Below, piece by piece: positions 1 through 64,000 of a stretch of 64,000 nucleotides of DNA. Each line of letters starts with the position of its first letter. The first letter of the stretch is position 1. Both the position numbers and the translations under genes were made by a program. The stretch is from positions 620,001 to 684,000 of the forward strand of contig NC_011146.1 in NCBI RefSeq assembly GCF_000020725.1, read 5' to 3'. Origin of the DNA: Citrifermentans bemidjiense Bem. Lineage in GTDB: Bacteria > Desulfobacterota > Desulfuromonadia > Geobacterales > Geobacteraceae. The notes beneath the pieces were generated by a model, which was not told the origin of the DNA, ran no database searches, and saw only the letters and a program-made list of their open reading frames with translations.

Positions 1-196
1 TCGGACAACCCGGACCACCCATCCTGTAGCGGCGGCTGCAGCGACAGTGAAGGGAACCCGCAACCTTGCCAGTTGTTTGGGCCCATCATAGGCCCTCCGA
101 GGGATCCTTTAATGATTCGATTCCTCGCCGGCCCGCTTCCACAATAAAGGCGTATCCGCCTAAACATCAGGCTCCGTCGCTGGTGCGAGGCGTGCA
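1..196. other. Non-coding stretch, nothing recognised
   Basis: I see no convincing gene here. The only reading frame (66-281, +) has no ribosome binding site, an unlikely composition, and runs through the terminator hairpin that follows. The stretch could be the 3' end of a transcript or structured RNA that starts outside the window, because a good terminator follows directly. I compared it from memory with 6S RNA, tmRNA, RNase P, SRP RNA and cobalamin riboswitch signatures and found no match. Confidence 0.4.
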
Positions 197-200
197 AAAA

Positions 201-235
201 AGGCAGTTATCTGTCACAGGTAGCTGCCTCTTTTG
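201..235 (+). terminator. Rho-independent terminator
   Basis: A 13-bp stem with two G-U wobbles (201-213 with 217-229), a three-base loop and a following CTTTTG tract. An A-run precedes the stem, so it may work in both directions. It ends whatever transcript enters from the left edge. Confidence 0.7.
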
Positions 236-496
236 TTCTTGCCGGGGCGGTGCTTCCTTAATCCAGGATCTGGGGATTTGACTTGGATGTCTATAGGTAA
301 TATAGTGCCGGCTTATTGAAAATATTTTATCAGTTTGCTTAATGTTCATTGCAACCTAGCCGATTAGATAAAGTGACTGTGACTTTGAACTCAGCAGAAG
401 TAGCTCTGCTACCCTCTGCCAACTGACCGGATACTTGCGTGAATGCAAGAACGGGCACTTCAGATCCTGTGAGTCCCGTGCATTAAAGGAAAAAGG

Positions 497-1723
497 ATGC
501 CTTCAATAACTTTGACCTGCCCCGTTTGCAACTTCACAAAGCAGATGGACGTCAGCGCCATCCCGCGGCCGGGGACAACGGTCACCTGTCCCGTATGCAA
601 GTCCCTTTTCCCGCTGCAAACCGATGCGCAGGGAGTTGCCTCGGAAGCAGGGAATACGCCTGCACTTCCTGAAGAGAACCAGACCCCGCCATCCTCGAAA
701 CCCGTCCGGCAAAGGCCGCGCACCCTCACTTTCGCATTCACCGGTGATGCCAGGGAATACTTCGGCATCTGGATCGTGAACACGCTGCTGCGCATCGTCA
801 CCTTGGGCTTTTATTCTCCGTGGGCCAAGGTCCGGAAGCGGCGCTACTTTTGCGGCAACACGCTGCTCGACGGAGCGCCCTTCGATTACCTTGCGGACCC
901 TTGGGCCATCCTCAAGGGGTGGCTGGTCGCTGGCCTGTTTTTCGGCCTCTATTCCCTTACCTCGAGGATCAGCCCGCTCATATTCGCGGCTATCTCACTT
1001 CTTTTTCTGGGGATCTTCCCCTGGGTTGTGGTGCGGTCGCGTATCTTCAACCTCAGGAACTCCACCCACCGCAATATCCATTTCGGCTTCAACCCGGAGT
1101 ACCGCGAGGCGTATCGGGTTTTCCTCGGCTGGCAGTTGCTGCTCCCGTTGACCATAGGCATCCTGGGTCCCTACGTTTTTTACCGCCAGTCCCGTTTCCT
1201 GGTGGAAAACAGCCGCTACGGCACCACTCCATTCAGCTTCCACGCCACCGCCACGGATTACTTCAAGATCTTCCTCCCCCTGCTCGTCCTGATACCTGTG
1301 GGGTTCGGTGCCGCCGTAGGGATCGGAGTCGGAGCGGGGGTGGGATTCCACAACGAGAAAGGCGCCGCAGTGGGTATCGTCTTCCTGCTTTTCGCCCTGG
1401 TATATCTGATAGCCGGCATTTATGTCAGAACCGCTCTCACCAACCTTGCCTGGAATTCAACCTCTCTGGGCCAGCACCGGTTCGCCTCTGCGCTCCGGGT
1501 ACGCGATCTGCTTTGGATCTATCTCTCCAGCGCCGTTGCCGTCATCTGCACGCTGGGGTTGCTTGCGCCTTGGGCTGTTGTGCGCATGGTCAGGTATCGC
1601 TTGGAGCGGACCACCGTATCGGGTGTGGGCGGTTTCGATGCCATCCGGGCTTCAGAGGACCAGCAGGTAGGCGCCGGGCCTGAGGAACTGGTGGACATGG
1701 TGGGGTTCGACCTGGGACTATGA
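497..1723 (+). CDS. DUF898 (YjgN family) membrane protein with N-terminal zinc ribbon
   Basis: 408 residues. The N-terminus carries two CPxC knuckles (CPVC at about 8-11 and 31-34), which look like a small zinc ribbon. From about residue 75 the protein matches the YjgN/DUF898 family: FAFTGDAREYFGIW, a GFYSPWAKVRKRRYF segment, and several hydrophobic membrane spans separated by repeats of the same unit. YjgN proteins are inner-membrane proteins of unknown biochemical role. A purine-rich ribosome binding site lies just before ATG 497. The stop overlaps the start of the M48 peptidase gene (ATGA), so the two are translationally coupled and probably work together in the envelope. The family call is firm; the function is not known. 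Confidence 0.85.
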   Translation: MPSITLTCPVCNFTKQMDVSAIPRPGTTVTCPVCKSLFPLQTDAQGVASEAGNTPALPEENQTPPSSKPVRQRPRTLTFAFTGDAREYFGIWIVNTLLRIVTLGFYSPWAKVRKRRYFCGNTLLDGAPFDYLADPWAILKGWLVAGLFFGLYSLTSRISPLIFAAISLLFLGIFPWVVVRSRIFNLRNSTHRNIHFGFNPEYREAYRVFLGWQLLLPLTIGILGPYVFYRQSRFLVENSRYGTTPFSFHATATDYFKIFLPLLVLIPVGFGAAVGIGVGAGVGFHNEKGAAVGIVFLLFALVYLIAGIYVRTALTNLAWNSTSLGQHRFASALRVRDLLWIYLSSAVAVICTLGLLAPWAVVRMVRYRLERTTVSGVGGFDAIRASEDQQVGAGPEELVDMVGFDLGL

Positions 1724-2751
1724 TCGATTCCTGCGCTGCATTCTGGTACGACGGCCGTACCTCGCAAAGGCGGGAGGTGACGGTGAGTCTCGTCGAGTGT
1801 TCTTTGATAGTGTCCGGGCCGGATCTGGAACGCGCGTATCCTCTGGCGGAGGTCCGGATCGACCAGCGCCTGGGGAGGGTGCGGCGCACGCTGCGATTCC
1901 CCGACGGCGCGTCCGCGGAGACCGGTGCAGATGACTTTCTGGACGAGCTGCTGAAAACACAGGGGAGGGGCGGTTTCGTCGGGCGTTTGCACCGCTGGGA
2001 AATGAGTCTTGGCAAGGCAGGCGCTGCTTTGCTCCTCACGCTGGCTGTCGTCTTTTGCCTGGTTCGATACGGCGTTCCCTTGTTAGCGCAGAGGGTAGCC
2101 TTCGCCCTACCTGCTGCGACCGAGGAGGCTATCGGCCGGGAAACCCTGCAGATCCTCGACAAGGTGGCCTTGCAGCCGAGCGCGCTCCCCAAAGAACGCC
2201 GGCTGGAGTTGGAGCGCCTTTTCCGCGCCATGGTCTCGCAGCATCCCGAACGCCGCGGGTGGCGCCTGGAGTTTAGGGCTTCCAGGGAGATAGGCGCCAA
2301 TGCCTTCGCACTCCCCTCCGGCATCGTCATCCTGACCGATCGCATGGTGGAAATTGCCGAAAACGATCACCAACTGGCCGGGGTGCTGGCCCATGAGACG
2401 GGGCATGTAACCCACAGGCACGCCCTGCGCCATCTGCTGCAGAATTCGGCCACAGCTCTCGTGGTCGCCGGCTTGACCGGAGACATCGTCTCGGTCAGCT
2501 CTTTTGCTGCAACCATGCCTGCAGTCATCATCAATGCAAAATACTCGCGCGATTTCGAGCGGGAAGCGGATGCCGCTGCAGTTGAGTACCTGAAGGGAAG
2601 GGGTATCCCGGTGCGCCGCTACGCCGAGATCTTGGCGCGGCTCGATGCGGATCATTACAAAGAGCGGGACGCAGTTCCCCGCCTCGGGGAGATGCTTGGC
2701 AGTCATCCTTTGATGCTGGAAAGGGTGCAAAACGTGTTGGCCGCCGAGTAG
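1720..2751 (+). CDS. M48 family zinc metallopeptidase, membrane anchored
   Basis: 343 residues. The first ~80 residues form a small beta-rich domain often found before M48 peptidases next to YjgN genes. One membrane helix follows (about 90-112). The peptidase domain has the HETGH zinc motif (HExxH) in LAHETGHVTHRHA and a downstream EREADAAAVEYL segment supplying the third ligand. The family includes HtpX/Oma1/BepA-type quality-control peptidases; the anchor suggests the active site faces the periplasm. It overlaps the preceding DUF898 gene by four bases. Substrate unknown. Confidence 0.88.
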   Translation: MIDSCAAFWYDGRTSQRREVTVSLVECSLIVSGPDLERAYPLAEVRIDQRLGRVRRTLRFPDGASAETGADDFLDELLKTQGRGGFVGRLHRWEMSLGKAGAALLLTLAVVFCLVRYGVPLLAQRVAFALPAATEEAIGRETLQILDKVALQPSALPKERRLELERLFRAMVSQHPERRGWRLEFRASREIGANAFALPSGIVILTDRMVEIAENDHQLAGVLAHETGHVTHRHALRHLLQNSATALVVAGLTGDIVSVSSFAATMPAVIINAKYSRDFEREADAAAVEYLKGRGIPVRRYAEILARLDADHYKERDAVPRLGEMLGSHPLMLERVQNVLAAE

Positions 2752-2831
2752 GTGCGGCTGCGCCAGCGGAGTTGCTTGTCGTTCCGCGAAAACTAACCAA
2801 TCAACTACAAGCTCTGTACGATGGAGGGAGC

Positions 2832-3860
2832 GTGAAAACTTTATTTCGAACTTGGGTGCTTGTTCTGGCTATCTGGCTGGAGCTGTCAGGAATGTGTTTT
2901 GCCAAGCAGGTTTTCCTGCAGGACGGCAGCGTCCTTGAGTGTGAAGCCTTTTGGAGGCGCAATGGCGAGGTCGTGGTTAAGGTGAACCGGGACGTGGTCC
3001 TCAACTTCACGCGCAGCGAAGTAAATATCGGTAAAACGTTCAAGGAGGCAAAACGCCGTGCGGCCGCGGTAAAGCGGAGCCAGGGCCATAGAAAGCGGTC
3101 TGAGACGACATCCGTTGCCGGAACGCCTGGCCACCAGGGCGTGCAGTCAGCTGCAAGGGCAGGCGAGGCGCAGGCGGCGGTGCTGCCGGCAGAGCAGGTT
3201 CCTGCGGCGCCGAAAGCCGCTCCGGTTGCCGCTTCGGCACCGGTGGCAACCGAGGCGGTCCTGCCCGAACCGGCCCAGGGTGCTTCCGCCGAAAGCGGCC
3301 CCATTTCGCAAACGGAACTGGAGCAACGCACCCGCGAGAATGCCGAACTGATGGCGCAGGCGATAAAGAAGCAAGACCCCGAACTGATGAAGAAGGCGGT
3401 CGAGGCGCAGAAGAGCCTGGTCCAACAGCAAAAAAGTGCGCAAACCATTGTCCGGAAAAACGGGCAGCCCCTCAAGGAACCGGCCTGGTTCAAATATCTG
3501 CTCATGATGGCTTTCAGCGGAGTCTTGATCATCGTCGCCATGTGGGTCATTTTCCGCAAGGCCGGCGAGTCGGGGATCAAGAGCATCATCCCGTTTTATA
3601 ACCTCTATGTCCTGATGGTAATCTCGGGAAAGCCGGGTTGGTGGTTCATCCTGCTGTTCGTCCCTATCGTGGGATTGGCAATACATCTGCTCACAATGCT
3701 GTCGCTGGCGGAGAAATTTGGAAGAAGCGCAGCTTTTGCCGTGGGAATGATTTTTCTCCCGGTGTTCTTCTTCCCTATGCTTGCCTTTGGAGGATCCCAG
3801 TATGAGGCAATGCCGAAGGAGTTGGAGTTCACCTTCTCAGAAGAACCTCCAGTGAGTTGA
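2832..3860 (+). CDS. Secreted/membrane protein with C-terminal DUF5684 domain
   Basis: 342 residues from GTG 2832, chosen because GGAGGG sits three bases before it and the product then starts with a clear signal peptide (hydrophobic to about residue 25, ending CFA). A short SH3-like segment (VFLQDGSVLECEAFW) follows, then an Ala/Pro/Glu-rich linker (about 80-160), a charged helical stretch, and a C-terminal module with three or four membrane helices containing a IIPFYNLYVL motif typical of DUF5684. That domain is often found in signal-peptidase-like or uncharacterised inner-membrane proteins. It follows the M48 peptidase gene in the same direction. Function unknown. Confidence 0.75.
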   Translation: MKTLFRTWVLVLAIWLELSGMCFAKQVFLQDGSVLECEAFWRRNGEVVVKVNRDVVLNFTRSEVNIGKTFKEAKRRAAAVKRSQGHRKRSETTSVAGTPGHQGVQSAARAGEAQAAVLPAEQVPAAPKAAPVAASAPVATEAVLPEPAQGASAESGPISQTELEQRTRENAELMAQAIKKQDPELMKKAVEAQKSLVQQQKSAQTIVRKNGQPLKEPAWFKYLLMMAFSGVLIIVAMWVIFRKAGESGIKSIIPFYNLYVLMVISGKPGWWFILLFVPIVGLAIHLLTMLSLAEKFGRSAAFAVGMIFLPVFFFPMLAFGGSQYEAMPKELEFTFSEEPPVS

Positions 3861-3937
3861 CGGCACAAAGGCAGTTTCTCCGGCAACAAGCCAGGCGAGT
3901 GCGACCATTAAAAGTTGCACCAAGGAGGAATACGATC

Positions 3938-4429
3938 ATGGAAATAGGAAAGCACTGGCCTATGATAAAAGCGGTATTGGATAAAGCGCACTCGACTAAT
4001 CGTCACTGTGCCATTGCAACAGTTAGTGAGGACGGTACTCCCCATGTCACCCCGATAGGCTCGCTCTTTCTCAGGGATGATTGCACAGGTTTTTATATCG
4101 AGAGTTATTGTCAAAAGATGGCGGACAATCTCAAACGCAATAATCGTGTCTGCATCATGGGCATCAACAGTGGGATTGGATACTGGTTGAAGTCGCTTTT
4201 TTCCGGACGTTTTCCTTCTCCTCCTGGAGTGAGGCTTTATGGGACCGTCAGCGAACTCAGATTGGGTACTAAAGATGAGATAGAGTATTTCCAAAATCGG
4301 GTGCGGCCATTCCGGAAGCTCAAGGGGCATGATCTCCTTTGGAAAAACATGAGACATGTGCGCGAAATACAGTTACAGTCGTTTGAGCCCGTGCATGCGG
4401 CAAAGATGACACAGCATTTGTGGTTATAA
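3938..4429 (+). CDS. Pyridoxamine 5'-phosphate oxidase-like flavin-binding protein
   Basis: 163 residues from ATG 3938, which has AGGAGG eight bases upstream; an upstream in-frame start at 3857 lacks one. The segment HCAIATVSEDGTPHVTPIGS followed by a short beta strand pattern is the split-barrel PNPOx fold that binds FMN or a related flavin. The rest (KMADNLKRNNRVCIMG) fits the same family. Members reduce or oxidise small substrates, or bind haem or F420; the substrate here cannot be told. No clear operon partner: it follows the DUF5684 gene by 77 bases. Confidence 0.8.
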   Translation: MEIGKHWPMIKAVLDKAHSTNRHCAIATVSEDGTPHVTPIGSLFLRDDCTGFYIESYCQKMADNLKRNNRVCIMGINSGIGYWLKSLFSGRFPSPPGVRLYGTVSELRLGTKDEIEYFQNRVRPFRKLKGHDLLWKNMRHVREIQLQSFEPVHAAKMTQHLWL

Positions 4430-4634
4430 CGGTAGGTACGGACAGGTGCAGCGAACAGACCTGAGCTTGAGTGGTTGCCTCATTATGCATTAAGTGATTT
4501 AGCAGTCAGTATTGCGTAATGTCTTATCCTTTCGGGATTTATCTCTGATAAGATTTGCCGATATTGCAATGAAGGTAAGTAGAGCTTTGGTCTGCTGTTT
4601 TTATAATATCCAGCGTCCCATCCGAGGCATGTGA

Positions 4635-7628
4635 ATGTTACGTCTTTCGTCTCTCTCAATCCGGTCACTTTTGCTGCTGATAACATGCATTGTGGCATTG
4701 CCTGCGGCGGTGATAATCCTGTACTCAGGGATCGAGTTTCGTAACGCCATGCTTGGAGAAGCACGAAAAGAGACAGTCAAATTTGCAGAGATGATAGTAA
4801 ACGAACAGCGGAACCTCGTTGTGGCCGCCGAACAGTTGATGACGGCATTGGCGCAACTTCCAGAGGTGAAGGCGGGCGACACGGCGAAGGTCGAGTCGGT
4901 CCTGAAAGAGCTGCTCAAGTTGAACCCGATGTACGCAAATATCACCATCGCCGACTGCGAAGGCAAAGTTTGGGCCACCGCAGTCCCGACAGCCGTGCCG
5001 TACAACCTCTCCGACCGCTATTTTTTCAAGAGCACCCTGGAAACCGGAAAACTCTCCTCCGGCGAGTACGTCGTCAGCCGCATCACCACCAAACCCGTCT
5101 TCAACTTGGGCTACCCGGTAAGAGACGACAGCGGCGCAATCGCCGGGGTCATCGGCGTCGCCTTCAATCTCGAGAACTACCGGCATTTGTTGCAGCAGAT
5201 GCGGTTGCCGGCCGGTTCCAGCTTCACCATCATAGATCATCGCGGCACCATCCTTGCCAGGGGACTTACCGAGGGGAATTTTACCGGGAAGGCTTACATA
5301 GCAGATTCCTTCCGCAAAATGGTGGAGGGGCCGGACGAAGGGGTGAGCACCAGGAAGGGGCTGGCAGGCGACACGAGGATCATCGCCTACCGCAAGCTGT
5401 ACCTCCCCGGGGAAAAGACCCCGTACCTGTACGTTACCGCAGGCATCCCCGTGGACGCGGCAACCCAGAAGGCCAACCGGGCGCTTATCCTGAGCGCGGT
5501 GCTTTTATCGTCATTTCTGGCCATTGCCTGCTTTTGTGCGGTGCTCATCGGCAAGCGCTGCATCGCCGACCGTTTGCAGCTTCTGGAAGACGCTTCCAGG
5601 CGGGTCGCCTCGGGGGACCTGCACATCCGCGTCTCCGAGGCGGTGACAGGAGGCGAACTCGGCAGCCTCGCCCAGACCCTGGACGACATGGCGGACCAGC
5701 TTCGTACCAGAACGGAAGCCCTGGCTCAGAGCAAGATCTTTATGAACACCATCATCGAGACCGAGCCGGAATGCGTCAAACTCCTCGACGCGGAGGGGAG
5801 GGTGCAGATGATGAACAGGACCGGCCTGAAGATGATTGAGGCAGACTCGCTGGCACAGATCCAGGGGCAGTGTGTTTACCCGCTGATAGCTCCCGAACAT
5901 CGGGACGCGTTCATTCAATTGACCCAGCGCGTCTTTGATGGCGTTGCCGGCAACCTGGTCTTCGAGGTGCACGGCCTCAAGGGGGGGCATCTCTGGGTCG
6001 ATAGCCATGCTGTCCCTTTTCGCAATGACAAGGGGGAGATCGTATCTCTTCTGGCCATCACCCGGGATGTCACTGAGCTTAGGAAATCGGAGGAGGAGCG
6101 TCGGAAGAATCTGCTGCTGTTCGAGTCTCTTATGCGGCACTCGCCGATGGGAATCCGCATCTTTGAAGGGGGCTCGGGCAAATGCATCCTGCTTAACCAG
6201 GCCACCGCCGATATTTCGGGCGGCGACATGAAAACGATGCAGGAGCAGAACTTCCGGGAATTAAAGTCATGGCGGGAAAGCGGCCTACTCGCCGCTGCGG
6301 AAAAGGTGCTCGCGGACGGCGTGGTTCGGTTAGTTGAGGCGGATATCTGCACGAGCTTCGGAAAATCCGTGGTGATGTCCTACATCCTGTCCAGGCTCCT
6401 CATCAAGGAAAAGCAGCATCTCCTCGTCGTCGGCCGGGACGTGACTGACGAAAAACGGCTGACTGAAGAAAAGAAGAAAATGGAAGCCCAGATGCTGCAC
6501 GTCCAGAAGCTGGAGAGCCTGGGGGTACTTGCCGGCGGCATCGCCCACGACTTCAACAACATTCTGATGTCGGTCATGGGGAACGCGGAGTTGGCGCTTT
6601 TGACTCTTCCCCCTGAATCTCCTGCCCGAACCAACCTGCAGAACATCGAGATCTCTTCACAGCGTGCGGCTGATTTGGCCAGGCAGATGCTGGCTTATTC
6701 CGGCAAAGGGAATTTCATCATCGAGAAGATCGACGTCAACAGGCTGATAAACGAGATGAACCACATGCTGGAGGTCTCCATCTCTAAAAAAGTGGATGTC
6801 CGCTTCAATCTCGACAGTGGTCTGCCGCTGGTGTCGGTCGATGCGACCCAGATCCGGCAGGTCATCATGAACCTCGTCATCAACGCTTCCGAAGCGATAG
6901 GCGATCGCTGCGGAGTGATATCGATCTCCACCGGCGCCATGGAGTGCGATGCCGCGTTTCTTTCCAAGTTGTGGCTGAACGACACACTTAAGGAGGGAAC
7001 CTACCTCTACTTTGAGGTTGCCGACGATGGGTGCGGCATGGATCAGGCTACCTTGGCCAAGATCTTCGACCCTTTCTTTACCACCAAGTTCACGGGGCGG
7101 GGCCTCGGCATGGCTGCAGTCCTCGGCATCATACGGGGGCACAAAGGGACTATCGAGGTTCACAGCGAACCAGGCAAAGGCTCCAGGTTCACCGTATTTT
7201 TGCCGGCTCTTCCTCCAGGCTCTGCACGTCCGGTGCAGGAGGCGGAAGCGGGTCCGCTGTCGCCGGGGTACGGCACCATACTGTTGGTCGACGACGAGGA
7301 GACCATCCGCAACCTCGGCAACGAGATGCTCCAAATTTTGGGATACCGCGTGCTTACTGCGGAAGACGGGTTGGTCGCTGTGGAGCTTTTCAAGGAGCAC
7401 CACGGCGACATCACCTGCGTCATTCTGGACCAGACCATGCCGAACCTGGACGGGGAACAGACCTTCCGCATCCTGCGCAGCATGGATCCGTCCATCAAGG
7501 TGATAATGTCCAGTGGTTTCACTGAACAGGACATCGCCGAGAGGTTCATCGGACGAGGCTTGGCGGGGTTCATACAGAAACCGTACAAGCTTGCCAGCTT
7601 AAGCAGGAAGCTTCAGGAACTGGGGTAA
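4635..7628 (+). CDS. Hybrid sensor histidine kinase: Cache-HAMP-PAS-PAS-HisKA-HATPase-receiver
   Basis: 997 residues. N-terminal membrane helix (about 10-30), a periplasmic double-Cache sensor (about 35-270; the FNLGYPVRDDSG and DHRGTILARG parts are typical), a second helix (about 280-302), HAMP, two PAS domains (about 375-610), then HisKA with the phospho-acceptor His638 in GGIAHDFNN. The ATPase has the N box (NLVINASEAI), DDGCGMD and GRGLGM. A receiver domain ends the protein with phospho-acceptor Asp932 in ILDQTMP and a late KPY lysine. It likely senses a small molecule outside the inner membrane. It has no DNA-binding partner beside it, so the phosphate must go to an unlinked receiver or Hpt protein. 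Confidence 0.92.
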   Translation: MLRLSSLSIRSLLLLITCIVALPAAVIILYSGIEFRNAMLGEARKETVKFAEMIVNEQRNLVVAAEQLMTALAQLPEVKAGDTAKVESVLKELLKLNPMYANITIADCEGKVWATAVPTAVPYNLSDRYFFKSTLETGKLSSGEYVVSRITTKPVFNLGYPVRDDSGAIAGVIGVAFNLENYRHLLQQMRLPAGSSFTIIDHRGTILARGLTEGNFTGKAYIADSFRKMVEGPDEGVSTRKGLAGDTRIIAYRKLYLPGEKTPYLYVTAGIPVDAATQKANRALILSAVLLSSFLAIACFCAVLIGKRCIADRLQLLEDASRRVASGDLHIRVSEAVTGGELGSLAQTLDDMADQLRTRTEALAQSKIFMNTIIETEPECVKLLDAEGRVQMMNRTGLKMIEADSLAQIQGQCVYPLIAPEHRDAFIQLTQRVFDGVAGNLVFEVHGLKGGHLWVDSHAVPFRNDKGEIVSLLAITRDVTELRKSEEERRKNLLLFESLMRHSPMGIRIFEGGSGKCILLNQATADISGGDMKTMQEQNFRELKSWRESGLLAAAEKVLADGVVRLVEADICTSFGKSVVMSYILSRLLIKEKQHLLVVGRDVTDEKRLTEEKKKMEAQMLHVQKLESLGVLAGGIAHDFNNILMSVMGNAELALLTLPPESPARTNLQNIEISSQRAADLARQMLAYSGKGNFIIEKIDVNRLINEMNHMLEVSISKKVDVRFNLDSGLPLVSVDATQIRQVIMNLVINASEAIGDRCGVISISTGAMECDAAFLSKLWLNDTLKEGTYLYFEVADDGCGMDQATLAKIFDPFFTTKFTGRGLGMAAVLGIIRGHKGTIEVHSEPGKGSRFTVFLPALPPGSARPVQEAEAGPLSPGYGTILLVDDEETIRNLGNEMLQILGYRVLTAEDGLVAVELFKEHHGDITCVILDQTMPNLDGEQTFRILRSMDPSIKVIMSSGFTEQDIAERFIGRGLAGFIQKPYKLASLSRKLQELG

Positions 7629-7807
7629 ACCTGCCACTTCTCATACGCTGTTCAGCCTGCACCAGATTCGCTTCGCCCCCCGGCACAAGCCGCAACTGCC
7701 CCTCTTTTTCTTGCCATCCTGTCGCAATTAGCTTATTTTAAGTGCCGTTTTTCCGGCGTGTTGGTGCGCGCCCATCACCAGGATCTCAAGAACCGTTAGG
7801 AGGGATT

Positions 7808-7969
7808 ATGTCCACACCACTGATTGCTCTGGCAGTGATTCTCGCGGTATTCGCCGTGGTGTTAATACCTTTGATGATGGTGAAGTCGGGCCAGGCACCG
7901 GTAGACGAGCCGCGGCACGATCATGGCGGCCAGGCGAAAAAGAGCCACAGGAAGAAAAAGAAGCGCTGA
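7808..7969 (+). CDS. Small single-pass membrane protein
   Basis: 53 residues from ATG 7808, chosen because AGGAGGG lies six bases before it; the longer frame from 7742 is not supported. One hydrophobic helix fills residues 4-27, and a very basic tail follows (KKSHRKKKKR). The lysine-rich end should lie in the cytoplasm. It sits 43 bases before the YkgJ gene and may be cotranscribed. I recognise no family. Confidence 0.6.
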   Translation: MSTPLIALAVILAVFAVVLIPLMMVKSGQAPVDEPRHDHGGQAKKSHRKKKKR

Positions 7970-8012
7970 CCGGGGTCCTGTCACGGGAGATACCCCGGAA
8001 GAAAGGAAAGAG

Positions 8013-8732
8013 ATGACGGCAGAAAAGGCGATGGGCGACCTTCTGGATATGGTTAAACAGCAGCAGGTTTTTCTCGAGATGTTCGTGCGGTCCTGGGTCG
8101 ACGACTATCGCTCCAGCGGCGGCGCAATCTTCTGCGGCAAGGGGTGTCGCAACTGCTGCAGTCTTGCCGTCCATACCGGCTTTGCCGAGGCACTTGCCGT
8201 CGCCCGGCAGCTGGACGAGACGCAGGGGAGGGCGGTCGAGAGTTACGCAATGAAACTCAGGGAGCTGCTTAAGGGAGTGACCGAGCTTCCTGAATACCTG
8301 CGCCTGCACCGGCAGACCATGGGATTTTGCCCGCTTTTGACCGATGCCGGCGCATGCGGCGTCTATCCGGTGCGCCCTCTGTCCTGCCGCTCGCTCATCT
8401 CCACCCGGGAGAGCGTTTGGTGCGGCGCCGATTTCTCACAGCTTTCTCAGGCGGAACGGGAAGCGTTCGTGGCCGCGCTGGACCGGAAGGTGGTTGCCTT
8501 CCCGAGCCACTACGTCGCAGTGCTCCAGGAGAGCGGGAAAGAACTGGAGGAAGCTGGCGCCAAAAACATGCGTGAGCTTCTCGGATTCTCCCTCTATGGC
8601 AACCTCGGCGTCCTGGTCCATCTCTGCCGCAGCCACGGCTTTGCAGAGGCCTGCCTGGAGGGGAAAAGTTCTGCTGCCGGCTGCATCGCCGGGGCGGGGT
8701 TCGACCATCCGCTGCTGCTGACTCTCACCTAG
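8013..8732 (+). CDS. YkgJ family cysteine-cluster protein
   Basis: 239 residues from ATG 8013 (GGAAAG close upstream). Conserved cysteines are FCGKGCRNCC near residue 40-50 and the later pair GFCPLLTDAGACGVYPVRPLSC, the YkgJ/UPF0153 pattern thought to bind zinc or an iron-sulphur cluster. Biochemical role unknown in the family. The upstream small membrane protein is the only same-strand neighbour; the next genes run the other way. A second, divergent YkgJ-like gene lies at 37341-37997. Confidence 0.82.
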   Translation: MTAEKAMGDLLDMVKQQQVFLEMFVRSWVDDYRSSGGAIFCGKGCRNCCSLAVHTGFAEALAVARQLDETQGRAVESYAMKLRELLKGVTELPEYLRLHRQTMGFCPLLTDAGACGVYPVRPLSCRSLISTRESVWCGADFSQLSQAEREAFVAALDRKVVAFPSHYVAVLQESGKELEEAGAKNMRELLGFSLYGNLGVLVHLCRSHGFAEACLEGKSSAAGCIAGAGFDHPLLLTLT

Positions 8733-8905
8733 CCGGAAACCTTCTCTCCCAGCAGTGTCCGGTTAGGTCTTTGCACCACATGAATCAAGCAGTTTCCAAC
8801 TTTCCCCCTCCCTAGACGAGAGGGGGGGACAACGCTGCTTCTCTCCCTCATTTTTCCCGTATTCTCGTTTTCTCGTTTTCAAGCTGGAGCTTGCGAGCCA
8901 GAAAA

Positions 8906-8935
8906 AAAGGAGCGTCCGTTCGCGGGCGCCCCTTT
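8906..8935 (-). terminator. Terminator of the amidohydrolase operon
   Basis: 13-bp stem (8906-8918 with 8923-8935) closed by a TTCG tetraloop. Read on the minus strand it ends in a run of seven T. It lies 28 bases past the amidohydrolase stop. Confidence 0.8.
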
Positions 8936-8963
8936 CTCACAGTGTCGTCTGCTGCATATCGCC

Positions 8964-10772
8964 TCAGAAGGCGAAGCAGTCGCAACCTCCCCCCCAGGGG
9001 AACGAGCCTGGCGCGGTGCGCAACGGTTTTTCGATGGCGTGGCGGCAGCATGACCTGAAGGCGTTCGCTTCGTGAACGCGGCTGTGGTATCCGCCATAGC
9101 TGCCGACCGGGGACCAGTCGGGGCTAACCGGGAGAGGCGGCGGCGCCAGGCTGCCGAAATCTCCCGCGCCATGAACCACCTTTCCTCCCACGATAGTCAG
9201 CACCGATTCGATGCCTGGAATTTCCTCCTCGGCGACTTTGAAGTAATCCGCTGAAAGAACCGCCAGGTCTGCCAGCTGTCCAGGCACGAGCCTTCCCTTC
9301 TTTTCCTCCTCCCCCGAAAACCAACTGCTCCCGACCGTGTACAACCGCAGCGCGCCCAGCCTGTCGATGCGGTTTTGCTCGGGGTAGAGCTGCATCTTTC
9401 CCACCGTGCGACCGCTGACAAGCCAGTACAGGGCAACCCAAGGGTTATAGCTGGCGACCCGGGTGGCATCGGTGCCGGCGCCAACCGGTATGCCCATGTC
9501 GAGCATCCTGGCGAAGGGGGGAGAATTCGCGGCGGCGTCCCTGCCGTAGCGTTCCCTGAAATACTCCCCCTGGAACGCCATCCGGTCCTGAATGGCGATG
9601 CCCCCGCCCAGATTCCGCACCCGTTCCAGGTTTTCCGGCGTGATGGTCTCTGCATGGTCGAAGAACCAGCGCAGGCCGTCGAAGGGGACGTCCCGGTTCA
9701 CCGCCTCGAAGACGTCGAGGAAGCGGGTGATCGACTCGTTGTAGGTGGCATGGAGGCGGAAGGGCCAACGGTTCTCCGCCAGCAGGCGAACGACTTGTGA
9801 CAACTCCTGCTCCATCATCGGCGGGAGATCGGGGCGCGGTTCCAGAAAATCCTCGAAATCCGCGGCGGAGAACACCAGCATCTCTCCTGCCCCGTTGTGG
9901 CGGTAGAAATCGTCCCCGGATCCGGGCGACGAGCTCCGCACCCACTCGGTGAAATCCTCCAACTCGCTTTTGGGGTGTTGCGTGAAGAGGTTGTAGGCGA
10001 TGCGCAGGGTAAGCCGGCCGCTTGCGGAAAGCTCCTCGATGACCCGGTAGTCGTCAGGGTAGTTCTGGAAGCCGCCTCCCGCGTCGATGGCGCTGGTAAG
10101 TCCCAGCCGGTTCAATTCGCGCATGAAGTGCCGGGTCGAGTTGAGCTGGTCCTGGTAGGGAAGCTTCGGCCCCTTGGCGAGGCTTGCGTACAGCAACATC
10201 GCGTTCGGCCGCGCTATCAGGAGCCCGGTCGGATTCCCCGCCTTGTCGCGCTGGATCTCGGACCCCGGCGGGTCCGGCGTGTCGCGGTTGTACCCAAGAG
10301 CACGCAGCGCAGCTTTGTTGACCAGGGCCCGGTCGTAAAGGTGGAGGATGAACACGGGGGTGTCCGGCGCCGCCTGGTTGACTTCCTCCAGGGTCGGCAT
10401 GCGCCGCTCGGCGAATTGGAACTCCGTCCACCCCCCGATCACGCGCACCCACTGCGGAGGCGGGGTGCGCCGCGCCTGCTCGCGCAGCATCCCCAGCGCG
10501 TCGTGCAGCGAGGGAACGCCATCCCAGCGCAGCTCCATGTTGTAATTGAGCCCGCCACGGATCACGTGGATGTGGGAGTCGTTCAGCCCCGGAATCGCCC
10601 GGTGCTTTTTGAGGTCTATCCTCTTGGTGCCCTCGTCGGCTTCTTGCAGCAGCTCCGCTCCGCCTATAGCGATGACGCGGCCTCCGGAGACGGCTAAAGC
10701 CGTCACCTCGGGGTTATTTTCGTCGAGTGTGGTTATGGTGCCGTTGTAAAGAACGAGTTCTGGTCCCTTCAT
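8964..10772 (-). CDS. Amidohydrolase family 3 (YtcJ-like) protein
   Basis: 602 residues from ATG 10772, preceded by GGAGG; the frame runs open 60 codons further upstream into the neighbouring gene but without a binding site. The start (MKGPELVLYNGTITTLDENN) and the metal-binding strand GLNDSHIHVIRGG are typical of the Amidohydro_3/YtcJ group, as are the internal HATYNESITRF and WFFDHAETI segments and the late VGAGTDATRVASYNPW. The tail (about 560-602) is Cys/Ser-rich (CCRHA, GCDCFAF) and unlike most YtcJ proteins. These enzymes hydrolyse C-N bonds in cyclic amides or carbamates; the substrate is not predictable. It is cotranscribed with the YcaC-like hydrolase 26 bases upstream. Confidence 0.88.
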   Translation of the reverse strand: MKGPELVLYNGTITTLDENNPEVTALAVSGGRVIAIGGAELLQEADEGTKRIDLKKHRAIPGLNDSHIHVIRGGLNYNMELRWDGVPSLHDALGMLREQARRTPPPQWVRVIGGWTEFQFAERRMPTLEEVNQAAPDTPVFILHLYDRALVNKAALRALGYNRDTPDPPGSEIQRDKAGNPTGLLIARPNAMLLYASLAKGPKLPYQDQLNSTRHFMRELNRLGLTSAIDAGGGFQNYPDDYRVIEELSASGRLTLRIAYNLFTQHPKSELEDFTEWVRSSSPGSGDDFYRHNGAGEMLVFSAADFEDFLEPRPDLPPMMEQELSQVVRLLAENRWPFRLHATYNESITRFLDVFEAVNRDVPFDGLRWFFDHAETITPENLERVRNLGGGIAIQDRMAFQGEYFRERYGRDAAANSPPFARMLDMGIPVGAGTDATRVASYNPWVALYWLVSGRTVGKMQLYPEQNRIDRLGALRLYTVGSSWFSGEEEKKGRLVPGQLADLAVLSADYFKVAEEEIPGIESVLTIVGGKVVHGAGDFGSLAPPPLPVSPDWSPVGSYGGYHSRVHEANAFRSCCRHAIEKPLRTAPGSFPWGGGCDCFAF

Positions 10773-10798
10773 ACCTTTTCTCCTCCGGCCTTTCCCTT

Positions 10799-11461
10799 CT
10801 AGCCTTCGCTGGCATGTTCTCCCAGCATGCTTTTGGCGTAGTTGATGCCCAGGCCGTACCCTCCCGCATGTTCTTTGGCCACGGCCATGACCGCGTTGTA
10901 GGTCTCTTGGCGCGCCCAGTCCCTCTGCCATTCCAAGAGCACCTGCAACCATGTCGTCGGCACCGCGCCTGCCTGGATCATCCTCCGGATGGCCATTTCG
11001 TGCGCCTCGCTGGTTACCCCGGCCGACGCGTCGGTGACGATGTACACCTCGTAGCCGTCATCCAAGGCGGACAAGGTGGCGGTGGCAAGGCATACCTCGG
11101 TCCAAAGCGCCGCCATCACCAGCTTTTTACGATCGGTCCGCCGGACCGCTTCCACCACCTTGGGGTCCTCCCAGGAGTTCATGGTGGTGCGGTCGATGGG
11201 GTCGGTTTCCGGATACACCTCCTGCAGGTTGGCGAATATGGGGCCGCTGAAACTCTTGGCGGCGACGGTGGTGAGAACAACCGGGACGTTGAAGATCCTG
11301 GCGGATTTAGCCAGGCCGGTTACGTTGTTGATGAGGAGCTGGATGTCGATGGAGTGAGATGCAAATGCCATCTGAGGCTGGTGGTCGATAAGGAGCAGCA
11401 TCGAGTTGCCGGGTGTCAACAAGCGGGGGCTTGCTCCGCCATTTCCTGCTGAATTTGCCAT
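10799..11461 (-). CDS. Isochorismatase-like hydrolase, YcaC type
   Basis: 220 residues. LLLIDHQPQMAF near residue 22 carries the catalytic Asp of the cysteine-hydrolase fold, and ALWTEVCLATA carries the nucleophilic Cys; YcaC proteins share this layout and an extended tail. Start ATG 11461 has AGGAGG just upstream. Family members cleave amides or isochorismate; the YcaC substrate is unknown. It precedes the YtcJ-like amidohydrolase on the same strand, which suggests a joint amide-cleaving pathway. Confidence 0.88.
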   Translation of the reverse strand: MANSAGNGGASPRLLTPGNSMLLLIDHQPQMAFASHSIDIQLLINNVTGLAKSARIFNVPVVLTTVAAKSFSGPIFANLQEVYPETDPIDRTTMNSWEDPKVVEAVRRTDRKKLVMAALWTEVCLATATLSALDDGYEVYIVTDASAGVTSEAHEMAIRRMIQAGAVPTTWLQVLLEWQRDWARQETYNAVMAVAKEHAGGYGLGINYAKSMLGEHASEG

Positions 11462-11685
11462 GGTTAGCCTCCTTTGATTTCCTGTCGGTAGGGTTTGAAA
11501 CTCAAAGAGCGTATAGTATTTTAAGTGTGAGTCAATTTTAATTCGATTCGATCCGTCTCGCCTTGGCCGTTAAGGGGCGTGTCTGTCATATCTTGCTCAC
11601 CAGTCTTTACTTTGGATAACCGGATGCTATCTTGATACCGGCTTGTTATTGCAGTCGTTGCACCTGTGAGCACAGGAGTAAGCCA

Positions 11686-12063
11686 ATGCGGATTTTAGTA
11701 GCAGAAGACGACCCAACCATCAGGCAGATGATGGCGACGCTGCTGTCACGGTGCGGTTTTGACTGCCGCAGCGTCGATAATGGCCGCAAAGCCGTGGAGG
11801 CGTGGGAAGATGAAACCTTTGATTTCATCTTCATGGACGTACAAATGCCGGTCATGGACGGTTTCGCCGCTACCAGGATGATCCGCGAAAAGGAAGCCCT
11901 CAAAGGAGGTCACACTCCGATAATCGCCCTGACCGCTCACGCAATGGAGCAGGACAGGCAACAATGCCTCGACTCCGGCATGGACGATTACCTCTCTAAG
12001 CCAATCGACCTCGACGAACTGTTCTCTCTTTTAAAAAACGACTACTCAAAAGGCGTCAGCTAA
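11686..12063 (+). CDS. Single-domain response regulator (receiver only)
   Basis: 125 residues from ATG 11686, with AGGAG 8 bases upstream. The frame is a lone CheY-like receiver: acidic pair in LVAEDDP, phospho-acceptor Asp in IFMDVQMPVMDG, Thr in ALTAHA and Lys in LSKP. No output domain, so it acts by protein contact or as a phosphorelay step. It lies 32 bases before a histidine kinase gene, its likely partner, but that gene is frameshifted in this sequence. Confidence 0.9.
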   Translation: MRILVAEDDPTIRQMMATLLSRCGFDCRSVDNGRKAVEAWEDETFDFIFMDVQMPVMDGFAATRMIREKEALKGGHTPIIALTAHAMEQDRQQCLDSGMDDYLSKPIDLDELFSLLKNDYSKGVS

Positions 12064-12095
12064 ACCTTACCTCCCCCCCCCTTACAAGGGACTCC

Positions 12096-13759
12096 ATGAT
12101 GCCGGAAAGCCGAAAGGACATGGGCGATCAGAAGCACAAGCAGTATTACGCGCTCTACAAGGAGCTCATCTTCGCGGAACAGGTCAAGCAGCTTTATCGT
12201 CTGGCTCCGCTGGGGATGGTGGCGACGTTAGTGAACGCGCTGCTTGTGTTCTTCGTCATGAAGGACGTCATGCTCGGCGGTTTCTCATCTTCTGGCTGTT
12301 CGGAATCGTCTTAGTCACCCTCCTCAGAGGCTTGCTCGGGTTCCAATATGCGAAGCACCCTCCTGAACCGGCTCAGGCGCGGCTCTGGGCAAACCGGTTC
12401 CTGATCGGCCTCGCGGTGATCGGCGCTGCGTGGGGGAGCATCGGAGTCTTCTCCTTTGCCGAAGCATCCATGGCACACCTGGTCTTTATCTCCTTCGTCT
12501 TGGGCGGGATGGCGGCCGGAGCGTCAACGACCTTCGCGACGGTGCGTCATGCCTACCTGGCATTCAGCATCCCGGTCCTCATGCCGCTTATCGTGCACTT
12601 CCTTCTGATCCAGGACACCTTCCATTCCTTCATGGCTGCGATGACCACTCTCTTTGGCTTTCTGCTTTGGCGTATCTCGCTGCACAATTACACGATAAAC
12701 CGCGACTCGTTGCTGCTCAGCTACGAGAACAGGGAGATGGTCGAGACCATGAAGCAGGCGAAGGAGCGGGCCGAAGGTCTGAACTCACAGTTGATGGAGG
12801 AAAATGCTGCCAGGCTCGAAGCTGAAGCGGCCTTAAGGGCCAATCAGGAGCAGCTCGAAAAACTGGTGGAGGTCCGGACCGCGGATCTTGTCAGCAGCAA
12901 CGAACAGCTGAAAAAGGAGATCGAGGAGAGAAAGCAATACGAAAAGGCGCTGCTGCAGACCGGGGAACGGCTCGCCGTCGCCCAGAGGCAGTCGGAGGCC
13001 GCGAACAGGGCGAAAACCGAGTTCCTCGCCAACATGAGCCACGAGATGAGGACGCCTCTGGCGGGGGCGCTCGGGATGATCAGGCTGGTCCTCGACATGA
13101 ACATCGGTGCGGAGGAGCGGCAACTCCTTGAGATGGCAAAACGGTCGGCGGACTCCCTGTTGAGGATCATCGCGGATCTGCTCGACTTCTCCCGGCTGGA
13201 GGCCGGGGTGATGACCTTCGAGGATAAGCCGTTCTCGTTGAAGGAGGTGGTCAGGTCGGCGGTGGAGGTGGTTTCCCTGGTCGCGGAAGAAAAAGAGCTC
13301 CACCTTTCCTGGTCCGTCGACGGCGCTGTTCCTGACCAATTGAGTGGCGACGAGGGAAGGCTCAGGCAGGTGCTGGTGAATCTCTTGGGGAACGCGGTGA
13401 AGTTCACCGAGCGAGGCGGGATAGAGGTGAGCATCAAAACCTTGGAGCCCCTTGAGGCCCAGGGGGAGCGATACGTCGAGTTTTACGTGAGGGACACGGG
13501 AGTCGGTATTCCCGCCGATCAGTTGCAGAGGATATTCGACCGCTTCACCCAGGTGGATTCATCGCTTACCAGGCGGCATGGCGGCACCGGTCTGGGCCTC
13601 GCCCTCACGCGCCAGATCGTCGAGAAGATGGGTGGGAGCATCTGGGCGGAGAGCGTTATCGGCTCAGGAAGCACATTCCATTTCACCGTCCCCATGGTGC
13701 CGAGCGCGGCAGCCGGACCTGAGCGAGTTTCGGACCCTCCTGTGGAAGGCGATCTTTAG
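12096..13759 (+). pseudogene. Membrane histidine kinase gene with a one-base frameshift
   Basis: Two frames make one protein. 12096-12314 encodes a start with a soluble helix and first membrane segment, then ends in frame at 12314. The next frame, open from about 12271 and annotated from TTG 12332 to 13759 (475 residues), continues with further membrane helices, a coiled coil, HisKA (phospho-acceptor His in NMSHEMRTPL), and HATPase (NLLGNAVKF, DTGVGIP, GTGLGLAL). Reading continues sensibly (RRFLIFWLFG) only if one base is restored near 12270-12275. Either a real inactivating deletion or a sequence error. If real, a TTG-started product would lack the first helix. It follows the receiver gene and is convergent with the DUF748 gene. 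Confidence 0.75.
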
Positions 13760-13781
13760 CGAGGCTCGGAAAATGGTGCCG

Positions 13782-16700
13782 TCAGCGGGCGATGGCGTTG
13801 AACTCGACCCTGCTGCGGACCGCACTCTCCTGGGCCGGCGGGTGGTAGATGTCCTCGGTCCCCTGGAAAAGCCGCTCGGGCGGGAGCCCTCCTTTGGCCA
13901 CCAGGTAGTTGAACACGGTTGCCGCCCGCTCCCGCGCAAGTGACTGCAGGTCGGCTTCTGCTACGACCGTATTGGCGATGATCAGCTTCCTCATCTCGTT
14001 TGCCGGCAAGTCCTTCACCAGCCCCAGCGCGTTGCGCGGTTTGGGGAACTTCTCCTTCTTGTAGACCGCCTTCAGGAAAGTTTTGTACTCCTCATCGGAC
14101 AGTTTGACCGTCTCGCCGCTCTCCCCTTCTTTCAACTCTTTCGCCTTTTGTTCCTTTGCCTGGTACAGGTATTTCTCGTGGCGCAGTTTCCGCTCCAGGA
14201 GTTCCTGCCGGTACCCCTCCGGGTCCTTTGCCTTGTCGACGAAACCCTTGAGCTCCATCTTCACGCCGGGGCGGTCCACTAGCACCTTGGCCAGCTTTTC
14301 AAGTTTCTGGCCCTCCCCCTGAGACAGGATGCTTGAGCCCGGCTCGAACTGGACGGTGCTGAAGTCTTGCCCGCCTCCGGTCAGTGAGGACAAAAGCGCG
14401 AACGGCGAGGTCGCCGCCTTCACTAGCAGGTTCTTCAGCACCTGTCCGACCAGTCCCCAGATGCTGAATTGAGGATCGTCGGTGCGGCCGGTGACCGGGA
14501 GGTCCAGGTGGATCTCCCCCTTGCGGTCCTTCAGTAGGGCGATGGCAAGGCGTACCGGCAGATTGGTTGCCTGGTTGCTATCCACCTTTTTGCCAAAGGT
14601 GAACTGGTCGATGAACACCCTGTTTTCGGAGGAGAGCTGCTTTTTCTCGATGAGGTACTTGAGGTCGAGGAAAAGCTTCCCTTTGTCTATTTCGTAGCCG
14701 AGGTAGGTCCCCGAGTACGGGGTCACCGGGGAGAGTTCTATGTCCCGGAAGGAAATCTTGAGGTCGACGAACAGGTCGTCCCGCAGCGGGTTGAGCCGCC
14801 CTGTAATCTGCATCGGGGAGTGGTTTTCCAGGTTGCCCCGCAGGTCGACGTCGGCAAACTTGGACTCCTCAGAGGAAAGCCCGCTCACGCGCCCACCGAG
14901 GTTGTAGAAGGTGCTGTTGAAGGTCTGCGGCAGGTGGTTGTCCGTGAAGGAGAGGGTGCCGTTTTGGATGGTGACGCTGCCGACGGAGACCTGACGCGCT
15001 GGCGGTGCGGCTTTGGGGGGCGACGTGGCGCCGGTTGGCGCGGGAACAGCCGGTGCCGTGGCCGTGGCGACGCGCGGCGGTTGCATGGCGCTGACGGGCG
15101 CGGCTGCCGCAGGCTGTGGCGCCTCGCTTTTTACTAGGTCCTGAAGGTTGAGGCTGCCGTCTTTTCTGACGATGACGCGGGAGTAGACGTCGTTCAAGGC
15201 GACCTGTCGGATGTTCAAGGAGAACGGCTCCAACTCACCCTGGAATTCGTCGAACTGCAGGCTCTCCCACTTGAGGAGGTCCTGGTCCCCGACGGCGTCG
15301 ATGCTCTGGAAGTCGCGCACCCCCGCGCTCCCCCTGAAGTGCCCCTTGGTTTTGCCGTCTCTGGCGGCGACGTCCAGATTGAGGGAAAGGTCGGCGGTGC
15401 CGCCGATGACGGAGAAGTTGAAGGAGTCGGGGAAGTACGGCTCGAAATCCCGGATGGGGAGCCGCGCGACGCTCATCATCCCCTGGTAGCGAAACGGGGC
15501 GGGCGTCAGCGTTCCCCGGGCCTTGAGTCCGGCGCCTTTGCCGTAGGTGGATGCGAAGGTCATCGGCATCGGCGCGAATTTCGGCCCCTGCAGGTTGGAG
15601 AGGGTGAGGCTCGTGTTCTTAAGCGTGAAGCGGGGGGGCTCCTCGTAGGTCTTGTCCGTGAAGGCGAGCTTGAAGCCGTCGAGTTGGAGACGTTGCACGC
15701 GATAGGCGAATTCTTTGGATTTGTCACTGGCCTCCCTGCGGGGTTTCCGGGGTGGCACCGGCTTTGACTTTGGCTGCTCGGCGAGAAGGGAGAGGGGCGA
15801 CAGCGTCCCGTCGGCTTCCCTTGATAGGGAAAGGTTCCCCCCTGAAAGCCTGACCTCGCCAACCTCCAGCCTGTTAGCGCTCTGGCGGAAGCTGGCGTCC
15901 TTCACCTGGAGCGTCGCCAGGTCGAACCCTTCCTTACTGCCGTAGCGGGTGGAGAGCCCGGCAATGGCGAGATCCCCCTTTTGCACCCTGAGCCCCTCAA
16001 GCTCGCTGTAGAGGATTTCCGCAGAGAGCCCCACCGTCCCCTGCACCGGCGCGGTAAGATACTGCCGCAGATAGGGCCAGGCGCGCCCGACCTTTGCCTC
16101 GGCAAGCTGGATCGAGGCGGTCAGCGACAACGGGGTAAGCGCAAATTGCCCTCGGCTCTTGATCGTCGCGTCGTCGGCTAGAAGCGAAAGGTCGTAGCTG
16201 GCGGAGCCGCCCGGTTTGGTGCTGAACTCCTTCAGTGCCAGGTTGAGGTCGGAAACGGTGCTGGTGAAGCCGCCTTTGGGGATGGCGTCGTGAAAGTGGA
16301 CGGTTCCATTGCTGCTGACAAAGGATCGCGCCGCGAAGGTCGTTTTCCCCTCCTTCTCGCCGTCCTTAGCCGCCTTCGGTTCTTTCGGTTCCTTCGGTTT
16401 TTCCGTGGCACCCAGTATGCGGTCGTACATCCAGCGGCCATTGCTGTCGCGGTCGATGAAGAGCTCCAGCCCGTTCAGCGCGATGGAGTTGAATTCGAAA
16501 GATTTTGCCAGTACCTCCAGCCTGTCGGCCTTTAGCTCCAGCGAGGGGAGCCGCAGCAGCGGTTTCCCATCCAGCAGGTTCACCCGGACCTCCGCCAGTC
16601 CCGCCCCGCCTTTCAGTATCAGTTCCGGTTTCTTATCGGCGGATACCCTGTAGGCGAGATCCATGTCTAGGGTGAGCCGCCCGGAGGTCAGGTCTACCGG

Positions 16701-17414
16701 GGGGGGGACCGGGGCATAGGCAAGGTATTGGGGGAGGTTAAGCCCCTTGAGTCCAATATGCACCGATGTTTCCAGCGACTTGCTGAGCGGTTTCAGCTTT
16801 CCGGTGAAGTTGAAGGGGGCGCCGTTCACTACCGCGGCCAGGCGCGGATCCACGTACCTGTCCGCGAGGTAGGGGATGTTGCTGATAAAGGGGATGGTGA
16901 TCTGCAGATCGCGGACCGTGTGCTTCCGTCCTCCAGCCGTCATCCGGTCGTCGAACTCTATGGAACCGTTCTTCACGCTGATGTTGTTCAAGGAGAAAAG
17001 GAACGGTTTCCCTTGCTCCGGTGCTTTGCCCTTGGGTTGCCGGTCGATGATGTCGCTGAAGTTGAACCGGTTGGGTGCAGTGCGGACCAGGCTGACGCTG
17101 GGCGTATCGAGCACGATTTCGGAAAGGATCAATGCCCGCTTGTAAACCGATGCCAGGGCGAGGGACGCTTTAGCCTTACGGAAGGCAACCAGCGGAGGAC
17201 CTGTTTTTTCGGCAATGGCAAAATCATTGACGGTGACGGTCAGGGTGAAGGGGTTGATACTGACGGAGGAGAGATGCACCTCTCGTCCCGTTGCTTCCTT
17301 CAGGGTGCTGACCGTCTTGTTCCTGACAATGATCGGGAGAAGCGCGGTCACAAAGACGATAATCGAGGTGACTATTGCTGCGGATATAAGTATGTACTTT
17401 GTAGGCTTAGACAC
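13782..17414 (-). CDS. AsmA-like DUF748 protein
   Basis: 1210 residues from GTG 17414, chosen for the GAGG six bases upstream and the membrane helix that follows at once (about 8-30); the frame is open 24 codons further. The protein is one long repeat of beta-rich AsmA/TamB-like blocks, with the DUF748 signature in the later half (SVGSVTIQNGTLSFTDN, DLKYLIEKKQLSSENRVF). The last ~150 residues resemble an OmpA-like end (VVAEADLQSLARERAATV, then VEFNAIAR). AsmA-like proteins span the periplasm and move phospholipid or aid outer-membrane assembly; for DUF748 members this is inferred only. A proline/alanine linker lies near 775-820. Monocistronic as far as can be seen. Confidence 0.85.
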   Translation of the reverse strand: MSKPTKYILISAAIVTSIIVFVTALLPIIVRNKTVSTLKEATGREVHLSSVSINPFTLTVTVNDFAIAEKTGPPLVAFRKAKASLALASVYKRALILSEIVLDTPSVSLVRTAPNRFNFSDIIDRQPKGKAPEQGKPFLFSLNNISVKNGSIEFDDRMTAGGRKHTVRDLQITIPFISNIPYLADRYVDPRLAAVVNGAPFNFTGKLKPLSKSLETSVHIGLKGLNLPQYLAYAPVPPPVDLTSGRLTLDMDLAYRVSADKKPELILKGGAGLAEVRVNLLDGKPLLRLPSLELKADRLEVLAKSFEFNSIALNGLELFIDRDSNGRWMYDRILGATEKPKEPKEPKAAKDGEKEGKTTFAARSFVSSNGTVHFHDAIPKGGFTSTVSDLNLALKEFSTKPGGSASYDLSLLADDATIKSRGQFALTPLSLTASIQLAEAKVGRAWPYLRQYLTAPVQGTVGLSAEILYSELEGLRVQKGDLAIAGLSTRYGSKEGFDLATLQVKDASFRQSANRLEVGEVRLSGGNLSLSREADGTLSPLSLLAEQPKSKPVPPRKPRREASDKSKEFAYRVQRLQLDGFKLAFTDKTYEEPPRFTLKNTSLTLSNLQGPKFAPMPMTFASTYGKGAGLKARGTLTPAPFRYQGMMSVARLPIRDFEPYFPDSFNFSVIGGTADLSLNLDVAARDGKTKGHFRGSAGVRDFQSIDAVGDQDLLKWESLQFDEFQGELEPFSLNIRQVALNDVYSRVIVRKDGSLNLQDLVKSEAPQPAAAAPVSAMQPPRVATATAPAVPAPTGATSPPKAAPPARQVSVGSVTIQNGTLSFTDNHLPQTFNSTFYNLGGRVSGLSSEESKFADVDLRGNLENHSPMQITGRLNPLRDDLFVDLKISFRDIELSPVTPYSGTYLGYEIDKGKLFLDLKYLIEKKQLSSENRVFIDQFTFGKKVDSNQATNLPVRLAIALLKDRKGEIHLDLPVTGRTDDPQFSIWGLVGQVLKNLLVKAATSPFALLSSLTGGGQDFSTVQFEPGSSILSQGEGQKLEKLAKVLVDRPGVKMELKGFVDKAKDPEGYRQELLERKLRHEKYLYQAKEQKAKELKEGESGETVKLSDEEYKTFLKAVYKKEKFPKPRNALGLVKDLPANEMRKLIIANTVVAEADLQSLARERAATVFNYLVAKGGLPPERLFQGTEDIYHPPAQESAVRSRVEFNAIAR

Positions 17415-17527
17415 ACAGACCTCACACGGAAAGAGTCGTACAGTAACGATACTATATAAGCTAGCATGGATTGCCAATAAACGCATCTTCTCAGTGGCTA
17501 AAAGAGTTGGGGCTGGCGCTGTGTCAA

Positions 17528-17560
17528 AAATAAAGCCCGCTCCGGTTGATCGGAACGGGC
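17528..17560 (-). terminator. Terminator after the DoxX gene
   Basis: 10-bp stem (17535-17544 with 17551-17560, one wobble on the minus strand) and a minus-strand CTTTATTTTTG tail. It follows the DoxX gene by 48 bases. Confidence 0.7.
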
Positions 17561-17607
17561 CTCATTGAGTTTCAGAAAATTTCTCCTGCCAGTCGGCACT
17601 TGAAGGA

Positions 17608-18072
17608 TCAATGCGGCGTCCTCCATGTCGGGTCAACGGCTATCTTCCGGTCGAGCGATGCCTTCCCTCCGCCGCCGACGATGAGAGCCAATGCCATGCC
17701 CAGGACCAGCAGGTGGTACTCGAACCCTTCTCCAGACTGCTTGCCGGTCCAGTTCATGAAAAAGCCGTTGGGGAGGTGAACCATGAAGATGGCTACGGCC
17801 ATGTTGCTCAGGATGCCGAAGGCGGCGATCCTGGTGCAAAGGCCAACGAGCAGTCCCAAAGAGCCTAGGAATTCGGCGCAGATGGCCAGGAAGGCGAAGA
17901 CCATCGGGACCTTCATGTTCTGGGTAAACATCTGCATGGTGCCGGAGAAGCCTGGACCGCCAAACCAGCCCAGCATTTTCTGCGCACCGTGGGGGAAGAA
18001 CACTAAGCCCAGGAATACTCTGACGATGGTCAGGTTGATGTCGTCGCGTGTGGCGAGGATCTTATTGAACAT
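17608..18072 (-). CDS. DoxX family membrane protein
   Basis: 154 residues with four membrane helices. The start (RVFLGLVFFPHGAQKMLGWF) is the DoxX/YphA signature, and the last helix is followed by a short basic tail. DoxX proteins are small inner-membrane proteins linked in some bacteria to thiol/redox homeostasis or quinone chemistry; the role here is unknown. Upstream sequence has a GGAGAT site before ATG 18072. A terminator follows. Confidence 0.88.
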   Translation of the reverse strand: MFNKILATRDDINLTIVRVFLGLVFFPHGAQKMLGWFGGPGFSGTMQMFTQNMKVPMVFAFLAICAEFLGSLGLLVGLCTRIAAFGILSNMAVAIFMVHLPNGFFMNWTGKQSGEGFEYHLLVLGMALALIVGGGGKASLDRKIAVDPTWRTPH

Positions 18073-18113
18073 GGCGATCTCCGTTTGCTGTCTTCCGTAC
18101 CTCTGCCTGTCAA

Positions 18114-18359
18114 TTACTTCTGAAAAAGGGAGCCTTTCTCAATCTGATTTTTGCGGATCTCATACTCCTGCTTGTTCATCTTTCCTGTCTTGTAATCCTG
18201 ATCGAGTTGCTGCATCTGACGGTACGCGTTGTACTCATATGCTCCGGCGCCGATCGCCGCTCCACCCAACGCCCCGCCTGCAGCGCTGCCGCCGCGGCTG
18301 CTGCAGCCACATGTCACGGCAACCAAGAGCAGAGCACCTATAACGTATGTTTTTTCCAT
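18114..18359 (-). CDS. Small Gly-rich envelope protein with SHOCT-like tail
   Basis: 81 residues from ATG 18359, eight bases after GGAAAGGAG; a GTG three codons upstream would sit on top of that site. The N-terminus is a signal sequence ending in two Cys (AVTCGCSS), so it may be lipidated, though the box is not canonical. A Gly/Ala-rich stretch follows (about 25-40). The C-terminal ~35 residues (LDQDYKTGKMNKQEYEIRK) read like the short SHOCT helix pair. Function unknown. It lies 41 bases upstream of the DoxX gene on the same strand. Confidence 0.7.
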   Translation of the reverse strand: MEKTYVIGALLLVAVTCGCSSRGGSAAGGALGGAAIGAGAYEYNAYRQMQQLDQDYKTGKMNKQEYEIRKNQIEKGSLFQK

Positions 18360-18629
18360 AGTTTCCACTCCTTTCCGAAGTTATTTTTGACACCTAGCCG
18401 ATGATAGCTATTGGATTAAAATATGTCAATTTAGTCGTGCCGGGGACGCGTGGTGTTGGCGTCGCGACAAACCCATGTGCATCGATCAGGCAACCGGCGG
18501 GCGGTACTGCATTGGCGGTTGCAGGGGACGATTATTGTGGCAGTATAGCCGCTGTGCCGGCGCCTCCGGACGAGCGCAAAGCAGAAGGCGTAAGCCGGGG
18601 ACGAGAATTTTAGGGAAAGGAGGTCAACC

Positions 18630-19004
18630 ATGAAAGCAGGAACTGGGCAGGCGGAAGTACGGAGCTTCGGCAAACCTGATGAGGTGAGGGAATTCCCCAA
18701 CGGGAAGCTGGAACTGCTGCAAGTCGGAGGGACAGTAATCGGAAGGGCCACCTTCAAGCCCGGGTGGCGCTGGTCCACGTCCATCCAACCCCTGGTGGGG
18801 ACCAAAAGCTGCGAGGCGCCGCATTTCCAGTACCACGTCGCGGGAAGGATACACGTGGTGATGGACGACGGCAAGGAGTTCGATTGCGGCCCAGGCGATG
18901 TTTCCCTGCTGCCCGAAGGACACGACGCCTGGGTCATAGGAGACGAACCGGCAGTGGTGGTGGACTTCCAGGGAATGGCTGACTACGCCAAGAACAATTT
19001 GTAG
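18630..19004 (+). CDS. Cupin-domain protein
   Basis: 124 residues from ATG 18630, with AAAGGAGG seven bases upstream. A conserved small beta barrel with one cupin motif set: PHFQYHVAGRIHVVMDDG then GPGDVSLLPEGHDAW. Metal-binding residues are partly kept (His in PHFQYH and EGHD). Such small cupins bind or modify small anions or sugars; substrate unknown. No operon partner. Confidence 0.82.
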   Translation: MKAGTGQAEVRSFGKPDEVREFPNGKLELLQVGGTVIGRATFKPGWRWSTSIQPLVGTKSCEAPHFQYHVAGRIHVVMDDGKEFDCGPGDVSLLPEGHDAWVIGDEPAVVVDFQGMADYAKNNL

Positions 19005-19358
19005 ACCGGCTCATCGGGCGCCGCTCCGTGCTTGCAAAGGAGCAGGCGCCCCTCGGGCTTCAGCACGCGACGCATTGGTGCCTCAGCAGTGATGAAGCTT
19101 TCCCCCGTTTGTTCAAGCCATAAAAGCTCCCGACGTCCCGTCCCATTATCTCCGGTTTCGACAACATAGATTTACCTGTCCCTCCCGGCCCAGCGGCAGG
19201 GACAAAAGCGGAAACGGCCCTATTCATAGCGTATGGAGCCTTTCTTTTTCGCGGCAAATCGCTGAATCTGCGTAACTTTGTGACCTGGGTCACGCCTGGG
19301 TTGTTCCGTATGAGTTATGTTTACCTCGCACTTTAATTAGACTAGGAGGGACCTCTTC
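19005..19358. other. Intergenic stretch with a regulatory palindrome
   Basis: No gene seen. The frame at 19060-19293 on the minus strand has no binding site and no recognisable protein. The right end holds the CRP/FNR-like palindrome listed separately and the leader of the DUF922 gene. Confidence 0.5.
19279..19294 (+). promoter_or_regulatory. CRP/FNR-family operator candidate
   Basis: TGTGACCTGGGTCACG contains a perfect 14-bp palindrome (GTGACC/GGTCAC) and matches the TGTGA-N6-TCACA consensus at nine of ten positions. It lies 65 bases before the ATG of the DUF922 gene, a usual place for a Crp/Fnr-type regulator. Which member binds is unknown. Confidence 0.55.
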
Positions 19359-19988
19359 ATGTTCCGGCGCGTTACCACCCTTGCGGGCCTTATGGCTATC
19401 CTTATCCTTTGCGCCTCCCCTCTCTTTGCCGGGACCAGGAGCGCTCCTTCCTGCGAGCTGACCGCCAAGGAACGTTACACCTACTACGAGATAAGCGGCA
19501 AAGATGTCGATGACCTGCGCAGGGAGATGAACCAGAGAGGTACCGTTGGCGAGGACGGCCGGGTCTATTCCGCCCTTACCAGCTGGGACATCAACTTCTC
19601 TTATGACATAGCGCAGGACGCGAGCGGCTACCGGGTCAAGTCGGCGACTACCAACGTCGATATCGAGTATCGCCTTCCGCGTGTCGGCGCCAGTTGCACC
19701 GACCCGGAGCTGAACCTGGTGTGGGCGCGCTACTCGGAGCGCCTGCAACAGCATGAGTTCGGCCACAAGAATCTGGCCATCCAGGCTGCTTCGGAGATAA
19801 ACGAACTGCTGGCGTCGTTGCCTGCGTTCCCTACTGCAGATGCACTGGCTGCCGAGATCACACGGGTCACGGACGAGAAATTCCGGGTGCTGAAAGAGAA
19901 GCAGGTGGGATACGACGACGAAACACGGCATGGCGAGACGCAAGGGGCCATCCTCCCCAGCCGTGGCACTCGCTTCGCCGGTGCATAA
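19359..19988 (+). CDS. DUF922 secreted protein, putative zinc protease-like
   Basis: 209 residues. Signal peptide about 1-25 (ends PLFAG). The mature part has the DUF922 pattern: YTYYEISGKDVDDLRREMN near the start, ALTSWDINFSY in the middle, and a central QQHEFGHKNLA whose HExxH-like HEFGH suggests a zinc site. DUF922 is annotated in databases as a putative secreted Zn-dependent protease, without biochemical proof known to me. GGAGGG sits before ATG 19359, and a terminator follows at once. A CRP/FNR-like site lies upstream. Confidence 0.85.
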   Translation: MFRRVTTLAGLMAILILCASPLFAGTRSAPSCELTAKERYTYYEISGKDVDDLRREMNQRGTVGEDGRVYSALTSWDINFSYDIAQDASGYRVKSATTNVDIEYRLPRVGASCTDPELNLVWARYSERLQQHEFGHKNLAIQAASEINELLASLPAFPTADALAAEITRVTDEKFRVLKEKQVGYDDETRHGETQGAILPSRGTRFAGA

Positions 19989-19994
19989 GATAAA

Positions 19995-20030
19995 AAAAGG
20001 GTTACAGAGAAATCTGTAACCCTTTTCAAC
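19995..20030 (+). terminator. Terminator between DUF922 gene and repeat-protein gene
   Basis: 14-bp perfect stem (19995-20008 with 20013-20026) with A-rich and T-rich flanks on both sides, so it should work for both convergent genes. Confidence 0.85.
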
Positions 20031-20061
20031 TTCAGTGCTTTATTGGGCAGGTTGAAGGCTT

Positions 20062-20871
20062 TTACTTCCCGCCGGTACCCATGCTGCCGCCGCTGCCAGT
20101 GCCAGTGGTTCCGCCGGTACCCATGCTGCCGCCGCTGCCAGTGCCGGTTGTTCCGCCAGTACCCATGCTGCCGCCGCTGCCGGTGCCGGTTGTTCCGCCA
20201 GTGCCCATGCTGCCAGTTCCTGTGGTTCCACCGGTCCCCATACTACCGGTACCCTGGTCATAAGTTCCACCGGTTCCTCTTTGCATGGTGCCGCCAGTAC
20301 CCTGGTCATAGGTTCCGCCGGTGCCTCTTTGCATGGTGCCGCCGGTGCCCTGGTCATAGGTCCCGCCGGTGCCTCTTTGCATGGTGCCGCCGGTACCCTG
20401 GTCATAAGTGCCGCCGGTGCCTCTTTGCATAGTGTCGCCGGTACCCTGGTCATAGGTGCCGCCGGTGCCTCTTTGCATGGTGCCGCCAGTACCCTGGTCG
20501 TAGGTGCCGCCGGTGCCTCTTTGCATAGTTCCGCTAGTACCGACGTTTCCGCCGGCACCGGTACCCATTGCGCCGCCGCTACCCGTTTCCGGCCCCACTT
20601 TTTCCACGCTGAAATCCTGCCTGGTGGTGGAATGTGCTCCCACACCGCTTGGCATGCTGGATTCTGTCAGGCCACCACCAGCAGTCCCTCTGGCGCTGCC
20701 TGTTTTGTGAGTCATTGTTTTGTGGTGCGTCTTGGAAGTTTTGCTCATGGTCCCGGCTTTGTGGTGCGTACCGGAATGTTTGGTTCCGGCGGCGTAGCCT
20801 GTACCTGTCACCAATCCCATCAGGCCTGCCATGGCTATCACTGTAAACAACGCCCTTCTCACGCTTCTCAT
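20062..20871 (-). CDS. Secreted Gly/Thr-rich tandem-repeat protein
   Basis: 269 residues. Signal peptide about 1-27 (ends GTGYA). A basic His/Lys/Thr part follows (about 28-62). From residue ~110 the protein is two sets of repeats: a 16-residue unit (GTMQRGTGGTYDQGTG, about five whole copies plus partial ones) and then a shorter GSMGTGGTTGTG unit. The 16-residue unit is a 48-bp DNA repeat. GGAGG lies 8 bases before ATG 20871. No catalytic motif; most likely an extended, disordered surface or periplasmic protein. Copy number should vary between strains. Confidence 0.7.
   Translation of the reverse strand: MRSVRRALFTVIAMAGLMGLVTGTGYAAGTKHSGTHHKAGTMSKTSKTHHKTMTHKTGSARGTAGGGLTESSMPSGVGAHSTTRQDFSVEKVGPETGSGGAMGTGAGGNVGTSGTMQRGTGGTYDQGTGGTMQRGTGGTYDQGTGDTMQRGTGGTYDQGTGGTMQRGTGGTYDQGTGGTMQRGTGGTYDQGTGGTMQRGTGGTYDQGTGSMGTGGTTGTGSMGTGGTTGTGSGGSMGTGGTTGTGSGGSMGTGGTTGTGSGGSMGTGGK
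20278..20530. repeat. 48-bp in-frame tandem repeats
   Basis: Starts of consecutive units at 20278, 20326, 20374, 20422 and 20470, with a degenerate sixth at 20518. Each unit encodes the same 16 residues on the minus strand. Substitutions between units are mostly silent, so purifying selection holds the peptide. Confidence 0.9.
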
Positions 20872-21166
20872 TTTTGGGACCTCCGTTCCTCTGCTGATCT
20901 AACAGCATGAGGGGGACATCGCCGTTTCCTTCCTTTCGTTGTACCGGCGATGCCATCTTCGGGGTTGGTTCTACCGCCAACTCCCGTCCGCTTCGCCTCT
21001 GCTTGTGGGGGGATCAACCCGCCTCACACCTCATCTTTCCTGCCTCTGTGGGGTGCTGCCAATGGATATTGCATACATCTTCCCTTTCGCCTTTTCTTAA
21101 CGGTAGCACACGAAATATAAAAAGGCAACGAGTGTCATGCTGCGTAAGTGGCTGATTTTGTGCTAT

Positions 21167-22987
21167 TTACATTTCGACCCTGGTAACCACTCCCTGTAGT
21201 TTTCCTGCTGGGAGGTTGTGGAACTGGACGAAGTTGGGGGTCTGTTTCTTCATAGTGGCGAAAAATTTCCAGAACGGATTGGCCGTCTTGATGTCCTCCA
21301 CACCGTAGAAGATGACCTTTTCATCGATCCCGTTCGCCTTCAAGAGTTTCTCGATCTCTACCACCTCCATGTAGCCAGCTTTGATGACAAAGGCGTCCAG
21401 CCCGGGGCCGAGCGCAGAGGTAAGCGCGCTCTTGAGCCCGAAGGGGACATCTGTCCTGATCATGGAGATGAAGATATTGCGCTCGTAGATAATGTTGCTT
21501 CTGATGATGCTATGCACCACATAGGGTGGTACCACCGGCGTCTCCCTGGTGAAAAAAAGCCCGGTCCCGGGGATGTTCTTTCCCTTGGCGTAGATCTGAT
21601 TATAGGAGACGAGGAAGGTGTCGAGATCGAGCGGCTTGAGGGCACGGTAGAGCGCCCGCTGCCCCATGGTCCAGACCACTATGGTGGCAAAGGGGATCGA
21701 TGCGAGGACGATGGACCAGTAGCCGCCATGGGGGATCTTGTTGAGGCAGGCTGTGAAAAACACCAGGTCGACAGCGGTGACGATGACGGCGAAGGGGACC
21801 TTCCACTTCATGGAGGTGCGGCGGTAGATCATGACCATCATGATCCCGGTGATGGTCATGGTCCCGGTTACCGCCAGCCCGTAGGCGGCGGCGAGGTTCT
21901 CCGAGCGGCGGAAAACCAGCATGATGAAGATGACGGCGGCCAAAAGGCACCAGTTGACGGAGCTGATGTAGATCTGGGACTTCAGATGGCTTGAGGTGTA
22001 GTCCACCTTCAAAAGCGGCATGATGCGGGTGTTGATCCCTTGGTAGATGACGGAAAACACCCCGCTGATCATGGCCTGGGAGGCGATGATGGTGGCCATG
22101 ACCGCGAGAAGCAGGAAGGGGACGTAGAGCACGGGGGCCTGGTGCTGAATCATGGAGAAAAGGATGTTTTTCCCGCCGCCGTGGGAGAGGACGAAGGCGC
22201 CCTGGCCGAGGTAATTGATTGCCAGCGCGCAAAAAGCGAAATACCAGGCGATGACGATCGGCTTGCGACCTAGGTGCCCCATGTCGGCGTAGAGCGCCTC
22301 CCCGCCGGTGGCGCACAGGATGACCTCGGAGAGGACGAAAAAGGAGGAGAACCCGTTGTCCTGGAAGAACTTGAGGGCGTAAGCGGGGTTCATGGCTTGA
22401 ATCAGTTCCGGGCGCTGCAGCAGCGAAGCGAGGCCGGAGAGGGTGAGCGCGGCGAACCAGAGCACCATCACAGGGCCGAAGAGGCTTGCCACCCGGTCGG
22501 TGCCTTTGTATTGGAACACGAACAAAAGTACCGCGATCGCCGCGGCTATCGAGATCAGCACCGCTTGGGGCATCTGCTCCAGTCCCGGTATCAGTTCCAG
22601 CCCCTCGACCGCCGACAGGATACTGATGGCGGGGGTGATGACGCCGTCGCCCAAAAGGAGCGAGACCCCGAGGTAGGAGAGAAAGGCCACGAAAGCGACC
22701 GTTCTCCCCGGCTTCAGGAGCCGCACCAGGATCTCCTTGAGCACGATGGTCCCCCCCTCTCCTTTGCGGCTGAGCTTCATGGCGAGCCAGGAGTACTCGG
22801 CGCTGACCAGGATGGTCATGGTCCAGAATACCAGGGAGAGGATCCCCATTACGTTGTCGTAGGTGGGCTTGGTGAGGGCGAAGATGACGGTGAGGGTGTA
22901 GATGGGGCTGGTGCCGATGTCGCCGAACACCAGGCCGAACGATTTCACCACGTCTTTCCAAAGCGGTGCTGCTGCAGTTTGTTTCAT
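21167..22987 (-). CDS. kup: Kup potassium uptake permease
   Basis: 606 residues from ATG 22987 with GGAGGAG upstream; an open stretch further upstream lacks a site. The N-terminus (FGDIGTSPIYTL) and GEGGTIVLKEI, then about twelve membrane helices and a C-terminal cytoplasmic domain (about 450-606), are the Kup/HAK/KT family. It imports potassium with protons. The leader carries a ydaO-type c-di-AMP riboswitch and terminator, so uptake should fall when c-di-AMP is high, as for potassium importers in other bacteria. Confidence 0.93.
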   Translation of the reverse strand: MKQTAAAPLWKDVVKSFGLVFGDIGTSPIYTLTVIFALTKPTYDNVMGILSLVFWTMTILVSAEYSWLAMKLSRKGEGGTIVLKEILVRLLKPGRTVAFVAFLSYLGVSLLLGDGVITPAISILSAVEGLELIPGLEQMPQAVLISIAAAIAVLLFVFQYKGTDRVASLFGPVMVLWFAALTLSGLASLLQRPELIQAMNPAYALKFFQDNGFSSFFVLSEVILCATGGEALYADMGHLGRKPIVIAWYFAFCALAINYLGQGAFVLSHGGGKNILFSMIQHQAPVLYVPFLLLAVMATIIASQAMISGVFSVIYQGINTRIMPLLKVDYTSSHLKSQIYISSVNWCLLAAVIFIMLVFRRSENLAAAYGLAVTGTMTITGIMMVMIYRRTSMKWKVPFAVIVTAVDLVFFTACLNKIPHGGYWSIVLASIPFATIVVWTMGQRALYRALKPLDLDTFLVSYNQIYAKGKNIPGTGLFFTRETPVVPPYVVHSIIRSNIIYERNIFISMIRTDVPFGLKSALTSALGPGLDAFVIKAGYMEVVEIEKLLKANGIDEKVIFYGVEDIKTANPFWKFFATMKKQTPNFVQFHNLPAGKLQGVVTRVEM

Positions 22988-23042
22988 GGGCTCCTCCGAG
23001 CAGTGGACTGCGAAGAGCGGAAACAGCCCGTCAGGACGCAAA

Positions 23043-23070
23043 AAGCCGCCTGCACGAACAGGCGGCTTTA
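23043..23070 (-). terminator. Intrinsic terminator of the kup leader
   Basis: 11-bp perfect stem (23043-23053 with 23060-23070) with a minus-strand run of five T. It lies between the riboswitch aptamer and the kup start, as an expression platform. Confidence 0.85.
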
Positions 23071-23078
23071 TGGCCGTA

Positions 23079-23216
23079 TTCCATGCTCTCCCAAATGCCT
23101 ACGAGGTTAGCTGACGGGCTCGGGCTTGGAAGTGCCCTATCCATTGTCTGGAATACGCCCCTTAAGTGGGTCCCCCGCATCCGTCGGTGACGGATCTCGG
23201 CTGCTAAATTCCGGGC
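23079..23216 (-). promoter_or_regulatory. ydaO/yuaA (c-di-AMP) riboswitch of kup
   Basis: Read on the minus strand the leader holds the conserved ydaO blocks in order: GGGGGACCCA, then a GGGG-containing segment, ATAGGG, and near the end CCGAGCCCGTCAGCTAACCT, CGTAGGC and GGGAGAG. These match the ydaO-yuaA consensus as I remember it closely. A terminator follows, so ligand binding should stop transcription. The segment GTATTCC in the aptamer is complementary to GGAATAC just before the terminator, a possible anti-terminator contact. Confidence 0.85.
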
Positions 23217-23217
23217 G

Positions 23218-23245
23218 ATGATACGCCTTTGAACCGGTTTGTCAA
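23218..23245 (-). promoter_or_regulatory. Sigma-70 promoter of the kup riboswitch transcript
   Basis: Minus-strand TTGACA (23240-23245), 16-base spacer, TATCAT (23218-23223). Transcription should start near 23211, at the edge of the aptamer. Confidence 0.7.
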
Positions 23246-23296
23246 CCTCCTCATGATAGGCCCACCTCCCTCCCGTCCCATGAGCACCGAACTCCG

Positions 23297-24247
23297 CTAC
23301 TCCTTCTGGGCGGTCACCAGCTCGACGAAGTTTCCGAGCAGCGAGGCGTTGAAAGCTCCCGCTTCCGTCCGCATCGCCTTGATCGCCTCCTGGTGCGAAA
23401 CCGCCTTGCGGTAGGCCCGGTCGAGGGTTAGGGCGCTGTACATGTCGCACATGGCGGAGAGCTGGGCGCTACGGGGGATCTGGTCCCCCTTCATCCCGGT
23501 GGGGTAGCCGTTGCCGTCGTACCTTTCATGATGGTGGCGCACGATGGTGAGCGACATGTCGCCGAATCTCCCGCTGTCCTTCAGGTATTCGTACCCCTTC
23601 TGGGTGTGCTGCTTGATCTTGTAGTACTCGACGTCGGAGAGGGCGTCCGGCTTGTTCAGGATGTCGTTGGTGACGAAGATCATCCCGTAGTCGTGGAGCA
23701 TGGAGCCGATGCCGACGTCTATCAACTCGTCGGGATGGACCTGGAACAGCTTCTCGTGGGCGAGCAGGTTCAGCGCGGCCACCTGTACGCTGTGGGAGAA
23801 GATGTAGAGGTTGTGCTCCACGACCGACCCTACCGATTTGAGTGCGTGGGGCTCGTTGCTCAGATAAGACATCATGTGCTGGACCAGTTGCCGGCAGCGC
23901 TCCAGATTAGACGCCTCCTCCGGCGCCTCGAAGGCATCCACCAGGTAGTTGATGGAGGTCTGGTAGAGGATCCTCCCCTTTCTTTCGCTGTCGAGGTCGT
24001 CCCTGGTCAGCATGTCCTTCAGGCTGTTCTCCAGATAGGTGGAGATCTCCGACATATCCCCCGATCTGACGTACATGAACTCGGTGCCGGTCCGGTCCAT
24101 CCGGCTGCGATCGGCCGAGGAAAACTTCCTCTCTGCGTCCTTGTACAGGACATAGTTCCCGGCGGTTTTCATGAACAGCGGTACGGATGGGAAGTAATCA
24201 GGGTCGATGCTGTCAATACTGATGGCCCGCCAGTAAAGGTCTTTCAT
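23297..24247 (-). CDS. HD-GYP domain protein (putative cyclic dinucleotide phosphodiesterase)
   Basis: 316 residues. The N-terminal ~130 residues have no clear domain. The C-terminal half is an HD-GYP domain: His152, His185-Asp186 in LHDYG, His214, the HHH cluster at 238-240, GYP at 247-249 and Asp268 in the CDMYSALTLDRAYR segment. All metal ligands of the family seem present; the usual Lys after HDxG is Met188. Such enzymes cut c-di-GMP, and in Geobacter some cut 3',3'-cGAMP. GAGAGGA precedes ATG 24247. It lies just upstream of the kup riboswitch, which has its own promoter. Confidence 0.85.
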   Translation of the reverse strand: MKDLYWRAISIDSIDPDYFPSVPLFMKTAGNYVLYKDAERKFSSADRSRMDRTGTEFMYVRSGDMSEISTYLENSLKDMLTRDDLDSERKGRILYQTSINYLVDAFEAPEEASNLERCRQLVQHMMSYLSNEPHALKSVGSVVEHNLYIFSHSVQVAALNLLAHEKLFQVHPDELIDVGIGSMLHDYGMIFVTNDILNKPDALSDVEYYKIKQHTQKGYEYLKDSGRFGDMSLTIVRHHHERYDGNGYPTGMKGDQIPRSAQLSAMCDMYSALTLDRAYRKAVSHQEAIKAMRTEAGAFNASLLGNFVELVTAQKE

Positions 24248-24530
24248 AACGTCCTCTCTTCATCTCTCAGTATTTTTAGCTGACTCTCAATTGGCTTGGA
24301 AGATCTCGCTGCCATACTCTGAGCCGCCCCATTTTGTCGCATTCAGGTACTACTCGTCAAAACCGGATAAAACTGAAGGGACTCTTCAAAGATATCCTCC
24401 TCGGCGGGATAGTGCCCCGCCTCATTGCTTGACATGACCCCCTCTGGCTGCACCCTAAATGTTGAGTACTACATACAGTTACGGCAGGCGAGAGTGGAGA
24501 GGATTGGGAGGCACCAAAGGAGGAGCGGAA
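24248..24530. other. Intergenic stretch
   Basis: No gene, RNA or clear terminator found. One GC hairpin (near 24403-24421) without a T-run is too weak to call. The gene remnant described next begins at 24531. Confidence 0.4.
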
Positions 24531-24845
24531 ATGAGGACGACGACGGGGAGCTACGACCAATTGCAGCGTCTATAAGCCCGTGCTGGCCGAGGGACGCGTG
24601 GTGGACGTCTTCAACTGTGAGAAGAAACACGCCGAGTTTCCCCACGAGCCGACCTCAGACCAGTGGTTCGACGAGGCGCAGTTCGAAAGCTACCGCAAGC
24701 TGGGGGCGCACTCGCTGGAGCATCTTCGGGAGAAGCACGAGCTGACGCTGGAGAGGCTGTTCGACTGCACCGGCACGAAGTGCAGAAGGTGCACGACGAG
24801 GAGAAGGAGCGGGTTAGAAAGGATCCCTTCGAGACTGCACGCTAG
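24531..24845 (+). pseudogene. Remnant of a patatin-like protein gene
   Basis: A good ribosome binding site (AGGAGG) and ATG 24531 start a short frame (MRTTTGSYDQLQRL) that stops at once. From about 24560 a different frame reads YKPVLAEGRVVDVF, then EFPHEPTSDQWFDEAQFESY, which looks like the C-terminus of patatin-like phospholipase proteins. Near 24780 the sense reading moves to a third frame (VQKVHDEEKERVRKDPFETAR). So the front end and the last ~85 codons survive, the middle is deleted and there is another frameshift. The family assignment rests on memory of one segment. Confidence 0.55.
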
Positions 24846-24865
24846 AGCGCCCGGCTGCATAGATA

Positions 24866-24909
24866 AAGGGGGACAGGTCCTTACCGCCCGGCGAAAGCGC
24901 CTGTCCCCC
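24866..24909 (-). terminator. Terminator after the ChaN-like gene
   Basis: Long imperfect hairpin (24866-24877 with 24900-24911) with an inner GCGAAAGCGC stem; minus-strand tail CTTTATC. Sixteen bases past the ChaN-like stop. Confidence 0.55.
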
Positions 24910-24924
24910 GTTTCGTTTCGCCGG

Positions 24925-25773
24925 TTATTGCTCCACCAGATAGTCGGCCTCGGCGCTGCCGGCGTTTTCCTTGTTGACGAAGGGGGTCTCGGGGAGGATC
25001 ACCGTGTAGCTAAGCTTCCCCAGGCGCTGGAGCTGGTCGGGTATGCCGTATTTCACCGCATGCCAGATGCCGGTCATAACGACCATCCTGCGATCCGGTT
25101 GCTTTTCCAGGTAGCGCGCCATTTTGAGCGCCATGCCGCTGTTGCGGACCGTCTGCGCCTCGCAGAAGTTGCTGAACATCTTCCCGTTCTCGCCATGATG
25201 GCGGACCCCCTGGAACGATTTTCTCAGGAAGGCGATCTGCGGGTTTCTCAGGTCGCAACTGGTTCCGGCCGGCAGGTCCCCTTTCTCTTCGGGGGTGAGG
25301 GAGCTGAAGCCTTGCTGCGAGACCTTCCTGACGATGTGAAGCGGGACGTTCAGCGCGATCATCGGGATGCGGTTGTCCCGGGCGTAGAGGAATATCTCAC
25401 GGTACAGCGGCCAGTCGGACCAGTTCAGCTCGAATACCGCCTGCATTACCTCTTCGCTCAGTTTGCCGGCGCTCCAGGCGTCCAGTTGCACTTGGAAGTC
25501 CGACTGGATCATCTCCATCCCGATTGCCAGCGGCAGCTTGCTCTCGTTCAGGGAGCGGATCAGGTCAAGTTGCAATTCGTGGTGGTATTCGTCGTCGTGC
25601 GACTCCCCGACGACGATCACCTGGGAATCCTTGGCGGCTGCGGCAAGCTGGGGTAGGGTGACGGTCTTGCCGTCGCTGGTCCGGGTTATTATGGTGTGGG
25701 CGCCGGCCTCGGCGCTGAAGCAAAACAGTGAGATCAGCGCCAGCAGGAGCCAAGATGAGGGTGCGCGGGTCAT
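24925..25773 (-). CDS. ChaN-like (DUF399) haem-binding protein, secreted
   Basis: 282 residues. Signal peptide about 1-25 (FCFSAEAGA). The body matches the ChaN/DUF399 family: VIVVGESHDDEYHHELQLDL, IGMEMIQSDFQ and the late MVVMTGIWHAVKYGIP. Campylobacter ChaN binds haem as a dimer in the iron-uptake context. GGGAGG precedes ATG 25773. It follows the sensor kinase gene (25801-27465) by 27 bases on the same strand and may be cotranscribed, though no functional link is evident. Confidence 0.83.
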   Translation of the reverse strand: MTRAPSSWLLLALISLFCFSAEAGAHTIITRTSDGKTVTLPQLAAAAKDSQVIVVGESHDDEYHHELQLDLIRSLNESKLPLAIGMEMIQSDFQVQLDAWSAGKLSEEVMQAVFELNWSDWPLYREIFLYARDNRIPMIALNVPLHIVRKVSQQGFSSLTPEEKGDLPAGTSCDLRNPQIAFLRKSFQGVRHHGENGKMFSNFCEAQTVRNSGMALKMARYLEKQPDRRMVVMTGIWHAVKYGIPDQLQRLGKLSYTVILPETPFVNKENAGSAEADYLVEQ

Positions 25774-25800
25774 GGTCGACCTCCCTTGCTTGCGGCGAGT

Positions 25801-27465
25801 TCAGACCTCGATCTTGAACTCGGCGCCGCCGTTGACGTTGCGAACGGTGAGGCTGCCTCCCATGTTTTTCTCGATGATCATCTTGGACATAAAAAGGCCA
25901 ACCCCGCTTCCTTTTCCCAACCCCTTGGTGGTGAAGTAGGCGTCGAAGATCTTGCCGATTATCTCTTCGGGGATTCCCCCGGCATTGTCGCCGATGGTCA
26001 CCACCGTCTTCCCCTGCTCGAATCCCGAATGCACCCTGATCACCGGATGCTCAGTCTGGCGCTCCGAGAAGGCGTCCTTCGCATTGGTCAAAAGGTTCAG
26101 GATCACGTGGCTGTACTCGTTGGGAAAGCCGTTTACCTCCGGGGGGTTGGTGCAGGCGACCTCGATGTTGATCCCGGCCTTTTTGAGATTCTCCTCGATG
26201 AGCCCGACCGTCTTTACCACCACCTCGTCGACCTGGAACAGGGTCTTCTCCTTGTTGAGGACCAGAAAGTCGCGGAAATCGTCGATGGTCCTGGAGAGGT
26301 GCCTGATGATGCCCATCGCTTTTTCCACGCTCTGCTCCAGGAGTTCCCGGGTGAAGGTCCCGTGCTGGTAGGAAAGCCCCAGCACCTGCAGGTGCAGCCC
26401 GAGGACGTTAAGCGGCTGGCGCCACTGGTGCGCGATGTAGCCGAGCATCTCCCCCATCGCCGCGAGACGGCTTTGATGGATCAGCAACTGTTCCTTTTGC
26501 CGCAGTTCCTCTACCATGCGGATACGCTGCGCCGTTTCCGCCTCGAGCTCGTGGTAGGCACGCTGCAGCTCCGCATTCTGCGCCTCCCGCTCGCCCAGGA
26601 TCTGGTCTAGTGTCTCGGTACGCTGGACCACGCGCAGTTCTAGCTCCTCGTTGAGTTTTTGCAGCGCGTCCTCGGCGCACTTTCTGTTGGTGATGTCCTC
26701 GCTGAAGATGACGATTCCCCCCACCATTCCCCCAGCGTCGTACCAGGGACGGAGTTCCCAGCGCAGCCACTGGACCGTGCCGTCGGCGCGCCGGAATTCT
26801 TCGGCCTCCTCGCGCAGGATCTCTCCGGCGAGCCCGCGCTGGTGCAGCTCCTTCCAGTGCTGGGGGATCTCCGGGAATATTTCGTAGTGGCTGACCTTGA
26901 CGAGGGGGCGGTTTCCCAGGCCGTAGTCGCTGCGCCAGCGCCGGCTCGCGTAGAGGTAACGCATCTCGCTGTCGAACATGGCAAGCGGCACCGGCGCGTA
27001 CTCGATGAAAAGTTTCAGCAGCTCTTGGGATCTCCGCAGGTCCGTCTCCTTGCGTCGCAGCTCGTCGACCAGATCGACCAGTTCTTTGGTGCGCTCCTCC
27101 ATCCGCCGTTCAAGTTGCTCGCGCCCCGAGGTCGCCTCCGCCAGCGTCAGCCGGATCTGTCGGTCCGCTCTTCTGAGTCGTTCGTGGAACAGCGAGAAAA
27201 GAATGCCCATGCCGGCGAAGATGAGCAGCGCGATTGCTGTCGAGGGGTGCTCCAGCGAGAAACTTTGTTCGGGGGGGATGAAGAAATACCAGACGACCGT
27301 CGCGGAGAAAGCTGTAGCCAGGAGCCCCGCTACCCTTCCCCCGGCCCAGGAGCTTAGGAATACTGCGGGGTAGAAGAAGAGCCAGACATAGGGGCGCAGT
27401 CTTTCCCACAAAAGCCACTGCAGCGCCAACGCCGCCAGGGGGAAGAACGAGGCCAAAACCCACAT
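25801..27465 (-). CDS. Membrane PAS sensor histidine kinase, HisKA_4-like
   Basis: 554 residues from ATG 27465, chosen because AGGAGG lies six bases upstream; an in-frame GTG at 27576 would add 37 basic residues but has no binding site. The front is a KdpD-like membrane block of three or four helices, then a coiled coil (about 115-150), a PAS domain (about 165-280) with a long coiled coil after it, and a kinase core with IAHQWRQPLN, the H-box of the HWRQPLN subgroup. The ATPase has NLLTNAKDAF, DNAGGIP and KGSGVGLFMSK. No receiver is present; its partner is unlinked. It probably shares a transcript with the ChaN-like gene. Confidence 0.85.
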   Translation of the reverse strand: MWVLASFFPLAALALQWLLWERLRPYVWLFFYPAVFLSSWAGGRVAGLLATAFSATVVWYFFIPPEQSFSLEHPSTAIALLIFAGMGILFSLFHERLRRADRQIRLTLAEATSGREQLERRMEERTKELVDLVDELRRKETDLRRSQELLKLFIEYAPVPLAMFDSEMRYLYASRRWRSDYGLGNRPLVKVSHYEIFPEIPQHWKELHQRGLAGEILREEAEEFRRADGTVQWLRWELRPWYDAGGMVGGIVIFSEDITNRKCAEDALQKLNEELELRVVQRTETLDQILGEREAQNAELQRAYHELEAETAQRIRMVEELRQKEQLLIHQSRLAAMGEMLGYIAHQWRQPLNVLGLHLQVLGLSYQHGTFTRELLEQSVEKAMGIIRHLSRTIDDFRDFLVLNKEKTLFQVDEVVVKTVGLIEENLKKAGINIEVACTNPPEVNGFPNEYSHVILNLLTNAKDAFSERQTEHPVIRVHSGFEQGKTVVTIGDNAGGIPEEIIGKIFDAYFTTKGLGKGSGVGLFMSKMIIEKNMGGSLTVRNVNGGAEFKIEV

Positions 27466-27576
27466 CCGCAGCCTCCTGCGCGGGTTGTGGCCGGGCTCCT
27501 TTGTTGCTGCCGCTGTAGTGCGCCGGTCGAAACGCCGGCGTGAAGGGGCATTATCATTGGGATTTGTTAATTGCAC

Positions 27577-27773
27577 CGGCCTATTCTAGCAGATGGCGCG
27601 GTAGGGGCCAGTGTGGGGGAGTTTATTGCCGCAAGGAAGGTAGCTTCCGGCCAAGGCGGAAAAGGGGCATGCCTTGGCCGGTGTAAAAGGGTGCGTCAGA
27701 CGGAGGGACCCTCTGCTGCATCACGGGGAAGAGCAGGGCCGTGGGGCTCTTGAGGGACAGGGTGAGGGAAACA
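27577..27773. other. Intergenic stretch with an inverted repeat
   Basis: No gene. It holds an 11-bp perfect inverted repeat, 27647-27657 with 27671-27681, with no T-run on either side; this could be a weak terminator of the riboswitch-controlled kinase gene or a processing site. Confidence 0.45.
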
Positions 27774-29369
27774 CTATGCGGTTTTCCAGAGGGCAGCCAA
27801 TGCCGCTTGTAGTTGGGCAAGTTGGTAAGGCTTGGCGATGAAGCCGGCGCGGGCGTCTTCGCCTATGCAGGGCCGGATGTCCTGGTCCCCGTATCCGCTG
27901 CAAAAAAGAACCGGGAGCGTGGGGGTATCTTCGCGCAGGGCGCGGTAGGTCTCGACGCCGTCCAGTTCCGGCATGGTCAGGTCCATCAGCACGAGGTCTA
28001 TCTCGCTTTTCCGCTCCTGCCAGATCGCGAGCGCCTCGCTGCCGTTATTGACGGCAATCACCTTGAACCCCATGCTGGTGAGGAGTTCACAGCCGACGGC
28101 ACGAAGTTCCTCCTCGTCGTCTACCAGCAGGATAGTCCCTTCGAGCCGGGCGGCAGCGTTGAGCGGCAAGGGGAGGGGCGCAGCGACTTGGTCGCCGGCG
28201 GGGCAGCATGGGGGGAGGGGAAAATAGACGCTGAAAGTGGTCCCCGCGCCGGGGGCGCTGCAGAGCTGCAGCGCGCCGTTATGGGACTTGATGATGCCGC
28301 TGATGGCGGAAAGCCCCAGCCCCCGCCCGGTGAACTTGGTGGTGAAAAATGGTTCGAAGATCCGCTTCTGGGTCTCCTGGTCCATGCCGCATCCGGTGTC
28401 GGCAACCTCCAGGCACTGATAGGTTCCCGGGGGGATGACGTTGCCGAAGCAATCGACTTCCTGCTGTGCCTGCAGCACCGTCTTGTGCGAGAGGGTCACC
28501 TTGACCTTGCCCCCCTGTTCACCCAGCGATTCGGCCGCGTTCACCACCAAGTTCATCACGATCTGCTGGATCTTTGCCTCGTCGCAGGTCAGCTTGGGGA
28601 GGTCCCCGCCGAGATCGCATTCGATGGTCACTTTCTTGTTGAACGCGGGCTGCAGCATCTGCACCATGTCGCGTACCAGCGCCGGCAGGTCGATCTGCGT
28701 TTGGATCAGCGGCGCCTTGCCGGCGTAGGCCAGCATCTGGCGGCAAAGGTCGGCGGCACGGTTTCCGGCGGACTCGATCTGATCCAGGTGGCCGACGACC
28801 GGGGCGCTGGCCTGGTTCTCCTTGGCGAGCAGGCAGTGCCCGAGGATTATCATCAGGATATTGTTGAAGTCATGGGCGATGCCGCCGGTGAGAACACCAA
28901 GGCTTTCGAGCTTTTGCGATTGCAGCAGTTGCTGCTCCAACTCCAGCCGGTACTCCTCGGCCTTCTTGCGCTCGGTGACGTCGCGGGCCACGTGGACGCA
29001 GGCGGCGAGGGTTCCTTCATCGTTGTACAAAGGGGAGACCGAGATGTCGAAGAAGCCGCAGAATTTGGCGACCTCGACTTCCTCCGCCCGCGGCGCACCT
29101 CCCTCTTTCAGGCTTTTCAGCGGGCAATAAGGGGGGGGAGAGGCCAGGTCGTGGAAGAGGTCGTAGCATTTGCGTCCCGGGAGGTCCTCCGGACGCAGGC
29201 CGCAATGCTTCGCCATGGCGCGGTTGGCCCGCGAAATGGTGTGGTTGGTATCGGTGATGAAGATCAGGTCGGCGATGGAGTCGAAGGTCTGCTCCCATTC
29301 GCGCTTCCCTCGGCTGACCGCCTCGTAAATGAGCTGCGGGATGGCGATGGTGTTTTCGTCGGTCACCAT
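27774..29369 (-). CDS. Hybrid histidine kinase: PAS-HisKA-HATPase-receiver
   Basis: 531 residues from ATG 29369. PAS domain (about 25-135), HisKA with His166 in GGIAHDFNN, HATPase (NLVVNAAESL, DTGCGMD, GRGLGL) and a C-terminal receiver (LLVDDEE, LMDLTMPELDG, KPY). It has no membrane helix, so it senses inside the cell. An in-frame GTG at 29564 extends it by 65 residues, but those read as non-coding, while another frame (29363-29566) has the better start and its stop overlaps this ATG (ATGGTGA). Controlled by a GEMM-I riboswitch and terminator upstream. Similar to the 997-residue kinase at 4635-7628 but without the Cache sensor. Confidence 0.85.
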   Translation of the reverse strand: MVTDENTIAIPQLIYEAVSRGKREWEQTFDSIADLIFITDTNHTISRANRAMAKHCGLRPEDLPGRKCYDLFHDLASPPPYCPLKSLKEGGAPRAEEVEVAKFCGFFDISVSPLYNDEGTLAACVHVARDVTERKKAEEYRLELEQQLLQSQKLESLGVLTGGIAHDFNNILMIILGHCLLAKENQASAPVVGHLDQIESAGNRAADLCRQMLAYAGKAPLIQTQIDLPALVRDMVQMLQPAFNKKVTIECDLGGDLPKLTCDEAKIQQIVMNLVVNAAESLGEQGGKVKVTLSHKTVLQAQQEVDCFGNVIPPGTYQCLEVADTGCGMDQETQKRIFEPFFTTKFTGRGLGLSAISGIIKSHNGALQLCSAPGAGTTFSVYFPLPPCCPAGDQVAAPLPLPLNAAARLEGTILLVDDEEELRAVGCELLTSMGFKVIAVNNGSEALAIWQERKSEIDLVLMDLTMPELDGVETYRALREDTPTLPVLFCSGYGDQDIRPCIGEDARAGFIAKPYQLAQLQAALAALWKTA

Positions 29370-29566
29370 GCGAGCACCCGGGTGGCTGCTGCGGGGTGCC
29401 TGGGGGAGAAAAAGAGTTCCTGCGGCAAACAGTGCAGGTGAACGCCTGCGTCCAGCGCGGCAAGGCTTGTCTTGTCTGAGGCAACTGTCATTACAGCGCT
29501 CGTGCTGCGGCGCACGACTGTCAAAGGGTGGATTATTCCGATTGGCCTCTGTATATGGCAGCACAT
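29363..29566 (-). CDS. Small ORF between riboswitch and kinase
   Basis: 67 residues from ATG 29566, with AGGAGG eight bases upstream, the only good binding site after the riboswitch. Its TGA overlaps the ATG of the kinase (ATGGTGA), the mark of translational coupling. Sequence: Cys-rich start (MCCHIQRP), then a mixed segment (TSLAALDAGVHLHCLPQELF). I recognise no family. Either a real small protein or a leader that lets ribosomes reach the kinase start. Alternative: the overlapping GTG 29564 frame is the true kinase start. Confidence 0.45.
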   Translation of the reverse strand: MCCHIQRPIGIIHPLTVVRRSTSAVMTVASDKTSLAALDAGVHLHCLPQELFFSPRHPAAATRVLAW

Positions 29567-29621
29567 GGACTATGCCTCCTCTTCCTGATCCAGCTCACAA
29601 CAGCCTGCTGATCCAGAACGC

Positions 29622-29668
29622 AAAAAAGCCGGGCGCAGAATATCTAAGGATATTTCGGCAACCCGGCT
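29622..29668 (-). terminator. Terminator of the GEMM riboswitch
   Basis: Minus strand: AGCCGGG (29662-29668) with CCCGGCT (29627-29633), an inner GAAATATCC part and six T (29622-29627). It uses bases that also belong to the riboswitch closing helix, so the two structures exclude each other. Confidence 0.8.
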
Positions 29669-29734
29669 GTCTCAGGGAGACCCTATAGGCTTTCCGCCCC
29701 ATCCTCGCGGATGGTTGAGTATTATCGTGTATCC
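29648..29734 (-). promoter_or_regulatory. GEMM-I riboswitch, probably of the 3',3'-cGAMP (GEMM-Ib) subtype
   Basis: Minus strand holds ACACG, AACCATCCGCGAGGATGG, GGCGGAAAGCC, GGGTCTCCCTGAGACAG and CCGGGTTGCCGAAA, the GEMM-I order and motifs, closed by GGATA/TATCC. Aligning the stretch after CACG with Vc2 (CACAGGGCAAACC versus ATAATACTCAACC) puts A where Vc2 has G20; G20A is the change reported to favour cGAMP over c-di-GMP. The closing helix shares bases with the terminator, so ligand should switch the kinase on. The ligand call is inference. Confidence 0.8.
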
Positions 29735-29759
29735 CAAATAGGGATGTTATTTTGTTCAG

Positions 29760-29788
29760 ATTATGCACAGCTACAAAAAATATGTCAA
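29760..29788 (-). promoter_or_regulatory. Sigma-70 promoter of the GEMM-controlled kinase
   Basis: Minus-strand TTGACA (29783-29788), 17-base spacer, CATAAT (29760-29765). Start near 29753 gives a leader that begins just before the aptamer. Confidence 0.75.
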
Positions 29789-29837
29789 TGCTTTTGCTAA
29801 GACATGGAACCGAGTTGTCTAAGACAGTGGGTGACCT

Positions 29838-31733
29838 TCAAAAGTAGCGGTTCCACAACATCGTTGCTTCCCGTACCGGGTGCCCCTGGACCTCCTGATA
29901 GCTTAATTCCAGGCTCAACGAGTCGTTTCGCGCCAGCCGGAAGTTCTGCGCCACGGTCCCCTTAAGCGCGAGGCGGTTGTCGCCCAGCAGATAGTAGAAT
30001 CCCTCCCCCCGCAACTGCAGCTTCCACCAAGCGGTAAGCTGCTCCAGGGCTCCCAGGCTCACCCCCGGCCCCGCAGCGACGTTGCCTGCGAACCTTCTCC
30101 CCGCGTTCAGGTCCACCTCCCCCAGGGCATGCACAATTCCCCCGAAGGGAGAGCGCGCGGCGAACCCCCCGCCGGTGTTGACCCGGAAGATGAGGGAATC
30201 CCTGCCGTCCTTCATGGCCTCGGTGTCCCAGCCGGCGGCCACCTTCCAGGAGAGCGGAGTGAAAAAGCGGTCCCTGGGGGCGGTTGAGAAGATGTCCACA
30301 AGGTGCATGCTCTTCAGCCAGAACCGCTCGTGCTCCGGCGCATAGCGCAGCGCGGTTTCCAGGAACTTTATCTGCGCCCCCCGGATGTACCCCTGGTCCG
30401 GATCGAGCATGTCGTGGAACTCGGGCTGCAGCCTAACCTCGCCGAACCACTCGTCCCGCCGGATTCCTCCCCCGACTCCCAACTTGGTGGTCTTGTGGCC
30501 GGCATCGGGAGGGGACGGGGGCGCGACAGCGTAGGCATCATCCTCGCCCTTCCCGAGCCGGCTTCTTTGCGCCAGGATCTTCAGGTACAGCTTGTTGTAT
30601 TCGTCCTTCTCCAGTTCCTTGCGGGCATACCTCAACTGGACCACCTCCGCCGCCAGGTCCAGTATCCCCCTTTGCTCCTCAACCGATGCGCCCGCGTTCG
30701 CAGCCACGGCAGGATCGCTTTCCCCCTGGCCCAGCTTCAGGGCAGCCTTTTGGCGCTCGCCGTCCAGAAGCGACGCCATCTTCACGATCCTCGCCCCCTG
30801 GGACGGGCGGTAAACCCCCTCTTCCAGGATCCCGCTTTGTTTGGTGAGTTCTATGGTGTCGGTGGGATGTACCAGAAGGCCGGTCTGGTCGGTTAAGTGC
30901 AGGGTCGGGCGCGCCGCCTCGATCAGGAACAGCAGGTTGAAGGCGCAATTCTCATCCAGGAAGAAGTAATCCGAGGAGATCCGCTCCAACTCCAGGGTGT
31001 GCAGGAGCATCCGCTCCACTTCCGCCTGGGAGAGCCTGAGCCGGTATTCCCACATGTCCCGGTGCTCCATGTCGCCGTACTCCTTCACCTTCAAGTAGTA
31101 GGGCATCAGGGAGTAGTACCCCTTGTACTTGCCGAAGAGCCCCTTGTAGGCGTAAAGAAGCCCGTTCGAGTCGTTGGCGTCCGCGGCGTAGTTGACGGCG
31201 AAGGAGATGAGGTTGCTCTTAGTGGGGCCGTCGAATCTGAGCAGCGTGTGCCCGAACATGGACGCCGGGCTGTTGATGTGCCCTACCGGAAAGACCAGCA
31301 CCGCCGAGCGCGCGTCGACCGTTTGCAGCAGCTCCTTTTGCGCCGGGCAGGCGACCTCCTGGAGGTCCCCCGGCCCGATGCCGAGACGTTCCTTAAGCCA
31401 CTGGAGCCGCGCCGGGAATCGGCAGATGGGGTGCTCTCCGTCCACGCTCCGGGGCTGGAAGAACCCGGCGATGGTGGCCTCCAGTTCCGCCTCGGGGTTT
31501 TCGCGCCCTTCAGGGGAGAGGAAGAAGTTCGGATCCGAGATCCTGCTCTTGAAGCCGCCCGAGGTTTTCTTGTAGTGCAAGAGGATGTGCCAGTTCCTTT
31601 CGGCGGCAAGCCCCATGCTGCGGGCACGGGCGGTCAGGAGGTCGGGCTGGGAAGGAGGCGCTGCTGCGGCAGCAGGAGAAAAGAGGAGCAAGAGCCAAAG
31701 CGTGGCGAAAACGGCGCTGCGGGGGATGGCCAT
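29838..31733 (-). CDS. DUF4105 (Lnb-like) outer-envelope protein
   Basis: 631 residues. Start ATG 31733 gives a clear signal peptide (LWLLLLFSPAAAAA); the frame is open 13 codons further. The DUF4105 core is visible: PVGHINSPASMFGHTLLRFD, LISFAVNYAADAND, GYYSLMPYYLKVKEYG, EYRLRLSQAEVERMLLH and DENCAFNLLFLIE. The remaining C-terminal half is beta-rich (VGGGIRRDEWFGEVRLQPEF, repeated GE-x-L patterns) and ends in an aromatic residue, typical of a membrane barrel. The conserved Cys and His in the core suggest a papain-like (NlpC/P60-type) hydrolase. Neighbour of the DUF3015 gene on the same strand. Confidence 0.85.
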   Translation of the reverse strand: MAIPRSAVFATLWLLLLFSPAAAAAPPSQPDLLTARARSMGLAAERNWHILLHYKKTSGGFKSRISDPNFFLSPEGRENPEAELEATIAGFFQPRSVDGEHPICRFPARLQWLKERLGIGPGDLQEVACPAQKELLQTVDARSAVLVFPVGHINSPASMFGHTLLRFDGPTKSNLISFAVNYAADANDSNGLLYAYKGLFGKYKGYYSLMPYYLKVKEYGDMEHRDMWEYRLRLSQAEVERMLLHTLELERISSDYFFLDENCAFNLLFLIEAARPTLHLTDQTGLLVHPTDTIELTKQSGILEEGVYRPSQGARIVKMASLLDGERQKAALKLGQGESDPAVAANAGASVEEQRGILDLAAEVVQLRYARKELEKDEYNKLYLKILAQRSRLGKGEDDAYAVAPPSPPDAGHKTTKLGVGGGIRRDEWFGEVRLQPEFHDMLDPDQGYIRGAQIKFLETALRYAPEHERFWLKSMHLVDIFSTAPRDRFFTPLSWKVAAGWDTEAMKDGRDSLIFRVNTGGGFAARSPFGGIVHALGEVDLNAGRRFAGNVAAGPGVSLGALEQLTAWWKLQLRGEGFYYLLGDNRLALKGTVAQNFRLARNDSLSLELSYQEVQGHPVREATMLWNRYF

Positions 31734-31789
31734 GGAAGAACCCTGCTTTCGGGACAGGAAGTCGGGCGGCATCCGCCCGGATTAAAAAA

Positions 31790-31813
31790 GGTGCACGGCG
31801 TAGGCCGTGCACC
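31790..31813 (-). terminator. Terminator after the DUF3015 gene
   Basis: 10-bp perfect stem (31790-31799 with 31804-31813), four-base loop, and minus-strand run of six T. Confidence 0.85.
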
Positions 31814-31842
31814 CGGCATTTGACCACTTTGGAAAGAGACGG

Positions 31843-32307
31843 CTACCTGGTGATCGCCACCGCGTTGTCGATGACCTCGGCGAGGACGATCTTGTCTGAG
31901 GTGAAGATGTTGTTGAAGTTCGCCTGCAGCGAACTCTTGTAGGCGTCGCCCTGTGCAGGGTTGACCCCCAGCATCTCGACGAAGGTGTCCAGCGTCTCGC
32001 CCTTGCCCATGGCGATTTCCTTGGCGAGGTTGTCCATGTTGGCGCGGACGAACTCGTTCAATTTCTCGTTTTGCGCGATCTTCCCGGGCTGCTGGCATTC
32101 GGAAGTGCCGGAAGAGATGCCGAAGGTCTGGGAGCCGAAGCTGCCGTTGGTGGTGGCCTGAAGTACTTGCAGCGCGATGGAGTTGTCAGCCTTGTTCTGG
32201 AACAGCATGGTGCCGAGACCGCAACCGGTGTTGGTGTGGGCCTGTGCGGCGTAAGCTGCACCTGAAACAGTGAGACTCAGTAGAAATCCCAGCAGAAGTT
32301 TTTTCAT
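31843..32307 (-). CDS. DUF3015 family secreted protein
   Basis: 154 residues. Signal peptide about 1-22 (VSGAAYA). GCGLGTMLF, GISSGTSEC and a conserved NMDNLAKEIAMGKGETLD block are the DUF3015 pattern; two conserved Cys (near 29 and 71) may form a disulphide. GGAGAGG precedes ATG 32307. Function unknown in the family. A strong terminator separates it from the DUF4105 gene, so the two are not one operon. Confidence 0.83.
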   Translation of the reverse strand: MKKLLLGFLLSLTVSGAAYAAQAHTNTGCGLGTMLFQNKADNSIALQVLQATTNGSFGSQTFGISSGTSECQQPGKIAQNEKLNEFVRANMDNLAKEIAMGKGETLDTFVEMLGVNPAQGDAYKSSLQANFNNIFTSDKIVLAEVIDNAVAITR

Positions 32308-32462
32308 GGTCCTCTCCTTGTTAGAGAATTTTGAACTTATTATAGGGGAGGGTTCTGCGCTGTCAATGAGAGAAAGGAAAAACTTTTTTCAATAATTGCG
32401 CGGGAGTTCTACTTGGCGTCGGGTTGTTCATTAGATTAGAAAGATTTCTGGGGGAGGGGAGG

Positions 32463-32491
32463 CGTCCCCCTCCGGTGGCGGGAGGGGGACG
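32463..32491 (-). terminator. Possible terminator of the purine permease operon
   Basis: 11-bp perfect stem (32463-32473 with 32481-32491) after the permease stop. It has no T-run, so its efficiency is doubtful. Confidence 0.4.
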
Positions 32492-32510
32492 TGTCTCTTT
32501 CGAGGCCTGT

Positions 32511-33821
32511 CTATTTTGCCCCGAAGATGAAGTAGGAGAGGGAGAGCAGGGCAAGCACCCACATCCCCCCTTTCATCTCCTTGATGCGCCCGGTGGCGCC
32601 CTTCATGAGCGGATAGGCGATGAATCCGGCGGTCATGCCGACCCCGATGTTGTAGGTGAAGATCATCAGCACCACGGTCAGAAAGGCGGGGATCTGTTCG
32701 GTGAAGTCGTCGAAGTCGATCTTCGCCAGCGGGCTGATCATGAAGGAACCGATCACGATCAGGGCTATGCCGAAGGCGTGCGCCGGGACCACGGTGAAAA
32801 GGGGCGCGAAGAAGAGGGCCAGAAGGAAGAAGAAGGCGGTGACCAGGGCGGTGAAGCCGGTGCGCCCCCCCTCCTCGATCCCTGCCGCGCTCTCGATGTA
32901 GGCGCCGGTGGTGGTGGTCCCCAGAAGCGGCGCCGCGACCGTCGCCAGCGCGTCGGCGAGCATCGGCTTCTCTATCTCGGGAAGGTTCCCCTTCTCGTCC
33001 AGGAGGTCGGCCCGCATGGAAAGGCCCAGCAAGGTCCCGACGGTGTCGAGGAAAGCCATGATGAAGATGGTCAGGATGATCGGGAAGAACCCGGGGGAGA
33101 GCGCCCCCGCGAAATCGAGCTGGAACAGGATCGGGGAGATGTCCGGCGGCAGGCTGACGAAAGAGTGCGGCAGCGGGGTCACCTTGAGCGCGATCGAGGC
33201 GAGCGTGGTGGCGACGATGCCGATCATCATGGCCCCCAGCACCTTGCGGGAGATCAGCACCACGGTCAGGAGGAGGCCGCAGACGGCCAGGAGCACCGAG
33301 GGTTGGGAGAGGTCGCCAAGCTTGACCGGTGCCCCGGGAACACCGAGCACCACGATGCCGGTCTCGTTAAGGCCTATAAAGGTGAGGAAGAGGCCGATGC
33401 CGGTAGCGAAGGCGCACTTGAGCGACAGCGGTATCGATTCGGCGAGCCAGCTCCTCACCTTGAACAGGGTGAGCAGGGTGAAGAGGATCCCGGCGAAGAA
33501 GACGGCGGTCAGCGCAGTCTGCCAGGAATAGCCCATCACCTTCACCACCACGAAGGCGATGAAGGCGTTTTCGCTCATGTACGGTGCGATGGCGAAGGGA
33601 CGGTTGGCGAAGAAGGCCATGAGTACGGTGCCGAAGACGGCGGCGATGATGGTGGCGGTTGTGGAGGGGCCGCGCGGGATGCCGGCATTTTCCAGGATCG
33701 CCGGGTTGACTATGATGATGTACGCCATGGTGAGGAAGGTGGTGAGTCCTGCGATGACCTCACGCTTCATGTCGGTGCCGTAGCGCTGGAACTGGAAGTA
33801 TGCTGCTATGCGGGAGGTCAT
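32511..33821 (-). CDS. NCS2 family purine permease (AzgA/PbuG-like)
   Basis: 436 residues from ATG 33821 (GGAG 14 bases upstream). About twelve membrane helices with the AzgA signatures: GLTTFLTMAYIIIVNPAIL, GIGLFLTFIGL, DTVGTLLGLSMRADLLDEKG and TTTGAYIESAAGIEEGGRTG. It imports adenine, hypoxanthine or guanine by proton symport. The start lies two bases after the stop of a hypoxanthine phosphoribosyltransferase gene, so uptake and salvage are linked in one operon. Confidence 0.92.
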   Translation of the reverse strand: MTSRIAAYFQFQRYGTDMKREVIAGLTTFLTMAYIIIVNPAILENAGIPRGPSTTATIIAAVFGTVLMAFFANRPFAIAPYMSENAFIAFVVVKVMGYSWQTALTAVFFAGILFTLLTLFKVRSWLAESIPLSLKCAFATGIGLFLTFIGLNETGIVVLGVPGAPVKLGDLSQPSVLLAVCGLLLTVVLISRKVLGAMMIGIVATTLASIALKVTPLPHSFVSLPPDISPILFQLDFAGALSPGFFPIILTIFIMAFLDTVGTLLGLSMRADLLDEKGNLPEIEKPMLADALATVAAPLLGTTTTGAYIESAAGIEEGGRTGFTALVTAFFFLLALFFAPLFTVVPAHAFGIALIVIGSFMISPLAKIDFDDFTEQIPAFLTVVLMIFTYNIGVGMTAGFIAYPLMKGATGRIKEMKGGMWVLALLSLSYFIFGAK

Positions 33822-33823
33822 TT

Positions 33824-34375
33824 CTAGTTCTGCTCCTTCATTGCGTAGAGCGCGGGGAGATTGCGCCAGTAGCCTGCGATGTCCATGCCGCAACCGAAGA
33901 GGAAGCGGTCCTCTACCTCTAGGCCGACGAAATCGGCCTTGGCGCCGGGCGCCTTCCTGTCGTGGATCTTGTCCACCAGGACCGCGGTGTAGACCGCAGC
34001 GGCGCCTTCCTCGCGGCAGTAACGCTCGATCTCCGCAAGAGTCACCCCTTCGTCGAGGATGTCGTCCACCAAGAGCACCGTGCGCCCCTTGAGCGAGCGC
34101 TCCGGCTTTACCTTCCAGAGCAGGTTCCCGCCGGTCAGCTCAGCGCCGTAGCGGGTGGCGTGAAGATAGTCGAGTTCCAGCGCGAAGGGGAGTTTGTCCA
34201 CCAGTTTGCCGGTGACGAACAGCCCGCCGTTCATGATGCAAATCGCCACCGGGTTGCTCTCCGCCAGCCGCTCGGTTATCTGCTGCGCCATCCGTGACAG
34301 CGCATCGTCGACTTCCTGTGCGGACTTCAGACAATCGGCCTTCTGCCGGATGTCCTCCATGTCTTTCAGTAACAT
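33824..34375 (-). CDS. Hypoxanthine-guanine phosphoribosyltransferase-like protein
   Basis: 183 residues. PRPP-binding loop LLVDDILDEGVTLAE is the phosphoribosyltransferase signature, and LEVEDRFLFGCGMDIAGYWRN is the conserved purine-binding end seen in Hpt enzymes. It would convert hypoxanthine and guanine to nucleotides. The following permease (two-base gap) imports the bases. AAGGAG precedes ATG 34375. A candidate promoter lies upstream at 34412-34440; no purine riboswitch is present. Confidence 0.9.
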   Translation of the reverse strand: MLLKDMEDIRQKADCLKSAQEVDDALSRMAQQITERLAESNPVAICIMNGGLFVTGKLVDKLPFALELDYLHATRYGAELTGGNLLWKVKPERSLKGRTVLLVDDILDEGVTLAEIERYCREEGAAAVYTAVLVDKIHDRKAPGAKADFVGLEVEDRFLFGCGMDIAGYWRNLPALYAMKEQN

Positions 34376-34411
34376 TCAGGCTCCTTGGAAACTTTTGTTT
34401 CAAGCGGCGGA

Positions 34412-34440
34412 ACCATAGCAAATTTTCGCCGTGAAATCAA
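34412..34440 (-). promoter_or_regulatory. Promoter of the hpt-permease operon
   Basis: Minus strand TTGATT (34435-34440), 17-base spacer, TATGGT (34412-34417), about 36 bases before the phosphoribosyltransferase start. Each hexamer matches the consensus at four positions. Confidence 0.5.
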
Positions 34441-34526
34441 TTAATTGTGCTTTAATTATCTGCTTTGAATCGGCCGGGCGGGGCTCAGGAGGGAGAGAGG
34501 AGGGGAGGCGGGGCGGTGCCCCCGCC

Positions 34527-36131
34527 TTATGGTTCAGCAGGCCCGTCGAGAAACGCCTGCACCAAGGCCTTGCGGTCTATCTTGCTGTTGGAGGTCACCG
34601 GCAGGGAGGGGAGGTACCTGATCTGCTCCGGCACCATGTATTTCGGGAGATGGTCGCTGCAATGAACGACCAGTGTTTGGGGCTCGAGTTCGACCCCTTC
34701 GCGCAGGCATACGTAAGCGACGATCCTGCTTCCGGCGAGGTCGTCGGGGATGGCCACCGCAACCGCCTGCCGGATGTCGGGGTGGCTGTTCAGTACGATT
34801 TCGATCTCGCCCAACTCCACCCGGAACCCCTTGCTCTTCACCATATGGTCCTTGCGGCCGGCGAAGACGAAGTTGCCGGCGGCGTCCAGGCGCGCCATGT
34901 CCCCGGTCTTGTACACCCTGGCGTGGGCGGAGGGGTTGCGCGGATCCGGGGTGAACTGCGCCTGAGTTCTGCCGCAGTCGTTCCAGTAGCCCAAGGCCAC
35001 GGTGGAGCTGAGAACGTGCAGCTCACCCTCCTCTCCCGCGCCGGTCACCACGTTCCCCACCTCGTCGATAGCGAACACCTCGAAATTGGGGAAGGGGGTC
35101 CCGATCGGGATCTTCCAGGCCGCTTCCTCCACGACATCCGGGACCCTGAAATAGAGGGAGGAGTTGGCCTCGGTCTGGCCGTAGATGTTGTAAAAGACTG
35201 CAGCCGGCATGCACTGCTTCAGGATCTTCAGGTATTTGACCGGCATCAGGTCCCCGGAGAAGTGGACCAGGCGCAGCCTGTCCAGGGTGAGCCGGTCCAG
35301 CGCCCCCTGGTCCGCGAGCTTGGTAAGGAGCGACGCCACCGAGTTCCACACCGTGACTCCCTCGCTCTGCATGAAATCCGCCAGGCGCACCGGGAAGGCC
35401 GAGAGCGCATCGGGAATCAGCACCATCGTTGCAGCGCTTCTGGCGGCGCAGAAAATGTCGAAGATGGAGAGGTCGAAATGCAGCGGCGCGTGATTGGCCA
35501 GACGGTCCTGCGGCGATATCTCGAAGAAGCGGACAGCCATCTCAACGAAGGTGAGGGCGTTCAGGTGGGAGATCACCACCCCCTTGGGTGAGCCTGTGGA
35601 GCCTGAGGTGTGCAGGATATAGGCGGGAGCAGCGCCGCAAAGCCCGTCGTCCGCAGGGCACTCGCAGCTCTCGCCTAGGATCTCGTCCCAGCCGCTGCAG
35701 CTCATGCTGCCGGCCGGGTGGGGGAGTGTCACCGCCGGGGAGCCGGTGACGATGGCTGCGCGCAGCGGCGGGGCCTCCCCTGCCTCGGCCAGGAGTTGCT
35801 CCAGCAGTTGCGGCGCGGCGAGGACGATCTCGATGCCGCAGTGCCTGATGATGGAGGCCTGCCTGCTAGCCGGCGCCCCTGGGTCCAGTGGGACGTAGAT
35901 CGCGCCCGCCTTCAGGATGCCAAAGACGGAGACGATGGATTCAAGCGATTTGTTCATGAGGATTCCGACCCTGTCTCCTCTTTGCACGCCGTGCGCCTTC
36001 AGGGCTGCGCTTAGCTGGTTGCTCGCCGCCTCGAGCTCGGCGTAGGAGAGCTCCTCGTTGCGGAAGGAGACCGCGGTTTTGTCGGGGAAGGAGGTGGCGC
36101 TTCGGGTGAGTAATCGTTGCAGTAGGTACAT
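34527..36131 (-). CDS. Stand-alone amino-acid adenylation domain
   Basis: 534 residues, a free-standing ANL-family adenylation domain. Core motifs: YILHTSGSTGSPKG (A3), HFDLSIFDIF (A4), NIYGQTEA (A5), YKTGDMARLDAAG (A7), FRVELGEIE (A8) and NSKIDRKAL (A10, with the catalytic Lys). FDLS in A4 keeps the amino-acid Asp, so it likely activates an alpha-amino acid. My hand-aligned specificity code is D-L-F-N-H-S-I-S-S-K, which I cannot match. Lacks its own carrier, which is supplied by the ACP gene at the operon start. It is last in the operon, 24 bases after the dehydrogenase. Compare stand-alone adenylation proteins PltF/RedM/AnaC. Confidence 0.87.
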   Translation of the reverse strand: MYLLQRLLTRSATSFPDKTAVSFRNEELSYAELEAASNQLSAALKAHGVQRGDRVGILMNKSLESIVSVFGILKAGAIYVPLDPGAPASRQASIIRHCGIEIVLAAPQLLEQLLAEAGEAPPLRAAIVTGSPAVTLPHPAGSMSCSGWDEILGESCECPADDGLCGAAPAYILHTSGSTGSPKGVVISHLNALTFVEMAVRFFEISPQDRLANHAPLHFDLSIFDIFCAARSAATMVLIPDALSAFPVRLADFMQSEGVTVWNSVASLLTKLADQGALDRLTLDRLRLVHFSGDLMPVKYLKILKQCMPAAVFYNIYGQTEANSSLYFRVPDVVEEAAWKIPIGTPFPNFEVFAIDEVGNVVTGAGEEGELHVLSSTVALGYWNDCGRTQAQFTPDPRNPSAHARVYKTGDMARLDAAGNFVFAGRKDHMVKSKGFRVELGEIEIVLNSHPDIRQAVAVAIPDDLAGSRIVAYVCLREGVELEPQTLVVHCSDHLPKYMVPEQIRYLPSLPVTSNSKIDRKALVQAFLDGPAEP

Positions 36132-36155
36132 GGATGCCTCGCTGGGCCCCCTCCG

Positions 36156-37301
36156 CTAGAGCCCCAGGAAGGTGGCGATGATGTTGCGCTGGATCTCGGA
36201 GGTGCCGGAGTAGATCTTCCCGGCGATGGCGTCACGGAGGTTCCGCTCGAAGTCGTACTCCGCGCTGTAGCCGTAGGCCCCATGGATTTGCAGCGCATCG
36301 GTGCAGTTTTGCACGTAGCTTTCGCTGATGAAGAGCTTCGCCATCGCCGATTCCAGCGGCGCCCGTTTCCCCTGTCCCTTGAGCGTCGCCACTTGGTGCA
36401 GCATCAGCCGGGAGAGTTCGATGCGGACCTTCATGTCGGAGATCTTGTGCGAGATGGACTGGCATTTGCCTATCGCCTTGCCGAACTGCTGCCGCTCCTT
36501 GGCGTAGGCCACGCAATCCTCCAGGATCTTGTCCATCGCCCCCAGGTGCGCGGCGAAAAGGCAGCTCCGCTCCCATTCCATCTCGGAGTTGAAGATCGCG
36601 GCGCCGCTTCCTTCCTGCCCCAGACGGTTCTCCTCGGGAACCTCGCACTCCTCCAGGAACACTTCGCCCAAAGGGCAGGTCCTAAGGCCCATGGTTTCCA
36701 GCGGTTGCCCCGTGGAAAACCCGGGAAACCCTCTTTCCACGATGAAGGCGGAAACCCCGGCGAACCCCTTTTCCTTGCAGGTCACAGCGAACACCAGCAA
36801 CAGGTCGGCGATGGGGGCGTTGGTGATGAAGGTCTTGGAGCCGTTCAGGATGTACCTGTCCCCCCGCTTTTCCGCCCGGCACCTCATGCTGAAGGCGTCG
36901 GAGCCGGCATCGGGCTCCGTCATGGCGTGCCCGCCTCGGAGGCTGCCGGCGATGAGCCCGGGGAGATAGCGCTTTTTTTGCTCCTCGCTGCCGAAACGGT
37001 TGATGGGGGACTCGCAGGTCCAGACATGGGAGTTCAGGGAGAAAAGCAGGCCGCTGTCGAGGCAGGCGTAGCCGAGCCCCTCCATGGTGGCGATGGAGGT
37101 CATGGTGTCGAGCCCGAGCCCTCCGTACTTCTCGGGCATGGTGATGCCCGGGATGCCGAACTCGGCGCATTTTTCCCAACCGCGCTGGGAGAACTCGCCT
37201 TTTCTCTCGCGTTCCTTGGCGCCCTGGTTCAGTTCGCGCCGGGCGAACTCGATCGCCATCTGCTTGAAGTTCCTCTGCTCCTCGTTGAAGATCGCTTCCA
37301 T
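36156..37301 (-). CDS. Acyl-CoA-dehydrogenase-like flavoprotein, possibly aminoacyl-carrier oxidase
   Basis: 381 residues, full-length ACAD fold with FAD: AMTEPDAGSDAFSM, KTFITNAPIADL, QIHGAYGYSAEYD. Two points matter. The usual catalytic Glu of short/medium-chain enzymes (IYEGT) is Ser here (IYSGTSEIQR). Instead Glu244 in MEWERS sits where isovaleryl-CoA dehydrogenase and, as I recall, the prolyl-carrier oxidase AnaB (Glu244) keep their base. In company with a stand-alone adenylation domain and carrier protein this points to oxidation of a carrier-bound amino acid rather than a CoA ester. GAGG precedes ATG 37301. Confidence 0.85.
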   Translation of the reverse strand: MEAIFNEEQRNFKQMAIEFARRELNQGAKERERKGEFSQRGWEKCAEFGIPGITMPEKYGGLGLDTMTSIATMEGLGYACLDSGLLFSLNSHVWTCESPINRFGSEEQKKRYLPGLIAGSLRGGHAMTEPDAGSDAFSMRCRAEKRGDRYILNGSKTFITNAPIADLLLVFAVTCKEKGFAGVSAFIVERGFPGFSTGQPLETMGLRTCPLGEVFLEECEVPEENRLGQEGSGAAIFNSEMEWERSCLFAAHLGAMDKILEDCVAYAKERQQFGKAIGKCQSISHKISDMKVRIELSRLMLHQVATLKGQGKRAPLESAMAKLFISESYVQNCTDALQIHGAYGYSAEYDFERNLRDAIAGKIYSGTSEIQRNIIATFLGL

Positions 37302-37340
37302 GGGCGGGCCTCGTACGGCCGGTTCGGCCGGGATCTGGAA

Positions 37341-37997
37341 TCACACGGTGAGTAAAAGCGAGGTCAGCCCGTAATAGGGAGGAAACCCCGCCTCGCACTT
37401 CAGGGCATTGAAGGTGGCCAGGGAAATCCCCAGTAACTCCCGGACCGACTCGAGGTATGCCAGCCGCGTCGCTTGGTCCAGCGACTGTTTGAGGCTTGGG
37501 CAGGCGTAGATCAGGCATTGCAGCGGGCGCTCGGCGTGCGGCAGCAGGCAGCCGCGCTCACCCAGGTGGGCGCATCTGCTGTCCTGCCTCAAGTGGCTCC
37601 CTTGTGCAGTTGTCCTGGGCTTTCCCAGACCCAGCGCGGACTCGATGCGGAGCCGGTAATAGGCGGGTAACGGCTGGAGTGGCTGCTCAGAAAAGGCGGT
37701 CACCTGCTTATGGCTGTACTTCCTCAACCAGAAATCGATGGCAGTGAAGTAGTGTTCGGCCGGCTCGCCACAGCAGGCCCCCTGGCAGCTGCGGCAGCCG
37801 GCGAAGGAAGGGAGGTCGAGCCCAGCGATCCGCTCCTGGCATTTGATGCGGTTGCCGTTCAGCTTTTGCAGGGCTCCCCTGGTCGGCTCGGAGACCTCAT
37901 GGTCCTTGTCCAGTATTCCCTGCGTCAGGGCGGAGATCCTTTGAAACTGCCGGTAGCGCCGGGAGAAATGCCAGAAATCGTGCAGGTCCTTCCGCAT
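37341..37997 (-). CDS. YkgJ-like cysteine-cluster protein in the carrier operon
   Basis: 218 residues. The cluster reads CRSCQGACCGEP, then CAHLGERGCLL and PLQCLIYACP, with about ten Cys in all; such proteins may bind an iron-sulphur cluster or zinc. It is shorter and more divergent than the YkgJ gene at 8013-8732. It lies between a ureohydrolase-like gene (11-base gap) and the ACAD gene (39 bases), clearly inside the operon. A redox partner or metal-handling helper for one of these enzymes would fit, but this is guesswork. Confidence 0.75.
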   Translation of the reverse strand: MRKDLHDFWHFSRRYRQFQRISALTQGILDKDHEVSEPTRGALQKLNGNRIKCQERIAGLDLPSFAGCRSCQGACCGEPAEHYFTAIDFWLRKYSHKQVTAFSEQPLQPLPAYYRLRIESALGLGKPRTTAQGSHLRQDSRCAHLGERGCLLPHAERPLQCLIYACPSLKQSLDQATRLAYLESVRELLGISLATFNALKCEAGFPPYYGLTSLLLTV

Positions 37998-38008
37998 GGC
38001 CGCATCCT

Positions 38009-39007
38009 TTACCGGTCCGGTCCCGGCCGGTCGCGCTTGCGCTGCGCCATCCCCGAAAGCGCGTAGATCATCGCCCAGGCGGCCAGGTGCGACGAATATC
38101 CCTGCGGGTCCTGGCCGGGATAGACCTCGACGTAATCGAGGCCGCTGATCCCCGAGGCTCCGATTTGGTGCAGCGCCGGCAGCAGTTCGCTGGGGAGCAG
38201 CCCGTTGAAATCGGCGGGACCTCCCGGGTTGTAACCGGCATCGATGCAGTCGCTGCAGATGGTGACGAAGACGTGCCTCGTCTCGTGGTGCGCGATCCGT
38301 ATCGCTTCCTCGGTGACGGCGCTCATCCCCCTTTCCCTGACTTCCCTGGTGGTGATGACGCGCGCCCCCATGCTTTGGGCGTACTCATACTGGGTAGGTG
38401 AGTTCCGCGGGCCGCGGATGCCCAGATGCACGATGCTCTCTTTGCGGACCTGCGGGATTTGGGAAATCCTGTGGATCGGGCCGCAACGGGCGAACTGGTC
38501 GCTGCCGAAGGACTTGGCGTTGTCCAAGTGTGCGTCCAGGTGGATGACGCCGATTTTGCCCTCTTCTCCGTCCGCGAGCGCCCTGATGATCTCCGGGGTG
38601 AAGGAGTGGTCGCCTCCCAGCACGAAGGGGATGCTCTGGTTGCGGTAGACCCGCTGCATGGCAGCGTGCACGTTGCGCATGGTCTCGGCGGGGTCGTTGG
38701 GGTGTACCGGAATGTCCCCGATGTCGCCGAGCGTCAGGTGGTCGAACAGGTCGATCTCGTACTCGGGGAGGAATCCACCGTAACGCGCCGAGGCGTGGCG
38801 GATGCTCCTGGGCGCTAGCTCGCACCCTGTGAAGGAGCCCCAGGTGACGGTCCCTTCCCATGGGACCCCGGCGATCATCACGTCGTAGCCTGCTGCCGGT
38901 TTCCTGTAGTCGAGAACGGGTACGCCGAGAAAGGAGGGAGTGTCGCCGTACACGGTAGGGAGCGAGGCCTTCCTGTTGGGAACCATGGGGATGTCTTTGC
39001 TGTTCAT
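38009..39007 (-). CDS. Ureohydrolase (agmatinase/arginase)-like enzyme with altered metal site
   Basis: 332 residues from ATG 39007 with GGAG upstream; the open frame continues far upstream but reads as non-coding. Arginase-fold landmarks: GVPWEGT, GGDHSFTPEI (His134) and HLDAHLDN (Asp158, His160, Asp162). The final metal motif, usually SFDIDxxDP, is TICSDCIDAGYNP here: the first Asp is Cys251 and the second is kept (Asp253), and the Pro is Ala. So one metal ligand is changed, and the second metal may be lost. Family members cleave guanidino groups (agmatine, guanidinobutyrate, proclavaminate). Its place in an adenylation-carrier operon suggests it acts on a guanidino or amidino group in the product path. 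Confidence 0.8.
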   Translation of the reverse strand: MNSKDIPMVPNRKASLPTVYGDTPSFLGVPVLDYRKPAAGYDVMIAGVPWEGTVTWGSFTGCELAPRSIRHASARYGGFLPEYEIDLFDHLTLGDIGDIPVHPNDPAETMRNVHAAMQRVYRNQSIPFVLGGDHSFTPEIIRALADGEEGKIGVIHLDAHLDNAKSFGSDQFARCGPIHRISQIPQVRKESIVHLGIRGPRNSPTQYEYAQSMGARVITTREVRERGMSAVTEEAIRIAHHETRHVFVTICSDCIDAGYNPGGPADFNGLLPSELLPALHQIGASGISGLDYVEVYPGQDPQGYSSHLAAWAMIYALSGMAQRKRDRPGPDR

Positions 39008-39033
39008 CGTGACTCCTTTCGTGCCGTGGGCCT

Positions 39034-39684
39034 TCAGTCTGCCGGGTCGCCGGTCACGTACAGTTTCCTGGATAAAAGCAGCCGGGTAGCTCTCACGCGG
39101 TTCAATTCCCGCCAGCGCAGGGTCCGGTGCACCCACAGCGCCGGGACGTTGTCGGACCAGAAAAAACCGTATGCCTTGGTGTACCCATGCCGCTTCAAAA
39201 GGTGGAGTGCGCCGTTTTGCAGTGCTGCGGCGAGGTTTCCGCCGCGGTTGGCCGGATCGACAAACATATCGAAGGTGTAGACCTCCTTGGGGGCGCACCT
39301 AACCCCCAGCCACAACTCGTCGGGGTGCTTGTAGCAGTCGTTGCCGGCCTTGGAGTCGGCGCACCAGATATCCCCGAACACCTTGTTTCCCTTGACGAGG
39401 GCATACCCGCGGTAACCGCGCTTCAGGTAGTTGAGCGTCTTCAGGTGCCTGCTCTTGAGCGGATAGGCGAGTTGCCGGTTCTGCAGCAGTTCCTGTGTCA
39501 GCTCGACTACCTCCTCGTCATGGGGGCGGGCGAAATCCGCCACCGGCCTCAGGTTGTCGAGCTCTATCTCCACCGGCACGGCCTCGCGGTTCAGGTAGAC
39601 GGTCTCCCTAAGCAGGCTGTTTATGCTGCCGTGTTTTACCGTCTCCAACACCTGGACCAGGCGCATTTTGCAGTACTGTAGCAT
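39034..39684 (-). CDS. GNAT-type acyltransferase
   Basis: 216 residues from ATG 39684, chosen because GGAGTGGGAGG precedes it; the open frame upstream overlaps the carrier gene in another frame. The C-terminal half has the acyl-CoA-binding pattern of the GNAT fold (MFVDPANRGGNLAAALQNGA, HGYTKAYGFFWSDNVPALW). The N-terminal ~90 residues are not recognisable. Sits directly after the carrier protein gene (23 bases). It could acylate the amino group of the carrier-bound amino acid or release the product from the carrier to an amine. Confidence 0.75.
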   Translation of the reverse strand: MLQYCKMRLVQVLETVKHGSINSLLRETVYLNREAVPVEIELDNLRPVADFARPHDEEVVELTQELLQNRQLAYPLKSRHLKTLNYLKRGYRGYALVKGNKVFGDIWCADSKAGNDCYKHPDELWLGVRCAPKEVYTFDMFVDPANRGGNLAAALQNGALHLLKRHGYTKAYGFFWSDNVPALWVHRTLRWRELNRVRATRLLLSRKLYVTGDPAD

Positions 39685-39707
39685 CGCCTCCCACTCCTTT
39701 GGCCACC

Positions 39708-39965
39708 TCACCCCTTGGCAGTCAGCTTGTAATTGATGAAGTTGACCACAGATCCGATGGTTTCGAAGTTCTCCGGAACGATCTCGGTGTCGGCAATCTG
39801 CAAGTCGAATTCCTGCTCCAGGTAAGCTATCAGCCGCTGGACCCCCAGCGAATCGACGATCCCTTTGTCTATCAGGGAGTCGGAGGGAGAGAGCGTTCCT
39901 TTGTGTGCCTGGGTCATCATTTCCTTTTCTATGAAGCTTCTGACTGTTTCGGTGAAGTCGACCAT
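39708..39965 (-). CDS. Acyl/peptidyl carrier protein
   Basis: 85 residues. Four-helix carrier with the phosphopantetheine site Ser39 in DSLGVQ and the usual acidic surface (IVDSLGVQRLIAYLEQEFDL). It is the first gene of the operon; GGGAGG precedes ATG 39965. As the only carrier here it should be loaded by the adenylation protein at the other end of the operon and serve the dehydrogenase and GNAT enzymes. No phosphopantetheinyl transferase is in the window. Confidence 0.88.
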   Translation of the reverse strand: MVDFTETVRSFIEKEMMTQAHKGTLSPSDSLIDKGIVDSLGVQRLIAYLEQEFDLQIADTEIVPENFETIGSVVNFINYKLTAKG

Positions 39966-40263
39966 AACTACCTCCCGTTGGACATGGCACTGTCGTCTCC
40001 TGTGACCACCCGCGCGTTGGGGCGATGCTTTCAGATGCAGGCGCTGTCCGTTCTGTGTGTGTTTGACGAAGTGCTGATGGTACCGGTTGCCGGCTGCATA
40101 GGCTGTAAGGCGGGGTGCTGGATTGCCAGATAGATTAAAGATTTGTAATTCAATCCGTCACCTAGTGTACATTTAGGGTTCGGTGTGTCAAGCGGGGGCG
40201 GGAGTGCGGCAATGCGAGCTTTTTTACTTTCATAGCGCTTCCCAAAGATGATACTTTGGCGCA

Positions 40264-41937
40264 ATGTCACGCAAAAGCATTGAAAAAAGACGCGCCCTTC
40301 TCGCCGGCGAGAGCGGCGGCGAGCACAGAAACAGCGGCGGCAGGCTTTCCTGCTGCCTGGTCTACCCCAACCGCTACCACTCCGCCATGAGCAACCTGGG
40401 CTTCCAGGCCGTCCAGGCCATGATGAACGCGCACCCGGAGGTGATCTGCGAGCGCGCCTTCCTGCCGGAGCGCGACGAGCTGGCGGAACTGGAGCGGACC
40501 GAGGGGACGCTTCTCTCGCTGGAGGGGCAGCGCCCGCTCTCCTCGTTCGACCTCGTCGCCTTCTCCGTTTCCTTTGAAAGCGATTACCTGAACCTCCCCA
40601 CCATCTTCCGGCTCTCGGGGATGAGCCCCTGGGCCGCCGAGCGTTCGGCGCTGCAACCGCTCGTTTTGGCTGGTGGGGCGGCGCTCTTTCTGAACCCCGA
40701 GCCGGTCGCCCCGTTCCTCGACCTGGTCTGCATCGGCGAAGCGGAACCGATCCTCCCGGATCTGCTGGAACTGCTGAAGGACGGCCGCCGCTCCCGCGCC
40801 GAACTCTTGTTGCAGGCCTGCCGTCTCCCCGGCGTCTACGTCCCGTCGCTGTACCAGCCGCAGTATGACGCCGGCCGCTTCAGAGGGGTGCAGCCGCTTC
40901 CTGGGGCGCCGGCCAGGGTGCGCCGCGTTTGGGAAAAGGAGCTCGATCGCAGGCAGACGGTGACCGAGATCCACACCGACGCCACCGAGTTCTCCGGAAT
41001 GCATCTGGTCGAACTTTCCCGTGGCTGCCCTCGTGCCTGCCGCTTCTGCGCAGCCGGCTTCATCTACCTCCCCTACCGCAGCCGTTCGCTGGAAGGAGTA
41101 AGGGAGGAGGTGCTCAAAGGGGTGGCGCAGGGAAGAAAGGTGGGACTGGTCGCGGCCGCCGTCTCGGACTACACCGGCATCGGGGAATTGTGCGGAGAGA
41201 TCGTCGCGGCCGGCGGGAAGTTCTCGGTCTCCTCCTTCCGCATCGACCACCTCGACGCCGGGATGATCGAGGCGCTCAAGGCCAGTGGGCAAAAGAGCGT
41301 GGCACTGGCGCCGGAGGGGGGAAGCCAAAGGCTGCGCGACCTGGTGAAAAAGGGGATCGACGAGGAGCAGATCCTGGCGGCTTGCGACAAGCTGATCAGC
41401 CACGACATCCTAAACCTGAAGCTCTATTTCATCATAGGCCTCCCCACCGAGACGGAAAAGGACCTGGAGGAACTGGTCCTGTTGGTGACCCGGATCAGGG
41501 AGCGGGTGCTGGCGGCGGCCAAAAAGAACAAGCGCCTGGGGGAGCTGCAGCTCTCGGTGAACCCGTTCATTCCCAAGCCTTTCACCCCCTTCCAGTGGTG
41601 CGGCATGGAGCCGGTCAAGTCGCTGGAATCGAAGTGGAAGTACCTGCAGAAGGCGCTGGGGAAGCTGTCCAACCTGAAGCTGCAAATGGAGAGCCCGCGG
41701 GAGGCATACCAGCAGGCGCTTTTGTCGCGGGGGGACCGCAGGCTTGCGCAACTGCTGGTCCTCGCGGACCGGACCGGGAGCTGGAAACAGGCGCTGCGTG
41801 AGGCCGGTTTAGATGCCGACGCCGAGGTTCACCGTCAAGTGGGGCTGGACGAGCCGCTGCCGTGGGATTTTATAGATGGCGGCGACTGCGAGAGGCTTAA
41901 GCGGGAATACCGCAGGGCTTTCGAGGAAGGGAATTAA
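40264..41937 (+). CDS. B12-binding-like radical SAM protein
   Basis: 557 residues. An N-terminal part resembling a B12-binding fold (CLVYPNRYHSAMSNLGFQAV, LVLAGGAALFLNPEP) is followed by the radical SAM motif CPRACRFC (CxxxCxxC) near residue 260 and the TIM-barrel strands (SVALAPEGGSQRLRD, LYFIIGLPTETEKDLEELV). Start ATG 40264 has only a weak binding site. Members of this large group carry out methylations, methylthiolations and other chemistry; many are of unknown role. It is divergent from the carrier operon (299 bases apart) and followed by a terminator, so it is a single-gene unit. Confidence 0.87.
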   Translation: MSRKSIEKRRALLAGESGGEHRNSGGRLSCCLVYPNRYHSAMSNLGFQAVQAMMNAHPEVICERAFLPERDELAELERTEGTLLSLEGQRPLSSFDLVAFSVSFESDYLNLPTIFRLSGMSPWAAERSALQPLVLAGGAALFLNPEPVAPFLDLVCIGEAEPILPDLLELLKDGRRSRAELLLQACRLPGVYVPSLYQPQYDAGRFRGVQPLPGAPARVRRVWEKELDRRQTVTEIHTDATEFSGMHLVELSRGCPRACRFCAAGFIYLPYRSRSLEGVREEVLKGVAQGRKVGLVAAAVSDYTGIGELCGEIVAAGGKFSVSSFRIDHLDAGMIEALKASGQKSVALAPEGGSQRLRDLVKKGIDEEQILAACDKLISHDILNLKLYFIIGLPTETEKDLEELVLLVTRIRERVLAAAKKNKRLGELQLSVNPFIPKPFTPFQWCGMEPVKSLESKWKYLQKALGKLSNLKLQMESPREAYQQALLSRGDRRLAQLLVLADRTGSWKQALREAGLDADAEVHRQVGLDEPLPWDFIDGGDCERLKREYRRAFEEGN

Positions 41938-41959
41938 GGAGCGAGAGTGGAGGATTTGC

Positions 41960-41992
41960 GGCGGCAGGGGAGTTGACCCTGCCGCCTTTTTT
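41960..41992 (+). terminator. Terminator of the radical SAM gene
   Basis: 10-bp perfect stem (41960-41969 with 41977-41986), seven-base loop, six T. Also 10 bases past the end of the convergent OmpW-like gene. Confidence 0.9.
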
Positions 41993-42002
41993 CGTCTGCG
42001 TG

Positions 42003-42593
42003 CTAGTTGAAGAAGAACCTGGCGCCGACCGTGACTGAGAGGTTGGTGGGGTCGAATTCGCCGTGCTGGCCGCTGGGCGTATCGACGTTGGCGCTGAAGG
42101 ACTCGATCCCCTTGGCTTCCAGCATGAGCGACGCCTGGCGGTTCAAGATGCAGTCCACCCCTGCGCTTAGATGCGCGCCGACGGTGGTGTTGGTGTACCT
42201 GTTGCTCAGGTCGTTGACCAGGACGTCCATGCCGGCCCCGAGGTAGGGGACCAGGCGTTGCCTTTCCGGGAAGCGGTACTGCGCGCCGACGGAAACGTCC
42301 GTGATCTGGGCGGTGCCGAAGTTGGAGGTGTGGAAGGAGGCCCGGGATACCTCGAGCTCCACCGCGACGTTCTCATCCACCCCGAACATGAGACCGAGCC
42401 CGCCAGTCAAACCTGCATCGGTGGAGACCACCATGGTTCCCTGCGGCGTGTCCAACTCGCTTTTGGCCGGGTTGATGACGCCGATCTTGCCGGTGAGCGC
42501 CAGCCTTCCTCTGAGCTCTTCCGCTCCGGCATTTGCAGTGAGCGTGGTCGCCAGCAGCAGTGCGCCGGCTGAGAGCATGAACAATTTACGCAT
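42003..42593 (-). CDS. OmpW-like outer-membrane beta-barrel protein
   Basis: 196 residues. Signal peptide about 1-23 (ends NAGA). The rest alternates beta strands and loops (LTGKIGVINPAKSEL, VAVELEVSRASFH, SVGAQYRFPERQRLVPYLGA) and ends in Phe-Phe-Asn, the strand pattern of a small eight-stranded OmpW-type barrel. GGAGGA precedes ATG 42593. Substrate unknown. It is downstream of the ElbB gene on the same strand, separated by a terminator. Confidence 0.78.
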   Translation of the reverse strand: MRKLFMLSAGALLLATTLTANAGAEELRGRLALTGKIGVINPAKSELDTPQGTMVVSTDAGLTGGLGLMFGVDENVAVELEVSRASFHTSNFGTAQITDVSVGAQYRFPERQRLVPYLGAGMDVLVNDLSNRYTNTTVGAHLSAGVDCILNRQASLMLEAKGIESFSANVDTPSGQHGEFDPTNLSVTVGARFFFN

Positions 42594-42730
42594 GTTTTAA
42601 ATCCTCCAAAGATGACATTGCAAAGCGCGCATATTAAGACAAAACTGCGGGGCGTACAAGGGCAAAGGCGAGCGGCACTCTATCTGCGCGTAGCGTGCTG
42701 TTATTGCAGGTAAACGTCAGTCACAAAAAA

Positions 42731-42775
42731 ACGGCCCACTCTCTGAACGTTGGAGCTGATCCAGAAGGGGGCCGC
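42731..42775 (-). terminator. Terminator after elbB
   Basis: Imperfect ~13-bp stem (42731-42744 with 42763-42775) and a minus-strand run of seven T, 30 bases past the elbB stop. Confidence 0.75.
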
Positions 42776-42804
42776 TTGGGCGGTCAGACAAGAATGGGGA
42801 TGGA

Positions 42805-43461
42805 CTACTTTATCAGTTCCAGGGTCGCCTGCACCGCCTTCTCGATCCCCCTGGCGGCCTCGGATATGCTGCCGGCCAGCATGTAGGCCGGGGTCGACAC
42901 GATCAGGTTTTCCCGGTCCACTACGATCTCGTCTGCGGGGCAGTCGACGTGCTTGCTGCCGGTGGCGGAAATCGCCCCGGCGGTGCCAGGGTCGTTACCT
43001 ATGGTGAGCCGGGGGGAGAGCTCCTTCCCCAGCGCCAGCGCCACTACCGAAGGTGCGATGCAGATGGCGCAGATCGGCTTCTTCGCCGCCGACATCTCCC
43101 TTACCAGCCTGAGCACGTCGGGTTGCACCATCCCGTCGGCCCCCTTTTGGCCGAAGTTGCACAGGTTCTTGGCGGCGCCGAAGCCGCCGGGGAAAACGAC
43201 GGCGTCGAGGTCGGATGCCTTGGCATTCTTAACGTCGCTCACCTCGCCGCGGGCGATGCGGGCCGACTCCACCAGGACCTTCCTCTTGGCGCCGGTTTCC
43301 TGCATGGTCAGGTGGTTCACTTCGTCGCAGTCGATATCGGGTGCGAGGCAGACGGCCTTGGCGCCGCTTCTGTCAATCGCCAAAAGTGCCAGCACCGCCT
43401 CGTGTATCTCGCTGCCGTCACGCACTCCGCAGCCGGAAAGTACCACGCCTATCCTTTTCAT
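42805..43461 (-). CDS. elbB: ElbB-like isoprenoid biosynthesis glyoxalase (DJ-1/PfpI type)
   Basis: 218 residues from ATG 43461 (GGAGG nine bases upstream; the frame is open ten codons more). DJ-1/PfpI fold of the ElbB kind: VVLSGCGVRDGSEIHEAVLAL, VFPGGFGAAKNL and CAICIAPSVVALAL, whose Cys in ICIAP is the nucleophile. ElbB (YajL-like) was linked to isoprenoid synthesis and glyoxal handling. Single-gene unit with a terminator. Standard length. Confidence 0.88.
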   Translation of the reverse strand: MKRIGVVLSGCGVRDGSEIHEAVLALLAIDRSGAKAVCLAPDIDCDEVNHLTMQETGAKRKVLVESARIARGEVSDVKNAKASDLDAVVFPGGFGAAKNLCNFGQKGADGMVQPDVLRLVREMSAAKKPICAICIAPSVVALALGKELSPRLTIGNDPGTAGAISATGSKHVDCPADEIVVDRENLIVSTPAYMLAGSISEAARGIEKAVQATLELIK

Positions 43462-43604
43462 CCCCGATACCTCCTGTCTTGTAGATTCCACTTCAGTTGC
43501 GCTATTCTATGCGCTGCGTTTACACTGTCAAGGCCTTTAATGTGTAACCTCGCCGCCCCGCTTTAAAAAATATGGGCGGCCTGCGGAAGTGAGGAACCAG
43601 CGCC

Positions 43605-43817
43605 ATGAACGACAATTTGCAGTGTGAAATTCCACCCGTCGTAGACAAACTCCGCTGCACCGGCTGCGGCAGATGCGTCGCCGCCTGCAGCAGCCGTCTG
43701 ATTACCCTGGAGGTGGACGGTTTTCGCAAGCATGCACGGTTAAGCGCCCCTGAGCGCTGCAGTTGCTGCCTTGCCTGCATCGATGCTTGCCCGGTAGGTG
43801 CTCTGAGGTGCGATTGA
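43605..43817 (+). CDS. Two-cluster [4Fe-4S] ferredoxin-like protein
   Basis: 70 residues with CTGCGRCVAAC and CSCCLACIDACPVGAL, a bacterial 2[4Fe-4S] ferredoxin layout; the first cluster lacks the usual CP. GTGAGG precedes ATG 43605. No partner enzyme adjacent. It may pass electrons to an unlinked oxidoreductase. Confidence 0.8.
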   Translation: MNDNLQCEIPPVVDKLRCTGCGRCVAACSSRLITLEVDGFRKHARLSAPERCSCCLACIDACPVGALRCD

Positions 43818-43893
43818 CATCACTTCTGTTTGCCCTAAGCTATATCACTGTATCAGGTCGCCCTGCGATCTCATTGCGCGAAAGGAGGAGGAC

Positions 43894-44055
43894 ATGCTTT
43901 ACTTCATCAAGCAGAACACCATCCACACTTACCCGGTTAAAAACAGGTGCGGAGCGATCTATGAGCTGGAGCAACTGCGCGATACCATACCCCGGGACGT
44001 TCAGCAATGCCCTTACTGTATGAAATTGTGGCCGGGAAGAAACGCTGAGGATTGA
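43894..44055 (+). CDS. Small Cys protein with CxxC end
   Basis: 53 residues, from ATG 43894 with AAAGGAGGAGG upstream. Reads MLYFIKQNTIHTYPVKN with a Cys at 19 and a C-terminal CPYC at 39-42, a possible zinc knuckle. Lies 76 bases after the ferredoxin gene on the same strand. No family recognised; the strong ribosome binding site is the main support. Confidence 0.6.
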   Translation: MLYFIKQNTIHTYPVKNRCGAIYELEQLRDTIPRDVQQCPYCMKLWPGRNAED

Positions 44056-44092
44056 AAGAGGAAGGTCTGGGCGGGACAACAGAATCAAGAAC

Positions 44093-44129
44093 AAGAAAGG
44101 CCGCTTCCGTGAGGAAAGCGGCCTTTCTT
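44093..44129 (-). terminator. Terminator of the tRNA operon
   Basis: About 16-bp stem (44093-44108 with 44113-44129, one bulge) with a T-rich minus-strand tail, just past the last tRNA gene. Confidence 0.75.
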
Positions 44130-44135
44130 GTGAAA

Positions 44136-44210
44136 TGGTGATCCCAAGGGGACTTGAACCCCTGTTACCGACGTGAAAGGCCGGTGTCCTAACCACTAGA
44201 CGATGGGACC
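44136..44210 (-). tRNA. tRNA-Glu(TTC), copy 2
   Basis: 75 bases with encoded CCA. Acceptor GGTCCCA/TGGGATC, anticodon TTC in CCTTTCAC, T loop GGTTCAAGTCC. It is the last gene of the Lys-Glu-Lys-Glu array. Differs from the other Glu copy in the acceptor, D and T arms. Confidence 0.95.
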
Positions 44211-44279
44211 GAATTGTTGCATCCCGTCCCATCAGGGTTGGGGGCTGTCATCAGGCCCAGTCTGATGACAGTGAAAAAA

Positions 44280-44355
44280 TGGTGAGCCGCGTTGGGATCG
44301 AACCAACGACCACCTGATTAAAAGTCAGGTGCTCTACCAACTGAGCTAGCGGCTC
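44280..44355 (-). tRNA. tRNA-Lys(TTT), copy 2
   Basis: 76 bases with CCA. GAGCCGC/GCGGCTC acceptor, anticodon TTT (CTTTTAA loop), T loop GGTTCGATCC. Identical to the copy at 44477-44552. Confidence 0.95.
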
Positions 44356-44395
44356 GCTATGACTTCGTGCCTGGGCACGATAGCTGTTGTTTGAG

Positions 44396-44473
44396 TGGCG
44401 TCCCCAGCCGGATTTGAACCGGCGTCGCCGCCGTGAAAGGGCGGTGTCCTGGGCCGGGCTAGACGATGGGGAC
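44396..44473 (-). tRNA. tRNA-Glu(TTC), copy 1
   Basis: 78 bases with CCA. GTCCCCA/TGGGGAC acceptor, anticodon TTC, a larger D loop than copy 2, T loop GGTTCAAATCC. GC-richer in the T and anticodon arms. Confidence 0.94.
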
Positions 44474-44476
44474 GAG

Positions 44477-44552
44477 TGGTGAGCCGCGTTGGGATCGAAC
44501 CAACGACCACCTGATTAAAAGTCAGGTGCTCTACCAACTGAGCTAGCGGCTC
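44477..44552 (-). tRNA. tRNA-Lys(TTT), copy 1
   Basis: 76 bases with CCA, first gene of the operon and identical to the second Lys copy. Three bases separate it from the next tRNA. Confidence 0.95.
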
Positions 44553-44578
44553 AAACAGTGCAGCGAAGCAAGAACAAC

Positions 44579-44607
44579 CTTATAGCAAATCGATTTATGC
44601 CAGTCAA
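44579..44607 (-). promoter_or_regulatory. Strong sigma-70 promoter of the tRNA operon
   Basis: Minus-strand TTGACT (44602-44607), 17-base spacer, TATAAG (44579-44584), about 27 bases before the first tRNA. Near-consensus, as expected for a stable RNA operon. Confidence 0.85.
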
Positions 44608-44624
44608 CACTTTTTATTAAAAAG

Positions 44625-47238
<2,614 letters not shown>

Positions 47239-47300
47239 GGGGTCGTCCTAAGGTATGTCGGTACCGCTGAAGCTGGCGAAAAAACGAGAAATCGTAACAG

Positions 47301-47340
47301 TATGGCAGGGGGAAGTCAACGATTAATTCCCCCTGCCATA
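47301..47340 (-). terminator. Near-perfect inverted repeat between the hypothetical gene and hisZ
   Basis: 14-bp perfect stem (47301-47314 with 47327-47340), 12-base loop. The minus-strand tail (CTGTTACGATTTC) is only mildly T-rich. It lies between the stop of the upstream gene and the hisZ start, so it could be a terminator or an attenuator. Confidence 0.5.
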
Positions 47341-47344
47341 TAGT

Positions 47345-48775
47345 CTATTCCGCCCGGAGAATCCTGACCAGACTGCCGCCTTTGCCGCCCAGGCCGGTCT
47401 TCTGGGTCACCTCCATGAGCACCATTTCGCGGCTTTTCTGGTTGAAGTCGTAGTCGGCCAGGTAATTCTGGCTCGGCTTGGTCCTCCAGAGTTCCTCAAG
47501 CGTCGACCCGTTCCAGGCAAAATCCACCATGGAGTACCTGGAGTAGGAACGGGCGTTGCCCAGCACGAAGAAGCCTGCGTTTTGGGGGACAATCACCTCG
47601 CCCTTGTCGGTTACGGTGATGCGCTGATCGATGAACCTGGTGCGGAAAGGTGTTCCAGTGGTCCTTTCGTTCTCGATGTCGCGGCGCTGGAAGTAGGTCT
47701 CGGTGCCGCCGAACTTCTCGCTGCTTCTCCAGATCTCGTCGCCGTCCGCATATACCAGCAGGTAGCCGCTGTCGTTGAAGCAGGTGAGGAAGGATTTCCC
47801 GGACCGGTCGCGGAACAGGTTGAAGTTGAAGATGTTGGCGAAGCGCGGCATCTTGATCGGGTTGGCAAGCTTCACCTTTCCGTCGACGAAGGACGCCTCG
47901 AAAACGTCGCCGTAGTAATCGTCGCTGCGCCCCATCTCCTGGGCGAAGAGCTGTTTCTTGCCGCCGTAAGGCGCCAGCGCGCGGAACATATACGGGAGGT
48001 CCTGCGCCACCGCCTTCAGTGTGCCGTTTTGGATGGAGTAGACGCGTGATGAAGGCGCCTCGCGGTCCATCAGGGTCACGAAGGCGAGCACCTTGCCCTC
48101 TTGGTCCGGGCCGATGGCGTCGATACCGAGCAGCTTTTGGTGCTGGGGCAGCGCGGCTTGCCCGAGCAGGGCGAGTTTGTCGCCTTTTTTGTAGAGGTAG
48201 AGGGCGTCCGCATCGGCGATGATCATTTCCTCGGTGCCCCATGAGGCGATCGCGCTCTTGGCTCCGGCGATGCGCTGGCTGGCCCAGCCGGCGCCGGCTT
48301 CGCTGCGGACGATCTCGGAGGCGGGCGCCTTGGTCACGAACGCGGGAGACTGGAGCGGGGCGGCAGCAGGGGCTGCTGCCTGCGGGTACTGTTTCACGAT
48401 CTCGCCCTTGAGCTTGCTCGAAATCTTGCCGACAGCGGGAATCAGGGCGTCGATGCTTTCACCCTGCTCGTAGGCGGCGGCAAGCTGCTTTCCTTGTGCG
48501 TTTTTCGCGGTGGCGTCAAGGCTGAACATCTTGCCCAGCATGGTGTAGCTACCCGAGATGACCACGTCCGCCTCGGCGGCCGTCTCCACGGTGACCAGCC
48601 CGTCTCCGGAAAGCCGCGATGACATGAGGCGCTTCAAGGTGGTCTTCAGGTCGGCGGAGTCGCCGCCGGAGACGGTGAAGTCGGAGACATAGGCGCGGAT
48701 GTTTTCGGCAGAGGCCAGGAGCGGGAAGAACAGCGAACTGAGGAGAATCAGGGTGAGGGCCAGGGTTCTTTTCAT
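47345..48775 (-). CDS. Secreted protein with beta-propeller-like domain
   Basis: 476 residues. Signal peptide about 1-23 (LLASAE). Residues ~25-130 (VSDFTVSGGDSADLKTTL, ADVVISGSYTML) resemble the CsgG/LpoB-type alpha-beta domain. An Ala/Pro linker follows, then about 330 residues of repeating beta segments (ADADALYLYKKGDKLALLGQ, LAPYGGKKQLFAQEMGR, FLTCFNDSGYLLVYADG) in an FG-GAP/propeller pattern. Function unknown. It precedes hisZ on the same strand. Confidence 0.65.
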   Translation of the reverse strand: MKRTLALTLILLSSLFFPLLASAENIRAYVSDFTVSGGDSADLKTTLKRLMSSRLSGDGLVTVETAAEADVVISGSYTMLGKMFSLDATAKNAQGKQLAAAYEQGESIDALIPAVGKISSKLKGEIVKQYPQAAAPAAAPLQSPAFVTKAPASEIVRSEAGAGWASQRIAGAKSAIASWGTEEMIIADADALYLYKKGDKLALLGQAALPQHQKLLGIDAIGPDQEGKVLAFVTLMDREAPSSRVYSIQNGTLKAVAQDLPYMFRALAPYGGKKQLFAQEMGRSDDYYGDVFEASFVDGKVKLANPIKMPRFANIFNFNLFRDRSGKSFLTCFNDSGYLLVYADGDEIWRSSEKFGGTETYFQRRDIENERTTGTPFRTRFIDQRITVTDKGEVIVPQNAGFFVLGNARSYSRYSMVDFAWNGSTLEELWRTKPSQNYLADYDFNQKSREMVLMEVTQKTGLGGKGGSLVRILRAE

Positions 48776-48890
48776 GATTACTCCGCTTATTCCTTGGAAT
48801 TAAAAGACGCGGAATTATCGCAGAGCGGCAGGCTTTAGTCAAACGGTTTCACGCCAGAGACAGGGCTTGACCCAAACAATAACAGACAAA

Positions 48891-48918
48891 AAAAGCGGGC
48901 CGCATAGCCCGCCTTTTT
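48891..48918 (-). terminator. Terminator after the paralogous small-protein genes
   Basis: Stem GCGGGC/GCCCGC (48895-48900 with 48907-48912) with a minus-strand run of seven T. Confidence 0.75.
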
Positions 48919-48946
48919 CGGTTTCCATTGAGTAACTTCACTTGGC

Positions 48947-49222
48947 TTACTTGCCGGGTCGCTCCATGTCTCTCAGAAGCTCTTGGGTCTCAGTCAGTTT
49001 CTGCTGCAGTTGCTTCAGTTCTTCAGGAGAATACACCCTTTTCCCCTTCTTTATCTCGCGATCCAGCCTCTGCATTCTCTTGTAAATGTCGTCCACCTGG
49101 TTGGTGCAGTTCTTTGAGGCAAGCAGGCACTCGTTTTTCTGTGTCTCGCTTGCTTGTGCAAAGACGGTCGTCGCCGACCCAATGAAAAGCACCGCAGTCA
49201 GTGTAGCTATCGTTTTACGCAT
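48947..49222 (-). CDS. Small secreted coiled-coil protein, paralog A
   Basis: 91 residues from ATG 49222 (GAGGAAT upstream; a 26-codon upstream extension is open but unsupported). Signal peptide about 1-22 (ends VFAQ). The rest is NECLLASKNCTNQVDDIYKR, with two Cys, then an amphipathic helix rich in Lys/Glu/Gln. Close in sequence to the next gene, so a tandem duplicate. Confidence 0.75.
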   Translation of the reverse strand: MRKTIATLTAVLFIGSATTVFAQASETQKNECLLASKNCTNQVDDIYKRMQRLDREIKKGKRVYSPEELKQLQQKLTETQELLRDMERPGK

Positions 49223-49253
49223 GGTATTCCTCCATACTTCAGGTTGTGCGAAA

Positions 49254-49529
49254 TCAACTGTCAGGCTTTTCCAAAGTACGCAGGATTTCGCTGGTCTCAT
49301 TCAGTTTGTCCTGCAGCCTCTTTAGCTCCTGGGGGGTGTAAACACGGGTCCCCTTCCTGATTTCCTTGTCCAGTTTGTAGATCCTTTTCCTGATGTCGTC
49401 CACTTGGTTCATGCAGTTCTTGGAAGCGAGGAGGCATTCGTCCTTCTGGGTGGAGGTAGTCTGGGCGAAAGCTGGGACCGACGACAGCGTGCAGAGGGTT
49501 GCTGCCAAAATCATTGCCATCTTTCTCAT
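49254..49529 (-). CDS. Small secreted coiled-coil protein, paralog B
   Basis: 91 residues from ATG 49529 (GGAGTC upstream). Signal peptide about 1-22 (PAFAQ), then DECLLASKNCMNQVDDIRKR with the same two Cys and the same helix as paralog A. 31 bases separate the two genes. No known domain; perhaps a periplasmic chaperone or structural protein. Confidence 0.75.
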   Translation of the reverse strand: MRKMAMILAATLCTLSSVPAFAQTTSTQKDECLLASKNCMNQVDDIRKRIYKLDKEIRKGTRVYTPQELKRLQDKLNETSEILRTLEKPDS

Positions 49530-49779
49530 AAAGACTCCTTTGCTTGTTGGGTTAAAAGGCACCAATGTATTAAAGCATGGAGTTTTTTGTTGTCAACAGG
49601 CAAAGCAAAAAGTGGCTATGTGTGAGAGACAGCTGATGCGTGTGCGTGCGGTGTTTTCTCTGTGGTCGATTGGCAAGAAATGGCAGTCTGACCGCGCCAG
49701 CGCATGCAGCTAACTCTCAGGGGTCGTTGTCACAGTAGCTGCGGGAGAGGGTGTCAGTCAGAACGGTGCGGCGAACGCA
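49530..49779. other. Intergenic stretch
   Basis: Upstream region of the paralog pair and the region after the porin. Apart from the terminator hairpin of the porin gene I see no gene or RNA; the reading frames here lack binding sites. Confidence 0.45.
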
Positions 49780-49813
49780 AAAAAGGCCGGAGAGTTGTCT
49801 CTCCGGCCTTTTT
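49780..49813 (-). terminator. Terminator of the porin gene
   Basis: 15-bp perfect stem (49780-49794 with 49799-49813), four-base loop; T-runs on both strands. Confidence 0.9.
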
Positions 49814-49860
49814 CAGGGTCAGGCTTTTCCTGCCGCTATGTGCGGAAGGCTGTGCCTCAA

Positions 49861-51219
49861 TTAAAACAGGTAGCTCAACTGTACGTTGAAAAGGTACGGG
49901 TCGTCGGCGTTGGCAGCGCCGAAGCCGTTGATCTTCTTGGTCGTGCCGGAGAGGCCGTCGCCGAGGAAGACGTAAGCAGCTGCTACGCTGGCGCTCAGGT
50001 TGTCGTAGATCTTGTAGCCGACCTGGGCGTTGATCTCGGTGCCGAGGCTGCCGTTCTCTTTCACGCCGGCGTTTGTGCGGTTTTCTGCAGCGGCCATGTA
50101 GCCGATGTTGGCGTTGTAGAAGAGTTTGTTGTCGGTACCTTCGTACCCGGCGAAGACACCGTAGGAGCCGCGGCCGCCGACGGTCATGTCGTTGTTGACG
50201 ACGGAAGTGGAGGTGTTGGTAGCCTGGTTGGGGCGTACCAAGAGCCACATGTTGGCCGGGTTGAAGTAGGTGGTACCTGCGGTGACGGTCTGGAAGGAGT
50301 CCCTGTCGCCGGTGGTCTTCTTGTCGCCGGAGAGGTAGTAGCCGGCGAAGTTGATCGCGCCCGAGCCGACCTTGGCTTTACCGGTCGCGCCCAAGAGGTA
50401 TCCGGAGATGCTGTCGGTGCCGTTGATGTCGCCGAACTGGTATGCCGCGAAGGGCTTCACTGCAACATCGCCGAACTTGAGGTCTGCGTTCAGGCCGAGC
50501 ATGTGCAGCAGCTCGTAGTTGCCGACGGTTGCGGAGCTGAAGGTTGCACCGGTGTCGTTCTGGATGTTGTAGTAGGACGCCCCGACGGTCATGTCCTTGT
50601 TGAGGGCGAACTTGCCGTCCAAAACGATGAGGTCGGCGGTGAGCTTGCCGGCGCCGGTGTTGGTCCCGGTGGCAAGCGTGTTGTCGTCGAAACGGAACCA
50701 GCCCAGGGAGACGGTTGCCGGATCGAACTTCTTGGTGGCGTACACGCCGGTCATGTCGGCGGAGAGGAAGAGGCTGCCGTAGGCGTCGTTCCAGGGCTGC
50801 ATGCCAACCTTGAAGTTGGTGGCGGTGTTCGGCTCGTTGAAGTCGAGGTAAATGTTCTTGGTCTCGAGGGTCAACTGGTCGGCGTCGAGGTTACCGGAGT
50901 CGTTGCCGGTGGTGCCCTTGTAGCCGCCGGTCACGCCGCCGAAGCGGGTGTCGAGCTCGAAGTGGGTTACGAGTTTGAGGTTGTCGTTAGCCTTTGCGAT
51001 GTACATAAGGCGTGCGCGCTGCTCGGCGAAGAAACCGGAGTGGGCGTCGCTGTTGAAGTTGACGGTCCCGCTGTTGCCGCCGGTGAGGCTGTTGGACTGA
51101 TAGCCCATGAATTTGAACATCCCGTGAAACTCGTTTTCCAGCGCCATTGCCGGTACTGCGGTTGCTGCGGTCAGAGCGCTGGCAGCCGCAAATGCAAGCA
51201 TCTTCTTTTGAAAGCTCAT
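49861..51219 (-). CDS. Outer-membrane porin
   Basis: 452 residues. Signal peptide about 1-26 (VPAMALE). Alternating beta strands with aromatic ends across the whole length (HFELDTRFGG, NIYLDFNEP, VSLGWFRFDDN, VKPFAAYQFGD), closing in SYLF, a terminal-Phe barrel of about 16-18 strands. Not obviously OmpJ-like or OprB-like; a general porin of Geobacter type is the safest call. GGAGG precedes ATG 51219. The 5' leader has a CTGCTTTT/AAAAGCAG inverted pair (51262-51293). A terminator follows. Confidence 0.82.
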   Translation of the reverse strand: MSFQKKMLAFAAASALTAATAVPAMALENEFHGMFKFMGYQSNSLTGGNSGTVNFNSDAHSGFFAEQRARLMYIAKANDNLKLVTHFELDTRFGGVTGGYKGTTGNDSGNLDADQLTLETKNIYLDFNEPNTATNFKVGMQPWNDAYGSLFLSADMTGVYATKKFDPATVSLGWFRFDDNTLATGTNTGAGKLTADLIVLDGKFALNKDMTVGASYYNIQNDTGATFSSATVGNYELLHMLGLNADLKFGDVAVKPFAAYQFGDINGTDSISGYLLGATGKAKVGSGAINFAGYYLSGDKKTTGDRDSFQTVTAGTTYFNPANMWLLVRPNQATNTSTSVVNNDMTVGGRGSYGVFAGYEGTDNKLFYNANIGYMAAAENRTNAGVKENGSLGTEINAQVGYKIYDNLSASVAAAYVFLGDGLSGTTKKINGFGAANADDPYLFNVQLSYLF

Positions 51220-51566
51220 CGTTTACCTCCTGGGTTGGTTGTTGAAACTCGATTGAAGTTACTGCTTTTAGTACAGTTTTCCGCAAAAAGCAGGTCGAAC
51301 AGTCATTACATTGCAAAAAAGCTCTCACTTCAGTCACAGCTAATTAGCATGACGTATTTGAGAGCTTTAAGATACACTTTGGACGAGCTGTTTGTCTCTG
51401 CAACGATATAGTCCCCCACTGTTTGAAAGAAAATCTCGTGAATCGGCAAGTACAGCCTTTCCCAATGAGCAAACCACTGTTATAGAAAACTGACGCCACT
51501 ATATTATTATTCAAACAAAAGTCAATAAAAAAATCCAGACTCATTAGATTCCGAAATTTGAATGTC

Positions 51567-51980
51567 TCAATGACTGTGGTCGTGCACTTCACACAGTTCC
51601 GTCAGCACGCCGCCGCTGCTCTTGGGATGGATGAAGGCGATACGCGCGCCGTGGGCGCCGTTGCGGGGTACGGCGTCGATCATGCGGGTCCCTTTGGCCA
51701 CCAGCGCTGCGATAGCCGCCTCGATATCGTCAACCCCGTAAGCCACGTGGTGCACCCCCGGGCCGTTCTTCTCCAGGAACTTGGTCACCGGACTCTCGGG
51801 GGAGGTCGGCTCCAGAAGTTCGATCTTCGATTCGCCTACTGACAGAAAAGCTACCCGTACTAGTTGACTTGGGACCTCTTCTGTACCAGAGAAAGTCATG
51901 CCCAGTGAATCGCGATAAAAAGGAAGTGCTTCCTCAAGAGAAGCGACTGCAACGCCGACATGATTTATCTTAGATAACAT
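51567..51980 (-). CDS. mce: Methylmalonyl-CoA epimerase
   Basis: 137 residues, vicinal-oxygen-chelate fold: INHVGVAVASLEEALPFYRD, then KIELLEPTSPESPVTKFLEK, GVHHVAYGVDDI and a C-terminal LTELCEVH. His in NHVGVAV, the paired His in VHHVAY and Glu in ELCE are the metal site. It swaps (S)- and (R)-methylmalonyl-CoA, the step between the carboxylase at 54676-59456 and the mutase at 52288-53941. AAAGGAA precedes ATG 51980. A promoter candidate lies at 52025-52052, so it may be separately transcribed. Confidence 0.9.
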   Translation of the reverse strand: MLSKINHVGVAVASLEEALPFYRDSLGMTFSGTEEVPSQLVRVAFLSVGESKIELLEPTSPESPVTKFLEKNGPGVHHVAYGVDDIEAAIAALVAKGTRMIDAVPRNGAHGARIAFIHPKSSGGVLTELCEVHDHSH

Positions 51981-52024
51981 TAATATTCCTTTACAGATCG
52001 TCGGTCATAGACTGACGGAAGTAG

Positions 52025-52052
52025 ATAATAACTGGAAAAAATCAAATTGCAA
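52025..52052 (-). promoter_or_regulatory. Promoter candidate of mce
   Basis: Minus-strand TTGCAA (52047-52052), 16-base spacer, TATTAT (52025-52030), about 45 bases before the mce start. The extra TTGCAA may also serve as an operator half-site. Confidence 0.5.
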
Positions 52053-52178
52053 GTAGCTGAGCAAAATTTGTCAGAGTTGTAACAATCATGTTGTCTCATC
52101 TGTTTTTTTTCTGTCAGATAAATTGATACAACGAAGGGAGTTTTGCTGGCTGGAACTGTAGGCGAAACTATTTAACTG

Positions 52179-52244
52179 CTGGCGGGAGCGGTTCTGTGTC
52201 ATGATGATTTTCACCACTTTGGAAAGGAACTCCGCTCCCGCCAG
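52179..52244 (-). repeat. Large inverted repeat after the mutase gene
   Basis: 13-bp perfect arms (52179-52191 and 52232-52244) around a 40-base loop, with additional pairing inside. There is no T-run, so it is not a plain intrinsic terminator. It could stabilise the end of the mutase mRNA. Confidence 0.6.
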
Positions 52245-52287
52245 TGCGTCTCATTGCGACGGTTTTTTCGCAGATTCAGGGGGGGCT

Positions 52288-53941
52288 TTAAAGGACCACC
52301 GTCTCCCTGTGGATGCCGAACACGCCCCTCATTACGTTGGCGATCTCGCCTAAGGTAGCGTAAGTCTTTACAGCGTCGAGGATGAACGGCATCAGGTTCT
52401 GGGTCCCGCGTGCAGCCTGCTCCAGCGCCTTCAGAGAAGCCTCCACCTTGGCGTTGTCGCGACCCTCTTTCATCTTGCCAAGAGAAGCCTTCTGCTTCAC
52501 CTCGACCTCGCCGGTCACCTTCAGGAGGCCTTGGGGTGCGCCCTCCTGGACGGTGAACTTGTTCACGCCCACGATGATGGTCTCGTTCTTCTCGATGGCG
52601 CGCTGGTAGGCGTAGGCGGAATCCTGGATCTCCTTCTGCTGGAACCCTCGGGAGATCGCCTCGACCGCGCCCCCAAGGGCGTCGATCTTCTCGATGTAGG
52701 CCAGCGCCTGCGCCTCGATCTTGTCGGTCAGCGCCTCGACCATGAAGGAGCCGGCCAAGGGGTCGATGGAGTCGGCAACACCGGACTCGTAGGCGATGAC
52801 CTGCTGGGTGCGCAGCGCGATCCTTACCGATTCCTCGGTGGGAAGCGCCAGCGCCTCGTCGCGGGAATTGGTGTGCAGCGACTGGGTGCCGCCCAACACG
52901 GCGGCGAGCGCCTGCAGGGTGACGCGCATGATGTTGTTGTCGGGCTGCTGCGCGGTCAGGGTGCAGCCTGCGGTCTGGGTGTGGAAGCGCAGCATCTGCG
53001 AGCGCGGGTCTTTCGCCTTGAAGCGGTCGCGCATGATGCGGGACCACATGCGGCGGGCGGCGCGAAACTTGGCGACTTCCTCGAGCAGGTCGTTATGAGC
53101 GTTGAAGAAGAAGGCAAGGCGCGGTGCGAACTCGTCGACGTCGAGTCCCGCCTTGACCGCCGCCTCGACGTAGGCGATGCCGTCTGCCAGGGTGAAGGCG
53201 ACTTCCTGGACCGCGGAGGAACCCGCCTCCCGGATGTGGTAGCCGGAGATGCTGATGGTGTTCCACTTGGGAACGTTGTCCTTGCAGTAGGCGAAGATGT
53301 CGGTGATGATCCGCATCGACTCCTTGGGGGGGGTAGATGTAGGTGCCGCGCGCCATGTACTCCTTGAGGATGTCGTTTTGGATGGTGCCGGAGATCTTGT
53401 CTGCGGAAACCCCCTGCTTCTCGGCCACCGCTATATACATGGCGAGCAGGATGGAGGCGGTGGAGTTGATGGTCATCGAGGTAGAAACCTTGTCCAGCGG
53501 GATGCCGTCGAACAGGATCTCCATGTCGGCCAGAGAGTCGATGGCTACGCCGACTTTGCCTACCTCGCCGCGGCTCATCGAAGCGTCGGAATCGTAACCC
53601 ATCTGGGTGGGGAGGTCGAAGGCGATGGAGAGACCGGTCTGGCCGGCGGAGAGCAGGTACTTGTAGCGCTCGTTCGACTCGGCCGCATTGCCGAAGCCGG
53701 CGTACTGGCGCATGGTCCAGAACCTGCCGCGGTACATGGTCGGCTGCACGCCGCGGGTGAAGGGGTACTGCCCGGGGAAACCGAGGTTCTCCTCATACCC
53801 CGGATAGTCGAACCCGGGGGCGAAGCAACGATCCAGCTCGATGTCGGAGCTGTTGCGGAAGGAGCTTTTGCGCTCCGGCGCCTTGGCGATGCTCTTCTCA
53901 GCTGCTGCCTGCCATGCCTTTTTTTTCTCTTCAATGCTCAT
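52288..53941 (-). CDS. Methylmalonyl-CoA mutase, catalytic subunit, with a frame break in a G-run
   Basis: Two frames give one protein of about 550 residues. From ATG 53941: [82 protein letters not shown]. Near 53326-53333 the plus strand has a run of eight G (eight C in mRNA) after which the frame must move by one base; removing one restores [18 protein letters not shown] and continues to the end at 52288. The core matches the archaeal/mutase-A type large subunit, which lacks the C-terminal B12-binding domain, so a separate cobalamin-binding subunit is needed but is not in the window. Converts (R)-methylmalonyl-CoA to succinyl-CoA. Whether the extra base is real, an error or slippage is open. 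Confidence 0.82.
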
Positions 53942-54355
53942 GATGCTCTCCTGGCCATAAAAATGTAGTTGCGAAGCCTCGATGTTGGGAAGACGGTTTT
54001 TGTTTGCCTGGTTAACGGCGGGATGAAAAATTATTTTTAGCTAATCGGAGTCGAAGCAACGCGCCCCAGATTAGGAAATTTTTGTTTTATTTTTAGAATG
54101 ATGATTTATATTTCAAAACAAAAATAAATTCAAGGATTTACTGTATACGCCACCGAGGCAGGCGGCTCTTCTTGTTTTATTTTGGCGTAAAACTTAAAAT
54201 GTCGATTTGTCATACAAAACGTCAAACAAGTTGTAACATTATGTTTTAAATCGTTTTTTCGGAATTTTTCGCTTGTAAAACAAGAAGGACCCCCCTATAT
54301 TTTCCAAAGCGAAAAAATCAATAGAACGCCCTGGAAGGGCGAGAGGAGAAACAAG
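53942..54355. other. AT-rich divergent control region
   Basis: Between the mutase gene (-) and the zinc-ribbon gene (+). Much more AT-rich than the rest. It has an 11-bp inverted repeat (54078-54088 with 54115-54125, TTTTTGTTTT core), repeats of TTGTTTTA, the palindrome CTTGTAAAACAAG (54272-54284) and ACAAGTTGT (near 54229). These look like binding sites of a dimeric regulator acting on both genes. No RNA gene is seen. Confidence 0.55.
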
Positions 54356-54556
54356 ATGCAATGCCCCGTGTGCAAAAACGACGAACATATCGGCATGGAC
54401 CTTCGTTCCGGCAGCTTCACTGAGGACATCGTTGAATGTCCGAGCTGCGGTACCATGTGGTCCGTGAACCACGGCCAGATGGCCATCGTGAAGGACCCGC
54501 TTCAGGACAGCTTCCTGGAGGCTCTCTCCGGCGACAATATCTGCTTCGCTGCATAA
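54356..54556 (+). CDS. Small zinc-ribbon protein
   Basis: 66 residues from ATG 54356 (AGAGGAGA nine bases upstream). CPVC and CPSC in MQCPVCKNDEHIGMD and ECPSCGTMWSVNH form a four-Cys zinc ribbon; an acidic tail follows. Divergent from the mutase gene, with a strong terminator. Perhaps a regulator or a metal-storage protein; no family recognised with certainty. Confidence 0.75.
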   Translation: MQCPVCKNDEHIGMDLRSGSFTEDIVECPSCGTMWSVNHGQMAIVKDPLQDSFLEALSGDNICFAA

Positions 54557-54569
54557 CCCACAAAAAAAA

Positions 54570-54600
54570 GAAACTGACCCAGCCTTGAACGGCGGGGGTC
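54570..54600 (-). terminator. Terminator of the carboxylase operon
   Basis: Minus-strand hairpin CTGACCC/GGGTCAG (about 54572-54601) with an outer GCC/GGC pair and a tail TTTCTTTTTTTT. Lies past the biotin carboxylase stop. Confidence 0.65.
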
Positions 54601-54613
54601 AGTAGGTGAGGCG

Positions 54614-54646
54614 GGGGCTCCGGATTAAAATCCGGAGCCCCTTTTT
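54614..54646 (+). terminator. Terminator of the zinc-ribbon gene
   Basis: 11-bp perfect stem (54614-54624 with 54631-54641), loop TTAAAA, five T. Confidence 0.85.
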
Positions 54647-54675
54647 CGTCTCTGCTGCCGAAGCCTGAAGCGCCC

Positions 54676-57576
54676 CTAAAGGACCGCTTTCAGGTAGTCG
54701 GAGGTGATGCCGCGCTTTTCTTTCTCGAGGGCGTTCACGTCCACCTCGACGAACTTCTCGTCCGGGGTCACCTTGAACAGCGGCTGCCCTTTGGAAACGA
54801 TGGTGCCGTCGCCGGAGGTGACCAGGATTTTGTCGATGGTCCCGGCGAAGGGTGCGTACACCTTGTTGAACATCTTCATGACCTCGATGATGTAGAGCGG
54901 CTGCCCCTTCTCGAAGTGCATCCCCTCGGTGACGAAGCAGGGCATGCCCGGAGCTTCCTGACCGTAGTACATGCCGCCGCACACCGACACGATCTCGTCA
55001 GCCTTGGTCGCCGGCGGCGGTACCAGCACTTTCTTCATCCGCGCCTGCAGCTCGGGGTCGTTCAGGTACTCGGGGATGGTGATCTCCAGGTCTTCCTCCA
55101 CGCGCAGATCCCAGAACTTGGTGGTCTGCCCGATCATGAACAGCATGCCGAGGAGTTCGAGACCCGCCTCGTAGCCGAAGTGCGCGGAGCGGATCTGGTC
55201 CCAGGTCTCCTGGTCGAAGCCCCCCTGCGGGGAGTCGTTCTTGAGGATCTCGTGCAGGGTGAAGTACTCGTCGCGGGCCAGGCCGAAATTCTCGCGTAGC
55301 GTACGGGAGAAGTGCAGCGCCTGCTGCAAGAGGTCGTTATCGTGGCCCCAGATGATCTCGGCCGCGGGTTTGTGCGGGCGGTGGTTCATGTGCAGGTACT
55401 CGTAGGTCTCGTTCAAGACCCCTACCGGGTTTCTGAGCCACACCACCTTCCCGTTGTCGATACGGAAGTTCTTGGTGTTCATGGAGAGCCACCCGGACAG
55501 AAGGTGCGGGTCGCCCAGAAGCCGCTCGATGGGACGGATGATCAGGGTCCCCTTGCGGTCCAAAAGGGTCGACATGTTCTTCAGTTCCTTCGCCTGGCGC
55601 TCCGGCTGGCCGGCGAGGGAGTCGGTGACCATCTTCGCGTAATGCTTCTTCATCTGCAGGAAGGCATAGACCGGGTCGATCTTGTTGGAGATTTCCTTCA
55701 GCGTCCCGACCAGGGTGAGGTAGGGGACCACGAAGCGGGTGGTCGGCTTCGCCATCACGTTTCTTCCCAGGAACCAGTTCACCAGGCCGTAGTGGAACTC
55801 GAGGTTGGTGGCGAGATCGGAGCCGCGCAGCGTAGTGGCGCGCAGCACCTCGGACATCTTCTCATAGCTGGCCAGGCGGTCGTCCCCGTTGGTAAGGAGC
55901 AGCGCGATGTTCGAGTCGTAGGCGCCGGCCACCTTGTACTTCATGAAGACGCCGGTGTCGGGGTTCAGCATGCTGATCCCCTGATCGTCGCGGATCTCGC
56001 CCTCGATCGGCTTGGACCAGTAGCGGATCATCCCCCCCGCGTGCGGGGAGAGGGAGGCGTCGGTGGCGTTGAGGCGCGCCTCGACGGCTGCGTTGAAACG
56101 GACGAAGCGCTCGGGCTTGGGCACCCGCTTCCTGTGGCGCGCCAGTAGGGCCATCGCCTCGACCAGGCTCTCGACCACGAAGAAGTCCTTCGGATCGTCA
56201 GGGTTCACGAACTTGAGGGCGTAGCAGAGCTCGGTTACCCGGTGCTCCACCTGGATCCTCGTGTTCACCTCCATGAAGTAGTGGCGGTCGCGGTCGACGA
56301 TGCACTCGAAGGTCGATGCGGAGTCAAGCCCCACGGCCTTGCCGAAGCGCTCGGATTCCTCTTCCATCCTTTTGAGCACCTTGAGGTCGCTCTCCAGGGC
56401 CTTCACCTCGGCTTTCTTGCCGGCGGCCTTGGCCTGCTCGATGGCTGCCAGAAGCCCTTCCTGGGTGACGGAGACCTCTAGGAGCTTCTGCTCGTGCATC
56501 TGCAGCGAGCAATCGCGCCCGCCCAGAGCGAGGCACCAGTCGCCGTTGCCGATCAGCTGGATCTCGTTGTGCCTGGTCTGCTCGATGTTGAGCTCGACCA
56601 GGATGTTCTTGTTGTCGCCGATGCCGTTCGCCTTGACCTCGTTCAGGATCTCGCGAACAAGGCCCGGGGCCTCGGCCGCTTCCTTGGCGATGGTCTTATC
56701 GTCGGCGTTTTTCAGGTTCAAAAGGCCCGCGCCCAGAAGACGCTGCCCCTTGCCGCCGCCGCCGCCGATCGCCTTCAGGCGCACCCTGCTCTGCGGGTAC
56801 TTCTTCAGCATGGCGATGCACTCGGTCTGGACCTGCGCGCAGAGCTCCTCGATGGAGAAGAGGTCGACCCCCTTGTTGTAGGAGGCGTAGAGGATGTGGT
56901 CGGCGAGCTCCTCAAGGGAGAGCTTGTCGTTTTTCAGTACCTGCGGGTCGCACTCGAGCCCGTCGGACTTCACCAGCGCCAGCAGCTTCTCGCGGGTGGA
57001 GTGCTTCTTGATCAGTGTGCGTGCGGTGACGTTGTCGATACCGGGGGTGACGGAGACGTTGACCGAGAGCGCGGTCCTTTTCGCCTCGTCCTTCTTGCCG
57101 GCGCCGCTCTGGGTGGCGGCGCAGGGGCCGATGAAGTTGAGCCCCGCCTGCTCGATGGCGCCTACGAACTCATCGTCCTCGGCCATGAAGCCGTAGCCCG
57201 CGAAGATGGAGTCGTAGCCGTTGTCGAGGGCGATCCTGATGATCTGGTGGATGCGCTCGACGCGCTCTTCCTTGCTCGCGCCGCTGTAGTCGGGCACGCG
57301 GTGCACGCGCTTGGAGTCGGTGAGGGTTCTAAGTTCCGGCGCCAGCGCGTTCGGGTAGACGATCGAGTCCTTCTCGGACAGGAGGATGCCGTAGTGCGTG
57401 ATCCCCATCTCCTGGTAGACGTCCATCGCCTCTTTGCGGATCGGCCCGCGGCAGACGATGAGCGGTTTGAGATCCTCGCAGGAGAAGGAGCGGACCCAGG
57501 CTGAAGGCGACAGGCTCAGGCGGCGATCCCTGTGGATCAGCGGGTTCTTGGTGTATTTTTCAGAAGTGTATGCCAT
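54676..57576 (-). CDS. Biotin carboxylase fused to biotin carrier domain (acyl-CoA carboxylase)
   Basis: 966 residues from ATG 57576 (GGAG nine bases upstream); a longer start at 57732 overlaps the upstream gene stop (TAATG) but adds 52 residues that read as non-coding, so both stay open. The front half is a biotin carboxylase: LSPSAWVRSFSCEDLKPLIV, GRDCSLQMHEQKLLEVSV and EVNTRIQVEHRVTELCY, with the ATP-grasp LKAIGGGGGKGQR. The end holds the biotin carrier domain with the EVMKM lysine (residue ~901). Between them lies about 350 residues of unfamiliar sequence, longer than usual. With the carboxyltransferase upstream it should form propionyl-CoA carboxylase (or acetyl-CoA), feeding the methylmalonyl-CoA epimerase and mutase nearby. 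Confidence 0.87.
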   Translation of the reverse strand: MAYTSEKYTKNPLIHRDRRLSLSPSAWVRSFSCEDLKPLIVCRGPIRKEAMDVYQEMGITHYGILLSEKDSIVYPNALAPELRTLTDSKRVHRVPDYSGASKEERVERIHQIIRIALDNGYDSIFAGYGFMAEDDEFVGAIEQAGLNFIGPCAATQSGAGKKDEAKRTALSVNVSVTPGIDNVTARTLIKKHSTREKLLALVKSDGLECDPQVLKNDKLSLEELADHILYASYNKGVDLFSIEELCAQVQTECIAMLKKYPQSRVRLKAIGGGGGKGQRLLGAGLLNLKNADDKTIAKEAAEAPGLVREILNEVKANGIGDNKNILVELNIEQTRHNEIQLIGNGDWCLALGGRDCSLQMHEQKLLEVSVTQEGLLAAIEQAKAAGKKAEVKALESDLKVLKRMEEESERFGKAVGLDSASTFECIVDRDRHYFMEVNTRIQVEHRVTELCYALKFVNPDDPKDFFVVESLVEAMALLARHRKRVPKPERFVRFNAAVEARLNATDASLSPHAGGMIRYWSKPIEGEIRDDQGISMLNPDTGVFMKYKVAGAYDSNIALLLTNGDDRLASYEKMSEVLRATTLRGSDLATNLEFHYGLVNWFLGRNVMAKPTTRFVVPYLTLVGTLKEISNKIDPVYAFLQMKKHYAKMVTDSLAGQPERQAKELKNMSTLLDRKGTLIIRPIERLLGDPHLLSGWLSMNTKNFRIDNGKVVWLRNPVGVLNETYEYLHMNHRPHKPAAEIIWGHDNDLLQQALHFSRTLRENFGLARDEYFTLHEILKNDSPQGGFDQETWDQIRSAHFGYEAGLELLGMLFMIGQTTKFWDLRVEEDLEITIPEYLNDPELQARMKKVLVPPPATKADEIVSVCGGMYYGQEAPGMPCFVTEGMHFEKGQPLYIIEVMKMFNKVYAPFAGTIDKILVTSGDGTIVSKGQPLFKVTPDEKFVEVDVNALEKEKRGITSDYLKAVL

Positions 57577-57731
57577 CGGTTTAATCTCCGTTACATTAGA
57601 TATTGCCGGCGACGGGCGCTGTCCTGCCAGCCCGCAGCAGGGCTCGGCTTTCGCCCCGCCCAATCCTGCCAGCAACTCGGGAGCGATGCCCCCTGCTTCC
57701 GTTGTTCCCAGTCCCATGTCTGTAGTCGCCA

Positions 57732-59456
57732 TTAGTGGAACTCCCTCTGCACGGACTGCATGGGGCCCGGCTTGTAGTGGCGCAGGAAGAAGTTCATGTT
57801 CTCCCCGAGCACTTTCCTGAGATCGGTCGGCATGACAAGAGAGGAGATGGAGCCGAGCGAGAGGGCCTCTTTCGGGTTCATCAGTTCCTTCTCGTAACGG
57901 GTGTTGAGGAGCGCCTCCTCGGCCCTGAGCCAGTCGGCGGCTTCCTTCTCGGCGTCGAGTTTCGCGAGATCCGGCTTCACGCCGGCCTCCACCCGCTCCT
58001 GGGTGCCGCGCTTGACGCGCTCGATGACCGCGTTCCTGATCTTCCTGAGCTCGTCCTTGTAGACGAATTCCTTACCGGCCGGACCCATGACGGCGAGCCT
58101 GGTGGTGGGGAGCGCCAGGACCAGGTCGGCCCCGGTCGGGTAGTTGTTGTAGGAGGCGTAGGCGCCGCCGTAGGCGTTTCTCAGGATCAAGAGGATGCGC
58201 GGAGTCCTGATGTCGACGATGGAGTCGAGCATGGCGCGGCCGGCCTGGACGATACCGCGGGCTTCCTGCTCGCGACCGGGGAGGAAGCCGGTGGTGTCTT
58301 CCATGAAGATGATCGGGATGTTGTAGATGTTGCAGAAGCGGTTGAAGCGCGCGATCTTGTAGGCGGCGTCGCAGTCGATCTGGCCGGAGTCGACGGCCGA
58401 GTTGTTGGCGACGAAGCCGATCACGTTGCCACCCAGGCGGCCGAAGGCGGTGACGACGTTGCGGGCGCGGTCGCGCTGCATTTCGAAATAATCGCCGTGG
58501 TCGCAGATCTGCTGGATGATGATGGAAACGTCGAACGGGGTGTTGAAGCCGGTCGGGGAGTTGAACGCCTTCTTGAGCAGCGTGTTGATCTCCCAGGTCT
58601 TCCTGTCCAGCGGGTCGCTCGTCTCCTGGTGGCGCGCCATCACCGAGTTGTTGTCGGGGATGTAGTTGAGAAGCTGCAGCGCGGTCCTGAGCGCCCCGAC
58701 TTCGTCCTCGACGGTGAGGTCGGCAACGCCGGACTGGCCGTGCACCTTCGGTCCGCCCAGATCCTCCGGGGTCACGTCCTCGCCGAGGACGCTCTTGACA
58801 ACGCCCGGGCCGGTGAGGCCGAAGAAGGTGTCTTTCGGCTGGATCACGAAGCTTCCCTGGCGCGGCAGGTAGGAGCCGCCCCCCGCGTTGAAGCCGAACA
58901 TGCACATGATGGAGGGGACCACGCCGCTGATCTTTCTCAGCGCCGTGAACGCCTCAGCGTAACCGTCGAGGCCGCCCACGCCGGCCGGGACGTAGGCGCC
59001 GGCGGAGTCGTTCATGCCGATGACCGGGATCCCCTTCTCGCCTGCCATGTAGAAGAGGCGGGCCAGCTTGTTGCCGTTGGTGGCGTCCATGGAACCGGCG
59101 CGGACCGTGAAGTCGTGGCCGTACACGGCGACGTCGCGGCCGTGGATGTTGAGGATGCCGGTTACCAGCGAGGCGCCGTCCAGGTTCTTGCCCCAGTTCT
59201 GGAACAGGATGTTGGGCTCCGCCTCGGTCAGGACGCGAATCCTTTCCCACACGGTCATGCGTTTCTTGAAATGCTGTTTCTCGATCTGGTCGATGCTCAC
59301 CGACTTGATCGGGCGCTGGATCAGGTCGTAACCTGCCTGCATGGCCTCTTCATAGCCGCCAGTGGCGCGGGAGATCTCGCCCGGGATGTTGAACTCGACC
59401 TTCTCGCCGGCGTCGAACGGATTTTTCAATGAGGGCTGAATAAAGGTATTAGACAT
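57732..59456 (-). CDS. Acyl-CoA carboxylase carboxyltransferase subunit
   Basis: 574 residues from ATG 59456. Carboxyltransferase (crotonase superfamily) signatures: [60 protein letters not shown] and the second-half [21 protein letters not shown] segment ([16 protein letters not shown]). The start is favoured because AGAAGG lies eight bases upstream and the preceding 22-codon ORF overlaps it. It transfers the carboxyl group from biotin to propionyl- or acetyl-CoA. It is cotranscribed with the biotin carboxylase; the usual small gamma/epsilon subunit is not visible. Confidence 0.9.
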
Positions 59457-59517
59457 TGCGGGCATCCTTCTGGTCGTTGGGATTTTGCATCTCCTGCGGG
59501 GTCACTGCGGAACTCAT
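59449..59517 (-). CDS. 22-residue leader ORF overlapping the carboxyltransferase start
   Basis: ATG 59517 with AGGAGG six bases upstream encodes [20 protein letters not shown] and two more residues, then a stop that overlaps the next ATG by a few bases (AATGTCTAA). The binding site is better than that of the carboxyltransferase itself. Either a translation-coupling leader peptide or a small subunit; no attenuator-like codon run is visible. Confidence 0.5.
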
Positions 59518-59944
59518 CGACGTCCTCCTGTTGATTGATATTAAAAAAGCGTTGTACTTTTTGAGTGTCGCTAAAAATCCCCCTTGCCTCAGTTAGCGAA
59601 AACGTAAGGTGCGGCCCGTAAGAGGGAGCAGTTGCACGTCTTCGTGAAGCATCCCGGAAAGCCGTTACAGCAGCGGGGGGAAGGCCCGTTGCTGTCGCGG
59701 AAACGTATACGCTTCGGTGCGGACAAGGGGACTGGTGCTTCTTTTCAGGTTTTTCATGGAACGGGAGGGGGCGCTGCAGTGGAGAAAGAGGTCCGGTTAG
59801 CCGAGCCGGGTCAGGATATGCCCCGGCAGCGCGGCACCAAGAAGTTGGTGCGGTCAAACTGCTTTCAAGCAGAGTGAACTCGGCCGCGCTGTTCTTATAG
59901 TCTCAGTAAACGAACTGTTGTTTTACTAAAAAACGACCGTACTG

Positions 59945-59973
59945 TTCATAAAGATTTGCTTGGCAAATGTCAA
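59945..59973 (-). promoter_or_regulatory. Promoter of the carboxylase operon
   Basis: Minus-strand TTGACA (59968-59973), 17-base spacer, TATGAA (59945-59950). The spacer carries a perfect palindrome, so it is probably regulated. Confidence 0.65.
59955..59967. promoter_or_regulatory. Operator candidate TTTGC-N3-GCAAA
   Basis: TTTGCTTGGCAAA is a perfect 5-5 palindrome lying between the promoter boxes. TTTGC/GCAAA half sites are the pattern reported for short-chain acyl-CoA-sensing regulators (PccR/ScfR type) that control propionate genes. Binding here would block RNA polymerase. From memory and not tested. Confidence 0.45.
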
Positions 59974-60081
59974 TAAGAAAAAGCGTGTATACACCCGACA
60001 TGTAGGGATTCCAAGAGGTTGTGCGGCAGGGAAAAATTGAGGGGAAAACGCAGGGGGGAGGCGGCTGACAGGGGTTGCCTG

Positions 60082-61362
60082 TCAGCGCCTGATTTTGCGG
60101 GCCAGAAGTTCCACGGTATGCAATACCCTCGTTTTATCTCCGGCCTGTTTCAGTCCGTCGGAGAGCTGCATGATGCAGCCGGGGCATCCGGTCACCACCG
60201 CGTCGGCGCCGGTTGCGATGATCGCGGCGCTCTTGCTAGCGTTGATGTCGAGGGAATTTTCGTAATGGTAAACGTTGAAGGTTCCGCCCAGGCCGCAACA
60301 GCGGTCCGCGCCTTCCATTTCCACCAGCTCCAGTCCCGGCGTTCTCTTGAGCAGGGCGCGCGGCTCCTTGGTGATGCCGGCGGTTCTGTGGTGGCAGGGG
60401 TCGTGGTAGGTGATGCGCATGCCGGACCCGGTCCCGGTTTCTTCCGGGGTGAGACCGAGTTTTTGCAAGAGCACCGCCGCGTCCACCGTCTTGTCGGCCA
60501 GAGCCTGGAGCCGCTGTTTCAGTTCCGGGTTGCGCTTGCCGACCACCAGCGGGTAGAGCTTGTGCAGAGCGCCGCCGCAGGTGGCGCAGGCGGTCATCAC
60601 GTAGTCAGCCTGGTGCGCCTCGATGGCGGCAAGGTTCATCTCGGCCAGCTCGCGCACCGTGTTCAGGTCGCCCCCCGACATCCCCGGCAGGCCGCAGCAC
60701 TGCTGCCCTTTGGGGATGATGACGGTGCAGCCTAAGTGACGGAAGAGGGCAAGGGTCGCCTCGCCGATCTCCGTGTAGACGAAGTTGGTCATGCAGCCGA
60801 CGAAGAAGACGATACGGGGTTTGCCCGGTTCCCCCTGGATTACCTCGGGGTGGCGTTTCATAAACGGTTTTTTGGCGATCTGCGGGATGTGGCGGCTTCC
60901 CCCGATAAACGGCATGGGGAAACGGAGCCTGAGCCCCGAGGTGGCCGGGACCTTCCTGAAGAAGAGAGGGCCGAGGATGGCGGCGGCGAGCGCGCCGAAG
61001 TTCATCACCTTGCGGTTCTTGATCACCTGCCCCACCGCTTTATGAAAGGTGGTGAGCCCGCGCCGCTGCGCCAGCGCCTCGCGTGCGGCGATCACTATCT
61101 CGTCGGTCGGGACTTGGTTCGGGCACTTTTCCACGCAGCTGCCGCAAAGAAGGCACTTGGACATGGCGGAGTAGGTGCCGTCGTCCAGGGTTATGTCCCC
61201 CTTGCAAAGGTGCTGCGCCAGGGCTACCTTGCCGCGGGCCGTAGCCGGTTCGCGCTGAAAGGTGCTGAAGGCGGGGCAGTGTGCGCGGCAGGCGCCGCAC
61301 TTAACGCATTTTTTCATCTCTGCTGCCACCCGCTCGAGCGGGTCGATCTGCTTCTTGGTCAT
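60082..61362 (-). CDS. GlcF-like iron-sulphur subunit of glycolate/lactate oxidase
   Basis: 426 residues. Two [4Fe-4S] motifs, CVKCGACRAHCP and CLLCGSCVEKCPNQVP, then two CCG domains: CCGLPGMSGGD and CATCGGALHKLYP, DPCHHRTAG and RCCGLGGTFNVYHYE. This is GlcF/LutA-like. It passes electrons from the flavin subunit to the quinone pool. The window places it behind glcD-like and larA genes, so lactate oxidation is likelier than glycolate. It overlaps nothing; 199 bases with unusual repeats separate it from the flavin subunit. Confidence 0.9.
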   Translation of the reverse strand: MTKKQIDPLERVAAEMKKCVKCGACRAHCPAFSTFQREPATARGKVALAQHLCKGDITLDDGTYSAMSKCLLCGSCVEKCPNQVPTDEIVIAAREALAQRRGLTTFHKAVGQVIKNRKVMNFGALAAAILGPLFFRKVPATSGLRLRFPMPFIGGSRHIPQIAKKPFMKRHPEVIQGEPGKPRIVFFVGCMTNFVYTEIGEATLALFRHLGCTVIIPKGQQCCGLPGMSGGDLNTVRELAEMNLAAIEAHQADYVMTACATCGGALHKLYPLVVGKRNPELKQRLQALADKTVDAAVLLQKLGLTPEETGTGSGMRITYHDPCHHRTAGITKEPRALLKRTPGLELVEMEGADRCCGLGGTFNVYHYENSLDINASKSAAIIATGADAVVTGCPGCIMQLSDGLKQAGDKTRVLHTVELLARKIRR

Positions 61363-61381
61363 CTATGTTCTCGCTTCAAGG

Positions 61382-61560
61382 CAATTGACAATTGACAATG
61401 GACAATTGACAACTGGTTTTATAGTAACGACTTCAGACTTGCTGCCAGCGCAAGGCTTCTGCATTGGGTTGCTGCAAATGGACCACGTGGACCTTGTGGA
61501 CGCAATGGACCAGGTGGACGAGGGAACGTTGTCAATTGTCAATCGTCAATTGTCAATTGG
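61382..61560. repeat. Inverted arrays of CAATTGACA repeats with GTGGAC repeats between
   Basis: Left arm 61382-61413 (three CAATTGAC units) and right arm 61528-61559 are imperfect reverse complements (about 28 of 32). The 115-base middle holds ATGGACC-type 12-bp repeats (near 61480-61521). The whole 180 bases can fold into a long hairpin, and it lies between the FeS and flavin oxidase subunit genes. It may be a MITE-like insertion, an mRNA stabiliser or a variable short tandem repeat. Not a terminator (no T-run). Confidence 0.8.
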
Positions 61561-61561
61561 T

Positions 61562-62941
61562 TCACACCGGCAACATCTTGCCGGGGTTTAGGATGTTGTT
61601 CGGGTCGAGCGCTCGCTTGATCGCTTTCATCGCCGCCACCTGGTCGGCGGTAAGCTCCATCGGTATGTACGGCTGCTTGGCAAGCCCGACGCCGTGCTCG
61701 CCGGACATGGTCCCGCCCAGGTCGAGCGCTGCCTGGAACACTTCCTTGATCGCCTCGTGCGCCTTCTCCAACTGCCCCGGCACTTGCTTATCGATCATGA
61801 TGTTGACGTGGATGTTGCCGTCGCCTGCGTGGCCGAAGTTGACGATGGGGATGTCATAGCGCTTCTGGATCACCTCGATGCGCCTGATGACGTCGGGAAC
61901 CTTGCTCCTCGGCACCACGATGTCCTCGTTGAACTTGTCCGGGTTCACGTCCCTTAAAGACGGGGAGACCAGGCGGCGCACCCGCCACAGTTCCTCGCTC
62001 TCGGCCGCGTCCTTGGCGACGCGGAACTGCACCAGGCCGAGCGGCTCGATCAACTTGTGGATTTCTCCCGCCTGCTTTTCGATCAGGTCGCGGTCGCCGT
62101 CCACCTCGATGAGAAGCACGGCGCGGCCGCTGTCGGGTAGCCCCAGGTTGAAACGGCGCTCGACGCAGACGAGCGTGGCATGGTCCATGAATTCGAGCGT
62201 CGTCGGGATGATCTTGTTCTTGATGATGGTCGAGACCGCGCGGGCGGCGCCGTCGATGGAATCGAAGACGGTCAGCATGGTCTTCTTGGCGTCGGGGTAG
62301 GGGAGGAGCTTGAAGATGATCTTGGTGATCACCCCGAGCGTCCCTTCCGAGCCGCAGATGAGCTTGGTGAGGTCGTAACCCACCACTCCCTTCACCGTCT
62401 CCCCGCCGGTCCTGATCACCTCGCCGGTGGGAAGGACCACTTCCAGCCCCATCACGAAATCCTTGGTGACGCCGTACTTGACGGCGCGCGGGCCGCCGGC
62501 GCACTCGGCGACGTTGCCGCCCAACGTGGAAAACTTGAGGGAGGCGGGGTCGGGGGGATAGAAGAGCCCCAGTTTCTCGACCGCCATCTGGAAGGTCTCG
62601 GTCACGACCCCCGGCTCCACTTCGGCCACCAGGTTGTCGGTGTCGATCCTGAGGATCCGGTTCATGCGGGTGGTCACCAGCACCACTCCCCCCCCTTTCG
62701 GGAGGGCGCCGCCGGTGAAGCCGCTGCCTGCCCCCCTGGGGAATACGGGGAAGCCTTCACTGTTGGCGAGCTTCAGTATCCGCGCTACCTCTTCGCTGCC
62801 GTCGGGATGCACTACGCAATCGGGGAGGAATTCCATTTGGGTGGCGTCGTAGCCGTAGCAGATCAGGTCCTGCGGGGTGGCGGCGATGTTCTCGCTGCCG
62901 ACGATATCGGTCAATTGCTGCAGTATGCGTGCGTCGAGCAT
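61562..62941 (-). CDS. GlcD-like FAD-linked lactate/glycolate oxidase subunit
   Basis: 459 residues. FAD-binding domain with RGAGSGFTGGALP, EVEPGVVTETFQMAV and GGNVAECAGGPRAVKYG; FAD-oxidase C domain with the later INFGHAGDGNIHVNIM and TMSGEHGVGLAKQPY. Typical length for GlcD or D-lactate dehydrogenase. With the neighbouring lactate racemase-like gene the natural substrate is probably D-lactate. It lies upstream of the GlcF-like subunit on the same strand. Confidence 0.9.
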   Translation of the reverse strand: MLDARILQQLTDIVGSENIAATPQDLICYGYDATQMEFLPDCVVHPDGSEEVARILKLANSEGFPVFPRGAGSGFTGGALPKGGGVVLVTTRMNRILRIDTDNLVAEVEPGVVTETFQMAVEKLGLFYPPDPASLKFSTLGGNVAECAGGPRAVKYGVTKDFVMGLEVVLPTGEVIRTGGETVKGVVGYDLTKLICGSEGTLGVITKIIFKLLPYPDAKKTMLTVFDSIDGAARAVSTIIKNKIIPTTLEFMDHATLVCVERRFNLGLPDSGRAVLLIEVDGDRDLIEKQAGEIHKLIEPLGLVQFRVAKDAAESEELWRVRRLVSPSLRDVNPDKFNEDIVVPRSKVPDVIRRIEVIQKRYDIPIVNFGHAGDGNIHVNIMIDKQVPGQLEKAHEAIKEVFQAALDLGGTMSGEHGVGLAKQPYIPMELTADQVAAMKAIKRALDPNNILNPGKMLPV

Positions 62942-62994
62942 CTATCTTCCTTTCGATGGGTCTTTCGGATCTCGTTTCATATTTGTGGCGGCAG

Positions 62995-64000
62995 TTACGC
63001 CGGAGAGTGCACCGGCAGCACGTTCCCCCCCTCGGGTATCACGTAGGCGCGAAACTCTTCGGTGAGCATCGGGAGCGCGAGTCTCATTGCTTCTTCCAGC
63101 GTCTGCGCGGGGGTCATTCCCATGGTCCTGACTTCTTCCCCGGGGAGCTGGGAAACCAGCACTACCTTGAATCGCTCCGCCTTCTCCTTCACCGACCAGG
63201 CCGTCTGTCCGTTGATCTCGTAGCGTTTTCTCAGGGCCGATTCCAACTCGAAGCAGGTGGGGTAGCCGAACCAGTTGAAGAAGGTGGCGTTGCCGTAGCC
63301 GTCGCGGCATTCCGCGAGAAGCACCATGACCCCTCCCGGTTTCAGGGCGCGGCTTGCGTACTCCATCGACTTGTGCGCCTGGATCAGGTTGATGTCCTTG
63401 GGGAAACCGCCGCAGGAAACCAGCACCAGGTCGGCCAATTCGTCGATGGGGGCCGAGAAGGCGTCGGCGTAAAAGCGGCACCCTGCCAGGTGGGCGTCGC
63501 GCCAGTCGCCGGCAAAGGCGGCGACGATCTTCTTGTCCGGGCCGAGCACGGTGTTCAGGATGAACTCGGGGGGGCGCTTGCCGCACGCTTCCAGCATCGC
63601 CTCGTGCACCGGGTTCCCCGCAAGGTTTCCCGTTACCGCCTTGGGATGCCTGCCGCTTCCCTCTTCCGGGTTCAACAGGGCAAAGTGGCTCGCCATGCAA
63701 CTGCGTCGGCTGGAGACGCCGGGAAGCAGGCTTTTTCTTCCGCCGCCAAATCCCGCGAAGTAGTGAAAGGTAATTGCGCCGGTAAGGATGAGCCGGTCCG
63801 CCTCAGCGACGCGACGGTTTATCTCGACCGGCACTCCGCGGGAGGTATCCCCCAGGTACACCAGCGCGCCGGGGGCGTCGCAGTCGTGGTCGCTGACCCT
63901 GACCCGGCCGTACACCTCGCCGAGGATCTTTCTCTGCTCGGCCTCGGTCTGTTTGCGATGTATCCCCAGTGCGATCACTATCTCTATATCGCGGTCCCTG
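62995..64000 (-). CDS. larA: LarA-like lactate racemase, cut by the window end
   Basis: C-terminal ~335 residues; the frame runs open to the window edge (DRDIEIVIALGIHRKQ), so the start lies outside. GIHRKQTEAEQ and ITFHYFAGFGGGRKSLLPG hold the His residues that bind the nickel-pincer cofactor in LarA, and VLVSCGGFPKDINLIQAHKS is the conserved end. It interconverts L- and D-lactate, or a related 2-hydroxy acid. Followed by the glcD-like and glcF-like genes, it probably feeds lactate to the oxidase. The enzyme needs LarB/C/E for its cofactor; these are not in the window. Confidence 0.83.
   Translation of the reverse strand, partial: RDRDIEIVIALGIHRKQTEAEQRKILGEVYGRVRVSDHDCDAPGALVYLGDTSRGVPVEINRRVAEADRLILTGAITFHYFAGFGGGRKSLLPGVSSRRSCMASHFALLNPEEGSGRHPKAVTGNLAGNPVHEAMLEACGKRPPEFILNTVLGPDKKIVAAFAGDWRDAHLAGCRFYADAFSAPIDELADLVLVSCGGFPKDINLIQAHKSMEYASRALKPGGVMVLLAECRDGYGNATFFNWFGYPTCFELESALRKRYEINGQTAWSVKEKAERFKVVLVSQLPGEEVRTMGMTPAQTLEEAMRLALPMLTEEFRAYVIPEGGNVLPVHSPA

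Follow-up and report, generated by a model that had tools for sequence, protein, structure and literature searches.

In the prolyl-carrier oxidation modules PltF/PltE/PltL, PigI/PigA/PigG and AnaC/AnaB/AnaD, a stand-alone adenylation protein and a free carrier are combined with a dehydrogenase of one and the same ACAD family. In clorobiocin and coumermycin pyrrole transfer (CloN genes), an acyltransferase reportedly attaches an amino-acid-derived, carrier-bound acyl group to a sugar. The tetronate genes of Vibrio cholerae O1 provide a carrier-based acyl supply (ligase, carrier and transferase) for an amino sugar within a polysaccharide gene cluster.

We analysed a 64,000-nucleotide stretch of Citrifermentans bemidjiense Bem (the window), in which an adenylation protein, a free carrier and an ACAD are encoded side by side, as in the prolyl-carrier oxidation modules. 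This trio is already known. Here, the core of the operon consists of the adenylation protein, an AnaB/PigA-like dehydrogenase, the free carrier, an acyltransferase and a metal enzyme. We propose, with a probability of about 0.4, that the operon is an acyl-donor cassette that would load, oxidise and hydrolyse an acyl group and transfer it to an amine, in relatives most likely that of an amino sugar.

Organization and linkage of the operon

All six ORFs lie on the minus strand of the NC_011146.1 window, with intergenic gaps of 23, 26, 11, 39 and 24 bases; these are the same genes and gaps (11-39 bases) that an earlier note on this DNA had listed. The starts of the ureohydrolase and GNAT genes were taken at 39007 and 39684; the mechanical ORFs of both begin further upstream. 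A search for a promoter of the operon's own found one promoter-like site, compared with 1.2 expected by chance, and so gave no evidence for one.

Among 19 congeneric genomes, our own included, 12 carry a ureohydrolase homologue at 80-100% identity. The cassette block is flanked by hpt and a radical-SAM gene; in three congeners that lack the block, ~204 bp separate these two genes. We conclude that presence and absence of the block concern a single intergenic site and that its linkage exceeds chance. In the 20 loci with a ureohydrolase of at least 62% identity (L031-L050), the carrier (19 loci), ACAD (19), adenylation protein (18) and GNAT (17) are encoded with it on one strand in varying order. 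The earlier note had taken the genes for a single system, and both this co-occurrence in other genomes and the discrete block at one site bear it out: the six genes are one unit. In a 297-genome sample of the phylum, three genomes had both ACAD and ureohydrolase, four the ACAD only and two the ureohydrolase only, at the thresholds used. Two further ACAD loci (L111 and L112) were rejected as cassettes; judged by eye from ORF starts, their neighbours are of the fatty-acid type, so that an ACAD match at E 1e-110 alone is insufficient to call a cassette.

For wider comparisons we used 47 loci (L031-L050, L125-L132, L137 and L140-L157), with L133, L134, L135, L136, L138 and L139 left out as repeats of L042, L044, L046, L047, L041 and L050, respectively; contig ends cut L039, L045, L047, L049, L144, L147 and L148.

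The Cys-cluster protein (37341..37997, minus strand; 218 aa) had been called YkgJ-like. Its cysteine pattern may point to that name, six Cys being common with the CxxCxxCC protein (PF03692) at 7923-8732 at 22% identity, but a PF03692 match is lacking: neither Pfam nor NCBIfam matched the protein, and Pfam matched none of three orthologues (four proteins including that of the window). Its gene was found in the window and in 6 of 20 related loci, among the loci seen only in Citrifermentans/Geomonas. We therefore dropped the Cys-cluster protein as the core component it had been taken for; it is an accessory of Citrifermentans/Geomonas.

Proposed carrier loading and oxidation

The carrier (39708..39965, minus strand; 85 aa) has its Ser in a DSLG motif and matched PF00550 at 27.8 bits (cut-off 20.8). 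The stand-alone adenylation protein (34527..36131, minus strand; 534 aa) matched PF00501 and PF13193 and, at 354.1 bits, exceeded the TIGR01733 cut-off of 317.4; its best match among single-domain chains of solved structures was the prolyl-carrier ligase 6o6e. The pocket residues D220, L221, F224, N263, H290, S292, I316, S324, S325 and K517 give the code DLFNHSISSK. Its single acidic residue stands where the alpha-amine is assumed to be bound, which leaves the guanidino amino acid that the earlier note had guessed at as the loaded substrate without support; the family of the metal enzyme would still allow guanidine chemistry. The codes that we assume for Cys, Ala and Pro fit the pocket in part only, and we took none of them as a prediction. 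Its sequence shows the class of the adenylation protein; the substrate that it loads on the free carrier may be an amino acid that is small and either neutral or polar, perhaps resembling proline.

The ACAD-family protein (36156..37301, minus strand; 381 aa; PF02771/PF02770/PF00441) has the prolyl-ACP dehydrogenase 4irn as its closest solved structure (410.5 bits). It scored below the curated cut-offs of the PigA model (440.5 vs 500 bits) and the RedW model (423.7 vs 650 bits). An M-E-x-E-R motif, whose Glu-Arg we take to be the base of AnaB-type enzymes, was kept in all 19 aligned ACADs (alignment without L039 and L054). The matches to 4irn and 6o6e agree with the logic of prolyl-carrier oxidation that had been read into the trio. 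As in its kin AnaB and PigA, this flavin dehydrogenase may oxidise the carrier-bound aminoacyl group at C-alpha/C-beta. The electrons would probably pass to ETF and quinone, as suggested by ETF genes in relatives: ETF-alpha occurs in 12 of the 47 loci (raw count), in two of them (L044 and L046) beside a CCG/4Fe-4S membrane protein.

Exchange of the metal enzyme

The ureohydrolase-fold protein (38009..39007, minus strand; 332 aa) matched PF00491 at 217.6 bits, and Foldseek found a ureohydrolase fold with its model (pLDDT 92.6). With the agmatinase, guanidinopropionase, guanidinase and formimidoylglutamase family it has the fold and most metal-site residues in common, including the Glu matching that of the E-V-x-P stretch of 7esr. 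It differs from this family in its metal motif C-S-D, where Cys251 replaces the first Asp of D-x-D (alignment to 7esr), in Ala173, where the guanidinase alignment shows a His, and in its scores, which were below the cut-offs of all five matched NCBIfam models (125.9/302, 125.6/229, 112.5/174, 55.7/228 and 41.9/381 bits). By these cut-offs it does not classify as an agmatinase, formimidoylglutamase or arginase proper. The C-x-D motif was present in 70 of 74 loci scanned, seven of the 74 being repeats of genomes already counted; 64 ureohydrolase loci had been gathered by two motif patterns and form an uneven sample.

A point absent from the earlier note is that, in relatives, the ureohydrolase is replaced by two unrelated enzyme families. 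Across the 47 loci, the slot was filled by a ureohydrolase (22 loci), an Amidohydro_2 protein (16) or a cupin-like protein (6; a weak assignment, with PF06339 below cut-off), and the three were never found together. No slot enzyme was seen in the other three loci, two of which end at the adenylation gene; the third (L128, genome G510) has its cupin on another contig. The cupin of L131 lies >9 kb from its ACAD and was included in the count. Genome-wide, the cupin was detected in 7 of 40 genomes, each of which has the cassette and lacks a ureohydrolase. The Amidohydro_2 protein was detected in 4 of 36, namely the four positive controls. For most Amidohydro_2 genomes the absence of a ureohydrolase holds for the fetched stretch; G008 and G015 have distant homologues only. 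A tree of the adenylation proteins places the cupin loci within the ureohydrolase loci, and L126, which has a ureohydrolase, groups as sister (support 1.0) to four cupin loci whose pocket code is identical to its own. The acyltransferase is also swapped, with a second GNAT family in L126 and in 7/7 cupin genomes and a hexapeptide acyltransferase in L050. In the related triads L109 and L110, none of the three metal-enzyme families is represented, and this step is thus not needed for every substrate.

From three mutually exclusive families in one slot we infer a hydrolysis step, in which the metal-dependent enzyme may cleave C-N or C=N, possibly in an imine arising from the oxidation. The reactions of the three unrelated enzymes on related carrier-bound groups should then be equivalent, which makes the missing reaction testable.

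Alternatively, the metal enzyme may act before the carrier and hydrolyse a free guanidino, amidino or cyclic-amidine compound to supply the amino acid for loading, the rest being unchanged. The retained Glu would suit this, as would members of the subfamily that occur without a cassette: L113 (63% identity) lies beside BpsA and L114 (54% identity; same genome as L051) beside AdoMet decarboxylase/spermidine synthase, and ureohydrolases of Bacillota (L052-L093; some 36-51% identity) have PF14196 ATC_hydrolase, a hydantoinase/carbamoylase-family enzyme and transporters as neighbours. The Bacillota neighbours did not reveal the reaction, but such surroundings suggest that stand-alone members probably act on free small molecules. 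Within cassettes, however, three families share the slot, closely related adenylation pockets persist across the ureohydrolase/cupin swap, and the metal enzymes always adjoin carrier genes; we consider action before the carrier unlikely.

Surface-glycan context and comparison with known systems

A second point not made in the earlier note is the link to surface-glycan gene clusters. Outside Citrifermentans/Geomonas, the relatives' cassettes lie mostly among surface-polysaccharide genes, some of them in XrtA-type clusters, and a DegT aminotransferase was found in 23 of 47 loci (raw count). Geobacter sp. AOG1 is one relative whose cassette lies within a polysaccharide cluster. In L046, the GNAT and a PF02397 sugar transferase form a single fused protein, and in L044, L047 and L137 the GNAT adjoins such a transferase. 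The GNAT of the window (39034..39684, minus strand; 216 aa) scored 16.3 bits against PF00583, below the cut-off of 20.7, but its predicted structure has the GNAT fold, which fits the acyltransferase role it had been given. Its donor substrate would be the carrier-bound acyl group and its acceptor an amine, which in relatives most likely belongs to an amino sugar in a surface polysaccharide or in a lipid-linked glycan. No sugar genes were found within reach of the cassette in the window or in the seven loci nearest to it (L031-L037); in Citrifermentans/Geomonas no glycan genes adjoin the cassette, and the amino-sugar acceptor is proposed for relatives. C. bemidjiense itself has an exosortase locus, which was rejected as glycan partner because no matching gene set was found there.

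Extended to all relatives, the acyl-donor cassette would belong to a modular glycan-acylation family: ETF-coupled oxidation on the carrier, then C=N/C-N hydrolysis by three interchangeable unrelated metal enzymes, would place keto-acyl or ring-opened groups on amino sugars, with carrier-bound oxidative deamination as a decoration route. We rate this extension as somewhat unlikely.

A reading in which the amine acceptor is itself the product of the metal enzyme (a polyamine released from a guanidino-polyamine, for instance), and in which the GNAT would then yield an acylated polyamine instead of a glycan, is quite improbable. The polysaccharide genes around the relatives' cassettes and the GNATs fused to or beside sugar transferases argue against it, and we know of no polyamine role for the Amidohydro_2 and cupin replacements. 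Least probable is an ordinary pyrrole or dehydroproline module, with proline loaded and oxidised as in the pyoluteorin or anatoxin pathways and the ureohydrolase a passenger: the ACAD and adenylation protein are nearest to prolyl enzymes, L109 and L110 carry DLFYLALVCK (presumably the proline code of stand-alone adenylation proteins) and L043 has DIFYVALVIK alongside a ureohydrolase, but the window pocket departs from DLFYLALVCK at 6 of 10 positions and 44 of 47 loci have a metal enzyme in the slot, with the remaining three truncated or spread over more than one contig.

If the acyl-donor cassette is real, natural-product-style carrier chemistry would reach the outer surface of anaerobic bacteria that are common in sediments. 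It would predict polysaccharide acyl groups in sediment anaerobes that have so far not been looked for, and would provide a biological context for the ureohydrolase subfamily whose metal motif contains a Cys.

Among the matches listed from open-licence papers, we did not find the exchangeable metal-enzyme slot or the glycan setting in print. The exosortase-A-associated ligase model TIGR03098 is the second-best NCBIfam match of the adenylation protein, yet at 324 bits it stays below its cut-off of 592.35. To our knowledge, the V. cholerae O1 tetronate system has no ACAD or metal hydrolase, and its acyl group is not amino-acid derived, unlike that proposed here. For clorobiocin and coumermycin we know of no ureohydrolase-type enzyme; the acceptor there is an antibiotic deoxysugar hydroxyl, whereas we propose a polysaccharide amino sugar. 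Compared with the Plt, Pig and Ana prolyl modules, the operon in the window has a pocket code other than that for proline, an ACAD below the PigA and RedW cut-offs, and an extra metal enzyme and acyltransferase.

Operon structure and linkage across relatives

Six minus-strand genes occupy positions 34527-39965 of the window, separated by gaps of 23, 26, 11, 39 and 24 bases and transcribed in the order carrier protein, GNAT, ureohydrolase-fold protein, Cys-cluster protein, ACAD (acyl-CoA-dehydrogenase family) and adenylation protein. These genes are one unit. The ureohydrolase is 99% identical to its C. bremense R1 counterpart, and homologues of 80-100% identity were present in 12 of 19 congeneric genomes, the own genome included. 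Both flanking genes, a radical-SAM gene and hpt, were sought in ten congeners. The radical-SAM gene was found in all ten and a close hpt (88-97% identity) in six, on which the insertion-site comparison rests, the four without it being uninformative. The distance from hpt to the radical-SAM gene was 203-205 bp in three genomes without the cassette (G001, G010, G012) and 5.76-5.89 kb in three with it (G003, G007, G009).

A motif-based scan of named genome contigs yielded 64 loci. In the 20 loci L031-L050 (ureohydrolase identity at least 62%), carrier and ACAD were each found 19 times, the adenylation protein 18 times and the GNAT 17 times; all share the ureohydrolase's strand, in variable order, and contig ends cut some loci. 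The Cys-cluster gene of the operon proposed in the earlier note occurred in six of the 20 loci, all from Citrifermentans or Geomonas. Among 297 genomes of the phylum, ACAD (E 1e-110) was detected in seven, the ureohydrolase (E 1e-60) in five, and both, adjacent, in three. The genomes with one of the two count against strict linkage. Four had ACAD only, two as adenylation-carrier-ACAD triads (L109, L110) and two without the triad (L111, L112); near the ureohydrolase of the two ureohydrolase-only genomes (L113, L114) no carrier genes were found.

The own genome encodes two phosphopantetheinyl transferases, either of which could make the holo-carrier. Within ~1.4 kb of the second lies an adenylation-type protein (L101, own genome 2424829-2426517, minus strand; 26% identity to the cassette ligases). 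The window also contains a second Cys-cluster protein (7923-8732, plus strand; PF03692 23.4 bits, cut-off 23) and a 269-aa ORF of mostly Gly/Thr-rich repeats (20062-20871, minus strand).

Enzyme families and adenylation pocket

The ACAD most resembled prolyl-carrier dehydrogenases, scoring 410.5 bits against 4irn and 440.5 bits against the PigA model, short of that model's 500-bit cut-off, and the M-E-x-E-R stretch was kept in all 19 aligned cassette ACADs. For the adenylation protein, the top single-domain chain match was the prolyl-carrier ligase 6o6e (277.7 bits), which multidomain synthetases outscore because several domains are summed. Its specificity pocket reads DLFNHSISSK. The 20 readable pockets of ureohydrolase cassettes, window included, were DLFNHS[IV]SSK (15), DLFN[LI]S[LV]SSK (4) and DIFYVALVIK (1, L043). 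The triads L109 and L110 carry DLFYLALVCK, which we take to be the stand-alone proline code; since the cassette pocket differs from it, the substrate has probably shifted away from proline. A guanidino amino acid, suggested earlier, is not indicated, as the window's pocket has a single acidic residue, which occupies the site assigned to alpha-amine binding.

The window protein clearly has the ureohydrolase fold and belongs to that family (PF00491, 217.6 bits; model pLDDT 92.6; Foldseek matches to guanidinase 9fek, metformin hydrolase and guanidinopropionase). It scored below cut-off in all five NCBIfam models matched. In alignment with 7esr, Cys251 replaces the first Asp of the D-x-D metal motif and Ala173 a His of the H-T-C-P stretch. 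C-x-D was present in 70 of 74 loci scanned (seven of them repeats); of the four misses, three were genes cut or split ahead of the motif and one (L094) a distant protein with D-I-D. The Sporomusa ovata gene (L092 10001-10979) reads as two ORFs.

Stand-alone members in Bacillota and others adjoin PF14196 ATC_hydrolase, a hydantoinase/carbamoylase-family enzyme, IclR regulators and transporters, likely a catabolic island in Bacillota and kin, judging by gene neighbourhood. Such neighbours were seen in L053, L064, L076, L080-L082, L084, L086, L092 and L093, the transporters being ABC or Nramp. Of the stand-alone ureohydrolases, that of L113 (63% identity) adjoins a branched polyamine synthase and that of L114 (54%) AdoMet decarboxylase/spermidine synthase. 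A nickel-pincer isomerase (NCBIfam group 22) lies near both (L113 347-6813; L114/L051, L114 7569-13172).

Exchange of metal enzyme and acyltransferase

ACAD at E 1e-110 or better was found in 44 of 276 genomes of the class. Regions were fetched for 33, the remaining 11 being congeners with the window's cassette type; together with L031-L050, and with six repeats removed, they gave 47 loci. The metal-enzyme position was occupied by a ureohydrolase in 22 loci besides the window, by an Amidohydro_2 protein in 16 and by a cupin-like protein in six, and no locus held two of these families. Three loci had none: L144 and L147 stop within the adenylation gene, and the genome of L128 (G510) has the cupin on another contig. 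PF04909 exceeded its cut-off in three of four Amidohydro_2 proteins scanned, and D-x-H-x-H-P was present in 14 of 16. The cupin-like protein (~385 aa) gave a weak ectoine-synthase match in two of three scanned, both below cut-off. All 16 Amidohydro_2 loci had the pocket (D)MFK[LI][AG]xGSK, with the first residue unread in one; cupin loci had DLFNHSISSK (4) or DMFNLAMSSK (2). Two congeners without the window's cassette (L150 in G008, L155 in G015) carry an Amidohydro_2-type cassette.

Genome-wide, the cupin-like protein occurred in seven of 40 genomes, every one cupin-type (0/20 ureohydrolase, 0/13 Amidohydro_2 genomes). The Amidohydro_2 protein was detected in four of 36, the four positive controls, and in none of 20 ureohydrolase genomes, seven cupin genomes or five congeners without the ureohydrolase. 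The ureohydrolase was absent from all seven cupin genomes and present in G479; its absence from most Amidohydro_2 genomes is known at locus level only. When 43 adenylation proteins were placed in a tree, that of the ureohydrolase locus L126 came out as sister to those of four cupin loci (support 1.0); all five share one pocket code and fall within a clade from ureohydrolase loci. The Amidohydro_2 cassettes, represented by 15 sequences, formed a single clade (support 1.0). At least for ureohydrolase versus cupin, the pattern is that of an unrelated enzyme taking over an equivalent step.

The acyltransferase is likewise exchanged. Counting the window, 19 of 23 ureohydrolase cassettes carry the window's GNAT family, as do 13 of 16 Amidohydro_2 loci. 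L126 and every one of the seven cupin genomes have a second GNAT family, and L050 has a hexapeptide acyltransferase; no acyltransferase was found in L043 and L049.

Polysaccharide setting, proposed reactions and known systems

Of the loci outside Citrifermentans and Geomonas that were read gene by gene, most are polysaccharide clusters with polyprenyl sugar transferases, glycosyltransferases and XrtA-type genes. Raw counts in the 47 loci were 23 for DegT aminotransferases, 12 for PF02397 sugar transferases and 11 for FemAB. GNAT and PF02397 sugar transferase are fused in a single 422-aa ORF in L046 and adjacent in L044, L047 and L137. In the seven closest relatives (L031-L037), no member of these sugar-gene families was found next to the cassette. 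L038 (3526-17194) has, beside the cassette, a phosphopantetheinyl transferase, a 755-aa carrier-domain protein and a non-ribosomal synthetase with the pocket DVWHISLVDK. ETF-alpha occurred in 12 of 47 loci (raw count) and a CCG/4Fe-4S membrane protein also in L044 and L046, a combination compatible with electron flow from ACAD to quinone in anaerobes.

The data show directly which class each enzyme belongs to, that the genes are linked, that the metal-enzyme families exclude one another where this was tested, and that one fusion exists. We propose tentatively, at a probability of roughly 0.4, that an amino acid would be adenylated and loaded on the carrier, oxidised there by ACAD, hydrolysed by the metal enzyme, presumably at a C=N or C-N bond, and its acyl group transferred, possibly to an amino sugar. 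Ureohydrolases and amidohydrolases alike hydrolyse such bonds, and HutG (a ureohydrolase) and HutF (an amidohydrolase), which both act on one formimino compound, are a precedent for shared chemistry. Ectoine synthase is an amidine-forming enzyme, and the weak likeness of the cupin to it is the reason for assigning the cupin a C-N/C=N step. The fuller reading, glycan-acylation cassettes in which three interchangeable metal enzymes would hydrolyse the oxidised carrier-bound group before acylation of amino sugars, is the more doubtful.

Searches of open-licence papers gave, among the matches listed, no description of the metal-enzyme position, of the exchange between its families, of the altered pocket or of the polysaccharide setting. 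The adenylation-ACAD-carrier trio of the cassette is already known from the pyrrole and anatoxin pathways, and in clorobiocin a carrier-derived group of this kind is moved to a sugar.
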